Shown here: positions 1 to 50,863 of the stretch, piece by piece
How positions within the stretch are numbered: position 1 is the stretch's first letter
How the letters are laid out: each line of letters starts with the position of its first letter
The notes under the pieces: model-generated
What the model saw: only the letters and a program-made list of their open reading frames with translations
Databases searched by the model: none
What the model was told of the DNA's origin: nothing
Made by a program: the position numbers and the translations under genes
Assembly: GCA_945901245.1 (NCBI GenBank)
Contig: CAMDKY010000011.1
Location: 1-50,863, forward strand
Reading direction: 5' to 3'
Source of the DNA: Polynucleobacter meluiroseus
GTDB taxonomy: Bacteria > Pseudomonadota > Gammaproteobacteria > Burkholderiales > Burkholderiaceae
Length of the DNA: 50,863 nucleotides

Positions 1-1002
1 CGCGAAACAAAAAAGAAAAAAGTATTAACGGTTTCGTGTGACGTCTATCGTCCTGCCGCGATTGAGCAATTAGAAACCGTTAGTAAATTGGTTGGGGTGG
101 AGTGCTTCCCCAGCAATACCAGTCAAAAGCCAGTGGACATAGCCAACAATGCCCTCGACTGGGCACGGCGCCACTACTTTGATGTGCTGATTGTGGATAC
201 CGCCGGTCGCTTGGGTATTGATGAAGCTCTGATGCGGGAGATTGCGCAGTTGCACAGCGCTGTCAAGCCTATCGAGACTCTCTTTGTGGTCGATGCAATG
301 CTGGGTCAAGACGCCGTCAACACGGCCAAGGCATTCCACGAGGCGCTTCCATTGAGCGGTGTAGTGCTCACCAAACTCGATGGCGATTCCCGCGGCGGTG
401 CTGCCCTCTCAGTTCGTCATGTCACCGGGGTACCACTGAAGTTCATCGGCGTCGCCGAGAAGATGGATGGTCTAGAACCATTTGATGCCGAGCGCATGGC
501 CAACCGCATTTTGGGTATGGGCGATATTCTGGCTTTGGTAGAACAAGCCCATCAAAACATCGACGTTGCCAAAGCCGAAAAGCTCGCCGCAAAGATGCAA
601 AAAGGCGGATTTGATCTAGCGGATTTTCGGGATCAGATTTCTCAAATGCAGCAAATGGGCGGTATGGCCAATATGATGGATAAATTACCCAGCCATATGA
701 CGCAAAACGCCGGCAAGATCAATATGAGTCAAGCGGATCTGCAAATTAAACGCATGCGCGGCATCATCGACAGCATGACGGTTCAGGAGCGCAGCAAGCC
801 TGAGCTACTGAAAGCAAGTCGTAAGCGCCGCATTGCGGCAGGTGCCGGTGTTCAAGTGCAAGAAGTCAATCGCATGCTCGCGCAGTTTGAGCAAATGCAA
901 ACCATGATGAAGCAATTTAAGGGCGGCAAGATGGCCCGCATGATGGGCTCGATGGCAGCGCGTGGCGCGGCTAAAGGGCTTGGCGGCCTATTTAAAAAAT
1001 AG
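1..1002 (+). CDS. ffh: Signal recognition particle protein Ffh (5' end cut by window)
   Basis: Fifty-four kDa subunit of the signal recognition particle, a GTPase that binds signal peptides on ribosomes together with 4.5S RNA and docks them at FtsY on the membrane. The frame is open from base 1, so the N domain and the P-loop are missing; 333 codons remain. Visible G-domain motifs are DVYRPAA near the start, then DTAGR, then TKLDGDSRGG, then the FIGVAEKMDGLEPF closing loop. The C-terminal third is the methionine-rich M domain (QMQQMGGMANMM and following), which binds the RNA and signal sequence, ending in GLGGLFKK. Convergent with proS, with only 42 bp between the stops and no clear terminator hairpin there. 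Identification is secure; only the 5' truncation is a window effect. Confidence 0.98.
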   Translation, partial: RETKKKKVLTVSCDVYRPAAIEQLETVSKLVGVECFPSNTSQKPVDIANNALDWARRHYFDVLIVDTAGRLGIDEALMREIAQLHSAVKPIETLFVVDAMLGQDAVNTAKAFHEALPLSGVVLTKLDGDSRGGAALSVRHVTGVPLKFIGVAEKMDGLEPFDAERMANRILGMGDILALVEQAHQNIDVAKAEKLAAKMQKGGFDLADFRDQISQMQQMGGMANMMDKLPSHMTQNAGKINMSQADLQIKRMRGIIDSMTVQERSKPELLKASRKRRIAAGAGVQVQEVNRMLAQFEQMQTMMKQFKGGKMARMMGSMAARGAAKGLGGLFKK

Positions 1003-1044
1003 CCGCACTATCCACACACTGCCCACGTACTGCCCATTAATTAA

Positions 1045-2787
1045 TTAGGCGATCGCTTGCTTGGCTGCTTGAACAGTAGCAATGACATGTTCTTTAATGG
1101 CTGCAAGCGAAATATTCTGCGCGGCACTTTCAGTGCGCCCCTGAAACTCGACCTGCCCCTCTTTCAGTCCGCGCTCACCAATCACCACGCGGTAAGGCAC
1201 ACCAATCAGCTCCCAGTCCGCAAACATCGCACCCGGGCGCTCACCGCGGTTATCCAGCACCACGTCAACGCCTGCAAGCACAAGTGCGTCGTGCAAGGCG
1301 TCGGCCTCCGCTTTGACGGCTTCCGACTTATCGTAGCCCACCGGGCAAATGACGACCTCAAATGGCGCCATCGAAATCGGCCAGACAATACCCCGATCAT
1401 CATGGCCCTGTTCAATTGCTGCCCCAAGCAAACGCGTTACGCCAATCCCATAGCAACCCATCACCATCGGTTGTGCTTTACCGTTCTCATCCAAATAGGT
1501 GCAACGCATTGCTTCGGAGTAGCGCGTACCCAATTGAAAGACGTGTCCCACTTCAATGCCGCGGCAAATTTCGACAACACCTTTGCCATCGGGCGACGGA
1601 TCGCCGGCGACGGCATTTCGAATGTCGGCAACCTGCGGCAAGGGCAAGTCACGCTCCCAGTTCACACCCGTCAAATGAAATCCAGTAGCGTTCGCGCCGC
1701 AGACAAAGTCACTCATATTGGCTACGGTGCGATCAGCGATGATGACGACATCGGAGCGAACACCAACCGGACCCAAGGAGCCTGGGCTCGCATTGCATAC
1801 GGCGGCGATTTCTGCCTCGCTGGCAAAACGGGATTCGGCTAGGCCAGGAATTTTGCTCAGCTTGATTTCATTTAACTCGTGATCACCGCGCAGCAAGAGC
1901 ATGAAGAGTTTGGCTGGGCCTTTCTCTTGATCCACTGCAAAAACCAAAGTCTTCACGGTTTGCTCGAGCGGAAGGGACAAGAACTGCGCGACTTGATCGC
2001 AGCGCGTTTGATCGGGTGTTGCCACCTTTTGCATTGCGACCGTTGGCGCAGCGCGAACGGATATTAATGAAACCGACTCCGCAGCTTCTAAATTGGCTGC
2101 GTAATCGGAGTTAGGGCAATACACAATGGCATCTTCACCGGTATCGGCAATCACATGAAATTCTTGGCTGCCTGAGCCGCCAATCGCACCATTGTCCGCC
2201 GTAACAGCTCTGAACACCAAACCCATGCGCTCAAAAATACGGATGTAAGCGTCAAACATCAGCTGATATGACTGCGTAAGGCCTGCTGCATCGCGATCAA
2301 AGGAATAGGCATCCTTCATGCTGAACTCACGGCCGCGCATGATGCCAAAACGGGGGCGGCGCTCATCGCGAAACTTGGTCTGAATCTGATAGAAGTTCAC
2401 TGGTAACTGCTTGTAACTGCGGATTTCATTGCGAGCCAAATCGGTCACTACCTCTTCGGAGGTAGGCTGTATTAAAAAATCGCGCTCATGCCGATCTTTA
2501 ATTCGGAGTAATTCAGGGCCCATCTTTTCCCAACGGCCCGTTTCTTGCCACAGCTCTGCTGGCTGAATCATGGGCATGAGTAGTTCAATCGCACCCGCTC
2601 GGTTCATTTCTTCGCGAATGATATTTTCCACCTTGCGAATCACCTTTAAACCCAGTGGCAGGTAGTTGTAAATCCCAGCACTCAACTTCCGAATCAGGCC
2701 AGCACGCACCATGAGTTGATGCGAGACCACCTCAGCGTCTGAAGGGGCTTCTTTAAGGGTCGCGAGAAAGGTTTGTGTGGCTTTCAT
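1045..2787 (-). CDS. proS: Prolyl-tRNA synthetase (bacterial type with editing domain)
   Basis: Class II aminoacyl-tRNA synthetase that charges tRNA-Pro in the cytoplasm. The 580-aa length fits the bacterial ProS type with an inserted editing (INS) domain. The TSEE loop is at residues 109-112. Motif 2 is around 139-154 ([10 protein letters not shown] then RGREF). The INS editing domain, which hydrolyses Ala-tRNA-Pro, occupies about 230-390. Motif 3 is the [13 protein letters not shown] segment near 445, followed by the anticodon-binding domain. The start [15 protein letters not shown] matches the family. Divergent from rppH across a 48-bp gap that holds a palindrome. A tRNA-Pro gene lies about 5 kb away, with no reason to think the two are linked. 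Confidence 0.98.
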
Positions 2788-2797
2788 GTATAGATAT

Positions 2798-2813
2798 AAT
2801 CAATTCATTGATT
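2798..2813. promoter_or_regulatory. Palindrome in the proS/rppH divergent promoter region
   Basis: Perfect inverted repeat AATCAAT-TC-ATTGATT in the 48-bp space between the divergent starts of proS and rppH. It overlaps the TATAAT box (2795-2800) that would serve rppH on the plus strand, with a weak TTGTGT at 2773-2778 16 bp upstream. An operator or a simple AT-rich promoter coincidence are both possible. The binding protein is unknown. Confidence 0.35.
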
Positions 2814-2835
2814 TTAAAGGATTCGAAGCGCGATT

Positions 2836-3411
2836 ATGCTCGACCGTGAAGGGTATCGACCCAATGTCGGCATTGTCCTCCTTAACGGCTCCAATGAGGT
2901 TTTCTGGGGAAAACGCGTTGGGCAGCATTCGTGGCAGTTCCCTCAGGGCGGGATTCAGCATGGTGAAAGCCCAGAAGAGGCCATGTACCGCGAGTTGCAC
3001 GAAGAGGTTGGCTTGCTACCACACCATGTCCAGATAATTGGACGGACCAGGGACTGGCTTCGCTATGATGTCCCAGAGGAGTTTTTGCGCCGTCAAACTG
3101 CTAGCCGCATGCAACGGGCCAGCTACCGAGGTCAAAAGCAGATTTGGTTTTTACTGCGCCTGACTGGGCAGGATAGCGACATTCACCTGCGCGCTACCGA
3201 GCACCCTGAGTTTGATGCCTGGCGCTGGCATCCCTATTGGATTGAGCTCGATACCGTAGTGGATTTTAAGCGCGAGGTGTATGAATTGGCTTTATCCGAA
3301 CTGGCGCGCTACCTGACCCGTAATCTGAAATTACAACAACTCGTTTGGGGGGTGCCCCTCGACCTTGCACAGCACGTTCGACACCACGACTCAGATGCCC
3401 CATCCAACTAA
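2836..3411 (+). CDS. rppH: RNA pyrophosphohydrolase, Nudix family
   Basis: Removes pyrophosphate from the 5' triphosphate end of mRNA, opening it to RNase E decay. The complete Nudix box is visible: G38, five residues, E44, seven residues, R52-E53, then E56-E57 and G59. The start [15 protein letters not shown] and the WQFPQGG segment are typical of the RppH/NudH branch rather than MutT. At 191 aa it is slightly longer than E. coli RppH (176 aa), with an extended C-terminal tail. AAAGGA at 2816-2821 is a possible but distant ribosome binding site. A CNP1-like lipoprotein gene follows 25 bp downstream and is probably co-transcribed. Confidence 0.95.
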
Positions 3412-3436
3412 AGCAGTCCTTTTTTAGGCAAAGCCC

Positions 3437-4009
3437 ATGCATACCCCCACTATTACGCGTTCGCGCTTATTTGTCTATGCAGGTTGCTTGCTGGTTTCGG
3501 TAAGCATCGTAAGCTGCTCTGGTGACCCTCTGGTCAGCGGCGTTGATCCCTATGCCCCCACGGTTTTTAAGGAAGGCAATACCAGCATGCCGCTGGTTCC
3601 ACCCAATCCCAAAACCCTACTGCCATTTTATGTATCGGAAACCACGATCTTTAAGTTTGCCATCGATACTCAATCGATCTTGATTGGCAATGACGGTGTC
3701 ACGCGCTATATGGTGCAAATCACCAGCCCCAGCGGATCAAAACAAACCCAATACGAAGGCATTCGCTGCGATTCCTTTCAAGCCCGTCTTTATGGGACGT
3801 ATGAGGCCAATTCAGGTTGGCGCGAAAACCCCCTAGGTGGCTGGGCTACGATCAAAGACAACATCCCCAATCGCTATCAAGCCGCTTTAGCGCAAGGCGC
3901 CATTTGCAATTTATCCAGTCAAGATAAAAGTATCAAATCGGTACTCAGATCACTTAACCCCAATAGTTTTATTGGCGGAAATCAAGTCCCTGATTTACCA
4001 GGTAATTAG
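3437..4009 (+). CDS. CNP1-like family lipoprotein, function unknown
   Basis: A 190-aa protein resembling the CNP1-like family (PF08750), which is found mainly in betaproteobacteria and has no established role. The N-terminus has basic residues, a hydrophobic stretch at about 11-23, and a lipobox IVSC ending at Cys27, so it is predicted to be a lipoprotein. The core contains FAIDTQSILIGNDGVTRYMVQI, YEGIRC and a second conserved cysteine near the end (AICNLSS), the arrangement expected for this family. The two core cysteines could form a disulfide in the periplasm, which is inference. It follows rppH by 25 bp and is convergent with proB, with 11 bp between the stops. Family assignment is from recalled sequence pattern, not a search. 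Confidence 0.75.
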   Translation: MHTPTITRSRLFVYAGCLLVSVSIVSCSGDPLVSGVDPYAPTVFKEGNTSMPLVPPNPKTLLPFYVSETTIFKFAIDTQSILIGNDGVTRYMVQITSPSGSKQTQYEGIRCDSFQARLYGTYEANSGWRENPLGGWATIKDNIPNRYQAALAQGAICNLSSQDKSIKSVLRSLNPNSFIGGNQVPDLPGN

Positions 4010-4020
4010 ACAATATCGAC

Positions 4021-4812
4021 CTATTGCTGCGGGCTAAGGCAAGACCCAATTTGTTCGCCAGCAAATAGTCGGGTTAGCGCCCCTGGCTCATGACCCGATG
4101 CAATCACCGTCGTTGTGCCCGTTGCAGCAGCAGTTTTAGCAGCCAGGACTTTTGTCAGCATGCCACCTTTGCTGAGCGCGCTTCCAGCGCCGCCCGCCAT
4201 CGTCTCTAAATTCGGATCACCAGATATGGCATTGGCAACGAGGCTTGCGCTGGTGTCTTTTCTGGGATCAGCCGTGTAGAGGCCGCCTTGGTCCGTCAAG
4301 ATCACCAGGGCATCTGCACATACTAAGTTGGCGACTAATGCTGCAAGATGATCGTTATCCCCAAACTTAATCTCATCGGTCACGACCGTATCGTTTTCAT
4401 TAATGATAGGCACCACACCCAATTGCAGCAAAGTAGTGAGTGTTGCCTTGGCATTCGCATTGCGCTCGCTATTCGCTAAATCGGCATTAGTGAGTAAGAC
4501 TTGGGCACTACGCAAACCAAAACGGGCAAAGGAACTTTCATATACCTGTACTAGGCCCATTTGACCCACTGCAGCGGCAGCCTGTAACTGATGAATTTCA
4601 GTGGGGCGCTGTATCCATGCAAGGCGCTGCATCCCTTCAGCAATTGCACCAGAACTCACCATCAAGACCTCGCAGCCCGATTTTTGCAAGCCAGCGACTT
4701 GTTCTGCCCAATTGGCGATGGCTGCGTGATCCAAGCCTTCACCATTGTTGGTAACCAAGCTAGAGCCCACCTTCACCACAATCCGTTTTGCGTTCTGTAT
4801 TCCCATGTACAT
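4021..4812 (-). CDS. proB: Glutamate 5-kinase, kinase domain only (no PUA domain)
   Basis: Phosphorylates L-glutamate to gamma-glutamyl phosphate, the first step of proline synthesis. The 263 aa consist of one amino acid kinase domain: [12 protein letters not shown] at the N-terminus (phosphate-binding), [11 protein letters not shown], the [27 protein letters not shown] region that binds glutamate, and [11 protein letters not shown] near the end. E. coli ProB is 367 aa with a C-terminal PUA domain. Here the protein stops right after the kinase fold, and the stop lies 11 bp from the convergent gene, so there is no room for a PUA domain. Start is MYMGIQ at 4812 or the ATG at 4806. It lies 24 bp downstream of obgE and is probably co-transcribed. 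proA is not in the window. Confidence 0.93.
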
Positions 4813-4836
4813 CTCAATCGTATTGTTTATTCCAAA

Positions 4837-5943
4837 TTAATCTTCAGCGTCCATCACCTTGCGTGCACGCTCATCATCGTTGCCTTGATAGCGCGGATCA
4901 ATTGCGCGCTCCTCTGCCGCATCGTGCTCACGACGTACCGAATCTAAGTAATCTTGCAAGGCATAGCAGAGCTTTTCACAACCGAGACCAGTCAAGGCTG
5001 AAATCTCAAAGACGGGGCCCTTCCATTTGAAGCGCTTAATGAAGTCTTTTACCTTTGCGGCACGCTCATCCTCTGGGATCATGTCGATCTTATTGAGCAC
5101 CAACCAACGCGGCTTTTCAGCCAAAGCCTCATCGTATTTATGCAATTCATTGACGATCGCTTTTGCATCGGCAACGTTATCCACACCTTCATCAAAAGGT
5201 GCCAGATCAACCATGTGCAACAAAACACCCGTACGCTGTAAATGGCGTAAGAATCGATGGCCTAAACCAGCGCCTTCTGCTGCGCCCTCAATCAAACCCG
5301 GAATGTCGGCAATCACAAAGCTACGCTCTTGCCCCACGCGCACCACCCCTAAATTCGGATGCAAGGTCGTGAACGGATAGTCAGCAATTTTTGGTCTGGC
5401 GTTCGATACCGCAGTAATCAAAGTGGATTTGCCGGCATTGGGCATGCCCAGTAGACCCACATCGGCCAGCACCTTTAACTCGAGCTTGAGCTTGCGACGG
5501 TCCCCTGGCTTTCCATTGGTCTTTTGCCGCGGCGCGCGATTCGTACTGCTCTTAAAGTGAATGTTGCCCCAGCCACCAACACCGCCCTCGGCCAAGCAGA
5601 GGCGCTCACCATGGGTAGTCAGGTCGGCAATTAAGTCACCGGTATCAAAATCAGAAATGATGGTGCCTACCGGCATGCGTAATTCAATATCGATGCCAGC
5701 CCGGCCATAGCAATCGGCACCGCGCCCTGGCTCACCATTTTTAGCGGTGTGGGTTTTGGCATAACGATAATCAATCAAGGTATTTATGTTGCGATCAGCG
5801 ACTGCATAGACACTGCCACCGCGCCCGCCATCGCCGCCATCAGGCCCACCAAACTCGATGAACTTTTCTCGGCGCATGGAAGCACTGCCGGCGCCACCGT
5901 CGCCAGCAATTACTTCGATTCGAGCTTCGTCAATAAATTTCAT
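4837..5943 (-). CDS. obgE: GTPase ObgE/CgtA
   Basis: Essential GTPase that associates with the 50S ribosomal subunit and links ribosome assembly to growth state. The glycine-rich OBG domain fills the first 160 residues ([27 protein letters not shown]). The G domain follows: G1 [12 protein letters not shown]3 [17 protein letters not shown]4 NKID, and SAL as G5. At 368 aa it is near the usual length; the C-terminal tail is acidic ([14 protein letters not shown]). The start MKFIDEA is the family start, so it is firm. Yet a terminator hairpin with six T residues ends only 4 nt before this ATG, with no normal Shine-Dalgarno between. Downstream is proB. Confidence 0.98.
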
Positions 5944-5947
5944 GAAT

Positions 5948-5973
5948 AAAAAAGGCCTCGCTGTGCGAGGCCT
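5948..5973 (-). terminator. Intrinsic terminator of rplU-rpmA, abutting obgE
   Basis: Nine-bp perfect stem AGGCCTCGC / GCGAGGCCT (5953-5961 with 5965-5973) and a 3-nt loop. On the minus strand it is followed directly by six T residues and then ATTC and the obgE ATG. This is a textbook Rho-independent terminator for the rplU-rpmA transcript. Since it ends at the obgE start codon, obgE needs read-through, or a promoter upstream of the hairpin. Confidence 0.85.
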
Positions 5974-6034
5974 GTTCCTAAGAGTTAAATTTCGGTGTTA
6001 CGTTCAGAAATTAAACGGCCTCAGTCAGGCTGCC

Positions 6035-6295
6035 TTATGAACGAGGCAATACCGAAACTTGGGCCTTATTCAAAGCGCCTTTAACACCAAACTGCACTTG
6101 ACCATCGATTAATGCAAATAGAGTGTGGTCTTTACCAATGCCAACGTTTGCGCCAGGATGAACCTTGGTGCCACGTTGACGAATGATGATGCTGCCAGCA
6201 TTAATGTGCTCGCCACCAAATACTTTCACGCCTAAGCGTTTCGATTCTGAGTCGCGGCCATTTCGTGTTGAGCCGCCGCCTTTTTTCTGTGCCAT
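6035..6295 (-). CDS. rpmA: 50S ribosomal protein L27
   Basis: Ribosomal protein bL27, whose N-terminus reaches the peptidyl transferase centre. The 86 aa start [24 protein letters not shown], the classical bacterial form without the cleavable N-terminal extension known in Firmicutes. The [16 protein letters not shown] segment is also diagnostic. It lies 33 bp downstream of rplU in the usual rplU-rpmA-obgE order. The 3' side ends 61 bp before a strong terminator hairpin. Confidence 0.98.
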
Positions 6296-6328
6296 TGTTC
6301 TTCTCCTGCTATTTCAGCGTGTGCCTAG

Positions 6329-6640
6329 TTAGGCCTTGATCGTATTAATCAAAATTTCAGTGAAATTCTGACGATGACCTTGGTGTTTTTGATAGTGCTT
6401 GCGCCGGCGCATCTTAAAGATTTTCACTTTGTCGTGACGTCCTTGGGAGATGACAGTGGCCATCACAGCGGCACCATTAACCAGTGGATCACCCAACTTG
6501 AGTGAAGCGCCCTCGCCTACGGCGAGAACTTGGTCTAAGGTAATTTCGCTGCCGATATCCGCTGGTATCTGTTCTATTTTCAATTTTTCACCAGCAGCAA
6601 CTTTATACTGTTTGCCACCGGTTTTTATGACCGCGTACAT
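6329..6640 (-). CDS. rplU: 50S ribosomal protein L21
   Basis: Ribosomal protein bL21, which binds 23S rRNA next to L20. I place the start at the ATG giving [14 protein letters not shown] (103 aa, the family length). A longer reading from an upstream TTG is rejected because its AGG second codon is part of the Shine-Dalgarno sequence (GAGG, 9 nt before the ATG). Conserved features include [18 protein letters not shown], the K/R-rich [19 protein letters not shown] segment and a C-terminal TxxxINTI-like end. It is the first gene of the operon with rpmA, with a near-perfect promoter about 60 bp upstream. Confidence 0.98.
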
Positions 6641-6702
6641 GGTTTGAAACCTCAAATTAATGAAACATTGAAGCTAATCCACACGGACTAGCTGAGCCGA
6701 TT

Positions 6703-6731
6703 ATTATATCTTGCATGAGTACCACTGTCAA
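6703..6731 (-). promoter_or_regulatory. Consensus sigma70 promoter for rplU-rpmA
   Basis: Reading on the minus strand, the -35 hexamer is TTGACA (6726-6731), the spacer is exactly 17 bp, and the -10 hexamer is TATAAT (6703-6708). All twelve positions match consensus. The -35 box lies inside the 5' coding end of the divergent ispB. The predicted transcription start is near 6696, giving a leader of about 55 nt before the rplU ATG. Confidence 0.85.
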
Positions 6732-7719
6732 AACTCCTGATCTGGGTGCCATTTTGGCCCCCATAGCCCCTGATTTAAAGGCTCTAGACGAGGTTATTAA
6801 GTGCCGTTTGGCCTCTGAAGTGGCCTTAATTGACCAGATTTCAGGCTATATCATCCAATCCGGCGGGAAGCGGGTACGCCCTGCCTTGCTGATTTTGGTC
6901 GCCAAAGCCCTCTCCAGCGACCGAGAAATCCCCCATGTGCTGGATTTAGCCGCTGTCGTCGAATTTATTCACACCGCCACCCTCTTGCACGACGATGTCG
7001 TTGATGAATCCACCCTGCGCCGTGGGCGTGAGACTGCCAATGCGGCCTTTGGTAACGCTGCCAGTGTGCTCGTAGGGGATTTCTTGTACTCCCGGGCATT
7101 CCAAATGATGGTGGAGCCTAACGACATTCGGATCATGCAGATTTTGTCCGACGCCACCAATACGATCGCCGAGGGTGAGGTATTGCAGCTCCTGAACATG
7201 AATGACCCCGAAGTAGATGAATCGAGCTACCTTCAAGTGATTCGCTATAAAACCGCCAAATTGTTTGAGGCTTCCAGTGAGTTGGGCGCTATTTTGGCTG
7301 GCGCGAGCAATAGCGAGCGCGAACTCGCTGCTGCTTTTGGTCGCCACATTGGCACCGCATTTCAGCTGATGGACGATTTACTCGACTACACCGCTAGCCC
7401 TGAACAAATGGGCAAAAACGCCGGGGACGATCTGCGCGAGGGTAAGCCAACACTCCCTTTAATTTACTTATTGGAAAACGGCAATTCGGAGGAGCAGTTT
7501 TTAGTGCGCTCAGCCATTATGCAAAATACCGATCTTCCAGAAGACGTATTCGAGCAAATTCTGACTGCGGTCCAGGGCTCTGGCGCACTGGAATACACCC
7601 AACTGGCTGCCAAACGCGAAGCAGACCTGGCGCTTGGCAATATCAAAGCCTTCCCAAAGAATGCTGCTACAGACTCCCTGATTGCACTATGCGAATACTC
7701 TCTTGCAAGGCAAATGTAG
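6715..7719 (+). CDS. ispB: Octaprenyl diphosphate synthase (long-chain trans-prenyltransferase)
   Basis: Elongates farnesyl diphosphate with isopentenyl diphosphate to make the ubiquinone side chain. The 334 aa carry GGKRVRPAL (residues 50-58), the first aspartate-rich motif HDDVVDESTLRRGR with D93, D94 and D97, and the second QLMDDLLDY with D219, D220 and D223. A small alanine (A88) sits five residues before the first motif, as in long-chain enzymes, where bulky residues would limit chain length. Eight carbon units is assumed from betaproteobacterial relatives, not seen. The start ATG is only 7 nt after a TATTAT box, and the region is shared with the divergent rplU promoter. coq7 in this window uses the same pathway. 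Confidence 0.93.
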   Translation: MSTTVKTPDLGAILAPIAPDLKALDEVIKCRLASEVALIDQISGYIIQSGGKRVRPALLILVAKALSSDREIPHVLDLAAVVEFIHTATLLHDDVVDESTLRRGRETANAAFGNAASVLVGDFLYSRAFQMMVEPNDIRIMQILSDATNTIAEGEVLQLLNMNDPEVDESSYLQVIRYKTAKLFEASSELGAILAGASNSERELAAAFGRHIGTAFQLMDDLLDYTASPEQMGKNAGDDLREGKPTLPLIYLLENGNSEEQFLVRSAIMQNTDLPEDVFEQILTAVQGSGALEYTQLAAKREADLALGNIKAFPKNAATDSLIALCEYSLARQM

Positions 7720-7796
7720 CCTGCTTTAGCTCCTTTTCCAGGCAGCACTAGTCAGATAAAATAGTTTTACTAGCATCGCCATAGAGCAATATAAAA

Positions 7797-7873
7797 CGGA
7801 ATGTAGCGCAGCCTGGTAGCGCACCTCGTTCGGGACGAGGGGGTCGGAGGTTCGAATCCTCTCATTCCGACCA
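7797..7873 (+). tRNA. tRNA-Pro (anticodon CGG)
   Basis: Full cloverleaf can be drawn. The acceptor stem CGGAATG pairs with CATTCCG. The D stem is GCGC/GCGC. The anticodon stem CCTCG/CGAGG has loop TTCGGGA and anticodon CGG. The T stem GGAGG/CCTCT has loop TTCGAAT. The discriminator is A and the CCA end is encoded. It decodes CCG proline codons. It stands alone between ispB and a minus-strand gene, and no integrase or attachment duplication is seen beside it. Confidence 0.97.
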
Positions 7874-7889
7874 CATCTCCTAGATTGAT

Positions 7890-8834
7890 TTACTTGCCCA
7901 CCGTTTTTAATCGCAAGGCTTTGGCCGTCTCACGCACTGCCTCTGCCTCGGCTTTCAAACGCACTACCTCCTCAGGAGACAAGCACTCAATATTCGAGTA
8001 GTCGAGCTTCCAGCTCGGATCCTCACTCCAGATGAGGGGGGACTGCATCGTGGTTCGGGGTCCGACTGCCGACTCCAATAAACGCAATGCCAACTCAAAA
8101 TTAGTAGCGCGCGACTCTGGATCATTTGGTCTTGCCGCCGCATTACCCAAAGGAAAATCACTAAACAGCATTCGCGGCACACCACAGTACTCGACAATGT
8201 CTTTTGCGCTCGCCATCACGACAGTGGATATGCCTGCAGACTCTAAGGCCCTGGCCAACAGACTTTGGGATTGATGGCAGATCGGACAGTTGGGGATCAA
8301 TACCGCAACATCGACCGCATCTGCTTGGCACATGGCAATGATGGCGGGCGCATCCATCTCGAGGGTATGGCGCTGGCTACGATTACTGGGTAATCCATAA
8401 AAACGGGGCGAGAGCGATGCAATTCGGCCCGATTGCTGGGCAGCATGCGCCGCCTCATAAGGAAACCAGCATTCACTATCGCTCATATTGGCGTGCTTGC
8501 GATCAATCCCAACATGCGCGATGCGCAAATCCGGCTTACTGGCCATTGATGCTGCATAAGGCTCATAAAACTTTGCATTCGCGTTGTATGCTGCGCCTGC
8601 ACCTTGGGGACCCTTATCTGCCTGATGAGGCGCTGCCGTTGTCACCAAGGCCAACCTGGATGCGCTTAGTAGTTTCTTGAGTGGTGTAAATGGTGCGTCG
8701 ATGTAATGCGCCCAGACATAGGGGTTTTCATAGCCTAAGCCTAAGTAGTAGCTGCGGGTCCGCAACATGTAACGCACAGGTTGATCGAATTCCGGGGCAA
8801 AACGGATTTCAGCTGGAACCGCAGACTGGGACAT
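7890..8834 (-). CDS. GrdB-like (glycine/sarcosine/betaine reductase selenoprotein B family) protein without selenocysteine
   Basis: A 314-aa protein I recognise as related to the B component of glycine/betaine reductases. The similarity lies in the [31 protein letters not shown] and [10 protein letters not shown] segments. In clostridial GrdB a selenocysteine sits at the catalytic site. Here the corresponding region seems to read NCPICH, with Cys183 and Cys186 as a CxxC pair and no in-frame TGA. Another cysteine is C169. No GrdA, GrdC/D or selenium genes are near, so glycine reduction is unlikely and the true substrate is unknown. There is no signal peptide. It is divergent from an FAH-family gene across 56 bp, which may hint at a shared catabolic role. 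Family call moderate, function unknown. Confidence 0.65.
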
Positions 8835-8890
8835 AACCGATCCTTGATAAGATAGAACGCATTCAATACTGAAAACAAGAGGAATTCATT

Positions 8891-9658
8891 ATGACGCAAT
8901 GGGTACGCTATCAGCACCAAGGTCAGATTGGCTTTGGGCAAGTTCAGAATAATCAAATCACGGTATATAGCGGCGACTTGTTTTGCAATCCCACCCCAAG
9001 CGGCGCCACACTTAAGCTGTCCGATGTCGTGATTGATATTCCCTGCGTGCCAACGAAGATGGTTGCGCTCGTTGATAACTTCCACGCCCTGGTGACCAAG
9101 CTGGAGCATGCAGTACCAGCAGAGCCACTGTATTTCTTGAAATCCAATAGCTCATTTCTGGCTGCCAACCAAACCATTCGTATGCCCAAATCCTACTCTG
9201 GCAAAGTGGTGTACGAAGGCGAAATCGGTATTGTGATTGGGCGGCGCTGCCAACGCATTAGTGAGGCTGAAGCTGCTTCTGCTATTTTTGGCTACACCTG
9301 CATTAATGACGTCACCGCCATTGAAATCCTCAACCGTGATCCCGGCTATGCACAGTGGACTCGCTCCAAGAGCTTTGATACCTTTGGTGTCTTTGGTCCC
9401 TACATCACCACTGGCATCGACCCAAGCCAGTTGCACATTAAAACCATCTTGAACGATCAGGAGCGTCAAAATTATCCCGTAGCCGATATGATTTTCCAGC
9501 CCGCCAAATTGGTGAGCTTGATTTCCCACGACATCACCCTAGAAGTCGGTGACATCATTGCCTGCGGTACCTCGGTTGGCGTTGGCTCGATGAAGCCTGG
9601 AAGCAAGGTCAGCATCGTGATTGATGGTGTTGGGCAACTCGACAATACATTTGAGTAA
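8891..9658 (+). CDS. Fumarylacetoacetate hydrolase family protein
   Basis: Metal-dependent hydrolase or decarboxylase of the FAH fold, the family that cleaves C-C bonds in acylpyruvates or tautomerises oxo-diacids. The 255 aa have a short N-terminal part and then the catalytic fold: YEGEIGIVIGRR with metal ligands E109 and E111, CINDVTA with D140, RSKSFDTFGVFGP, and the closing GDIIACGTSVGVGSMKPG. The exact substrate cannot be read from sequence. Start is supported by an AGAGGA Shine-Dalgarno sequence at 8878-8883. It is divergent from the GrdB-like gene and convergent with the PanE-like gene, separated from the latter by a strong bidirectional terminator. Confidence 0.9.
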   Translation: MTQWVRYQHQGQIGFGQVQNNQITVYSGDLFCNPTPSGATLKLSDVVIDIPCVPTKMVALVDNFHALVTKLEHAVPAEPLYFLKSNSSFLAANQTIRMPKSYSGKVVYEGEIGIVIGRRCQRISEAEAASAIFGYTCINDVTAIEILNRDPGYAQWTRSKSFDTFGVFGPYITTGIDPSQLHIKTILNDQERQNYPVADMIFQPAKLVSLISHDITLEVGDIIACGTSVGVGSMKPGSKVSIVIDGVGQLDNTFE

Positions 9659-9702
9659 CTGCATTTAAGGTGGCTGCCCATCTAAGGACTGCACAGCCTA
9701 TT

Positions 9703-9738
9703 AAAAAACCTCAAGGCACTGCTGCTTTGAGGTTTTTT
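9703..9738. terminator. Bidirectional intrinsic terminator between FAH and PanE-like genes
   Basis: Perfect 12-bp inverted repeat AAAAAACCTCAA / TTGAGGTTTTTT with a 12-nt loop (9703-9714 with 9727-9738). The T-run closes the plus-strand FAH transcript and the A-run gives a T-run for the minus-strand PanE-like transcript. Both genes end toward it. Confidence 0.9.
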
Positions 9739-9798
9739 CTTGACTACTAAATGAAGTCTATGCGACTTTAGTGCTCCACATCACTCCATCACCAGCAC

Positions 9799-10818
9799 TT
9801 AATATCCTGCCGCAAATGGCAAAGCCAAACTGCCATTAGAAGCTTGGACGTTTTCATCAAGTACTTTGGTTAGTGCAAAAACCGTACTAAGGCATGGTGT
9901 TGGGATCTTGGTGATCTGGCCGAGCTCGATAACCGATCCGAGTAAGGCATCAATTTCGAGTGAGCGACCCGCTTCTAAATCCTGCAGCATAGAGGTTTTA
10001 TGCTTACCGACTTTTTCTGCGCCGCCAATCCGGCGCTCGATATCTACCCGGAAGGTAACGCCGAGCTTTTCTCCAATGGTTTGCGCCTCGGCCATCATGT
10101 TGCGTGCCAAATCTTTGGTTAGCGGATGCTGACAGATTCCCTCGAGGTGACCATGGGTTAAAGCGCTGATCGGATTGAAGGTCATATTGCCCCAGAGTTT
10201 GAGCCAAATCTCGGCACGGATGTCTTCTAGAATCGGTGACTTAAAACCAGCAGCAGCCATCAACTCCGAAACCATCTTGGCACGCTCCGATACCGAACCA
10301 TCGAGTTCACCAATGGGAAAGCGTGTGCCTTCGACGTGGCGAATCACCCCAGGGGCTTGCGTAAATGTAGCGGGATACACCACGCAACCCAGAATATTAT
10401 TGGGATTAATCGTGCGCATGATGAGGCCGCCGGCGTCTACTGTCTCAACTGAGTGATCCTGGTACTCACCAGGCAACTTTTGAAAGTACCACCACGGAAT
10501 GCCGTTTTGCATCGGAATCAAGATCGTATCGGGACCCATAATGGATGCCATGTCGTCGACGACAGGCTCGACTTGGTGGGCCTTGACCGCCAAAATAATG
10601 ATGTCGGGCTTACCAGCATCGGTAATCTTTTCAACTGCGGTAACGTTAGCGTGCAAGGGCTCCGGCTCTTCATTGGTAATCAGGGCTAAACCCCTTTCCT
10701 GAATTGCTTTTAATGTGGCTCCTCGGGCAACCACCGTTACATCATTACCAGCCCTTGCCAGCATGACAGCCAAATAGCCGCCAATCGCTCCGCCTCCGCC
10801 GATTACACAGATTTTCAT
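9799..10818 (-). CDS. 2-dehydropantoate 2-reductase family protein (PanE/ApbA-like)
   Basis: NADPH-dependent ketopantoate reductase family; the characterised members make pantoate for coenzyme A. The 339 aa begin with a Rossmann loop VIGGGGAIGGYLA (residues 5-17). They continue with LAVKAHQVEPV, LIPMQNGIPWWYF, EIWLKLWGNMTFNPISALTHG (with the family lysine and asparagine), and SMLQDLEAGRSLEIDALLGSV near the end. It is longer than E. coli PanE (303 aa) and may be a paralogue acting on another 2-oxo acid. The upstream gene on the same strand, 114 bp away, is an SSS symporter. PanF, the pantothenate carrier, belongs to that transporter family, but a link is speculative. Confidence 0.85.
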   Translation of the reverse strand: MKICVIGGGGAIGGYLAVMLARAGNDVTVVARGATLKAIQERGLALITNEEPEPLHANVTAVEKITDAGKPDIIILAVKAHQVEPVVDDMASIMGPDTILIPMQNGIPWWYFQKLPGEYQDHSVETVDAGGLIMRTINPNNILGCVVYPATFTQAPGVIRHVEGTRFPIGELDGSVSERAKMVSELMAAAGFKSPILEDIRAEIWLKLWGNMTFNPISALTHGHLEGICQHPLTKDLARNMMAEAQTIGEKLGVTFRVDIERRIGGAEKVGKHKTSMLQDLEAGRSLEIDALLGSVIELGQITKIPTPCLSTVFALTKVLDENVQASNGSLALPFAAGY

Positions 10819-10868
10819 AACTACTCCATAAGAATAAGAAATTTTTCATACTACCTATCGCAAGCAAC

Positions 10869-10909
10869 TTCCGCTGTGAGATCAGGCAGTGCAGATCAAT
10901 CGCAGCGAA
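10869..10909. repeat. Imperfect stem-loop between symporter and PanE-like genes
   Basis: Arms 10869-10883 and 10894-10909 pair with a bulge and mismatches (TTCCGCTG... against ...CAGCGAA) around a 10-nt loop. There is no T-tract on either side, so it is not a clear terminator. It may be a processing site or mRNA-stabilising hairpin in the 114-bp gap. Confidence 0.4.
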
Positions 10910-10932
10910 ATACTCATTATTCGGGCCCGTAT

Positions 10933-12345
10933 CTAGGGTGAACGCAACGCAGAACGGGGAACTAAACCACCGAGCAGCATTCCTGCAACGCTGGCCAAGA
11001 GTCCCGCCAGTTGCGGCGGTAAAGTCGCTCCAGGAGCTAATATCTCAGCCCCAATCCAAACTGTCAAGCCAAAAACAACGGCCAGCAGACCGCCGAGGGA
11101 GTTCGCCTTCGACCAGTAAATTCCGAAGGCAAGGGGTACAAATGCAGCAACTAAGGTTACTTTATAGGCACTTTCGACCATATGAAAAATGGATAGCTTG
11201 GAATTCATGGCAAACAAAGTGACTGCGATCGTAAAAAACAGTACAGTAATGCGCATGATTTTCAATAGCTCTTGGTCACTTAAGTCCTTATAAAACCCGC
11301 GTACGATATTTTCGGCGAAGCTGACCGAGGGGGCTAATAATGTTGCACTTGCACAACTTTTAATCGCAGAGAGTAAAGCGCCAAAGAACATGATTTGGGC
11401 AAATACAGGTGCGTGCTCCATTATCAGTTTGGGCAGAATCATTTGGGAATCGGTATTAATGTAGCGATCGACTAAGGCGGGGTCTATTAAGGTTGCCGAG
11501 TAGGTCAAGTACATGGGGACAAATGCAAATACAAAATACAAAATGCCGCCCAAAATGGATGCCTGTACAGCGATGCTGACGTTTTTGGAAGAACTAATCC
11601 GTTGAAACACATCCTGCTGGGGTATCGATCCCAACATCATGGTGCACAGGGCCGCCGTGAATCCCAAAATGGCTACCAAATTCATATCAGGCCAAAAGGA
11701 GAACTTGCCCGCTGCGGCAGCATGCTCAATCACCATCGTAAAGCCGCCGGTCATAGAGGTCATTTCACCACTGATGTAGAGCATTCCAATGACGATCACG
11801 ATCATCTGCACAAAGTCGGTAATCGCCACCGACCACATGCCGCCAAAGAGGGTGTAAACCAATACGCTGCATGCCCCAATAATCATGCCTAGGTCTTGCG
11901 AAATGGCACCATCCGACACTACGTTAAAGACTAGGCCAAGCGCTTTAATTTGCGCAGCAACCCAACCCAAATAGGAGGCGACGATGCATAAAGTGACCAG
12001 CACCTCAACTGTACGTCCATACTTTTCACGAAAGAAATCGCCAATCGTCAACATCCGGCGGTTATAGAGGTGCTTGGCGAAAAAGAGACCGACTAAAATC
12101 AAACATAGGGCTGTGCCGAATGGATCGGCAACGACGCCGCCCAACCCTTCTTTAATGAATTCAGCTGGAATACCCAAAACCGCCTCGGAACCAAACCAAG
12201 TTGCAAACACCATGGCAGTGACTATGGGCAGGGGGAGGCTATGGCCTGCTGCAGCAAAATCGGCAGTATTTTTGACGCGCATAGCAGCCCAAAGGCCGAT
12301 GCCAACCGAGATTACCCAATAGATGACAACAAACCAAATCAGCAC
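10933..12345 (-). CDS. Sodium:solute symporter (SSS family)
   Basis: Inner membrane carrier of the SSS family (PutP/PanF/SglT type) coupling solute uptake to sodium. The 470 aa form about 12-13 hydrophobic segments. Family marks are ADFAAAGHSLPLPIVTAMVFATWFG in TM1-2, an SSS signature region at FGGMWSVAITDFVQMIVIVIGM, and SIPQQDVFQRISSS. The substrate cannot be assigned; the chain is not clearly PutP or PanF. The start is a GTG with GAGG 10 nt upstream. A TATAAT box (12377-12382) partly inside an 18-bp palindrome lies just upstream. Downstream on the same strand is the PanE-like gene. Confidence 0.92.
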   Translation of the reverse strand: MLIWFVVIYWVISVGIGLWAAMRVKNTADFAAAGHSLPLPIVTAMVFATWFGSEAVLGIPAEFIKEGLGGVVADPFGTALCLILVGLFFAKHLYNRRMLTIGDFFREKYGRTVEVLVTLCIVASYLGWVAAQIKALGLVFNVVSDGAISQDLGMIIGACSVLVYTLFGGMWSVAITDFVQMIVIVIGMLYISGEMTSMTGGFTMVIEHAAAAGKFSFWPDMNLVAILGFTAALCTMMLGSIPQQDVFQRISSSKNVSIAVQASILGGILYFVFAFVPMYLTYSATLIDPALVDRYINTDSQMILPKLIMEHAPVFAQIMFFGALLSAIKSCASATLLAPSVSFAENIVRGFYKDLSDQELLKIMRITVLFFTIAVTLFAMNSKLSIFHMVESAYKVTLVAAFVPLAFGIYWSKANSLGGLLAVVFGLTVWIGAEILAPGATLPPQLAGLLASVAGMLLGGLVPRSALRSP

Positions 12346-12363
12346 GGTAAATCGACCTCTTCC

Positions 12364-12381
12364 ATAATTTGCACAAATTAT
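12364..12381. promoter_or_regulatory. Palindromic operator candidate before the SSS symporter
   Basis: ATAATTTG-CA-CAAATTAT is a perfect 8-bp-arm inverted repeat, 18 bp before the symporter GTG. A minus-strand TATAAT at 12377-12382 overlaps its edge, so a bound protein would cover the promoter and start site. It lies in the divergent space shared with the squalene-synthase-like gene. The regulator is unknown. Confidence 0.45.
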
Positions 12382-12453
12382 ATGACCTTGTTACTTATGG
12401 CAAATAGGTTTTTTGTCACCGATTGGGGCACGCCTGTCTGACATAATTCCAGC

Positions 12454-13428
12454 ATGAGCAAGGCGCATCCCCAATCCATGACCGACATGGCTTACCAGCA
12501 GTCCATTTTGGGGGCAGTTTCTAGAACCTTTGCCCTGACCATCCCTTTGTTGCCCAAAAGCCTGGAAGTCGTCATTGGCAACACCTACTTACTATGCCGC
12601 ATCATTGATACGATTGAAGATGCACCCACCCTCCAAATTGAAGAAAAGCGGGTTTTGTCTTCCTTGTTTCTGGATGCCGTTTTAGGCAAGCAAGCGGTTG
12701 ATGCATTTGTGATCCCTTGCCTACGTGCGCTGGAAGGGCATTGCAACGCAGACGAGCGCGACTTGATTGCGAATACCCCAACGGTACTACGCATTTTTCA
12801 TGGCTTTAATGCAAACGAACAGGCTGCAATTAGCCGCTGCGTTGAAATCATGTCGAACGGCATGCTGCGTTTTCATGACAAGCAAACCTTAGCGGGTTTG
12901 CGCGACCTGCCTGAATTTGAAGAGTACTGTTATGTAGTGGCAGGCGTCGTTGGTGAAATGCTCACCAGCGTCTTTGCCATGCACTCACCGGCCTTTGCTC
13001 GGGCGATTGCAGGACGCGAGTCCCTGGCAATTGGCTTTGGTCAAGCCTTGCAGATGACCAATATTATGAAAGACTCACCTGAAGACAGCGCGCGAGGCGT
13101 GTCTTGGAAACCCCAAGGCTACAGCCAACTAGCCTTGCTCGCCATTGCTGACCAGAAGTTAGCAGAAGCAATGGACTACATACGTCTGATTCCGTCAGAT
13201 GAGGTGGGCATTCGGCGCTTTTGCTTTTTAGCCCTTGGATTAGCTGTGCTCACGCTCAGTAAGATTGCCGATCGAAACCATTTTTCTCGGGGGAATGATG
13301 TCAAACTGTCCCGAAAAACGGTCTGGCTCTTTTACTACTTCACATTACTTGCTGCGCGCTCTGATTATTTGATGCAGCTGTTCTGCACTATTGCCGGAAA
13401 ACCAATCAAACGCGCGCTTCGTGATTGA
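12454..13428 (+). CDS. Squalene/phytoene synthase family protein
   Basis: Head-to-head prenyl transferase family that joins two prenyl diphosphates to form squalene or phytoene. The 324 aa hold the first Asp motif DTIED (D52, D56), YCYVVAGVVGEM at 158-169, and the second motif KDSPEDSARG (D207, D211). The DTIED form resembles eukaryotic-type squalene synthase (DTLED) more than bacterial HpnC/HpnD or CrtB. No hpn, crt or oxidase partner is in the window, so the product is open. The start is ATG 12454, with in-frame ATGs at 12478 and 12487 as alternatives. The 3' end overlaps the convergent methyltransferase gene by 23 bp. Confidence 0.87.
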   Translation: MSKAHPQSMTDMAYQQSILGAVSRTFALTIPLLPKSLEVVIGNTYLLCRIIDTIEDAPTLQIEEKRVLSSLFLDAVLGKQAVDAFVIPCLRALEGHCNADERDLIANTPTVLRIFHGFNANEQAAISRCVEIMSNGMLRFHDKQTLAGLRDLPEFEEYCYVVAGVVGEMLTSVFAMHSPAFARAIAGRESLAIGFGQALQMTNIMKDSPEDSARGVSWKPQGYSQLALLAIADQKLAEAMDYIRLIPSDEVGIRRFCFLALGLAVLTLSKIADRNHFSRGNDVKLSRKTVWLFYYFTLLAARSDYLMQLFCTIAGKPIKRALRD

Positions 13429-13921
13429 GAAGCCACAACTTAATATCCCGATAGAGGCCGGGAGAATCCTGCCCCATAAAGCCACCTAAGCTTGCTTTCG
13501 CAACAACCCGATGACAGGGAATAACTAAGGGGAACGGATTCGCGCCGCAAGCACTGCCAACTGCCCGCGCACCGGAATGTAAATGGCTTGCAATCGTTCC
13601 ATAGGTGATTCTTTCACCGCATTGCAACTGCGCGACCGCATGCCATACTCTCTGCTGAAAACCAGTACCTTGGGGTTTCAGGGGTAAATCAAATACCGCA
13701 CTAGGGTCGGCAAAATAAGCGCCACATTGTTGCGCTACCAACGCTGCTAAATCATTCTCTGGCACCTTATGGGTTGCCGATGCAGCTAAATATGAGATCC
13801 GCGACACCATCAAACTTCCTTCGACAAGCTCAGTAGTTATGCCAAGGCATCCAAACGGCGCAGCAATCACGCAACGGTTGGAGCTGGAGTAGGGTTGCGA
13901 ACGAAATCGTGTTTGTCTCAT
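13406..13921 (-). CDS. ogt: Methylated-DNA--protein-cysteine methyltransferase
   Basis: Suicidal DNA repair protein that takes methyl groups from O6-methylguanine and O4-methylthymine onto its own cysteine. The 171 aa show FQQRVWHAVAQLQCGERITYG (DNA-binding wing and helix) and the acceptor motif VIPCHRVV with Cys136. The tail LGGFMGQDSPGLYRDIKLWLLNHE is typical. There is no Ada-type N-terminal domain, so this is the Ogt form. Its last 23 bp overlap, on the opposite strand, the end of the squalene-synthase-like gene. The upstream 146-bp gap to the pilus operon has no site I can name. Confidence 0.95.
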   Translation of the reverse strand: MRQTRFRSQPYSSSNRCVIAAPFGCLGITTELVEGSLMVSRISYLAASATHKVPENDLAALVAQQCGAYFADPSAVFDLPLKPQGTGFQQRVWHAVAQLQCGERITYGTIASHLHSGARAVGSACGANPFPLVIPCHRVVAKASLGGFMGQDSPGLYRDIKLWLLNHEARV

Positions 13922-14067
13922 GGCAATGATCGATATTAGCTGACACGCAAATCAATCCAATCTGATATTACCAACAGGGTGAAGTCACTACAGTAAAGCA
14001 AACCGCATTGCATCCATAAATTCAAGCTTCTCCCCTACTTCCATATTGTCACAAGGTACTGTATTCA

Positions 14068-15192
14068 TTGACTACCCCACACGATGACTTCACCATTATT
14101 CGAGCATGGCAAGCCATTGTTAGCGAAGCAATTCATGCACGTGCCACCGATATTCACGTAGAGGCGCATGAACATAAAACCACTATCCGCATCCGAGTCG
14201 ATGGTGAATTACGAACACTTCAAACCCCAATCGAGCTTGAACACGAACGTGTAATAGCCCGCATTAAGGTACTTGCCCGATTGGATATTGCCGAACAACG
14301 CACTCCGCAAGATGGCAGGCTAGCGGTCGGGCTCAATTACACCCGCCCGGATGTGGATTGCCGCGTATCTATATTACCTACGCTCTATGGTGAAAAAGCA
14401 GTACTGCGCTTGCTGCCATCGCTAAATAAAGACTTGGATTTAAATTTACTCGGCTTGCACCCAGAACAACTGGCGCACCTAAAAGATGCCATTGAGCAGC
14501 CCGACGGCTTAATTCTGGTTACAGGACCTACCGGTAGCGGCAAAACACGAACGCTGTATAGCTGTTTAAACCAACTTAATACCAGCGGCCAAAATGTATG
14601 CACGATCGAGGATCCAATTGAGATCCGTCTTGCAGGCGTGAACCAGATTGCTTACCACCCAAAAGCGGGCTTGGATTTCAATAGCATTATTCGTGCTTTA
14701 TTACGACAGGATCCTGATGTCATCCTGATTGGGGAAATCCGTGATGCGATGACTGCTGAATTAGCGATGCAGGCAGCGCAGACAGGCCATTTAGTATTGA
14801 GCAGCTTGCATACGCGTAGTGCGATTGCGAGTATCCAACGCCTGCGCAGCTTAGGTGTGGCCGGTGATGTTTTACGCGCCTGCCTGCGTTGCATCAGTTC
14901 GCAGCGGCTAGTACGACAGATTTGTTCTGCATGCCAAGCCGCGGCATTCACGGAGGCCTGCCAACAGTGCGGCGGATCAGGCTTGTTTGAGCGCATCGGC
15001 ATACATGAAGTACTGCCATTTACTAACGCCATTGCCAGTGCATTTGAGAGTCATGCAAATGTCGCCGACTTCACTCGCTACGTTCAGCAAACCGGCTTTC
15101 ACGATATGCGTTCTGCTGGCATGCGCCATGTTAAGAATCAGCGCATAACCTTGACTGAGCTGCAAACCCAACTGGGCTCCTGGAATTCGTAA
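14068..15192 (+). CDS. pilB: Type IV pilus / type II secretion assembly ATPase, shortened
   Basis: Hexameric ATPase that powers pilin polymerisation at the inner membrane. The 374 aa include Walker A GPTGSGKT (153-160), Asp box TIEDPIE (179-185), Walker B DVILIGEIRD (217-226) and His box HLVLSSLHT (241-249). Two CxxC pairs at C286/C289 and C298/C301 would bind zinc. Usual PilB/GspE proteins exceed 500 aa. The whole N-terminal domain, which contacts the platform partner, is missing, and the frame is closed by TAA at 14017. The only plausible start is TTG 14068 (or CTG 14059), with AAGG at 14053-14056. The stop overlaps the pilC start by 1 bp. Symbol chosen from context with pilC and pilD. Confidence 0.88.
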   Translation: MTTPHDDFTIIRAWQAIVSEAIHARATDIHVEAHEHKTTIRIRVDGELRTLQTPIELEHERVIARIKVLARLDIAEQRTPQDGRLAVGLNYTRPDVDCRVSILPTLYGEKAVLRLLPSLNKDLDLNLLGLHPEQLAHLKDAIEQPDGLILVTGPTGSGKTRTLYSCLNQLNTSGQNVCTIEDPIEIRLAGVNQIAYHPKAGLDFNSIIRALLRQDPDVILIGEIRDAMTAELAMQAAQTGHLVLSSLHTRSAIASIQRLRSLGVAGDVLRACLRCISSQRLVRQICSACQAAAFTEACQQCGGSGLFERIGIHEVLPFTNAIASAFESHANVADFTRYVQQTGFHDMRSAGMRHVKNQRITLTELQTQLGSWNS

Positions 15193-16238
15193 TGGCCATC
15201 AACAAACAGGCGCAGTTGCATTTTGTTGATCGTATGCTCGTTTTACTCGATGCTGGATTGCCATTATTAGAAAGTATTACATTCATTCATCAATCTGCTT
15301 CGCCGGCATGGCAAAAAATAACGGCCTCAATTGCACACCATTTATCGCAGGGTGAACGATTCTCCAGCTGCCTATCGCTACAGCACACCATTTTTGATCC
15401 CGCATTGATTGGCTTAATACGGGTAAGCGAGGAATCCGGTGATATTACCCTTGCCCTCAAAACCATCCAACAGCAACTGCATTCTCAGATTGCATTGCAT
15501 CGCCAAATACAACATGCCTTAGCCTACCCCGTGATTACACTGACTACAGCATGTCTGCTAATGCTTGCTATGCTGGTGTGGGTGATTCCCGTATTCAGTG
15601 AAGTATTTGCACACTTTAATGCGACCTTGCCTTGGTTAACCCAATTGCTTCTCAGTGCATCAGAGCAATTCACAATCTACTTTCCTGTTATTGCAATTGG
15701 ACTGACCGTATGTGTAAGTAGTCTATCTTTGCTTTGGCTGCGGCATCAAGGCTTCCAGCAGCTCAGCGATCGGTATGTATTTCATATTCCAGTGATTGGT
15801 AATTTATTGCGCCAATCTGCTTTGGCCAATTGGTGTCGTAGCCTAGGGTATTTAATGCAGGCTGGTTTACCTGCACTAGAGGCAATTCGGATTACCGCGC
15901 AAACCTCCAATCAGTGGCTTTGCCATGACCTCAGCGCGCAAATATTTAAATCCCTCGCGCAAGGCTGGTCGTTTGGCGAAGCATTGCAACGCGCCGACCC
16001 ACGGTGGCATTTTTTTGATCTGGAAACAGTACAGTTATTACAAATTGGCAGCGCCAGCGGCTCTTTGGCAACGATGCTCAGCAATCGTGCTAATGCCCTT
16101 GAAAAGCAGTTAACAAGTCAACTCAAGCTGTTAAGCCATAGCCTGGAACCTATACTTGTTGTATTCGTAGGACTTTTGATTGGCGGATTGGTCATAATCC
16201 TGTACTTACCTATTTTTAACTTGGGGCAAATTGTTTGA
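15192..16238 (+). CDS. pilC: Type IV pilus inner membrane platform protein
   Basis: Polytopic inner membrane protein of the GspF/PilC family that couples the assembly ATPase to pilin. The 348 aa have two repeated GspF domains. The first is cytoplasmic (FVDRMLVLLDAGLPLLESI), followed by a membrane segment around 110-135. The second is LANWCRSLGYLMQAGLPALEAI with the ETVQLLQIGSASGSLATML helix, followed by a final membrane segment near 315-340. It is shorter than typical PilC (about 400 aa), mainly at the N-terminus. The start overlaps the pilB stop (TAATG) and the stop overlaps the pilD start (TTGA), so translation is probably coupled. Confidence 0.92.
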   Translation: MAINKQAQLHFVDRMLVLLDAGLPLLESITFIHQSASPAWQKITASIAHHLSQGERFSSCLSLQHTIFDPALIGLIRVSEESGDITLALKTIQQQLHSQIALHRQIQHALAYPVITLTTACLLMLAMLVWVIPVFSEVFAHFNATLPWLTQLLLSASEQFTIYFPVIAIGLTVCVSSLSLLWLRHQGFQQLSDRYVFHIPVIGNLLRQSALANWCRSLGYLMQAGLPALEAIRITAQTSNQWLCHDLSAQIFKSLAQGWSFGEALQRADPRWHFFDLETVQLLQIGSASGSLATMLSNRANALEKQLTSQLKLLSHSLEPILVVFVGLLIGGLVIILYLPIFNLGQIV

Positions 16239-16723
16239 CTGATCTTACTTTTCTTGCTGATGTCATACGCTATGGCTTAGTTTTGCCCTTGGCCTATGTG
16301 GCTTATGTGGATTTTCGAACGTTTCGGATTCCGGATGCCATCACCTTCCGGCTGATTGCTGGTGGTTTACTTTTCAATCTCTTTTTGGATATGCGCTTTT
16401 GTAGCCCCCAAGAGGCTATCTTGGGTGCAACATTTGGATTTGGATTCTTCTGGGGATTAAATTGGCTGTATCGCTACTTCAAAGGCCGCGATGGCCTTGG
16501 TATGGGCGATGCCAAATTACTGGCTGCCTTAGGTGCTTGGCTTGGCTGGCAAGCGCTGCCAGGGATCGTATTACTCGCCGCCCTCACCGGATTGCTGGGT
16601 GGACTAATTTGGCTGTATTTAAAAAAACAAGGCCATAGCCAAGCCTTTCCATTCGGACCCTTTTTGGCATTTGCTGGCATTATTTATCTGATATGGCCTC
16701 AACTCCTACGCATTCCGCTTTAA
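16235..16723 (+). CDS. pilD: Prepilin peptidase, peptidase domain only
   Basis: Membrane aspartic protease that removes the leader of type IV pilins. The 162 aa are several membrane helices carrying the two catalytic aspartates: D26 in VDFRTFRIPD and D92 in the GMGD motif at 89-92. Typical PilD has about 270-290 aa, with an N-terminal cytoplasmic domain that methylates the new pilin N-terminus and often holds CxxC pairs. That part is absent, and pilC occupies the space upstream. In size it resembles CpaA/TadV-like peptidases. The start is TTG 16235, overlapping the pilC stop by 4 bp. Its last 31 bp overlap coaE. Confidence 0.88.
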   Translation: MTDLTFLADVIRYGLVLPLAYVAYVDFRTFRIPDAITFRLIAGGLLFNLFLDMRFCSPQEAILGATFGFGFFWGLNWLYRYFKGRDGLGMGDAKLLAALGAWLGWQALPGIVLLAALTGLLGGLIWLYLKKQGHSQAFPFGPFLAFAGIIYLIWPQLLRIPL

Positions 16724-17364
16724 TTAAACTCAAGGGGCAAATTCCGCTGATTGGATTAACCGGCGGAATCGGCTCTGGTAAATCAGTAGTGGCCAAGCGC
16801 TTGGCTGAGCTTGGGGCAACGGTAATCGATTCCGATCAAATTGCCCACGACATCACCGCCCCCAGCGGATCGGCCATCGCCGCCATCAAAGCCAGTTTTG
16901 GACCGGCTGCATTGGCGGCCGATGGATCCCTCGATCGACCCAAAATGCGCAGCCTTGTATTTGATGATCCTGCTGCACTGAAAACCCTGGAAGCCATAAC
17001 CCACCCTTTGATCCAAGCAGAAACCGCTAGGCAAGCTGACTTGGCCCACCAGAGCGGTGCTTTGTATTTGGTTTTTGTGGTGCCGCTCCTGGTGGAATCG
17101 ACTCATTGGTGCGACTTGATTGATCACCTTGTGGTGGTGGACTGCCCCCACGAGGTGCAAATTGCGCGTGTTATGCAGCGCAGCAATTTAAACTGCGCCC
17201 AGATTGAGCAAATTATCAATAAACAAGCATCGCGCCCTGATCGACTAGCTGCAGCGGATACCATTTTGGTTAACCAAGGGAGCCTAGAAGACCTCGTTCC
17301 AAAAATCGATGCTTTGCACCAATTGATTATCAAAAACGGGACTGAGCCTAGCAATTCCGCATAG
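16693..17364 (+). CDS. coaE: Dephospho-CoA kinase
   Basis: Last enzyme of coenzyme A synthesis; phosphorylates the 3' hydroxyl of dephospho-CoA. The 223 aa carry the P-loop GGIGSGKS (residues 24-31), VIDSDQIAHD after it, and the RxxxQ-type region RVMQRSNL with QIEQIINKQASRPDRLAAAD in the lid part. The ATG 16693 overlaps the end of pilD by 31 bp and yields a 17-residue extension before the P-loop strand. No other ATG is available. pilBCD-coaE-zapD is a known gene order in betaproteobacteria. Confidence 0.96.
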   Translation: MASTPTHSALIKLKGQIPLIGLTGGIGSGKSVVAKRLAELGATVIDSDQIAHDITAPSGSAIAAIKASFGPAALAADGSLDRPKMRSLVFDDPAALKTLEAITHPLIQAETARQADLAHQSGALYLVFVVPLLVESTHWCDLIDHLVVVDCPHEVQIARVMQRSNLNCAQIEQIINKQASRPDRLAAADTILVNQGSLEDLVPKIDALHQLIIKNGTEPSNSA

Positions 17365-17374
17365 AATAGAATCC

Positions 17375-18127
17375 GTGATTGTTTATGAATACCCCTTTAA
17401 TGAGTTAGTCCGAAACATGCTCCGCCTGGAGTACTTGTTCGGGCGCTACACCCATTTTGCTAAATCCGACGACCCCGAGCTCCACCAGTGCGCCATTGCA
17501 ACCCTATTTGAGTTAGGTGATATCGGCGCACGGGGTGATATCAAATCGCTCCTCTTAAAAGAGTTTGAACGGCAAAAGCAAGCGCTGCACGGCCTCAAGT
17601 CATCTACAAAAGTTGACCAGGTGGTATTAAGTCAAGCACTCGGCGAGATCGATGATGCATCTGCACATCTAAGTCAATCGCTGGGCAAACCTAATTCAGC
17701 TATTGCTGAAAATGAGTGGCTCAACGGCATTCGAACCCGCCTCTCGATTCCGGGAGGCACTAGCCCTATTGATCTACCAAACTTTCATGCCTGGAAATGC
17801 AGCGCACCTGGTGAGCGGCGTGCGTTGCTGCAGCATTTCATTGCGCCATTGTTGCCTTGGAATGAATCGTCCCAATTATTTTTGAAGTTACTGCGCCAAT
17901 CGGGTGAATCACGCGATGCAGTTGCTCACCAGGGTGCATTTCAGCAAGCGCCCTCGGGCAAGGTCTACCAACTGATGCGCATTGGGGTTGAAGACGATTC
18001 CGTCTTTTCTGAAATCAGTGCGAACAAATACTTACTGTCCGTTCGTTTCTTAAAAAGCGAACGCGATAAGAAGCCGCATCCAGTCTTGGAAGATATTCCA
18101 TTTAAGCTGACTTTGTGCCAGTTTTAA
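17375..18127 (+). CDS. zapD: Cell division protein ZapD
   Basis: Cytoplasmic FtsZ-binding protein that crosslinks FtsZ filaments and stabilises the ring. The 250 aa begin with MIVYEYPFNELVRNMLRLEYLFGRY, the family start, from a GTG at 17375, and include HPVLEDIPFKLTLCQF at the end, as in other ZapD proteins. The fold is alpha-helical at the N-terminus and beta-rich at the C-terminus. It lies 10 bp after coaE. Its partner ftsZ is about 8 kb further on. The last 26 bp overlap the convergent mutT gene. Confidence 0.95.
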   Translation: MIVYEYPFNELVRNMLRLEYLFGRYTHFAKSDDPELHQCAIATLFELGDIGARGDIKSLLLKEFERQKQALHGLKSSTKVDQVVLSQALGEIDDASAHLSQSLGKPNSAIAENEWLNGIRTRLSIPGGTSPIDLPNFHAWKCSAPGERRALLQHFIAPLLPWNESSQLFLKLLRQSGESRDAVAHQGAFQQAPSGKVYQLMRIGVEDDSVFSEISANKYLLSVRFLKSERDKKPHPVLEDIPFKLTLCQF

Positions 18128-18545
18128 TCTCGGCATAAAACTGCTTTAGTAGCTGAATCATTGGTAATGCAGCCGGCAGTAGCGGCTCTACAGTGAGCTG
18201 ATCACCGTTTAAGTCTTGCCATACTAAGGCTTGGTTTTCCAGCCCAGCAGGCTCGCCATCCCACTCGCGAATAACACTGACATGAATGCGCACAAAAGCA
18301 TGTGGATAGTCATGCTCAATCGTCATTAACTCGATGCCGTCCAGTATTGTGATTCCAAGCTCCTCTTGGAGTTCCCGTTGCAAAGCCTGAAAGTAGGTCT
18401 CACCAGCTTCGACTTTACCCCCCGGAAATTCCCAATAGCCCTCGTAAGGTTTACCAAGCGGTCGCTGACCCATCAAGAAGCGCTGCTGCGCATCCACCAG
18501 AATGCCGGCAGCTACCTCAGTAACTTGGCGCCGAACATCACTCAT
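18102..18545 (-). CDS. mutT: 8-oxo-dGTP diphosphatase MutT-like (Nudix)
   Basis: Nudix hydrolase of the MutT branch, which removes oxidised guanine nucleotides from the precursor pool. The 147 aa hold the full Nudix box: G43, five residues, E49, then R57-E58, E61-E62 and G64. The preceding GQRPLGKPYEGYWEFPGG segment is typical of MutT (family known, substrate inferred). It is 6 bp from the DUF815 ATPase gene and may end an operon with argJ. It overlaps zapD by 26 bp tail to tail. Many relatives have yacG between zapD and mutT; no such reading frame fits here. Confidence 0.9.
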   Translation of the reverse strand: MSDVRRQVTEVAAGILVDAQQRFLMGQRPLGKPYEGYWEFPGGKVEAGETYFQALQRELQEELGITILDGIELMTIEHDYPHAFVRIHVSVIREWDGEPAGLENQALVWQDLNGDQLTVEPLLPAALPMIQLLKQFYAEIKTGTKSA

Positions 18546-18551
18546 GCGTAA

Positions 18552-19409
18552 TTAGGCGTGGGTACCGGCCCAGTGCTTTGCAAATTGCCAAGCAACTCGG
18601 CCAGAGCGGGATCCACGCTCCAAAGCCCATACCAAAGCCTGTGATTGAGCTGCTTCAATTTGCACATCACTCAAACCAAAATGCCTAAGCCAATGGGCCA
18701 CGATAGCAAGGTACTCATCTTGCTTGGGCGGATAAAAAGAGAGCCAGAGACCAAAGCGCTCTGATAAAGATATTTTTTCTTCCACCACCTCGCCCGGATG
18801 AATTTCGCCATCGTCATCGTGGTGGTAGCTGAGATTGTCTTTCATGTACTCCGGCAATAAATGGCGGCGATTGGATGTCGCGTAAATCAGGATGTTATCG
18901 ACCTGAGCCGATATCGAACCATCCAAGGCTGACTTCATTACTTTGTAACCCGACTCGCCATCCTCAAACGACAAATCATCGCAAAAGACAATGAATCGTT
19001 CGGGGCGCTCAGCCAATAACTCAGTGATATCAGCTAAATCGGCCAGGTGCTCTTTTTCAACCTCAACCAAGCGCAAGCCCTCTTTTGCAAATGCATGCAA
19101 ACTCGCTTTAATTAATGAGGATTTTCCAGTACCGCGTGCGCCCGTCAAGAGGATATTATTCGCCGGTTTCTTTTGGATAAATTGCCGGGTATTTTCTTTA
19201 ATAGCATCGCGCTGGCGATCAATGTGCTGTAAGTCATCGTAACTGATATCCGAAACGTGCTTTACGGGCTGAAGAAAACCAATGCTACCAAAAATACTGT
19301 CGCGTCGGCGCCACCGAAATGCTGTCGATGACTGCCACTGCGCCTCATCCAGAGGCTTTGGAAGAAATGTTTCTAAGTGGCTTAGTAGCCGATCTAATTT
19401 TTCATTCAT
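18552..19409 (-). CDS. DUF815-family AAA+ ATPase
   Basis: ATPase of the DUF815 family, widespread in proteobacteria and without an assigned role. I place the start at MNEKLDRLLSHLE (285 aa), 4 bp after the argJ stop. A longer frame of 36 more residues would lie inside argJ. Walker A is GARGTGKS (90-97), Walker B FCDDLSFE with D144 and D145, and a sensor-like ATSNRRHLLP follows. After that comes an acidic stretch (YHHDDDGEI) and an SLSERFGLWLSFYPP motif seen across the family. The C-terminus is a small helical lid with RSGRVAWQFAKHW. It is probably co-transcribed with argJ and mutT; the reason for the link is unknown. Confidence 0.88.
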   Translation of the reverse strand: MNEKLDRLLSHLETFLPKPLDEAQWQSSTAFRWRRRDSIFGSIGFLQPVKHVSDISYDDLQHIDRQRDAIKENTRQFIQKKPANNILLTGARGTGKSSLIKASLHAFAKEGLRLVEVEKEHLADLADITELLAERPERFIVFCDDLSFEDGESGYKVMKSALDGSISAQVDNILIYATSNRRHLLPEYMKDNLSYHHDDDGEIHPGEVVEEKISLSERFGLWLSFYPPKQDEYLAIVAHWLRHFGLSDVQIEAAQSQALVWALERGSRSGRVAWQFAKHWAGTHA

Positions 19410-19413
19410 GGGC

Positions 19414-20652
19414 TTAAGAGCGGTAATCGGCATTAATCGAGACGTAATCATGCGACAGATCACAGGTCCACATCGTCTGCTCGGCATTACCGCGACCCAA
19501 ATCGATTTTGACGGCAATTTCGGCTGCTTGCATTACGCGCTTGCCATCTGCCTCTTGGTAGCTGGGATTACGCCCACCGTCTTTTGCAACCCAAACATCG
19601 CCAAGCCACAATTGCACTCTATTGACATCTAAATCAGCAATGCCAGCATAACCAATGGCTGCCAAAATACGACCCAAATTGGGATCGCTTGCAAAAAAAG
19701 CAGTCTTTACTAGAGGCGAGTGGGCAACCGCCTCAGCCACTAAACGGCACTCTTCGTTGGTCTTGCCGCCAATCACCTCAATCGAAATAAACTTGGTAGC
19801 ACCCTCGCCATCGCGCACAATCATTTGGGCCAGCCGGCGAGCAAATGCAATGAGTGCAGTTCGCACAATCGGATAGCTCGCATCCTTCGTGCTTTGTATT
19901 GTGACTGGGGATATCCCGGTGGCCATCACAATAAATGAATCATTGGTGCTGGTATCGCCGTCAATCGTAATCGCATTAAACGACAGATCTGCCACCTCTT
20001 TGGTTAAGCTTTGCAATACATCTGGAGCAATCGCGGCATCCGTTGCAATAAAGCCCAGCATGGTTGCCATATTGGGATGAATCATGCCGGCACCCTTGCA
20101 AATACCGGTTAGTGTGATGAGCCCATCTGGCGCAATCACCACTTGCGACAGCGCCTTGGGCTGTATGTCGGTTGTCATGATCGCTTCTGCCGCATCAAAC
20201 CAGGCATCGTCGTTTAGATTAGCAATGGCTCGTGGGAGCGCTGCGGTCAGCTTTGCAATCGGCAAGGGCTCAAGGATAACGCCCGTTGAAAATGGCAGCA
20301 CTTGCTCTGGCTGTACATTCAGTGCCGCTGCCACAGCGCAGCAGGTTTCCAAGGCATCGCGCATCCCTTGCTCGCCTGTTCCCGCATTGGCGTTACCAGT
20401 ATTAACTACCAGCGCCCGTATGCCGCTATTCGTTTCAGCAACCCAGTCCAAGTGTGCCCTACACAACTGTACTGGCGCAGCGCAAAAACGATTCTGCGTG
20501 AATACCCCAGCTACTTGCGTACCTGGACTCAGCGTAATCACTAAAACATCTTTGCGATTGGCTTTTTTAATACCAGCCTCGGCAATGCCTAGTTGCACAC
20601 CAGCAACTGGGCTGAGCGCTGATCGTTCTGGCAGCGGAAGATTAACTGGCAT
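19414..20652 (-). CDS. argJ: Bifunctional glutamate N-acetyltransferase / amino-acid acetyltransferase
   Basis: Arginine synthesis enzyme that recycles acetyl groups from N-acetylornithine to glutamate, and in bifunctional forms also uses acetyl-CoA. The 412 aa include [20 protein letters not shown] and the self-cleavage site [16 protein letters not shown], where Thr197 becomes the nucleophile and new N-terminus of the beta chain. The VNDSF-like [11 protein letters not shown] and the [11 protein letters not shown] region are also typical. Whether it is bifunctional cannot be seen from sequence. It lies 2 bp downstream of secA, so the two are very likely co-transcribed. Confidence 0.96.
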
Positions 20653-20654
20653 GA

Positions 20655-23408
20655 TTAGCTCAGGGCACCGTGGCAGGCTTTGTATTTTTTACCACTGCCA
20701 CATGGGCACGGGTCATTTCGACCGACCTTAGGTCCAGAGCGAACTGGGGTAGGCGTAACTACGGCGGGCTTTTCATCGGCAACTGTATCGATACTTGCGT
20801 CTGCGTGCTGATATTGCACATCCTTAATCTGACTCATGTCTTCATTAATGGATTCAGAGGCAGCGTCCAACTCATCCGCAGTCCGAATTTTGACTGCCAT
20901 AATGCTTTTCACAACGTCATTCTTAATGACATCCAAGAGTTCGCCATACAACTCAAATGCCTCTCGGCGGTATTCTTGTTTTGGATCCTTTTGTGCATAA
21001 CCACGCAAATGAATACCTTGACGCAAATGATCTAAGGCAGCCAAATGCTCGCGCCAATGACTATCCAAGCTATACAACATCACGGAACGTTCAAATCCAG
21101 CAAAGGACTCTCGGCCAGACAGCTCTACCTTATCGTCGTATGCAGTTTTCGCAGCTGCAAGGACATGATCCACCACATCCTCGGCTTCAATGGAATCAGC
21201 TGACTGAACCAGGCCAGTCAAATCAACTCCAAGACCCCATTCATTGGCTAGGCTGTTTTCCAATCCCGTTAGATCCCATTGCTCTTCCATGGATTCGGCA
21301 GGAACATACAACTGACAGAAGTTGCGTAATGCATCATCGCGCAGGTTAGCAATTAAATCGCCAATGTCTTTGCTCTCCAATACTTCATTACGGAGACGGT
21401 AGGTTTCTTTACGCTGATCGTTGGCAACGTCATCGTACTGGAGCAGTTGCTTCCGAATATCAAAGTTACGGCCCTCAACCTTACGTTGTGCAGACTCAAT
21501 CGAACGCGTTACCATGCCCGCCTCGATCGGCTCCCCTTCTGGCATCTTCAAGCGATCCATTACCGCACGAAGGCGATCGCCTGCAAAAATACGCAAGAGT
21601 GGATCATCTAAGGATAGGTAAAAGCGCGATGAGCCCGGATCGCCTTGGCGACCTGAGCGACCGCGCAATTGGTTGTCAATCCGGCGACTCTCATGACGCT
21701 CGGTACCAATAATATGCAATCCACCCGCAGCTAGTACTTGGTCATGCAAGCCTTGCCATTCATTATGCAAAACGGCAATGCGTGCCTCAACATCAGCATC
21801 AGATAAAGCGCCATCTACATTAAGTAGTGCTGCTTGCTTCTCGACATTACCGCCAAGCACAATGTCTGTGCCGCGGCCCGCCATATTGGTGGCGATGGTG
21901 ATCATTTTTGGTCTGCCAGCCTGCGCAATAATTTCGGCTTCTCTTGCATGCTGCTTTGCATTTAAGACTTGATGGGGCAACTTCTTTTGATCGAGTAGAT
22001 GGGCAATCAGCTCGGAGTTTTCAATCGAGGTAGTACCAACCAATACCGGTTGGCCACGCCCATAACACTCTTCAATGTCTTTAACTACGGCCGCATAGCG
22101 CTCGGCCGAGGTTTTGTAAATTTGATCTTGGCGGTCGGTTCGCTGGCTAATCCGATTCGGCGGAATAACTACAGTTTCAAGGCTGTAGATCTCCTTGAAC
22201 TCATAGGCTTCAGTATCGGCAGTACCGGTCATGCCGGCCAATTTGCCGTACATGCGGAAATAATTTTGGAAAGTGATCGTAGCTAAAGTGCGATTCTCAC
22301 TTTGAATCGGTACGCCTTCTTTTGCCTCCACCGCCTGGTGCAGTCCATCGGACCAGCGACGTCCAGTCATTAGGCGCCCTGTGAACTCATCCACAATGAT
22401 GACTTCTTGGTTTTGAACCACATATTGTTGATCGCGGTGTTGCAAACAATGTGCACGCAGAGCCGCATAGACATGGTGCATCAAAGTAATGTTCTGAGGT
22501 GCATACAGCGAATCACCTGGATTTAAAACGCCGATTTGCGCCAAGATACTCTCAGCCTTCTCGTGGCCAGTCTCCGTCAAATACACCTGTTGGGTTTTTT
22601 CATCGACCCAGTAGTCACCTGGCTTTTCAACCCCCGTACCATCCGACTTTTCTTCCCCAATTTGACGCTCTAAATACGATGGCAAAGAATTCATCTTGAG
22701 GTAAAGGTCAGTATGGTCTTCCGCCTGCCCTGAAATAATCAGCGGCGTCCGCGCTTCGTCAATCAGGATTGAGTCAACTTCGTCAACAATCGCATAAGCC
22801 AAACCACGCTGAACTCGCTGGCCAACATCTTGCACCATGTTGTCACGTAAATAATCAAAACCAAATTCATTATTGGTGCCGTAGGTAATATCAGCGGCAT
22901 AGGCTGCCTGCTTTGCTTCGTGATCCATTTGGGATAAGTTGATACCAACCTGCAGTCCCAGGAAGTTGTACAGCTTTGCCATCCACTCCGCATCACGCTG
23001 CGCTAGGTAATCGTTGACCGTAACGACGTGAACACCCTTGCCTGAAATTGCATTTAGATAAACCGCTAAGGTGGCGGTCAGGGTTTTGCCTTCACCCGTA
23101 CCCATCTCAGCAATTTTGCCTTGGTGTAGCGCTAAACCACCCATAATCTGCGCATCAAAATGGCGCATTTTCATGACGCGTCGACTGGCTTCGCGGACCA
23201 CTGCAAATGCTTCGGCCGTTAAGTCATCTATCGTCTCCCCAGAAGCAAGGCGTGATTTAAATTCCGCCGTTTTTGCTTGCAGCGCATCATCATCAAGCGA
23301 TTGCAGGGTAGACTCGAGTGCATTAACCTGTGCAACAACTTTGCGATATTGCTTTAAGAGTCGATCGTTGCGACTGCCAAATAGAGTTTTTAGAATGCCG
23401 ATTGCCAT
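20655..23408 (-). CDS. secA: Preprotein translocase ATPase SecA
   Basis: Motor ATPase that pushes preproteins through SecYEG. The 917 aa are full length. Walker A is MGTGEGKT (102-109). The DEAD-type [19 protein letters not shown] follows, then the preprotein crosslinking region, then the helicase motif [15 protein letters not shown] and the [13 protein letters not shown] motif. The C-terminal tail ends in a zinc-binding SEC-C motif, [14 protein letters not shown], which binds SecB. It is divergent from the DciA-like gene across 55 bp. SecM is not present, as expected outside enterobacteria. argJ follows with a 2-bp gap. Confidence 0.98.
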
Positions 23409-23463
23409 GGGATTTTGACCAAAATTAAGCCTTTGAGTTTATCACCCGTACAGCCTTTTCCTC

Positions 23464-23982
23464 ATGAATGTAAAGCCAAAAAGTCCTTATCCTGCAAAGC
23501 CAAACCCTGCCCGGGAGTGGCTTGACTGCCTGCGCGGACCCGAGGGAATGAATGGCATTTTGGCGCGCACCGAAGACCTTGTGCTTTTGAAAGCCTGCCT
23601 GCAAAAATGCCTTAAATCCCTTGAATTAGGCCACTTTGGCTCCAAAATCGAGCCGGTTTGGGTCTCCAACAAGCCAATGGAACTCTTGCTGATGGTGCCC
23701 AATGCCACCATCGCCTCGCGTTTGCAGCAATCTTTACCTAGCTTAATCAATGAGTTAAGCAAAGACGGCGTCAAGTGCTCGGCGATTAAGATTAGCCTTA
23801 AGCCTGCCCTACCCCGCTCCGAATGGGCAATTCAGCCGCGAGCGCAAGTGCGGGAGAAACCCATTGGCTTAAACGCCGCTGCACGATCAGCCTGGCTTGA
23901 TTTGCTCGGTAAATTGGAAGCAGACTCTGAATTACGTAAGGCGGTTGAGAAATTACTCAAATCCAAGTCTGGATCGCCCTAA
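23464..23982 (+). CDS. DciA-like protein (DUF721 family)
   Basis: A 172-aa protein that I assign with moderate confidence to the DUF721 family. That family includes DciA, which helps load the replicative helicase DnaB in bacteria lacking DnaC. The [61 protein letters not shown] section has the expected helix-strand-strand-helix pattern (the KH-like fold). A DUF721 gene between secA and lpxC is common in gamma- and betaproteobacteria, and that position is the strongest support. The C-terminal part is lysine-rich. Its stop overlaps the lpxC stop region by 4 bp on the opposite strand. Confidence 0.65.
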
Positions 23983-24893
23983 AAGAAAAGGGGTTGACTC
24001 TCTAAAGTGTAGGCGGCCGGGGCCTTTGCCTGCGGAAATGATTCAATTGCAAATGCACTCGGATCCTCGAATAACTTGCGCAATAAGGCGTTATTGAGGG
24101 CATGGCCTGATTTTTTTGCAATATACGAACCCACAATGGGGTGTCCAGCTAAATACAAATCGCCAATGGCATCCAGTATTTTGTGACGCACGAACTCATC
24201 GTCGTAGCGCAATTCTTCATTATTGAGAATGCGGTGCTCATCCAAGACAATCGCGTTATCCAAACTACCACCGCGCGCTAGACCAATTTCGCGCAAAGCC
24301 TCTACCTCATGAGCAAAACCGAATGTGCGCGCGCGGCCGATTTCACTGCGATAGGCCTGTTCTGCAAAATCTACCACGCAATGTTGGCCTGTTTTATCAA
24401 CAGCAGGGTGTTTAAAGTCAATCATAAAGTCCAGCTTAAAGCCGAAAAAAGGCTCTAGCCGAGCTAGCTTATCGCCATCCCGCACTTCAACGGCCTTTTT
24501 AATCACCATAAATTGACGGGCTGCGTCTTGCTCTGCAATGCCTGCAGACTCAAGTAAAAATAAAAAGGATGCCGCACTGCCATCCATGATTGGAATCTCT
24601 TCGCAGTCAACTTCAATCAACAGATTATCTAAACCCAATCCAGCGCAAGCAGAGAGTAGATGCTCGACCGTAGAAATGCGAACGCCGTCTTTTTGCAAGA
24701 CCGATGCCAGACGGGTATCTCCAACTAGCAAGGCATCTGCCGGAATCATAATCGGCTCGGGCAGGTCGATGCGCACGAATTGAATTCCCGAATTGACTGG
24801 CGCAGGTTTAATCGACAAAGTCGATTTACGACCGGAGTGCAGACCAATGCCAACCGTTTTAATTGGGTTGGCAATGGTTCGTTGCTTGAGCAT
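23979..24893 (-). CDS. lpxC: UDP-3-O-acyl-N-acetylglucosamine deacetylase
   Basis: Zinc enzyme for the committed step of lipid A synthesis. Numbered from a GTG two codons upstream, the expected zinc ligands are H80 (STVEHLLSA), H239 and D243 ([10 protein letters not shown]), with the AGHPI histidine H253 as general acid. GIGLHSG lies near the N-terminus and DGSAASF in the middle. I prefer the ATG at 24893 (MLKQRTIA, 304 aa) because family members start at this point; the GTG at 24899 is the alternative. It lies downstream of the peroxiredoxin gene with 44 bp between, containing a 10-bp palindrome CTAAATTTAG at 24904-24913. Confidence 0.97.
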
Positions 24894-24937
24894 AGTCACT
24901 TAACTAAATTTAGCTATTAATGAGGCTTCAGTAAAAA

Positions 24938-25438
24938 TTACAACTGCTTTAATACAGAGCCTGCATCGCTGACCTCTAACTTACCTGGCTCTTCGAGGGA
25001 TAAGGACTTCACAACACCATCTTCTACCACCATGGCATACCGCTGTGAACGAATACCCAGTCCGCGCTTAGTTAAATCAAATTCCATGCCTAGTTTGCTA
25101 GTGAACTCAGCGCTACCATCGCCTAACATGCGTACTTTTTTGCCTACATTGAGATCGCGGCCCCATGCACCCATCACAAATGGATCATTCACAGCGACGC
25201 ACCAAACCTCATCAACGCCTTTTGCTTTAATTGCATCGAACTGGGCAACGTAACCAGGCACATGCTGCGCTGAACACGTTGGCGTAAATGCGCCAGGTAA
25301 GGCAAAAATCACGATTTTTTTACCGGCTACTAATTTATCTATTTCAAAGGCATTAGGGCCAATAGCGCAGCCTTCTGTTTCTTCATTCAGAAACTCATAC
25401 AAGGTGGCATTAGGTAGTTTTTGTCCGACTGCAATCAT
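24938..25438 (-). CDS. Peroxiredoxin (Prx5-type redoxin)
   Basis: Thiol peroxidase that reduces hydrogen peroxide and alkyl peroxides. The 166 aa contain LPGAFTPTCSAQHVPGY with the peroxidatic Cys55, the mark of the Prx5 group. There is a second cysteine near WCVAVNDPFVMGAWG, so a two-cysteine mechanism is possible. The QRYAMVVEDGVVKSLSLEEPG tail is conserved. No glutaredoxin domain is fused. It sits between ftsZ and lpxC on the same strand, 113 bp after ftsZ, with a stem-loop in that gap, so it may carry its own promoter. Confidence 0.93.
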   Translation of the reverse strand: MIAVGQKLPNATLYEFLNEETEGCAIGPNAFEIDKLVAGKKIVIFALPGAFTPTCSAQHVPGYVAQFDAIKAKGVDEVWCVAVNDPFVMGAWGRDLNVGKKVRMLGDGSAEFTSKLGMEFDLTKRGLGIRSQRYAMVVEDGVVKSLSLEEPGKLEVSDAGSVLKQL

Positions 25439-25471
25439 AAAATCTCCAATTCAATAGTTATCAATGGGTGA

Positions 25472-25518
25472 GCCAACGCAAGCGCAGGATTCGTCGTCCG
25501 GAGGGGCGCTGCGCTGGC
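25472..25518. repeat. Stem-loop in the ftsZ-peroxiredoxin gap
   Basis: Arms GCCAACGCAAGCGC (25472-25485) and GCGCTGCGCTGGC (25506-25518) pair over 12 positions with one mismatch and one bulge, around a 20-nt loop that itself can pair (GGA with TCC). No T-tract follows on either strand. It marks the downstream boundary of the dcw cluster and could be a transcript end or stabiliser. Confidence 0.5.
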
Positions 25519-25551
25519 ATCTCTCATATCACTATTGTATTGAGCAAATTA

Positions 25552-26886
25552 CTAATCAGCCTGTTTCCTTAAAAAAGCAGGGATTTCATAGAAATCCGTC
25601 CCTTTATCCAGCATGGTTTTGGCCTGTGGCGAGCTATCTACGCCCAAAGTTGGAGTGCTAGAAGGCTCTGCACGTGACCGGAACACCCGCGGCAAATCAT
25701 ATTTACTGTAGTCAACGCCAGATGGCTGCGCTGAACCAGCACCAAATGCATTACCAGTCGCTGAGGCCACACTCGCGCCCGAAGCCATTGCCGAATCCAT
25801 GCCCGCCATGCTCATTGCGGCCGAAGGGCTCGATGGGGCAAAGCTGTTTAAGTCGGCCATCGTAGGCATTGCATCGTGCGTACCCGTTGCTTTGCGCCAA
25901 ACGACTTCAGGTTGGCTTTTTTGCATCGCCTGAGGATGGTTTAGACCAGTAGCCACCACCGTTACGCGTAGAGCATCGCCCAAACTATCGTCATACACTG
26001 TGCCAAAAATAACGGTGGCATCGTCTGCAGCATACCCACGGATGGCTGCCATGACCTCACGGGTTTCTGATAGCTTCAAAGAACGGCTTGCAGTGATATT
26101 AACTAAGACACCACGCGCACCCGATAAATCAACACCCTCTAAGAGCGGTGATGCCACTGCAGCTTCCGCAGCTAGGCGAGCGCGATCCATGCCAGAGACG
26201 GTTGCCGTTCCCATCATGGCCTTACCCTGCTCGCCCATCACGGTTTTCACATCCTCAAAGTCAACGTTAATTAAACCTTGAACATTGATGATTTCAGCGA
26301 TACCCGACACGGCGTTATGAAGTACGTCATCCGCACAAGCAAATGCTTTGTCAAATTCGGCATCTTCACCCATGACTTCAAACAGCTTCTCATTGAGTAC
26401 AACGATGAGCGAATCGACATACGCCTCTAATTCATGCGCTCCATCTTCTGCCACCTTTAAGCGCTTAACGCCCTCAAAATCAAATGGCTTACTAATGACG
26501 CCGACCGTCAAAATACCCATCTCTTTAGCAACCTGAGCCACGATGGGCGCTGCGCCAGTACCTGTTCCACCGCCCATACCAGCAGTAATAAACACCATAT
26601 GCGCACCTTGCAATGAATCTGCAATGCGAGCACGAGCCTCTTGTGCCGATGCTGCACCAATTTCTGGTTTTGCACCTGCACCAAGACCACTTGACCCTAA
26701 TTGCAAATTAATGGATGCCGCGGAGCGCTGCAATGCACCCGCATCCGTGTTCATGCAAATAAATTCCACTCCGTCCACACCGCGACGAATCATATGCTGG
26801 ACAGCATTGCCGCCAGCGCCACCGACTCCAACCACTTTAATGATGGTCTTACCGGCTGTGTCTTGATCTACCATTTCGAATTCCAT
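25552..26886 (-). CDS. ftsZ: Cell division protein FtsZ
   Basis: Tubulin-like GTPase that forms the division ring. The 444 aa include VVGVGGAGGNAV near the N-terminus, the tubulin signature GMGGGTGTGAAP, and the T7 loop region VDFEDVKTVM, which supplies the catalytic aspartate to the next subunit. A long variable linker rich in Ala, Ser, Met and Gly follows (about 320-425). The C-terminal peptide EIPAFLRKQAD binds FtsA and ZapD-type partners. It is the last gene of the dcw cluster, 46 bp after ftsA. The start MEFEMVDQD gives a few residues before the first strand. Confidence 0.98.
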   Translation of the reverse strand: MEFEMVDQDTAGKTIIKVVGVGGAGGNAVQHMIRRGVDGVEFICMNTDAGALQRSAASINLQLGSSGLGAGAKPEIGAASAQEARARIADSLQGAHMVFITAGMGGGTGTGAAPIVAQVAKEMGILTVGVISKPFDFEGVKRLKVAEDGAHELEAYVDSLIVVLNEKLFEVMGEDAEFDKAFACADDVLHNAVSGIAEIINVQGLINVDFEDVKTVMGEQGKAMMGTATVSGMDRARLAAEAAVASPLLEGVDLSGARGVLVNITASRSLKLSETREVMAAIRGYAADDATVIFGTVYDDSLGDALRVTVVATGLNHPQAMQKSQPEVVWRKATGTHDAMPTMADLNSFAPSSPSAAMSMAGMDSAMASGASVASATGNAFGAGSAQPSGVDYSKYDLPRVFRSRAEPSSTPTLGVDSSPQAKTMLDKGTDFYEIPAFLRKQAD

Positions 26887-26932
26887 AAACCCTCCTGAGT
26901 TACTTAGTTACATTGACGACGACGAAAAAAAC

Positions 26933-28162
26933 TTAAAAATTACCCGCAAACCAATCTTTCATTCGCAAAAAAACACCTTGAAAAGAGCCCGATTGGGATA
27001 CGCGACGGCCACGCATCAACTGCGCCTGGCCTTCCATTAACAGTCCAATACTGGTTGAAAAGCGAGGGCTTCTCAGCACCTCATGCAAATGCCCACGGTA
27101 CTCCGGTGTACCGATCCGAGCTGGCTTCAAGAAGACGTGCTCGGCCAACTCAACCATGCCTGGCATTAAGGAGGTGCCTCCCGTCAGAACAATGCCCGAC
27201 GAAACCATACCCTCATAACCTGAGTCCCTTACAACGCCCAACACCAAGGTAAATAATTCTTCAACGCGTGGCTCAATGACAGCAGCAAGAGCCTGCTTTG
27301 AGATCGGCCGTGGCTCACGATCACCCACGCCAGGCACATCGATCATGGCGGTGGAATCCGCCATATCTTGGCGAGCAATTCCATAATGAATTTTGAGGTC
27401 TTCAGCCTCCACAGTCGGCGTGCGCAATGCCATTGCAATGTCATTGGTAATTTGATCACCCGCAATCGGAATCACAGCGGTATGGCGAATCGATCCCTGA
27501 CTATAAATAGCAATGTCAGTCGTACCGCCGCCGATATCCACTAAGACTACGCCGAGCTCTTTTTCATCTTCAGTCAGGACAGCAAGGCTAGAGGCAAGTG
27601 GCTGCAAAATTAAATCGTTTACCTCGAGACCGCAGCGCCGTACGCATTTCACAATATTTTGGGCTGCACTCACGGCGCCAGTAACGATGTGAACCTTTAC
27701 CTCTAAACGCAGTCCACTCATGCCAATGGGCTCACGCACATCTTCTTGGCCATCGATGATGAATTCCTGAATCAAGATATGTAGGATTTGTTGATCGGTG
27801 GGAATATTGATTGCTTTAGCCGTCTCTAGTACGCGCTCTACATCTGTGGAGCCAACCTCTTTATCCCGAATCGCAACCATGCCGCTCGAGTTAAAACTAA
27901 AAATATGATTTCCGGCAATGCCAGTAAATACTTGAACGATCCGACGATCGGCCATCACTTCGGCTTCCTCAAGTGCTTTTTGAATCGATTGCACTGTTGC
28001 TTCAATGTTGACCACAACACCCTTCTTCAATCCCTTGGATGTCGTTTGTCCCACGCCAACTACATTAAATTGGCCGTCCGCTCCCAATTCAGCAACCAAT
28101 GCGACCACTTTTGATGTGCCAATATCAAGGCCGACCAAAAGATCTCGGTTATCTTTACTCAT
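26933..28162 (-). CDS. ftsA: Cell division protein FtsA
   Basis: Actin-like ATPase that anchors FtsZ to the membrane. The 409 aa show phosphate loop 1 GLDIGTSKVVALV, phosphate loop 2 VLVDIGGGTTDIAIY and the adenosine motif GIVLTGGTSLMPGM. The C-terminal end LRMKDWFAGNF is an amphipathic helix of the membrane-targeting kind. The 1C domain replaces actin subdomain 1B, around residues 80-165. It lies 21 bp downstream of ftsQ and 46 bp before ftsZ. Confidence 0.98.
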   Translation of the reverse strand: MSKDNRDLLVGLDIGTSKVVALVAELGADGQFNVVGVGQTTSKGLKKGVVVNIEATVQSIQKALEEAEVMADRRIVQVFTGIAGNHIFSFNSSGMVAIRDKEVGSTDVERVLETAKAINIPTDQQILHILIQEFIIDGQEDVREPIGMSGLRLEVKVHIVTGAVSAAQNIVKCVRRCGLEVNDLILQPLASSLAVLTEDEKELGVVLVDIGGGTTDIAIYSQGSIRHTAVIPIAGDQITNDIAMALRTPTVEAEDLKIHYGIARQDMADSTAMIDVPGVGDREPRPISKQALAAVIEPRVEELFTLVLGVVRDSGYEGMVSSGIVLTGGTSLMPGMVELAEHVFLKPARIGTPEYRGHLHEVLRSPRFSTSIGLLMEGQAQLMRGRRVSQSGSFQGVFLRMKDWFAGNF

Positions 28163-28183
28163 CCAATTTCCTTATTCTTAAAT

Positions 28184-29047
28184 TCACCGCAATACTCCAC
28201 TCTTTTTCGTATCAAGCTCGGGCTTGGTGGCAGTGGTAGCGGTAGTAGCAAGGTGAACTGCAAAGCCATTCCCATAGCGCAGATCAATTGCATCCACACG
28301 GTCACTTAATCGGTCTTGCACTTTGGGCCAATATTCGATTAAACGAGCGACCCGCTCTTCGGTTAAGGCTTTGCCTTGTGCCTCTTCATCCCGGCCAAAT
28401 TCAATCCGCATTCCATTCGATAGCAACACATTCCATGAATATCGATCGGTTAAGTTAACTTTTATTACTTCAACATTCCATGGCGCAAACCAACGAGACG
28501 CACTCTGGTATAGCTGCATAACTTCTTTGCTTGAGTCGGTTGGTCCCGACACTTCAATCAAGCTGGAGGGATCATCCACCTGCTTCAGACTTCCACTGAA
28601 TACCTCACCAAAACTATTCATTAACTTTTGCTCATTGCGGTTACCCCAAATAGCAATTGGCTTTTGCTCTTCAATACGGACGGCTAGGCCATTCGGCCAG
28701 ACCCGCCGAACGCTGGCGTGCCGCACCCATGGAAGGTTTTCAAATGCCTCTTTTATGTTCTCTAAACGCACCGTGAAAAAATTACCTTTGACTTGCTCAA
28801 GAACTTGATTTCTTACTTGCGGCAAATTGATGTGCTTTACGGTTTGCCCTGGTAAGGGCTCAACTTGCATTTGGCGCAAGGCAAAAACAGGTCGCTGGCT
28901 GAGCCACATTAATCCTGCAACCGTTGCCAGCAGAAAGAAGAGGCGCATTAACCAACGACTCACTTCGGCCATTCGTGCAGGATTATTCAGCAGGGGCGTA
29001 GACATACCCAAGACAAAATTGAATGAGCGCCTAGCTAAATTACTCAT
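28184..29047 (-). CDS. ftsQ: Cell division protein FtsQ
   Basis: Bitopic inner membrane protein that links FtsL/FtsB to the rest of the divisome. I use the ATG giving [11 protein letters not shown] (287 aa) because it overlaps the ddlB stop as ATGA. A GTG 11 codons upstream (29080) would lie inside ddlB. A short cytoplasmic part is followed by one membrane segment ([17 protein letters not shown]), then a POTRA domain ([22 protein letters not shown] onward) and the FtsQ beta domain. There is a threonine-rich tail near the end. FtsB is not in this cluster, as usual. Confidence 0.95.
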
Positions 29048-30036
29048 TGTTTTGGGTCCATCGTTTGACTCAGTAACCACAAAACTAAATCGGCATAACT
29101 GACACCTGCTGATTTTGCGGCCATCGGCACTAGCGAATGTGATGTCATACCGGGGGATGTATTCATTTCCAATAAATATGGCGTGCCATCGCGACTATCC
29201 AACATCACGTCCGCACGGCCCCAGCTACGACAACCCAATGCACGGTAAGCGGCAAGGGCTAGGGCTTGAACCTTTTGATTAACAGCCTCATCCAAGCCAG
29301 TAGGGCAACAATATTGGGTATCGTTTGAAAAGTATTTATTGTGGAAGTCATAATTTGCGTCAGGCGGAACAATCCGAATTACTGGTAACGCTTCGGCGCT
29401 TTCTCCCTCGCCCACTAAAGGGCAAGTCAGTTCATCGCCAATAATGCAGGTCTCTGCAATCACCTTCGAATCTAAAGCAGCTGCTTTTGCATAGGCAGCC
29501 GGCAATTCTTCTACGGTTTTGACTTTGGTTAAGCCCAGTGACGAACCTTCATGGGCTGGCTTGATAATCAAAGGTAAGCCTAAGTGCTTTGCGATTGCCG
29601 CCCAATTACTTTGGGGGCTTAGTTCCTCAAATTTAGGTGTTGATAAACGATTACTGAGCCAAATTTGTTTGGTCGCAACTTTATCGATGGATAGTGCAGA
29701 AGCAAGGACCCCGCTGCCGGTATACGGAATTTGCAGCAGCTCTAGCAATCCTTGAATCGTGCCATCCTCACCATACCGGCCATGCAGGGCAATAAATACG
29801 CGGTCAAAGTGTTCATGCGCTATCTCAGTCGGGTTGCGTGCGCCTGGATCAAAGGCATGCGCATCCACGCCTTTTTCCAAAAGGGCGCTTAAAACACCAT
29901 TGCCGGATAAGAGCGAAATCTCGCGCTCACCTGATTTTCCACCAAGCAATACTCCGACCTTACCCAAGTGGCTTGCTTTTAGTCTAGCTAGATCAGCCTT
30001 GACTCGCTCACCCCATGGCATCGTGCGATTAAGCAT
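29044..30036 (-). CDS. ddlB: D-alanine--D-alanine ligase
   Basis: ATP-grasp ligase that makes the D-Ala-D-Ala dipeptide for MurF. The start [13 protein letters not shown] (330 aa) overlaps the end of murC by 8 bp and has GGGAG 6 nt upstream. A longer frame up to 30084 lies in murC and is less likely. Visible motifs are [54 protein letters not shown] and the metal-binding [15 protein letters not shown]. The tail [12 protein letters not shown] is typical of Ddl. Confidence 0.97.
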
Positions 30037-31438
30037 GCTCTGCTCCCGATAGGGCAGCGGGCAGTGTGGATATTGATCCAGCACCCATCGTAATCACCAC
30101 ATCGCCATCACGCAGCATGGCTGTGATCGCCGCAGGCATATCTGCCACTTTAGCTACATAACTAGAGTCAGCAGCGCCGTTGCAGGTCGCTTTAAATAGG
30201 CTCTCGCCATCTGCACCCTTGATGCGCGCCTCTCCTGCGGGATAGACATCCGTCAAAACCAATGCATCAAAGCCACGCAATACATCTACAAAGTCACCAA
30301 AGCAGTCACGTGTTCTGGTATAGCGATGCGGTTGGAATGCCAAGACCAAACGGCGGCCCGGATACGCTCCCCGCGCTGCTGCCAAAGTGGCTGCCATTTC
30401 AACAGGATGGTGTCCATAATCATCGATTAAAGTAAAACATCCGCCCTTAGACAGAGCAATATCGCCATAGCGCTGGAAACGTCTACCAACGCCGCTAAAT
30501 TCCGCAAGGGCTTTAACAATAGCCTCATCTCGCACACCTAATTCAGTAGCTATACCAATAGCAGCAAGGGCATTGCGAACATTGTGTAAGCCTGGAAGGT
30601 TCAGTTCAATTTGCAACGGTCCAGGTTTGCTACCATGACGTCGGATCGTGCGGCGCTCGACCGTAAAGCGCATCCGCGTTCCGTCGGCCTGAATAGTGTG
30701 GGCCCGTATATCCGCATCATCGGCAGTGCCGTATTTCAAGATGGGTTGCGATACAAATGGAATTAAATCTCGCACATTGACATCGTCTACGCACACAATC
30801 GCAATTCCATAGAATGGCATGCGCTGGGTAAACTCAACAAAGGCTTGCTTGAGGCGCGCCATATCGTGCTGATATGTATCCATGTGATCCGCATCAATAT
30901 TGGTGATCACTTCCATTGTCGGAAACAATTGCAAGAATGAGGCATCTGATTCATCGGCCTCGACCACAATAAAGTCACCCTGACCAAGCCGCGCATTCGC
31001 ATTCGCTGAGTTGAGTTTTCCGCCAATCACGAAGGTTGGATCAAGCCCACCTTCGGCAAGTACCGAGGCAACTAAGCTGGTGGTAGTTGTTTTTCCATGC
31101 GTGCCTGCAATCGCAATACCTTGCTTTAAGCGCATCAGCTCACCCAGCATCACAGCCCGCTGAATAATCGGAATGTTTGCAGCGCGCGCAGCGAGTACCT
31201 CTGGATTGTTGCCAGCTACTGCAGTTGATATCACGACAGCTTCGGCCTTGCCCACATGGCTAGCCTTGTGCCCAATCTGAATATCAGCACCCAGCTCTCG
31301 CAGCCGTTTAGTTGTGGCGCTCTCCGATAAATCAGAGCCCGAAACCTGATAACCTAAATTTAGCAAGACCTCAGCAATCCCACTCATGCCGGCGCCACCG
31401 ATACCCACAAAATGGATTTGCTGAATAATGTGTTTCAT
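30029..31438 (-). CDS. murC: UDP-N-acetylmuramate--L-alanine ligase
   Basis: First amino acid ligase of the peptidoglycan stem peptide; adds L-Ala to UDP-MurNAc. The start [20 protein letters not shown] (469 aa) overlaps the murG stop as ATGA. Nine residues upstream (31465) is another in-frame start within murG. The N-terminal Rossmann GIGGAGMSG binds the nucleotide sugar. The ATP loop is [11 protein letters not shown], and the central [10 protein letters not shown] and C-terminal [14 protein letters not shown] motifs are characteristic. Confidence 0.98.
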
Positions 31439-32508
31439 TGCGTTGCCTCTACGGATTCGGCACAAATATCCGCAACCCGCTCTGTTGCATGCATCTTTGC
31501 TAAGGAATGGGCGCGCTCTGCCATCGCCATTAATTCAGGGCGGCGAACATGTTGTAGCCAATCCGCCAACGCAACAGGATTAAGCTCAGTCTGTGGCCAT
31601 AACTTAGCGGCGCCTGCTGTTGCTAAAAATTTTGCATTGGCAGTTTGGTGATCGTCAATTGCAAATGGAAATGGTACAAAGCAGGCGGCGACACCGCAGG
31701 CGGCGATTTCGGAGACAGTCATTGCGCCCGAACGGCATATGACGAGATCAGCTGAAGCATACGCCTCTGCCATATCCCCAATAAAGGCGCGAACATCTGC
31801 AGTAACGCCACAATCGGCATAGCGTTGCTTGAGTTCTGCGACATGTTTTTCACCCGCTTGGTGCAGCACGCAGGGTCGTTGTTCAGCTGGAATTAATGCC
31901 AGCACTGCCGGAATGACTTCGTTTAGGGAAGCAGCGCCCAGGCTGCCGCCAACCACCAACAATGTCAGTGGGCCATTGCGTTCGCTATAACGCTGCTTGG
32001 GCGATGCCAATGATTCAAATTCACTGCGAATGGGATTACCAACCCATTCACCGATTGGCAGGGTGTCTGGAAAGCCGGTTAAGGTTTTGCTTGCAATTTT
32101 AGATAGATAGCGATTAGCGCTTCCTGCAACCGAATTTGCCTCATGCAATACCAATGGGCGCTTTAATAAGACACTCATCAGTCCGCCAGGGAAGGTAATG
32201 TAGCCGCCCATACCCAGCACGACACTTGGCTTTAGCCTGCGAATAATTTTCCAACTTTGTAAGCATGCCCTAGCTAAATTAATAGGTAACATTAATTTGG
32301 TCAGCAAGCCTTTACCGCGCAGCCCCCCAAAATTGACTGCCTCAAATGAAAAGCCTCGTGTCGGTACAAGGCGATACTCCATACCGCTGGTATTTCCGAG
32401 CCAAGCAACCTGCCAACCGCGGTTGCGTAAGAGTTCAGCGACTGCTAATCCCGGGAAAATATGGCCGCCAGTCCCGCCAGCCATGACTAAAATAGAAGGC
32501 TTACTCAC
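31435..32508 (-). CDS. murG: Lipid II synthase MurG (GlcNAc transferase)
   Basis: Peripheral inner membrane glycosyltransferase that adds GlcNAc to lipid I, forming lipid II. The 357 aa have the first glycine loop [10 protein letters not shown] (11-20), the second loop VVGGSLGA, and the donor-binding [17 protein letters not shown] region with the C-terminal [15 protein letters not shown] motif. The start is a GTG overlapping the ftsW stop (GTGA, 32505-32508). It also overlaps murC by 4 bp at the other end. Confidence 0.98.
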
Positions 32509-33740
32509 AGCTTGCCTCCTCGCATCAATATGCGGTTTTCATAATCAATCTTGAGCAACACAGCCAACGCAACCGCATTCATTAAGATTCCAGAACCGCC
32601 ATAGCTAATTAACGGCAGTGTTAAGCCTTTAGTTGGCAATAATCCTAAGTTAACGGCCATATTGATAAAGGCTTGCCAACCAATCCAAATGGCAATACCC
32701 TTCGCAACCAAACCAGCAAAGCTTCGATCAAGCTGTAATGCGGTTCGCCCAATCAGGAAGGCGCGCCGCACAATCCAATAGAACAAAAAGATAATGACGA
32801 GGACTCCAGCGAACCCCAGCTCCTCGCCTATCACAGCCAATATAAAATCCGTGTGTGCTTCGGGCAAGTAATGGAGCTTTTCAACGCTACCGCCCAGTCC
32901 AGTACCAAACCACTCGCCCCGTCCAAATGCCATCAGGGAATGGGTTAATTGATAGCCTTTATTGGCTGCATGATCGGCTGACCAAGGGTCTAAAAATGCA
33001 AAGATGCGTTCACGTCGAAATGGCGAAAGGGCAATGATGATGGCTGCACTGGAAATTCCAGCTACTACTAGTCCACCAAACAACTTCACATTAATTCCGC
33101 CCAGAAAAAGAATGCCAAAGGCGATAAGCGCAATCACCACAAAAGCGCCCATATCCGGTTGCCATAGCAGCAATGCACCAATAATCATGACGGCGACGCC
33201 CATGGGCACCAGTCCTTTTACAAAGGAGTGTAGGTATTCTTGGCGCTGTACGGTATAGCTTGCCGCAAAAATGACAACGGCAAACTTCATCAACTCCGAT
33301 GGTTGGAAGTTCATAAACCCAAATGAAATCCAACGCCGCGCACCGTTTACGCCCTTACCTATTCCGGGTATAAGGACTGCAATCAAGAGCAAAATGGTGA
33401 TGCCAAATAAAATTGGGGCCAGCTTATCCCATGCCTTCACGGGTATCCGAAAAACACACAAGCCCACTACTGTGGCAATGGTCAGGAATATCAAATGCCG
33501 GATTAAAAAATGATTACTGCTGTAGTTTCTGTACTTTGGACCATCTGCTAAGGTGATGGATGCGGAATACACCATTACCAATCCAATCAGAGCCAAGGAA
33601 ACGATTGCCCATAGTAATAATTGATCGTATTCCATCATGCGCGAGCGAGTCTGCTCTACCCCTGTAACTGCATCGCGTAAGCCACTACGAAAGCCAGTGA
33701 TACCGCCCCGTGAGTAGTTCCAAAAGCGATTTAAGTTCAT
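32505..33740 (-). CDS. ftsW: Peptidoglycan glycosyltransferase FtsW
   Basis: SEDS-family polymerase that builds septal glycan strands with FtsI. The ATG giving [13 protein letters not shown] (411 aa) overlaps the murD stop (ATGA) and is preferred to a frame starting 7 codons earlier. About ten membrane segments are visible. Conserved SEDS regions are GANGARRWI-like [20 protein letters not shown], the [12 protein letters not shown] helix, and [14 protein letters not shown] near the C-terminus. A cytoplasmic N-terminal extension of about 40 residues precedes the first helix. Confidence 0.98.
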
Positions 33741-35407
33741 GCACTGACCCCCGATGGGCATCCTGACTCAAGGCTCGAGTCAGCAAACTGCATACCTAAT
33801 TCCTCTACTTCGGACACAAACACTGCTGCACGGTGAACATAGTCCTTAAATTGATCAAAGCTAGCGCAGGCTGGAGAAAGCAGTACTATATCCCCTGACA
33901 CGGCTCGCTTGGATACCATCGTCACTGCTGCTGCGATGGTTTCACATACCTCAATCGCAACGCCACTTTCTTGCAAGGCATCCTGAATGCGGGGCGCATC
34001 TTTACCAATCAGCAGAACACCCTTGACGAAGCGCCGTACCGGATTACATAAAGGTGAAAAATCCTGGCCTTTGCCATCACCACCCGCAATTAACCAAATC
34101 TTTTTAATGCCTGCTGTATCGCCAAAACCATTTAGGGCGGCAACAGTAGCACCTACATTTGTACCTTTGCTGTCATCGACATACTCTACGTCGCGAACAA
34201 TAGCAACGCTTTGTACTCGGTGAGGTTCGCCCCGATACTCACGCAAGCCATGCAGCAATTTATTCAGCGGTAAACCCGCTGCACGCGCTAATGCTAAGGC
34301 GGCGAGGGCATTGAGGGCATTGTGCCTCCCTCTTATACGCAGAGCATCGGAAGGAATAAGGCGCTTTAGGCGAAGGGTTTCAGGCTCTACTGCCGCCGAT
34401 TTACGTCGCCGCTTGGGTTTTTCCAGCTCAGCTTCCTCATCCACCTCGGCCCAAACCAACCAATCAATTCCGCCGGCCTGAGGGTCACGTTCAATTCCAA
34501 AAGATCCGGGCTCATCTGGCCGACTGGAGCCAAAGCTAATCATTTGCCGATGATCCAACTGACTTTCCAGCAAACGATTTAAATCAATTTCATCTCGGTT
34601 CACAACACAAATACTGCTTGGTCCAAAGATTGCTGATTTTGCAGCAGCATAGGCCTGCATGTCTCCATGCCAATCAAGGTGGTCCTGGCTCAAATTAAGG
34701 ATAGTTGCTGCTCTGGGGTTAAGGCTATATGTAAAGTGCAATTGGAAGCTGGATAACTCCAGTGCCCAAATCTCTGGCAGGTCACGCAAGCCATCGGCTG
34801 TATCGAGGCAAGCCATTAACTTATCTAGCGCTGCTGGGCTAATGTTGCCAGCTACTGCCACCGACTTTCCGGCGCGCTCACATAGCTGACCAAGAAGCGC
34901 TGTCGTGGTCGTTTTACCATTGGTTCCGGTAATTGCTAGGATCGTAGGTTGATAGACCCAATGCTCAGACTCCGATTGCTCGGCAATCGATTCCCGCTCA
35001 AGCGCTGCAATGCCGCGTGCAAAAAATTCAATCTCACTCCAGACCGAAATACCTTGCTCTTGTGCCGCTGCCAAGATGGGCTGGGCAGGCTCTGTTATAG
35101 GCGATAGTCCCGGGGATATACCAATCACATCAATATCATCCAAAATACTGGCATTCCAGCTACCGAAATGCATGTCTTTTAGCCCTGCAAACTCAAGCTC
35201 GCTTAAATACGCTTTTTGCTTTTCATTTAATTCATTGCGATTGCGTGTGTCTGCTAATCGGGTTGCAACACCATGACGTAAGCACCAGTGAGCCATAGCG
35301 ATACCGGACTCACCAAGTCCTAAGATCAAAAAGCGTGTTGGCGCAGTAGAGGCCTCTACCGCTCTACTCTGGTCCGGGCGTACAAAAGGATCTTTTACAT
35401 TGCGCAT
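33737..35407 (-). CDS. murD: UDP-N-acetylmuramoylalanine--D-glutamate ligase
   Basis: Adds D-Glu to UDP-MurNAc-L-Ala. At 556 aa it is much longer than E. coli MurD (438). The extra length is in an N-terminal tail before FLILGLGESG (26-35), a hydrophilic loop at about 135-152, and a charged insertion at about 319-348 with EEAELEKPKRRRKSAAVEPE. The ATP loop GTNGKTTTT is at 161-169; NLSQDHLDWHG and the C-terminal DDSKGTNVGAT motif are intact, so the enzyme should be active. Burkholderiales MurD proteins tend to be long, as I recall. It starts 10 bp after mraY. Confidence 0.97.
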   Translation of the reverse strand: MRNVKDPFVRPDQSRAVEASTAPTRFLILGLGESGIAMAHWCLRHGVATRLADTRNRNELNEKQKAYLSELEFAGLKDMHFGSWNASILDDIDVIGISPGLSPITEPAQPILAAAQEQGISVWSEIEFFARGIAALERESIAEQSESEHWVYQPTILAITGTNGKTTTTALLGQLCERAGKSVAVAGNISPAALDKLMACLDTADGLRDLPEIWALELSSFQLHFTYSLNPRAATILNLSQDHLDWHGDMQAYAAAKSAIFGPSSICVVNRDEIDLNRLLESQLDHRQMISFGSSRPDEPGSFGIERDPQAGGIDWLVWAEVDEEAELEKPKRRRKSAAVEPETLRLKRLIPSDALRIRGRHNALNALAALALARAAGLPLNKLLHGLREYRGEPHRVQSVAIVRDVEYVDDSKGTNVGATVAALNGFGDTAGIKKIWLIAGGDGKGQDFSPLCNPVRRFVKGVLLIGKDAPRIQDALQESGVAIEVCETIAAAVTMVSKRAVSGDIVLLSPACASFDQFKDYVHRAAVFVSEVEELGMQFADSSLESGCPSGVSA

Positions 35408-35417
35408 CGTCTACTAA

Positions 35418-36587
35418 TCACCGTAATTTCAAGCTAGACAAACCAACCAACACCAATAAAATAGTGATGATCCAAAAACGAACAACTACTTGAGTTTCAC
35501 GCCAGCCACCGAGTTCAAAATGGTGGTGCAGTGGTGCCATGCGAAAAATACGACGCCCTTCACCATAGCGTTTTTTGGTGTACTTAAACCAAATAACCTG
35601 CATCATTACGGAGACAGTTTCTGCTACAAAAATACCACCCATAACAAACAAAACAATTTCTTGGCGTACGATCACCGCAATGGTTCCAAGGGCGCCGCCT
35701 AAGGCTAAAGCACCAACATCACCCATGAAGACCTGCGCAGGATGAGTGTTGTACCAAAGGAAGGCAAGGCCCGCTCCGCCCATAGCGCCGCAGAAGATCA
35801 TCAGCTCACCTGCGCCAGGAATAAATGGAAACAATAAATACTTGGCATAAATTGCGTTACCCATCACATAGGCAAACGCACCCAGTGCAGCCCCGACCAA
35901 AATCACGGGCATGATAACTAGGCCATCAAGACCATCCGTCAAATTGACTGCATTACTACTTCCCACAATCACCAAGTAACTCAAAATAATGAAGCCCATC
36001 ACCCCAAGTGGATAGCTAACTTCTTTAACAAACGGAAGATAGAGGTTTGATTTGGCTGGCAAGCTTAATGAAAAGCCGCTTTGCACCCAGTCAATAAATA
36101 ATTGCAATACTTTTAAGTTATTTACCTCGGAAACAGAAAATGCCAAGTAAATAGCTGCAAATAATCCAATCAGTGTTTGCCAAAAAAACTTTTCGCGCGA
36201 TGCCATTCCCTTGGGGTCTTTGCGGGCAACCTTACGATAATCATCAACCCACCCAATCAAGCCAAAACTAAAAGTAACTAACATCACAATCCAAATAAAT
36301 CGATTGGTTAAATCAGCCCATAAAATACAGGAGGTGAAGATACCAATCAGAATAAGTACGCCGCCCATCGTGGGCGTTCCAGATTTGACTAAATGGGTTT
36401 GTGGTCCATCGGTTCGCACAGCCTGACCCATTTTGAGCTCAGTTAATTTCCGAATAACCCAAGGACCTGAAGCAAGACCGATTAATAATGCCGTCAAGGT
36501 CGCCATCACCGCCCGGAAGGTAATGTAATTAAATACCCGGAAAAAACTGTAATCGTCCTGGAGCCATTGAGCCAAGATTAAGAGCAT
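35418..36587 (-). CDS. mraY: Phospho-N-acetylmuramoyl-pentapeptide transferase
   Basis: Polytopic membrane enzyme that moves phospho-MurNAc-pentapeptide to undecaprenyl phosphate, giving lipid I. The 389 aa carry GTPTMGG, the aspartate-rich [13 protein letters not shown] segment, [13 protein letters not shown], and [13 protein letters not shown] near the C-terminus. Ten membrane segments are expected. The start overlaps murF by 10 bp. The N-terminal [25 protein letters not shown] is typical of proteobacterial MraY. Confidence 0.98.
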
Positions 36588-38020
36588 GCCTTACCCTCCA
36601 TCAGCAACTCGTTTAATGCACTTACTACTCGCTCCATGCGCATAAAACGCGATCCTTTTACTAATATTGCGTATGGCTCTGCAATTGAAGCGTCTTGACT
36701 AAATAACTTAGCTACTGCCTGTGCAGCAATATTTAAGTCAGTGATTGAGGCAAAATGAATAGCCGTATTCGCACTACCCAATTGAGCGCTATATTCATTA
36801 AAGCCCAGCACTGCTGAGCGTGTTTGCTCTCCCAGCGCCAATAGGCTCTGAATGCCTTGCGCTGCTGCATAAGCTCCTACTTCATAATGAAACTCAAGGC
36901 CTTTTGATCCCACCTCGCCCATGTCACCCAGTACTAAACAGGTCTTTTGGCTTACGCGACTTAATACATCAATCGCAGCGCGCACTGAATCTGGGTTTGC
37001 GTTATAGCTATCGTCAATTAAAAGACAGGTACCAAGCTGATTTGCATGCATTCTGCCGCCTACCGCCTGAAATGACTCCAAACCCAGTTGAATAGTTTTT
37101 AAATCAATTTTTGCGGCTAAAGCAGCGGCTGTTGCAGCTAGAGCATTGCGCATATTGTGTTCGCCAAGCACTTGAAGCTGAACTTCTATAGTGCCTTGGC
37201 TTGTAGTAATTTCAAGCTTACCGCCTCGTAATGCAGAACCGCGTATTGCTGCTGGACTATTGAGTGCAAAATCGATGACATGACGCCCCTTTGCTTTTGC
37301 ATGCCAATCCGCACTGAACTCAGTATCGGCTGGAAAGACAGCAATGCCATCTAGTGGTAATGATGCGATGGCATCCGCATGCTCCTCTGCAACAGCAGCG
37401 ACTGTTTGCATGAACTCTTGGTGCTCACGCTGTGCATTGTTAATTAGCGCTATCGAAGGCTGGGCAATGTTTGCAAGATAGGCAGTCTCACCTGGGTGAT
37501 TCATACCAAGCTCAATCACAGCAAGCCGATGGTACTCACGTAAGCGCAATAATGTCAGTGGTAATCCAATATCATTATTCAAATTGCCAGACGTAACCAA
37601 GCTTGCTTCTTTGCCAACGGCTGCATTAAAAATAGCAGCAATCATCTCTTTTACGGTGGTCTTGCCATTGCTACCTGTCACTACGACGAGCGGTAATGTA
37701 AATTGCTGTCGCCAAGCTGCAGCAAAGTCGCCTAAACCAATTCGCGTATCTGCAACACATACTGCTGGGAGCTGATTTGGGCATTCCTGCTTATCCTGTA
37801 TTAGGGCAGCACCTGCACCAGCAGCGCTGACCTCACTTAAAAAGTGATGTGCATCGAACCGCTCACCCTTCAAGGCAATAAATAAGGAGCCAGGCTCGAT
37901 TGCTCGGCTATCACTTGAGACTCCATTAATTGGGTGACTTTGGGCCGCCAACGCCGAAATATTAATCAGCTTACTGGATGGTAATAGGGCATGAATTTGA
38001 CCAAGGGTAGTCATAGGCAT
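36578..38020 (-). CDS. murF: UDP-MurNAc-tripeptide--D-Ala-D-Ala ligase
   Basis: Joins the D-Ala-D-Ala made by DdlB to the UDP-MurNAc tripeptide. I place the start at ATG 38020 ([11 protein letters not shown], 480 aa), which overlaps the murE stop by one base (TGATG) and has GGAGG 9 nt upstream. The ATG at 38014 is too far from that site, and a TTG at 38023 is the longest option. The ATP loop is [36 protein letters not shown] and [16 protein letters not shown] are family motifs. Confidence 0.97.
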
Positions 38021-39561
38021 CAAACAGAACCTCCGCTAGCCAGCAGAACGTGCTCTTGATCTGAGAAATCCACTTTTTTGCCATTAATTTCTTGGCTCAT
38101 TTCATGGCCCTTACCGGCAATCAATACAACATCATTGCCATGCGCATGCCGCACGCCACTGAGAATGGCTGCAGCCCGATCTGAAATGACCTGTACTGAT
38201 TCACTACTAACCATTCCAGCCTGAATATCCGCACTAATGTGCACAGGATTTTCTGTACGCGGGTTATCACTCGTAATAATGATGTGATCAGCCAATTGAG
38301 AAGCAATTCGTCCCATAATTGGACGTTTGCTTCTGTCGCGATCGCCGCCGCAGCCGAAAATACACCACAGTTTCCCATTCCGGCCAGAAGCAATCGGGCG
38401 TAAGGTACTTAAGACTTTTTCTAAGGCATCTGGCGTGTGCGCATAGTCCACAATCACTAGCGGTCCAGTATTGCGCATATTGCCCAGTATCATTTCCATT
38501 CTTCCGCTGACCGGCTTTAATAATGCAATCCGCTTGCTAGCATCAGCTAGCTCAATCCCACCAGCCAAAAGGCAGGACCATACCGCCAAGCAATTGCTTA
38601 AATTAAATTCACCGATGACCGGGACACTGATCTCAGATTTACCGTGATCTTGCCATTCAAAGACACCTTGATAGCCATTATCTTTAAAATGCATTTCACT
38701 TGAAAAGATAGTATGTAGTCGCTTTCCAAACTTCTCAAAGCCAGCAAAGGCACTGCGATTGACTGCATATCCCCATACCTGTACTGTCGTCTTTGCTAAT
38801 AACTGCATTACTAACTCACGACCCAAAGCATCTTCTACATTGATAACTGCGTTCTGTAATCCTGGAAACTGAAATAAACGAAACTTGACTGCTGCATACT
38901 CAGCCATGCTGCCGTGGTAGTCCAAGTGGTCTTGACTCAAGTTCGAGAAAACAGCCGTGGTGAATTGCACTCCATTTACTCGCCCCTGCTCCAGTGCATG
39001 CGAGGACACTTCCATCGCTATCTGCTTGGCATCTGTGTCGAGTAGATTTTTAAGTTCTATTTGGAGGCGAGCTGCATCGGGCGTTGTGTAGCCAGTTACT
39101 TTTAAGTGTCCAGGATAGCCAACACCCAAGGTGCCAATGACTGCAGTACGTGACTTAGGTCGATCGAGTGCTTGGGCTAGCCATTGCGTAATACTGGTTT
39201 TTCCATTGGTCCCAGAGACTCCAAACACCATCATTTCATTACTTGGATTTCCATACCAATCAGAACAAATCGGCCCTGCATAGCTTGCTAAATTGACTAC
39301 CGCAAAACAGCGTGGATCACTTAAGGAGCTGTTGTCAGGTAAATCAGTGGGATCGTAAATTACTGCGGCAACGCCTGCATCTAAGGCTTGAGAAATATAG
39401 GGTCGGCTGTCTTTTATGGCGGCTCCATGCCCCACACGGTAAGCCAAAAATACGTCACCCCCTTGAATCTGCCGCGTATCGCTGACAATGTGCGCCGTTG
39501 GTAAAGCCAATCGTCGGAGGTGATCAATCACTTGCTGTGGCTTGATTAATGTGGCCATCAT
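38020..39561 (-). CDS. murE: UDP-MurNAc-L-Ala-D-Glu--meso-diaminopimelate ligase
   Basis: Adds the third residue of the stem peptide. The 513 aa include the ATP loop VSGTNGKTSITQW, NLSQDHLDYHGSM, VDYAHTPDALE, and DNPRTENP in the C-terminal domain. The DNPR form selects meso-diaminopimelate rather than lysine, so the cell wall is of the Gram-negative type. The start ATG at 39561 overlaps the ftsI stop (ATGA). The stop touches the murF start. Confidence 0.98.
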   Translation of the reverse strand: MMATLIKPQQVIDHLRRLALPTAHIVSDTRQIQGGDVFLAYRVGHGAAIKDSRPYISQALDAGVAAVIYDPTDLPDNSSLSDPRCFAVVNLASYAGPICSDWYGNPSNEMMVFGVSGTNGKTSITQWLAQALDRPKSRTAVIGTLGVGYPGHLKVTGYTTPDAARLQIELKNLLDTDAKQIAMEVSSHALEQGRVNGVQFTTAVFSNLSQDHLDYHGSMAEYAAVKFRLFQFPGLQNAVINVEDALGRELVMQLLAKTTVQVWGYAVNRSAFAGFEKFGKRLHTIFSSEMHFKDNGYQGVFEWQDHGKSEISVPVIGEFNLSNCLAVWSCLLAGGIELADASKRIALLKPVSGRMEMILGNMRNTGPLVIVDYAHTPDALEKVLSTLRPIASGRNGKLWCIFGCGGDRDRSKRPIMGRIASQLADHIIITSDNPRTENPVHISADIQAGMVSSESVQVISDRAAAILSGVRHAHGNDVVLIAGKGHEMSQEINGKKVDFSDQEHVLLASGGSV

Positions 39562-41324
39562 TGCGTTAACACCACTCGTTGAATTGGCGCTGCCGAACCA
39601 GGCTTAATCGCATCATCCCGCTGCACCATATTTTTAACGGCGCTATCCGGCGCAACATTCATTGCTCGCAGTGTTTCAGAGACAATGGTTGAAAAAATGG
39701 GGGCTGCAACTTGACCGCCATAATATCCATTGGTGGTTGGCTCGTCGACCATCACCGCCACCACAATCCGCGGAGCACTCATTGGTGCAATGCCAGTAAA
39801 GTAGGCTAAATATTTATTGCTTGAATAGCCTTTACCTGCTGCTTTGTGTGCTGTTCCTGTTTTACCACCGACTCGGTAGCCTTCGGCATGTGCTTTTAAT
39901 GCGGTTCCGCCAGGCTCAGTTACTGACTCCAGCATGCTGCGCATTTCAATTGCTGTTTTTGCTGAAATTACTCGAGTACCAGACTTGTAGTCTGGGCTGT
40001 ATTCAATGGTCACTGGAACCAATTCACCATCGCGCGCGAAGATGGTGTACGCGCGCGCCATCTGAAAAAGGGACGTTGATATACCGTATCCAAAAGCGAT
40101 ACGTGCCTGATCTGTTGGCATCCATTTTTGATAAGGGTGGACCTTACCTGCAACCGCCCCAGGAAACCCAACTTTAGGTGCCTGCCCAAATCCTACCGCA
40201 GTAAATAAATCCCACATTTCACTGGCCGGCATATTCATGGCCAACTTTGAGGTGCCAATATTGCTTGATTTTTGAATTACCTCTGCCACCGTTAGCGAGG
40301 GATAAGAATGCGTATCGGTAATTGGCTTTGGTCCAACCAAATACTTGGCGCCGATCGCCATGACTGTATTGGGGTTTACTTGCCCCTTTTCCATTGCCAG
40401 CGCAACGGTAAATGGCTTAATCGTTGAGCCGGGCTCGAATGTATCGGTCATCACTCGGTTACGTAATTGCTCACCGCTCAGAATTTTTCGATCATTGGGG
40501 TTATAACTTGGCCAATTGGCTAGTGCCAAAATTTCACCAGTCTGTACGTTGATGACAACTGCGCCTGCTGCTTTAGCGCGGTGTTTTTCAACCGCATCTT
40601 TTAATGCGTTATAGGCGATATATTGAATCTTGCTATCGACCGAGAGCTTTAAATCTTTTCCGTTTTGCGGCAACTCTAACACACCCATGTCTTCGACTAT
40701 CCTACCTAAGCGGTCTACTACTACACGTCGCTTGCCCGTACTCCCTGCCAAATCATTTTCGCGTGACAATTCCATTCCTTCTTGTCCACGATCTTCCACG
40801 TTTGTAAAACCGACCACGTGCGCCATTGCCTCCCCTTCGGGATAAAATCGGCGAAACTCATTATTTAAACCAATGCCAGGAATACCAAGTTTACGGATTT
40901 GCTGTGCCACTACTGGATCTACCTGCCGCTTTAAAAAAACCTGATTGCGCTCATCTTTTAATCGTTTACGTACATCTGCTTCACGCATCTGAAGCAGACT
41001 AGCGAGCTGCTTAATTTTCTCGTCTGATAAATCTTTGGGTACGGTATCGTTATAGGCAATCACTGCTTTTGCCTCAAGGCTAGTTGCAATTACTTGGCCA
41101 TTGCGATCTAGTATTTTTCCGCGGCTAGCCGACATTTCTAATTCACGCTGTGTGCCCTTAACGGCCTTCGCTTCATAAAACGCATTTCCTGGACCTTGAA
41201 TCCACAGAGCGCGCACGAGCAATGTAGTAAATGCTACGAACAACATAAATAACATCAAGCGTGACCGCCACATAGGCAGACGCAATACTAAGTTAGGCGT
41301 GGTTGAGAATCCGACTCGCTTCAC
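39558..41324 (-). CDS. ftsI: Septal peptidoglycan transpeptidase FtsI (PBP3)
   Basis: Class B penicillin-binding protein that crosslinks septal peptidoglycan beside FtsW. The 588 aa have one N-terminal membrane segment (about 22-40) and a pedestal domain with SASRGKILDRNG. The transpeptidase domain has SxxK at S300 (EPGSTIKPF), SxN at S353-N355 and KTG at 488-490. The GTG start overlaps the ftsL stop (GTGA, 41321-41324), and the stop overlaps murE. All catalytic motifs are intact. Confidence 0.98.
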   Translation of the reverse strand: MKRVGFSTTPNLVLRLPMWRSRLMLFMLFVAFTTLLVRALWIQGPGNAFYEAKAVKGTQRELEMSASRGKILDRNGQVIATSLEAKAVIAYNDTVPKDLSDEKIKQLASLLQMREADVRKRLKDERNQVFLKRQVDPVVAQQIRKLGIPGIGLNNEFRRFYPEGEAMAHVVGFTNVEDRGQEGMELSRENDLAGSTGKRRVVVDRLGRIVEDMGVLELPQNGKDLKLSVDSKIQYIAYNALKDAVEKHRAKAAGAVVINVQTGEILALANWPSYNPNDRKILSGEQLRNRVMTDTFEPGSTIKPFTVALAMEKGQVNPNTVMAIGAKYLVGPKPITDTHSYPSLTVAEVIQKSSNIGTSKLAMNMPASEMWDLFTAVGFGQAPKVGFPGAVAGKVHPYQKWMPTDQARIAFGYGISTSLFQMARAYTIFARDGELVPVTIEYSPDYKSGTRVISAKTAIEMRSMLESVTEPGGTALKAHAEGYRVGGKTGTAHKAAGKGYSSNKYLAYFTGIAPMSAPRIVVAVMVDEPTTNGYYGGQVAAPIFSTIVSETLRAMNVAPDSAVKNMVQRDDAIKPGSAAPIQRVVLTQ

Positions 41325-41587
41325 CGATCTTCTCGCAGATAAATAGTTCGATTCGGTGAGATTGGACTCATATTGAGTTGATTGCGAGCGACATCTCGAA
41401 TCCGTGCTGATTTCGATAAATTGCGTTGCTCATATTCCAAGCGAAGCCATTCTTGATTTAATTTACGCTCTTCTATTTGCGCTCGCTCTATTGCAGTGAC
41501 TAACTTTCGGCCACGCTGCTGTGCCGATACGAGTGAGAGCGCGCAGATTAATAACAAAACGAGTAAAGTCAATGTGGCGCGATTCAT
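41321..41587 (-). CDS. ftsL: Cell division protein FtsL
   Basis: Small bitopic divisome protein that pairs with FtsB and FtsQ and activates FtsWI. The 88 aa have one membrane helix at the N-terminus ([17 protein letters not shown], about 5-21) and then a coiled-coil segment rich in Arg, Glu, Gln and Leu ([21 protein letters not shown]). It ends in the conserved-position [15 protein letters not shown]. Assignment rests on size, topology and position between rsmH and ftsI. The start overlaps the rsmH stop by 4 bp and the stop overlaps ftsI by 4 bp. Confidence 0.95.
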
Positions 41588-42558
41588 TGGCTCACCTGTC
41601 GTCGATAAATAAGGCCATCCTCTACGCTGCGCTTTTGAGCAATCCGCATGACTGCTGAACGGGCTCGCGGATTTTTGCTTACTTCGGCACTACTTGGTTT
41701 CACTCTGTTGATGAGTTCCAATGCTCCTTGGGGCAAATCCTTCTCTCGAATCGGCAATCCACGCGGCACGTCTACCGCTGAATGCATTTGCATAAACTGT
41801 TTAACGATGCGATCCTCTAATGAGTGAAAGCTAATGACAACTAAGCGTCCACCCGGCTTCAGCAAGTTCAGAGCCGCCTGCAGCCCGCCAGATAAGTCAT
41901 CTAATTCTTTATTAATAAATATCCGTAGCGCCTGAAATGTCCGCGTTGCTGGATCTTGTCCTGGCTCGCGGTTTTTAACAACGCCGGCAACTAAGTTAGC
42001 CAACTCCATGGTGCTTGCTAAGGGCTGATTTAATTCACGACGCGCAAGAATTGCTTTCGCGATCGGCAAGGCAAAGCGCTCTTCACCGTAGGTTTTAATC
42101 ACGTACGCAATATCATCTACGTCAGCTTGATTCAGCCACTGTGCCGCAGTCAATCCAGTCGTGGTATTCATGCGCATATCAAGCGGCCCATCGCGCCGAA
42201 ATGAAAATCCCCGCTCGGCCTCGTCCACCTGTGGCGAGCTGATACCCAAATCGAGTAGCACTCCCGCTACTGATGCGGGCTCGGCATGCTGTGCCATGCT
42301 GGCGAAGCTGCTGTGCACAATCTGAAAGCGCGTATCGCTTATTTTTTTTGCCTCTGCAATCGCCTGCAGATCCTTGTCGAATGCAATCAACTGCGCATCG
42401 GATCGCATCGCTCCTAAGAGTGCTCGGGTATGACCCCCGCGCCCGAAGGTACCGTCGATGACAATCGATTTCTCGGACGATTCTGTTTGCAGTAATGGAC
42501 TTTCCAATAGCGCAGTTACCGCCTCGGCCAGTAAGACTGGGCGATGAGTCTGATTCAT
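41584..42558 (-). CDS. rsmH: 16S rRNA m4C1402 methyltransferase RsmH (MraW)
   Basis: SAM-dependent enzyme that methylates N4 of C1402 in the ribosomal P site. The 324 aa begin [14 protein letters not shown] and have the SAM-binding [39 protein letters not shown], and [21 protein letters not shown] motifs. All match the MraW family. It lies 12 bp after mraZ, the standard first pair of a dcw cluster. Confidence 0.98.
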
Positions 42559-42570
42559 GCGGCCCTGTCA

Positions 42571-43002
42571 TTAAAAAGTAAATTGTTTGAGGGCGTCCGG
42601 CACACCTTGCATCATTGCGGCCTGCTCTTTTGTTGCGTAGGTTGCTGCATCCCACAATTCAAGGTGACTACCCATGCCGAGAAGAATGACTTCACGCTGA
42701 ATGCCTGCAGCAGATCGTAATTCGGGGCTCACTAAAATTCGACCTGCAGTATCGAGATCGAGTTCGGTTGCGTTGCCGAGAAAAATTCGGCGCCACCAAT
42801 GGGCATCCATTGGCAATTGCGCTACACGTGCTCGAAATGCTTCCCACTCGGGTCGCGGAAAGACCAACAAACAGCCATCCGGGTGTTTTGTTAACGTCAC
42901 TCTTCCCTCACCTTGCACCAGCAAGGCGTCACGATGCTTTGCCGGCACGGACATGCGGCCTTTTGCATCTAAATTGAGAGCTGACGCACCTTGAAACACC
43001 AT
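42571..43002 (-). CDS. mraZ: Transcriptional regulator MraZ
   Basis: DNA-binding repressor of the dcw operon, with a ring-shaped oligomer built from two AbrB-like swaps per chain. The 143 aa show both DxxxR motifs: [10 protein letters not shown] near residue 12 and LDTAGRILV near 83. The start [12 protein letters not shown] is the family start, with GGGG three nt before the ATG acting as a short-spaced ribosome site. Just upstream are repeats that fit MraZ operator boxes, so self-repression is likely. Confidence 0.97.
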
Positions 43003-43005
43003 TTA

Positions 43006-43030
43006 CCCCACTTTTTCACACTTCCTCCCA
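43006..43030 (-). promoter_or_regulatory. Three MraZ-type operator repeats
   Basis: On the minus strand the sequence before mraZ reads TGGGA (43026-43030), TGTGA (43016-43020) and TGGGG (43006-43010). They are separated by exactly 5 nt, a 10-bp period. With flanking bases each unit is (A/G)AAGTGG, GAAGTGT and AAAGTGG. Known MraZ operators are three TGGGN repeats with 5-nt spacers in E. coli and AAAGTG(T/G) repeats in mollicutes. The boxes overlap the -10 element at one end and the ribosome binding site at the other. Confidence 0.75.
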
Positions 43031-43058
43031 CTTTAGAGGAAGGTATTACAAGGGTCAA
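43030..43058 (-). promoter_or_regulatory. Predicted dcw operon promoter (Pmra)
   Basis: Minus-strand TTGACC at 43053-43058 (five of six consensus), a 17-bp spacer, and TAAAGT at 43030-43035 (four of six). The -10 box runs into the first MraZ repeat, so MraZ would block RNA polymerase. The predicted start lies near 43023, giving a leader of about 20 nt before the mraZ ATG. Confidence 0.6.
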
Positions 43059-43087
43059 GTGTTTTAGTGGATTTTTTTGGAATTTCC

Positions 43088-43108
43088 CTAGTGATTACAA
43101 TCACTTAG
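43088..43108. promoter_or_regulatory. Palindrome upstream of the dcw promoter
   Basis: AGTGATT-AC-AATCACT (43090-43105) is a perfect inverted repeat, extendable to CTA/TTAG with a one-base bulge. It lies about 32 bp upstream of the -35 box, a position suited to an activator. No regulator can be named. Confidence 0.35.
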
Positions 43109-43192
43109 CGATGACTATTAAACTAGGCTTTATAAAAATAGTCACCTGAAACAAGGGCTTGGAAAATATTCTTAATAATATATCTTAACTAT

Positions 43193-43270
43193 TAAGTCAT
43201 ATTATCCGAATTAATACTGTTTATTTATACAGTGTTAATCTACTTTAGGGCAAATAATGCCCTAATTTTT
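43193..43270 (+). ncRNA. Candidate small RNA with two hairpins and a T-tract
   Basis: The mraZ-coq7 gap (43003-43297, 295 bp, AT-rich) holds two tandem hairpins. The first is ATTAATACTGT / ACAGTGTTAAT (43210-43220 with 43229-43239, one G-U). The second is TTAGGGCA / TGCCCTAA (43245-43252 with 43258-43265), followed by TTTTT on the plus strand. A weak promoter, TTGGAA at 43159-43164 and TATCTT at 43181-43186 with a 16-bp spacer, would start near 43193. No gene on the plus strand needs this terminator. It could instead be a decayed coq7 terminator. Confidence 0.3.
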
Positions 43271-43297
43271 AATTGAGCATCACCAAAATAGCCAAAC

Positions 43298-43927
43298 TTA
43301 CAACTTGTAGGCGGCAGTTGTCATAACTTTGGATATGGTCTCCATGGCATTTTTGATCGGCTGTGGCAAAGGTTTACCGCCGGCATCCCGAGCTGATTGC
43401 CCATGCTCAATTTCATCGCGGCGCATCTGATCGACGATGGCACGGGAGCGCATATCAGAAAGAGGCAATGTCTCAAGGTGGCCGTTGAGGTGTTTTTCCA
43501 CCTGCTTTTCGGTTTCCGCAACAAAGCCCAGACTCCAACGATCACCCGCTAAGCCAGCTAGTAAGCCCATCCCGAAGGATCCTGCGTACCAAATTGGATT
43601 CAGGTAGCTTGTGTGGGATCCAAGCTCAGACAAGCGCTCTTCGCACCAAGCCATGTGGTCCATTTCTTCTTGCGCTGCATGGTCCAGCATGGCGCGCGTT
43701 TCTGGGCTACGTGCCATGATTTTTTGCGATTGGTATAAGGCTTGGGCACAGACTTCACCCACGTGATTCACCCGCATGAGCCCTGCCGCGTGGGACCGTT
43801 CCGCAGGAGTTAACGAATCGATATTTTCCCTTATCGGAATAGCCCGCTGGGCTTGCGCACCACCAGCGAGCGATCGCAAAGCGACGTCAAACTCCGTAAT
43901 GAATCGATCCAGCAATGTCATGGGCAT
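43298..43927 (-). CDS. coq7: 5-demethoxyubiquinol hydroxylase Coq7
   Basis: Di-iron monooxygenase that performs the next-to-last ring hydroxylation in ubiquinone synthesis. The 209 aa form a ferritin-like bundle with iron-ligand motifs: [33 protein letters not shown] and [17 protein letters not shown]. The middle [26 protein letters not shown] is the membrane-contact helix typical of Coq7. It starts 8 bp after bioB on the same strand. With ispB it places ubiquinone as the respiratory quinone. Confidence 0.95.
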
Positions 43928-43935
43928 AGTTAAAA

Positions 43936-44970
43936 CTATACCGTTACTTCCGCCTTCACGTGTTGCTTTGTCTTGAGACCGAGTTCGGCCAGGAGTGCGC
44001 GATCTTCTTCTGCCTCTGGGTTACCCGTTGTTAGCAATTGATCACCGTAAAAAATGGAATTGGCACCTGCCTGAAAACACATTGCCTGCACAGCTCGGCC
44101 CAGCTCTTGCCTACCAGCCGATAAGCGCACACGGGCTTTGGGCATGGTGATCCTTGCCACGGCAATGGTGCGCACAAACTCCAGCGGATCCATCGGCGGC
44201 TGATCGGCCAATGGCGTTCCTGCTACTGGAACCAAGTGATTGATCGGCACCGACTCGGGATACGGACTCAAATTAGCCAAGCGAGCAATAAAGGCAGCGC
44301 GCTGCTCGCGCGACTCGCCCATGCCTACAATGCCGCCACAGCAGACCGACATACCAGCAGCGCGCACATGTGAAATCGTATTCAAGCGATCCTGATAGTC
44401 ACGGGTCTTAATCACTGAGCGATAAAAATCTTCGCTGGTATCGAGATTGTGGTTATAGAAATCCAATCCTGCACCCTGCAGTGCCTTGGCCTGCTCTGGC
44501 TCCAGCATTCCGAGTGTGGCGCAGGTTTCGAGACCCAGGGCCTTAACGCCCCGAATCATGGCAGATACCTTTTCAATATCACGGTCTTTGGGTTCGCGCC
44601 AGGCTGCGCCCATACAGAATCGATTGGAGCCGGCTGCTTTCGCTGCCTTCGCCGCCTCAAGTACTTCCTCCAGATCCATCAATTTATTGGCTTTGACATC
44701 CGTGTTGTACCGCGCCGCTTGAGGGCAATAGCCACAATCTTCCGGACAGCCGCCGGTCTTGATGGATAACAGGGTTGCTAATTCCACGTCACCCTCGGGG
44801 AAATAAGCCCGGTGCACTTCTTGGGCACGAAAAAGCAAGTCATTAAACGGCAAAGCAAACAAGGCCTCGACCCCGGCTACTGTCCAGTCACCCTCAGGAA
44901 CGCTTGCTTTGGCGACCGATACCGACCTTGCTTGAATCAGGGGTTTTTCGAGGACTTGGCTTTGGGACAT
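43936..44970 (-). CDS. bioB: Biotin synthase
   Basis: Radical SAM enzyme that inserts sulfur into dethiobiotin. The 344 aa have the 4Fe-4S cluster motif CPEDCGYC with C75, C79 and C82. Downstream motifs are [23 protein letters not shown] and [11 protein letters not shown]; the YNHNLDT region contributes to the 2Fe-2S cluster that donates sulfur. The N-terminal 25 residues are a variable extension. It is divergent from bioA across 86 bp in which I see no BirA-like palindrome. Confidence 0.98.
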
Positions 44971-45056
44971 AAGGAAATTCCAAAAAAGGGGCGATAAGCC
45001 ATAAACATAACAGATGAATCCACTTCAAGCCGAAAACTAATGGTCAAATATCACTC

Positions 45057-46421
45057 ATGACGACATCGTTAAGCCAGCCCAAGCAAATAGACGAGTGGAT
45101 TTCGCGAAGCCTTGCGTCAGTATGGCACCCATGCACGCAAATGAAGCATCACGAGCAAATGCCTTTAGTAGCAATTGCTCGGGGTAAGGGCGCTTGGCTG
45201 TATGACGATCAAGATATGCCTATTTTGGATTGCATCAGCTCTTGGTGGACCAATTTATTTGGGCACTCCAACCCATTTATTAATCAACGCATTTACGATC
45301 AGCTCGAAAAAATTGAGCACGTGATGCTGGCGGGATTTACGCACCAACCCGTGGTTGAATTATCGGAGCGCCTCTCCGCTTTAACGCAGCATCGCTTAGG
45401 CCATGCTTTTTACGCATCAGACGGCGCCTCTGCCGTTGAGATTGCTTTAAAGATGAGTCACCACTATTGGCAACTTTCCGGCAAGCCCAAGAAATCGCGA
45501 TTCGTCTGCTTGCAAAATAGTTACCATGGCGAAACCCTAGGGGCATTGGCCGTCACCGATGTGCCTTTGTTTCGCACTGCGTACGGATCACTGCTGTCGG
45601 ATGTATTCACGGTAATGTCGCCGGATAGTCGCCAAGCACAAGATGGGGAATCGGCCACCGAAGTGGCACTGCGTGCTGCGCATGCATTAGAAATCCTGCT
45701 GCAAAGAGAACATCATCATATTGCTGCGCTGATATTAGAGCCGCTGGTGCAATGCGCTGGACAAATGGCGATGCACTCCCCAATCTATCTTCAGCGTGCC
45801 CGTGCGCTGTGTGATCAGTATGGTATTCACCTCATCGCCGACGAAATTGCCGTGGGATGCGGTAGAACGGGCAAGTTCTTTGCCTGTGAGCATGCGGGCG
45901 TTTGGCCTGATTTCATTACCCTCTCCAAAGGAATTAGTGGCGGCTATTTACCGCTATCACTGTGCCTGACAACTGACGCCATTTATCAGGCCTTCTATTC
46001 GGATGACACGGCCCGCGGATTTTTGCATTCCCACTCCTACACTGGCAATCCCTTAGCCTGCGCTGCTGCGCTAGCCTGCCTTGATCTTTTTGAAACGGAA
46101 GATGTTTTAAATCGCAATCTGCAGCGCGCCCACGATCTGGTATCGGCATTTACGTGGGCGAAGTCAGATGATCGCACCGAGCACTTCAGGCAACAAGGAA
46201 TGATTGTGGCATTTGATGTGCAACAAAGTGCCTTGAGAGCGCCCAAAACATTTGCGCGTGATGTATTTGCACGCGGCATTGAGGAAGGTATTTTGGTAAG
46301 ACCCATTGGCTCTACTGTCTACGTCATGCCACCCTACATATTGAGTACCGCTGAAACCATGGAAATGGGTGAACGTATTCAGCGGGTGGTGGAAGAAGTT
46401 CTGCGCGCACAAAAACCATGA
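45057..46421 (+). CDS. bioA: Adenosylmethionine-8-amino-7-oxononanoate aminotransferase
   Basis: PLP enzyme that makes 7,8-diaminopelargonate from KAPA using SAM as amino donor. The 454 aa show VWHPCTQM near residue 22 (the BioA mark), NSYHGETLGALAVTD, ADEIAVGCGRTGKFF with D262 holding the PLP nitrogen, and the Schiff-base lysine K291 in LSKGISGGYLPL. The start MTTSLSQPK is at the end of the divergent gap and has no strong ribosome site. It overlaps bioF by 4 bp. Confidence 0.97.
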   Translation: MTTSLSQPKQIDEWISRSLASVWHPCTQMKHHEQMPLVAIARGKGAWLYDDQDMPILDCISSWWTNLFGHSNPFINQRIYDQLEKIEHVMLAGFTHQPVVELSERLSALTQHRLGHAFYASDGASAVEIALKMSHHYWQLSGKPKKSRFVCLQNSYHGETLGALAVTDVPLFRTAYGSLLSDVFTVMSPDSRQAQDGESATEVALRAAHALEILLQREHHHIAALILEPLVQCAGQMAMHSPIYLQRARALCDQYGIHLIADEIAVGCGRTGKFFACEHAGVWPDFITLSKGISGGYLPLSLCLTTDAIYQAFYSDDTARGFLHSHSYTGNPLACAAALACLDLFETEDVLNRNLQRAHDLVSAFTWAKSDDRTEHFRQQGMIVAFDVQQSALRAPKTFARDVFARGIEEGILVRPIGSTVYVMPPYILSTAETMEMGERIQRVVEEVLRAQKP

Positions 46422-47686
46422 AGCCCAGCACAACCCCGTTCACTGCCCTTACGCTTGCGCAGCAACAGCTGGATGTCTTAGATGCCAACTTATTGCGACG
46501 TCGCCTTAAACAAACGCAAAGTCCCTGCGATGTCGCAGTTACAGTAGGGGGGCGCCAACTAAAAGCATTTTGCAGCAATGATTACCTGGGTTTTGCTAAT
46601 CACCCAAAGCTCATCGCAGCCATGGCCGAAGGTGCGGAGCGCTATGGTGTTGGCAGCGGCGCTTCCCATCTCATCAGCGGCCATAGCCAGGCGCACGACT
46701 TACTCGAAGCTGAATTAGCCCGCACCCAAGCAGAGCACATTGACGAGGCGCGCGCACTTTTCTTTTGCACAGGCTATCTTGCTAACATCACCGCGATTAC
46801 TGCGCTAGCAGGATTGGGTTTACAAGCAGCAAAACAGAATGCTGGCATTAGCATCTATTCCGCCAAGTTAAATCACGCATCCCTCATCGATGGCGTCAAA
46901 CTAGCAGCAGCGCAGACCAAAGCAGCAGTTCATTTGTTTGATCACACCAAGCTAGCTGATTTAAACAATATGCTGCAAGCGGATTCATCGTCGCATAAAT
47001 TGATTGTGACGGATGGTGTGTTTAGCATGGATGGCGACTTGGCTCCGGTTGCCGATTTACTCGCGATTGCAGAAGCCCATGATGCGCTGCTGATTGTCGA
47101 TGATGCCCACGGCTTTGGCGTACTCGGAAAATACGGTCACGGTATTTTGGAGCACTTCCAAATTCAATCGGATCGCATTGTTTATATTGGCACCCTCGGT
47201 AAAGCTGCCGGCGTTAGTGGCGCCTTTGTCTGTGCTCATAAAACGCTGTTGGAATGCTTGATTCAAAAAGGGCGCCCATACATTTACAGTACCGCCACTC
47301 CTCCCGCCATTGCGCATACGGTGCTGGCGAGCTTGCGTCTGATTGAAGGTGAGGAAGGCCAGGCGCGACGGGCCCACTTAAATCAGCTGATTGCCATTTG
47401 GCATCACGAATTGCAACTACACCACTGGCAAATGAGTTCGTCGATGACGCCAATTCAGCCACTAGTATTAGGCAGTAATGCGGCGGCACTTTCAGCATCA
47501 AAACAATTAGACGAGGCAGGTTACTGGATTCCGGCGATACGCCCACCGACCGTTCCGGAAGGCAGTGCTCGCCTGCGAATTACCTTCTCAGCCAATCACA
47601 GCACCCAAGCAGTGCGCGAACTCATTGCCGAATTACAAAAAATAGAAGCGCTCGTTTACACCGCTAGCGAAACGAAAGCGGTATGA
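46418..47686 (+). CDS. bioF: 8-amino-7-oxononanoate synthase
   Basis: PLP enzyme that condenses pimeloyl thioester with L-alanine to KAPA. The 422 aa include FCSNDYLGFANHP, the YGVGSGASHLISGHS region, LIVDDAHGFGVLG with D228, and K262 in GTLGKAAGVSG. It is longer than E. coli BioF (384 aa) by an N-terminal extension and a C-terminal tail. It starts in the bioA stop (ATGA) and ends in the bioD start. Confidence 0.96.
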   Translation: MKPSTTPFTALTLAQQQLDVLDANLLRRRLKQTQSPCDVAVTVGGRQLKAFCSNDYLGFANHPKLIAAMAEGAERYGVGSGASHLISGHSQAHDLLEAELARTQAEHIDEARALFFCTGYLANITAITALAGLGLQAAKQNAGISIYSAKLNHASLIDGVKLAAAQTKAAVHLFDHTKLADLNNMLQADSSSHKLIVTDGVFSMDGDLAPVADLLAIAEAHDALLIVDDAHGFGVLGKYGHGILEHFQIQSDRIVYIGTLGKAAGVSGAFVCAHKTLLECLIQKGRPYIYSTATPPAIAHTVLASLRLIEGEEGQARRAHLNQLIAIWHHELQLHHWQMSSSMTPIQPLVLGSNAAALSASKQLDEAGYWIPAIRPPTVPEGSARLRITFSANHSTQAVRELIAELQKIEALVYTASETKAV

Positions 47687-48429
47687 GTCAATCTCGTAAG
47701 CGCGGATTTTTTATTACCGGTACCGATACCGAAGTCGGCAAGACGCTGATTGCTTCTGCGCTGATTCTCAAAATTAAAGCGCTTACACCCAATCAAACGG
47801 TCATGGGTTTTAAACCGGTCGTTGCTGGAACAAGCCAATCCGCTACTGGCATTACAGTGAACGAAGATCTAGAGTCACTCAAATTAGCATCCGGCTATTC
47901 GGGCAATGCGAGCGGTCTATGCCCTTATGTTTTACCAACTCCGGCTGCGCCCCACCTGATAGCTAAATCGATGGGCATCATGCTTGAGCTATCCACCATG
48001 CTCTCAGCATATCAAGCAATCAGCGCAAAGGCCGACTGGACTGTGGTCGAGGGTGCGGGCGGCTTTTTAGTACCCATCAATGAAGAGCAGGATTTAGGGG
48101 ATTTGGCAGAGGCCCTAAATATACCGGTGATCTTAGTAGTAGGGCTACGCCTGGGCTGCATTAATCATGCCCTCTTAAGCGTTGCAGCGATTGCCCAGCG
48201 TGGTCTCACGCTTGCCGGATGGGTAGCCAATACACTGGATGCGGACATGCCCTACTTGCACGAGAATATCGACACACTACGGGCACGCATTGAAGCGCCG
48301 CTCTTAGGTATCGTGAATGCACTTCCTGCGGAGTGTCGACAGCAAGGTAATCATGCTTACCCCTTAGCGGCAATGCAGTTTGCCGCTAATGCGCTTGACT
48401 CAGACCGTGTTGCGCGCTTGATCGCGTAA
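47683..48429 (+). CDS. bioD: Dethiobiotin synthetase
   Basis: ATP-dependent carboxylase that closes the ureido ring of dethiobiotin. The 248 aa begin with the P-loop FITGTDTEVGKTLIASAL (about 10-27), followed by MGFKPVVAG, a VVEGAGGFLVPI segment and the VGLRLGCINHALLS motif. It starts in the bioF stop by a 4-bp overlap. The 3' end overlaps the convergent acyl-CoA ligase gene by 30 bp. bioC and bioH, which make the pimeloyl chain, are not in the window. Confidence 0.96.
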   Translation: MSQSRKRGFFITGTDTEVGKTLIASALILKIKALTPNQTVMGFKPVVAGTSQSATGITVNEDLESLKLASGYSGNASGLCPYVLPTPAAPHLIAKSMGIMLELSTMLSAYQAISAKADWTVVEGAGGFLVPINEEQDLGDLAEALNIPVILVVGLRLGCINHALLSVAAIAQRGLTLAGWVANTLDADMPYLHENIDTLRARIEAPLLGIVNALPAECRQQGNHAYPLAAMQFAANALDSDRVARLIA

Positions 48430-50112
48430 TACGCGCCGCAGTATCTTTCCGACGTTGTTTTTGGGAAGGCTTTCGGTAAACTCGATTGCACTCGGACGCT
48501 TGTAAGGGCTGAGCTGCTCCACGCACACCGCCATAATCTGCTCGGCAGTCAAATCAGGGTCGTCTGATACAACGAACAACTTCACTAACTCACCCGCTGC
48601 CGACTCAATACCAACGACAGCGCATTCCAATACGCCGGGTATTGATGCAACTACATCCTCTACTTCGTTTGGATATACCTTATATCCAGCAACCGTAATC
48701 ATGTCTTTTTTACGATCGACGATGCGGAAAAAACCGGCCGAGTCCATGACTCCAATATCACCAGACTTAAAGAATCCATCTGCTGTGATGGCATTCGCGG
48801 TTTCTTCCGCTTGATTCCAATACCCCTGCATCACTTGCGGACCGCGGATGTAGATTTCCCCCACCTCTCCTGCTGGCAACGGCATTCCTGACTCATCTCG
48901 AATCGATAACTCCGTATCGGGAAGTGGATAACCAATACCACCAGTAAATGATTTGATCACAGGAGTATTGCAACAGGCTACCGGGGCAGTTTCAGATAAG
49001 CCGTAGCCCTCCGCAATCGCAACCCCGGTTAGCGCTTTCCAGCGGTCTGCTACCGATTTTTGTACCGCCATACCGCCGCCAATCGTCAAAACCCATTGCG
49101 AGAAATCTAACTTAGCAAAGTCGGCATTATTCAATAGGGCTTGAAACAAGGTATTTACACCGGGGAAAAAGTTAATCTCTGGAAACTCTTTTAGGATTCC
49201 GACCAAATTGGGAACATCGCGGGCATTAGGAACCAAAATAATTTTCGCGCCTAAACGCATACCTAAAAGACCGCAGCCAGTAAAAGCGAAGATGTGATAC
49301 AGCGGCAGTGCACATAAAAAATTCCATTGCTTAATGGGCTTTACCTTCTCAATTGGCCTTAGCCAGGTTTCCACTTGCAATAGATTGGCGAGTAAATTAC
49401 GGTGCGTCAAAATAGCGCCCTTACTCACACCCGTAGTGCCGCCGGTGTATTGCAACAGCGCAATTGAATTCCCATTTAATTCTGGCCGTAGGTACTGTGC
49501 CCGCTGACCAATTTCAAGTGTTGGCTTAAGCTGAGAGCAATTGAGGTTTGCTGGCAAGGTATAGGGTTCAACTTTGCGCTTAAAAGTACGAATAAAGCGA
49601 TCCAGCCAAGGACCGCGCCAGCCCAAAAACTCACCGATGCTACTAACAAACGCATGCTTGATTGGCAATCCTGGATTAAGGCGGAGTGCTTGCTCTAGCG
49701 TATTGCCAAAATGCTCCAAGAACACAATCGCTTCTGCACCGCTATCACGCAACTGAAACTCCAATTCATGCGCGGTGTACTGGGGATTAATACTCACTAC
49801 TACGTACCCTGCTCGCATAATTCCGTATAGAACAACAGGATATTGCGGTAAGTTGGGCAACATAATCGCCACGCGTGCACCCCTGCTTAGTCCAAGGCTT
49901 TGCAAATAGGCAGCGAATTGCGTGGATGCATCATCTAATTCGCGGTAGCTAAGGCCTTTACCCATGCACCAAAATGCCGTTCGCTCGGCGTAGCGTGTGA
50001 ATGCCTCCTCCAATACCTCAGTTAGTGATTGGTAAGCGCTGTAATCCAGGGTTGCAGCTACGCCTGCTGGATATTGAGCGAGCCAAGGGTGGGATGGGGA
50101 GGTGTTAGACAT
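48400..50112 (-). CDS. fadD: Long-chain fatty acid--CoA ligase (FadD-like)
   Basis: AMP-forming acyl-CoA synthetase that activates fatty acids for beta-oxidation. The 570 aa (start MSNTSPSHPWLAQYP) are close to E. coli FadD (561). An upstream in-frame start at 50145 lies within the promoter space. The AMP motif is LQYTGGTTGVSKGAILTHRN, the linker-gate region ALPLYHIFAFTGCG follows, then EGYGLSETAPVACCN and the C-terminal KKDMITVAGYKVYPNEVED with the PKNNVGKILRR catalytic lysine. A palindrome lies in the divergent space shared with the M20 gene. Confidence 0.92.
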   Translation of the reverse strand: MSNTSPSHPWLAQYPAGVAATLDYSAYQSLTEVLEEAFTRYAERTAFWCMGKGLSYRELDDASTQFAAYLQSLGLSRGARVAIMLPNLPQYPVVLYGIMRAGYVVVSINPQYTAHELEFQLRDSGAEAIVFLEHFGNTLEQALRLNPGLPIKHAFVSSIGEFLGWRGPWLDRFIRTFKRKVEPYTLPANLNCSQLKPTLEIGQRAQYLRPELNGNSIALLQYTGGTTGVSKGAILTHRNLLANLLQVETWLRPIEKVKPIKQWNFLCALPLYHIFAFTGCGLLGMRLGAKIILVPNARDVPNLVGILKEFPEINFFPGVNTLFQALLNNADFAKLDFSQWVLTIGGGMAVQKSVADRWKALTGVAIAEGYGLSETAPVACCNTPVIKSFTGGIGYPLPDTELSIRDESGMPLPAGEVGEIYIRGPQVMQGYWNQAEETANAITADGFFKSGDIGVMDSAGFFRIVDRKKDMITVAGYKVYPNEVEDVVASIPGVLECAVVGIESAAGELVKLFVVSDDPDLTAEQIMAVCVEQLSPYKRPSAIEFTESLPKNNVGKILRRVLRDQARNTV

Positions 50113-50172
50113 AAATTTCACAGTGTTGATTCCGTACTGTAGCAATAATCATTTTTTTTAGAATTTTTTATG

Positions 50173-50187
50173 TATTGCACTGCAATA
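50173..50187. promoter_or_regulatory. Palindrome in the fadD/M20 divergent region
   Basis: TATTGCA-C-TGCAATA is a perfect 7-bp-arm inverted repeat, midway between the fadD-like start (50112) and the amidohydrolase start (50222). It lies beside T-rich runs. The placement suits an operator controlling one or both genes. The binding protein is not identifiable. Confidence 0.45.
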
Positions 50188-50221
50188 TGCAGGTGATTTA
50201 CCTTTCAGATAAGATCTTCAT

Positions 50222-50863
50222 ATGCGATCACTTCCCGAAATCGTCGATTCGGCAGCGACCATTCAAGCCATTCGACGCGACATCCACGCGCACCCCGAGT
50301 TGCGCTTTGAGGAAATCCGTACGGCTGAACTGGTAGCGGAGGCATTGACTAGCTGGGGTATTCCGATTGTGCGCGGCTTAGGCAAGACCGGTGTAGTCGG
50401 CCGAATTGACGGTGACGCTGGCCCAGGAAAAATGATTGGTTTGCGCGCCGACATGGACGCCCTGCCGCTGCAAGAAAAAAATGCTTTTGCGCATGCATCC
50501 CAATATGCCGGGAAAATGCATGCCTGCGGTCACGATGGGCACACCGCTATCTTGCTTGGCGCAGCTCACTACTTTTCAAGTCACCGCAACTTTGCTGGCT
50601 CGATCATTTTTATTTTTCAGCCCGCAGAAGAAGGGGGCGGCGGCGCTCGCGAAATGATTAAAGATGGTTTGTTTGAGCAGTTTCCATGCGATGCTGTTTT
50701 CGGCTTACACAATTGGCCTGGTTTAGCGGAAGGTCACTTTGGCGTTACCCCAGGGCCGATGATGGCATCGAGCAATGAGTTCACGATCACCATTCGCGGC
50801 AAAGGCGGTCATGCTGCCTTACCGCACAACAGCGCGGACCCTGTTCTTGCTGGAGCGCACGTG
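50222..50863 (+). CDS. M20 family amidohydrolase (3' end cut by window)
   Basis: Zinc peptidase family M20D, annotated in relatives as hippurate hydrolase or N-acyl-L-amino acid amidohydrolase. Only the first 214 residues lie in the window. The start is ATG 50222 (MRSLPEIVDSAAT). Metal-site motifs are RADMDALPLQE, HACGHDGH with C102 and H104, QPAEEGGGGA with E136-E137 and GLHNWP with H163. The dimerisation domain begins at FTITIRGKGGHAALPH. The substrate is not clear. Promoter space is shared with the fadD-like gene. Confidence 0.93.
   Translation, partial: MRSLPEIVDSAATIQAIRRDIHAHPELRFEEIRTAELVAEALTSWGIPIVRGLGKTGVVGRIDGDAGPGKMIGLRADMDALPLQEKNAFAHASQYAGKMHACGHDGHTAILLGAAHYFSSHRNFAGSIIFIFQPAEEGGGGAREMIKDGLFEQFPCDAVFGLHNWPGLAEGHFGVTPGPMMASSNEFTITIRGKGGHAALPHNSADPVLAGAHV

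Follow-up and report, generated by a model that had tools for sequence, protein, structure and literature searches.

A predicted MraZ operator in compact form at the dcw promoter of Polynucleobacter

The window, that is the whole stretch of DNA analysed (50,863 nt of contig CAMDKY010000011.1, Polynucleobacter meluiroseus), belongs to a genome assembly of 1.97 Mb in 79 contigs that is 93.75% complete. The minus strand of the window carries mraZ and, behind it, ORFs that, from a reading of their translations, we take to be rsmH, ftsL and ftsI. The mraZ protein, searched as a 143-aa translation beginning at ATG, scored 110.5 bits against TIGR00242 (cut-off 98.35), also matched PF02381, and resembled PDB 1n0e and other MraZ chains; the nearest MraZ-encoding records among those found were from Polynucleobacter or Burkholderiaceae. 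A terminator-like hairpin (43245–43265), oriented to stop plus-strand transcription, lies between mraZ and a coq7-like ORF, which like mraZ is encoded on the minus strand; one such site is near chance level.

Read on the minus strand from 43058 to 43003, the DNA upstream of mraZ consists of TTGACC, 17 nt, TAAAGT and then GGGAGGAAGTGTGAAAAAGTGGGGTAA, within which three boxes were recognized (Table 1). The array overlaps the predicted -10, and the putative transcription start falls within box 2. The window held a single match to the three-unit pattern and 100 dinucleotide shuffles held none, while the looser AAGTG-N5-AAGTG-N5-AAGTG had a single match in the 1.97-Mb genome and its reversed-pattern control had none. 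The preliminary description of this DNA, which reported three units repeating every 10 bp exactly, downstream of TTGACC-17-TAAAGT, was thus borne out, the array being unique in the genome. A search of the same genome for further targets with the strict two-box pattern AAGTGKG-N3-AAGTGKG returned only two overlapping matches, both within this array. The promoter match at 43058–43030 scores 9/12, which taken alone is at chance level (shuffle mean 1.1).

Table 1. Features of the mraZ control region (window coordinates).
Feature	Position	Strand	Basis
-35 hexamer TTGACC	43053..43058	-	invariant in 66/66 aligned genus-type loci
-10 hexamer TAAAGT, bases common with MraZ box 1	43030..43035	-	genus-type loci: TAAAGT 63/67, TACAGT 4/67
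Predicted MraZ box 1, AAAGTGGG	43027..43034	-	pattern search and genus conservation
Predicted MraZ box 2, GAAGTGTG, TGTG form	43017..43024	-	genus and family comparison
Predicted MraZ box 3, AAAGTGGG (then G)	43007..43014	-	genus conservation
GGGG closing box 3, candidate Shine-Dalgarno, 6 nt before GTG	43006..43009	-	four G in 66/66 loci; role suggested by position
Putative transcription start, ~7 nt past -10	43023..43023	-	spacing and, by way of family loci, 5'-RACE in the available part of the B. cenocepacia report
Probable mraZ start codon GTG	42997..42999	-	conservation across 66 loci
mraZ coding sequence, 142 aa from GTG	42571..42999	-	TIGR00242, PF02381, PDB likeness

The ORF list, and with it the preliminary description, opened mraZ at ATG 43002 (window 43000–43002). 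In 66 aligned genus-type loci (69 minus L077, at a contig end, and the truncated L089 and L091), the codon at this position was ATG in 32 and TTG in 5, the other 29 having none of the common start codons there; the next codon, at the 42999 position, was GTG in 63 and TTG in 3. The start-finding rule required a start codon before F.G and favoured the second place, while it has no bearing on the non-start codons seen at the first. Because the upstream codon is often not a start and the next is GTG or TTG in 66/66, mraZ probably starts at GTG 42999 rather than at ATG 43002, the latter assignment being probably wrong. With GTG 42999, the GGGG lies at a 6-nt spacing (3 nt with ATG 43002), and the first DxxxR arginine is R15, which is important in E. 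coli MraZ.

The genus-type set comprised 106 loci (67 + 30 + 9) with 64 distinct 71-nt sites. Genus and family loci were drawn from two partly overlapping collections, and the genus membership of L031–L098 and L100 was judged by sequence and by titles, some of which name only a family or class. The exact three-box pattern was present in 91 of 101 genus genomes, this one included. Nine of the other ten have mraZ, all with slightly altered arrays: five loci have ACAGTG in box 1, two have AATGTGTC as box 2, one has AGGTG in box 3 and one a 2-bp insertion; mraZ was not detected in G056, an 85% complete genome. The insertion, in locus L253 of genome G047, separates the -10 from the array while the three GTGs stay in 10-bp register, and is a natural uncoupling of promoter and operator. 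In another genome, G042, tandem AAGTGCCAAT units on contig C71 (4606–4650) also fit the search pattern; its mraZ-type array is on C74, and the tandem units are probably an unrelated repeat.

TTGACC occurred at the same spacing in 66 of 67 genus-type loci, the 67th (L077) ending at a contig edge. All four GGGG positions were G in 66/66 loci, and L251 and L252 carry GGGA. Mean information over the 66 aligned loci was 2.0 bits in the -35, 1.95 in the -10 and 1.92 in the box stretch, against 1.2 over the 17 nt of the promoter spacer (1.03 over its first 14 positions). Since the genus genomes are related, this contrast between columns, rather than the count, serves as evidence. The same letters might be conserved merely as a promoter and a ribosome-binding site, with incidental 10-bp repeats and no protein site; indeed, one box overlaps the -10 and another the Shine-Dalgarno candidate, and close relatives share sequence by descent, as seen in the 64 distinct sites among 106 loci. 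The GTG of box 2, however, is part of neither element, yet it was invariant in 67/67 loci. Family loci whose -10 lies 58–200 nt from the start nevertheless keep boxes 1–3 in the 10-bp GTG register (46/46 anchored loci), and order and class loci hold this register despite other letters, all of which makes a promoter and ribosome-binding site without an operator very unlikely.

The family comparison covered all 47 sampled family genomes with mraZ outside the genus, every one of which had an array scoring above every dinucleotide shuffle. L305 was not anchorable, leaving 46 loci with 44 distinct sites, among which the starts of L302–L304 are uncertain. Box 2 read GTGTG in 35 of the 46 and GTGT plus another letter in 10. 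The middle unit had been described as a departure from the repeat consensus, a view that does not hold, since GTGT is found in 45/46 family loci; the proposed check on conservation of the TGTG variant instead found this form to be the commonest in the family. The bases following box 3 were TA in 28 family loci, CA in 7, GT in 4, GG in 3 (L302–L304) and other letters in 4. L302–L304 stand apart as divergent, their box 2 reading GTGTC and their box 3 GTGGG, and the usual rule gives them no clear start.

These family letters also bear on whether the G-rich array could function as a G-quadruplex, a proposal made for the mraZ promoter of S. aureus; in the available part of the source (PMC11796246), such a structure is reported in that promoter region. 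In Polynucleobacter the invariant TGTG of box 2 interrupts the G-runs, so that GGG, GG and GGGG remain, and box 3 ends in TA or CA in 35/46 family loci; we regard a G-quadruplex role as extremely unlikely.

The genus-type loci differ from the rest of the family in three respects. Box 3 is followed by GG in 105/106 of them vs 3/46 in the family; a fourth in-register GTG is present in 0/106 vs 44/46; and the first T of the -10 stands 35–38 nt vs 58–200 nt from the start codon, the former range excluding the misassigned L015 (wrong start, 23 nt) and L253 (misanchored, 240 nt), both kept in the total of 106. Ten named loci from Pararobbsia, Paraburkholderia, Trinickia and Cupriavidus, three of which share a site with one of the 47 family loci, all had four boxes and a distance of 59–168. 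The genus form, at 38 nt, was found in a betaproteobacterial MAG (L106) whose MraZ is 74% identical. A fourth box at the start codon was considered and rejected, as no GTG stood in register there in any of the 106 genus-type loci; across 66 loci the GTG of box 3 was 11, 12 or 14 nt from the start codon, never 10. The locus described here likewise has no fourth in-register GTG box and so does not belong to the four-box Burkholderiaceae form. By sequence comparison, then, the genus departs from its family by compaction, with no fourth box, a box 3 ending in GG and a short distance between -10 and start, which upholds the earlier remark on a more compact layout as far as the family is concerned. 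A single deletion that brought an older G-rich Shine-Dalgarno directly behind the GTG of box 3 would be the simplest history.

Order and class arrays were scored with a hand-weighted matrix against dinucleotide shuffles. The first scoring left out 8/90 order and 3/30 class loci with no start codon before F.G; for the order, the start filter was then dropped and 23 extra loci were added, giving 113. All 113 order loci outside the genus exceeded the 99% shuffle level and 86 exceeded every shuffle, so that the alignment across Burkholderiales suggested at the outset found the 10-bp GTG register kept. Box 1 shared bases with a -10-like hexamer in 101/113 of these loci; the overlap of first unit and -10 noted in the preliminary description is therefore real and an ordinary design. 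In the class, where the sample was the best-scoring 30 of 124 and is therefore biased, 26 of 27 scored loci passed (L124 was below threshold) and 22 of the 26 had the overlap of box 1 and -10. In three order loci (L203, L217 and L228), the mraZ frame opens MIGG instead of MF[RQ]G, and the box array upstream is normal-looking.

Gaps of at most 10 nt separated the start codon from the last GTG-core box in 7/113 order loci (one start uncertain), in 1/47 family loci and, among those from the best-scoring 30 of 124, in 2/26 class loci (L111 and L112). On these sequences, an operator close to the start codon is uncommon, yet it also occurs outside Polynucleobacter. The exact AAGTG three-box letters were present in 17/199 phylum-wide genomes, 3 of them Polynucleobacter, and the phylum search gave 20 matches, of which L147, L157 and L158 were near no mraZ. 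This rarity indicates that the letters vary outside the genus, whereas the 10-bp GTG register does not. In genome G144, contig C35 (L155), the three-box pattern at 7198–7222 lies ~250 nt upstream of mraZ (6541–6948), and no above-threshold array was found within 250 nt of the gene.

Taken together, the locus has three direct repeats with a GTG core at a 10-bp period, placed upstream of an mraZ that heads the dcw cluster and conserved in genus, family, order and class, as in dcw MraZ operators. We put at about 93% the probability that the array serves the dcw promoter as its MraZ operator, in a compact form shared across the genus, with binding and repression predicted from sequence and comparative analysis. 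A sigma70-type promoter (TTGACC-17-TAAAGT) would drive mraZ and the genes behind it, and MraZ would bind three GTG boxes each about one helical turn apart, box 1 sharing bases of the -10 and box 2 covering the putative transcription start. With boxes 1–3 over the -10 and this start, bound MraZ would exclude RNA polymerase and so repress its own operon. The leader in Polynucleobacter would have been shortened to ~24 nt, with the family's fourth box gone and box 3 abutting the start codon, its GGGG probably doubling as Shine-Dalgarno.

The -10 is so near the start codon that box 3 is left as the sole Shine-Dalgarno candidate. The earlier identification of the last unit as the Shine-Dalgarno is plausible by position (6 nt before GTG, the only G-rich stretch so near the start), but its predicted anti-Shine-Dalgarno pairing, at -8.3 kcal/mol, is no better than that of shuffles (mean -8.2; 46% as good or better). 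The preliminary description also raised an action of MraZ on the mRNA, in which boxes 2 and 3 would lie in a short leader and MraZ or another factor would gate the ribosome site. A transcript starting at 43023 would contain both boxes. The leader fold was unremarkable (z 0.19), with nothing beyond shuffles, however, and no Rfam family matched in 42500–43400 at gathering thresholds. The equivalent array of the family is mostly far upstream of the start codon, and the MraZ literature cited, in its available parts, concerns DNA (PMC8475190, PMC7761207); these observations lend no support to gating of the ribosome site, which appears scarcely credible. It is likewise improbable in the extreme, if marginally less so, that box 3 is bifunctional as DNA operator and sole RNA ribosome site, with MraZ or a partner also binding both leader boxes in a two-level repression.

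An operator acting on DNA is of a kind already understood, and the genus form is a lineage variant of a known system. It leaves knowledge of MraZ itself unchanged. It does present a minimal dcw control region, with -35, -10, three predicted MraZ boxes and start codon in ~60 bp and neighbours overlapping, and a family that includes both three-box arrays with a short leader and four-box arrays with a long one offers a clean comparison for the number of boxes MraZ needs. No paper on an overlap of MraZ operator and Shine-Dalgarno was among the matches listed for that subject or for MraZ in Polynucleobacter, as far as these sources were available, and repeat terms were not found in the available part of a paper on the R. 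sphaeroides dcw leader.

In E. coli, the dcw MraZ boxes are three TGGGN repeats, 5 nt apart. Eraso and colleagues reportedly found in 2014 that E. coli MraZ represses its own operon via boxes upstream of the dcw cluster. The present array is similar in having three repeats 5 nt apart upstream of the cluster, but differs in that box 2 is TGTGA and box 3 stands at the Shine-Dalgarno position. The E. coli boxes upstream of dcw are cited in the part of PMC8475190 available, as is the MraZ site of Mollicutes from Fisunov et al. (2016), which consists of direct repeats of AAAGTG[T/G]. All three boxes here fit the latter motif with one A-to-G change in box 2, although the phylum is distant and the likeness is one of motif letters.

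A close parallel is PmraBc of B. cenocepacia, as described in the available part of PMC7761207. There, a promoter fragment shows a shift with purified MraZ, and four repeats of 7 nt, separated by 3-nt spacers, are recognized in it, apparently by inspection of the shifted fragment rather than by footprint. 5'-RACE placed the transcription start at a cytosine 100 bp upstream of the first codon, a position that the repeats overlap, and no other active promoter was reported in the regions tested under the authors' conditions (PMC7761207). Some family loci, which seem to resemble B. cenocepacia, have 112 nt from the -10 to the start codon (e.g., L263 and L264); in these, C occupies the position 100 nt upstream, 7 nt past the -10, and the equivalent base here is A 43023. 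The binding and 5'-RACE results in that part of the report, together with conservation from genus to class, support the original proposal of an MraZ operator fused to the dcw promoter. The two systems are alike in operon position, in 7-nt repeats with 3-nt gaps (10-bp period), in an array over the transcription start (putative here) and in MraZ as the binder (predicted here); they differ in that B. cenocepacia has four repeats and a start 100 bp upstream, whereas Polynucleobacter has three boxes and a putative leader of ~24 nt (PMC7761207).
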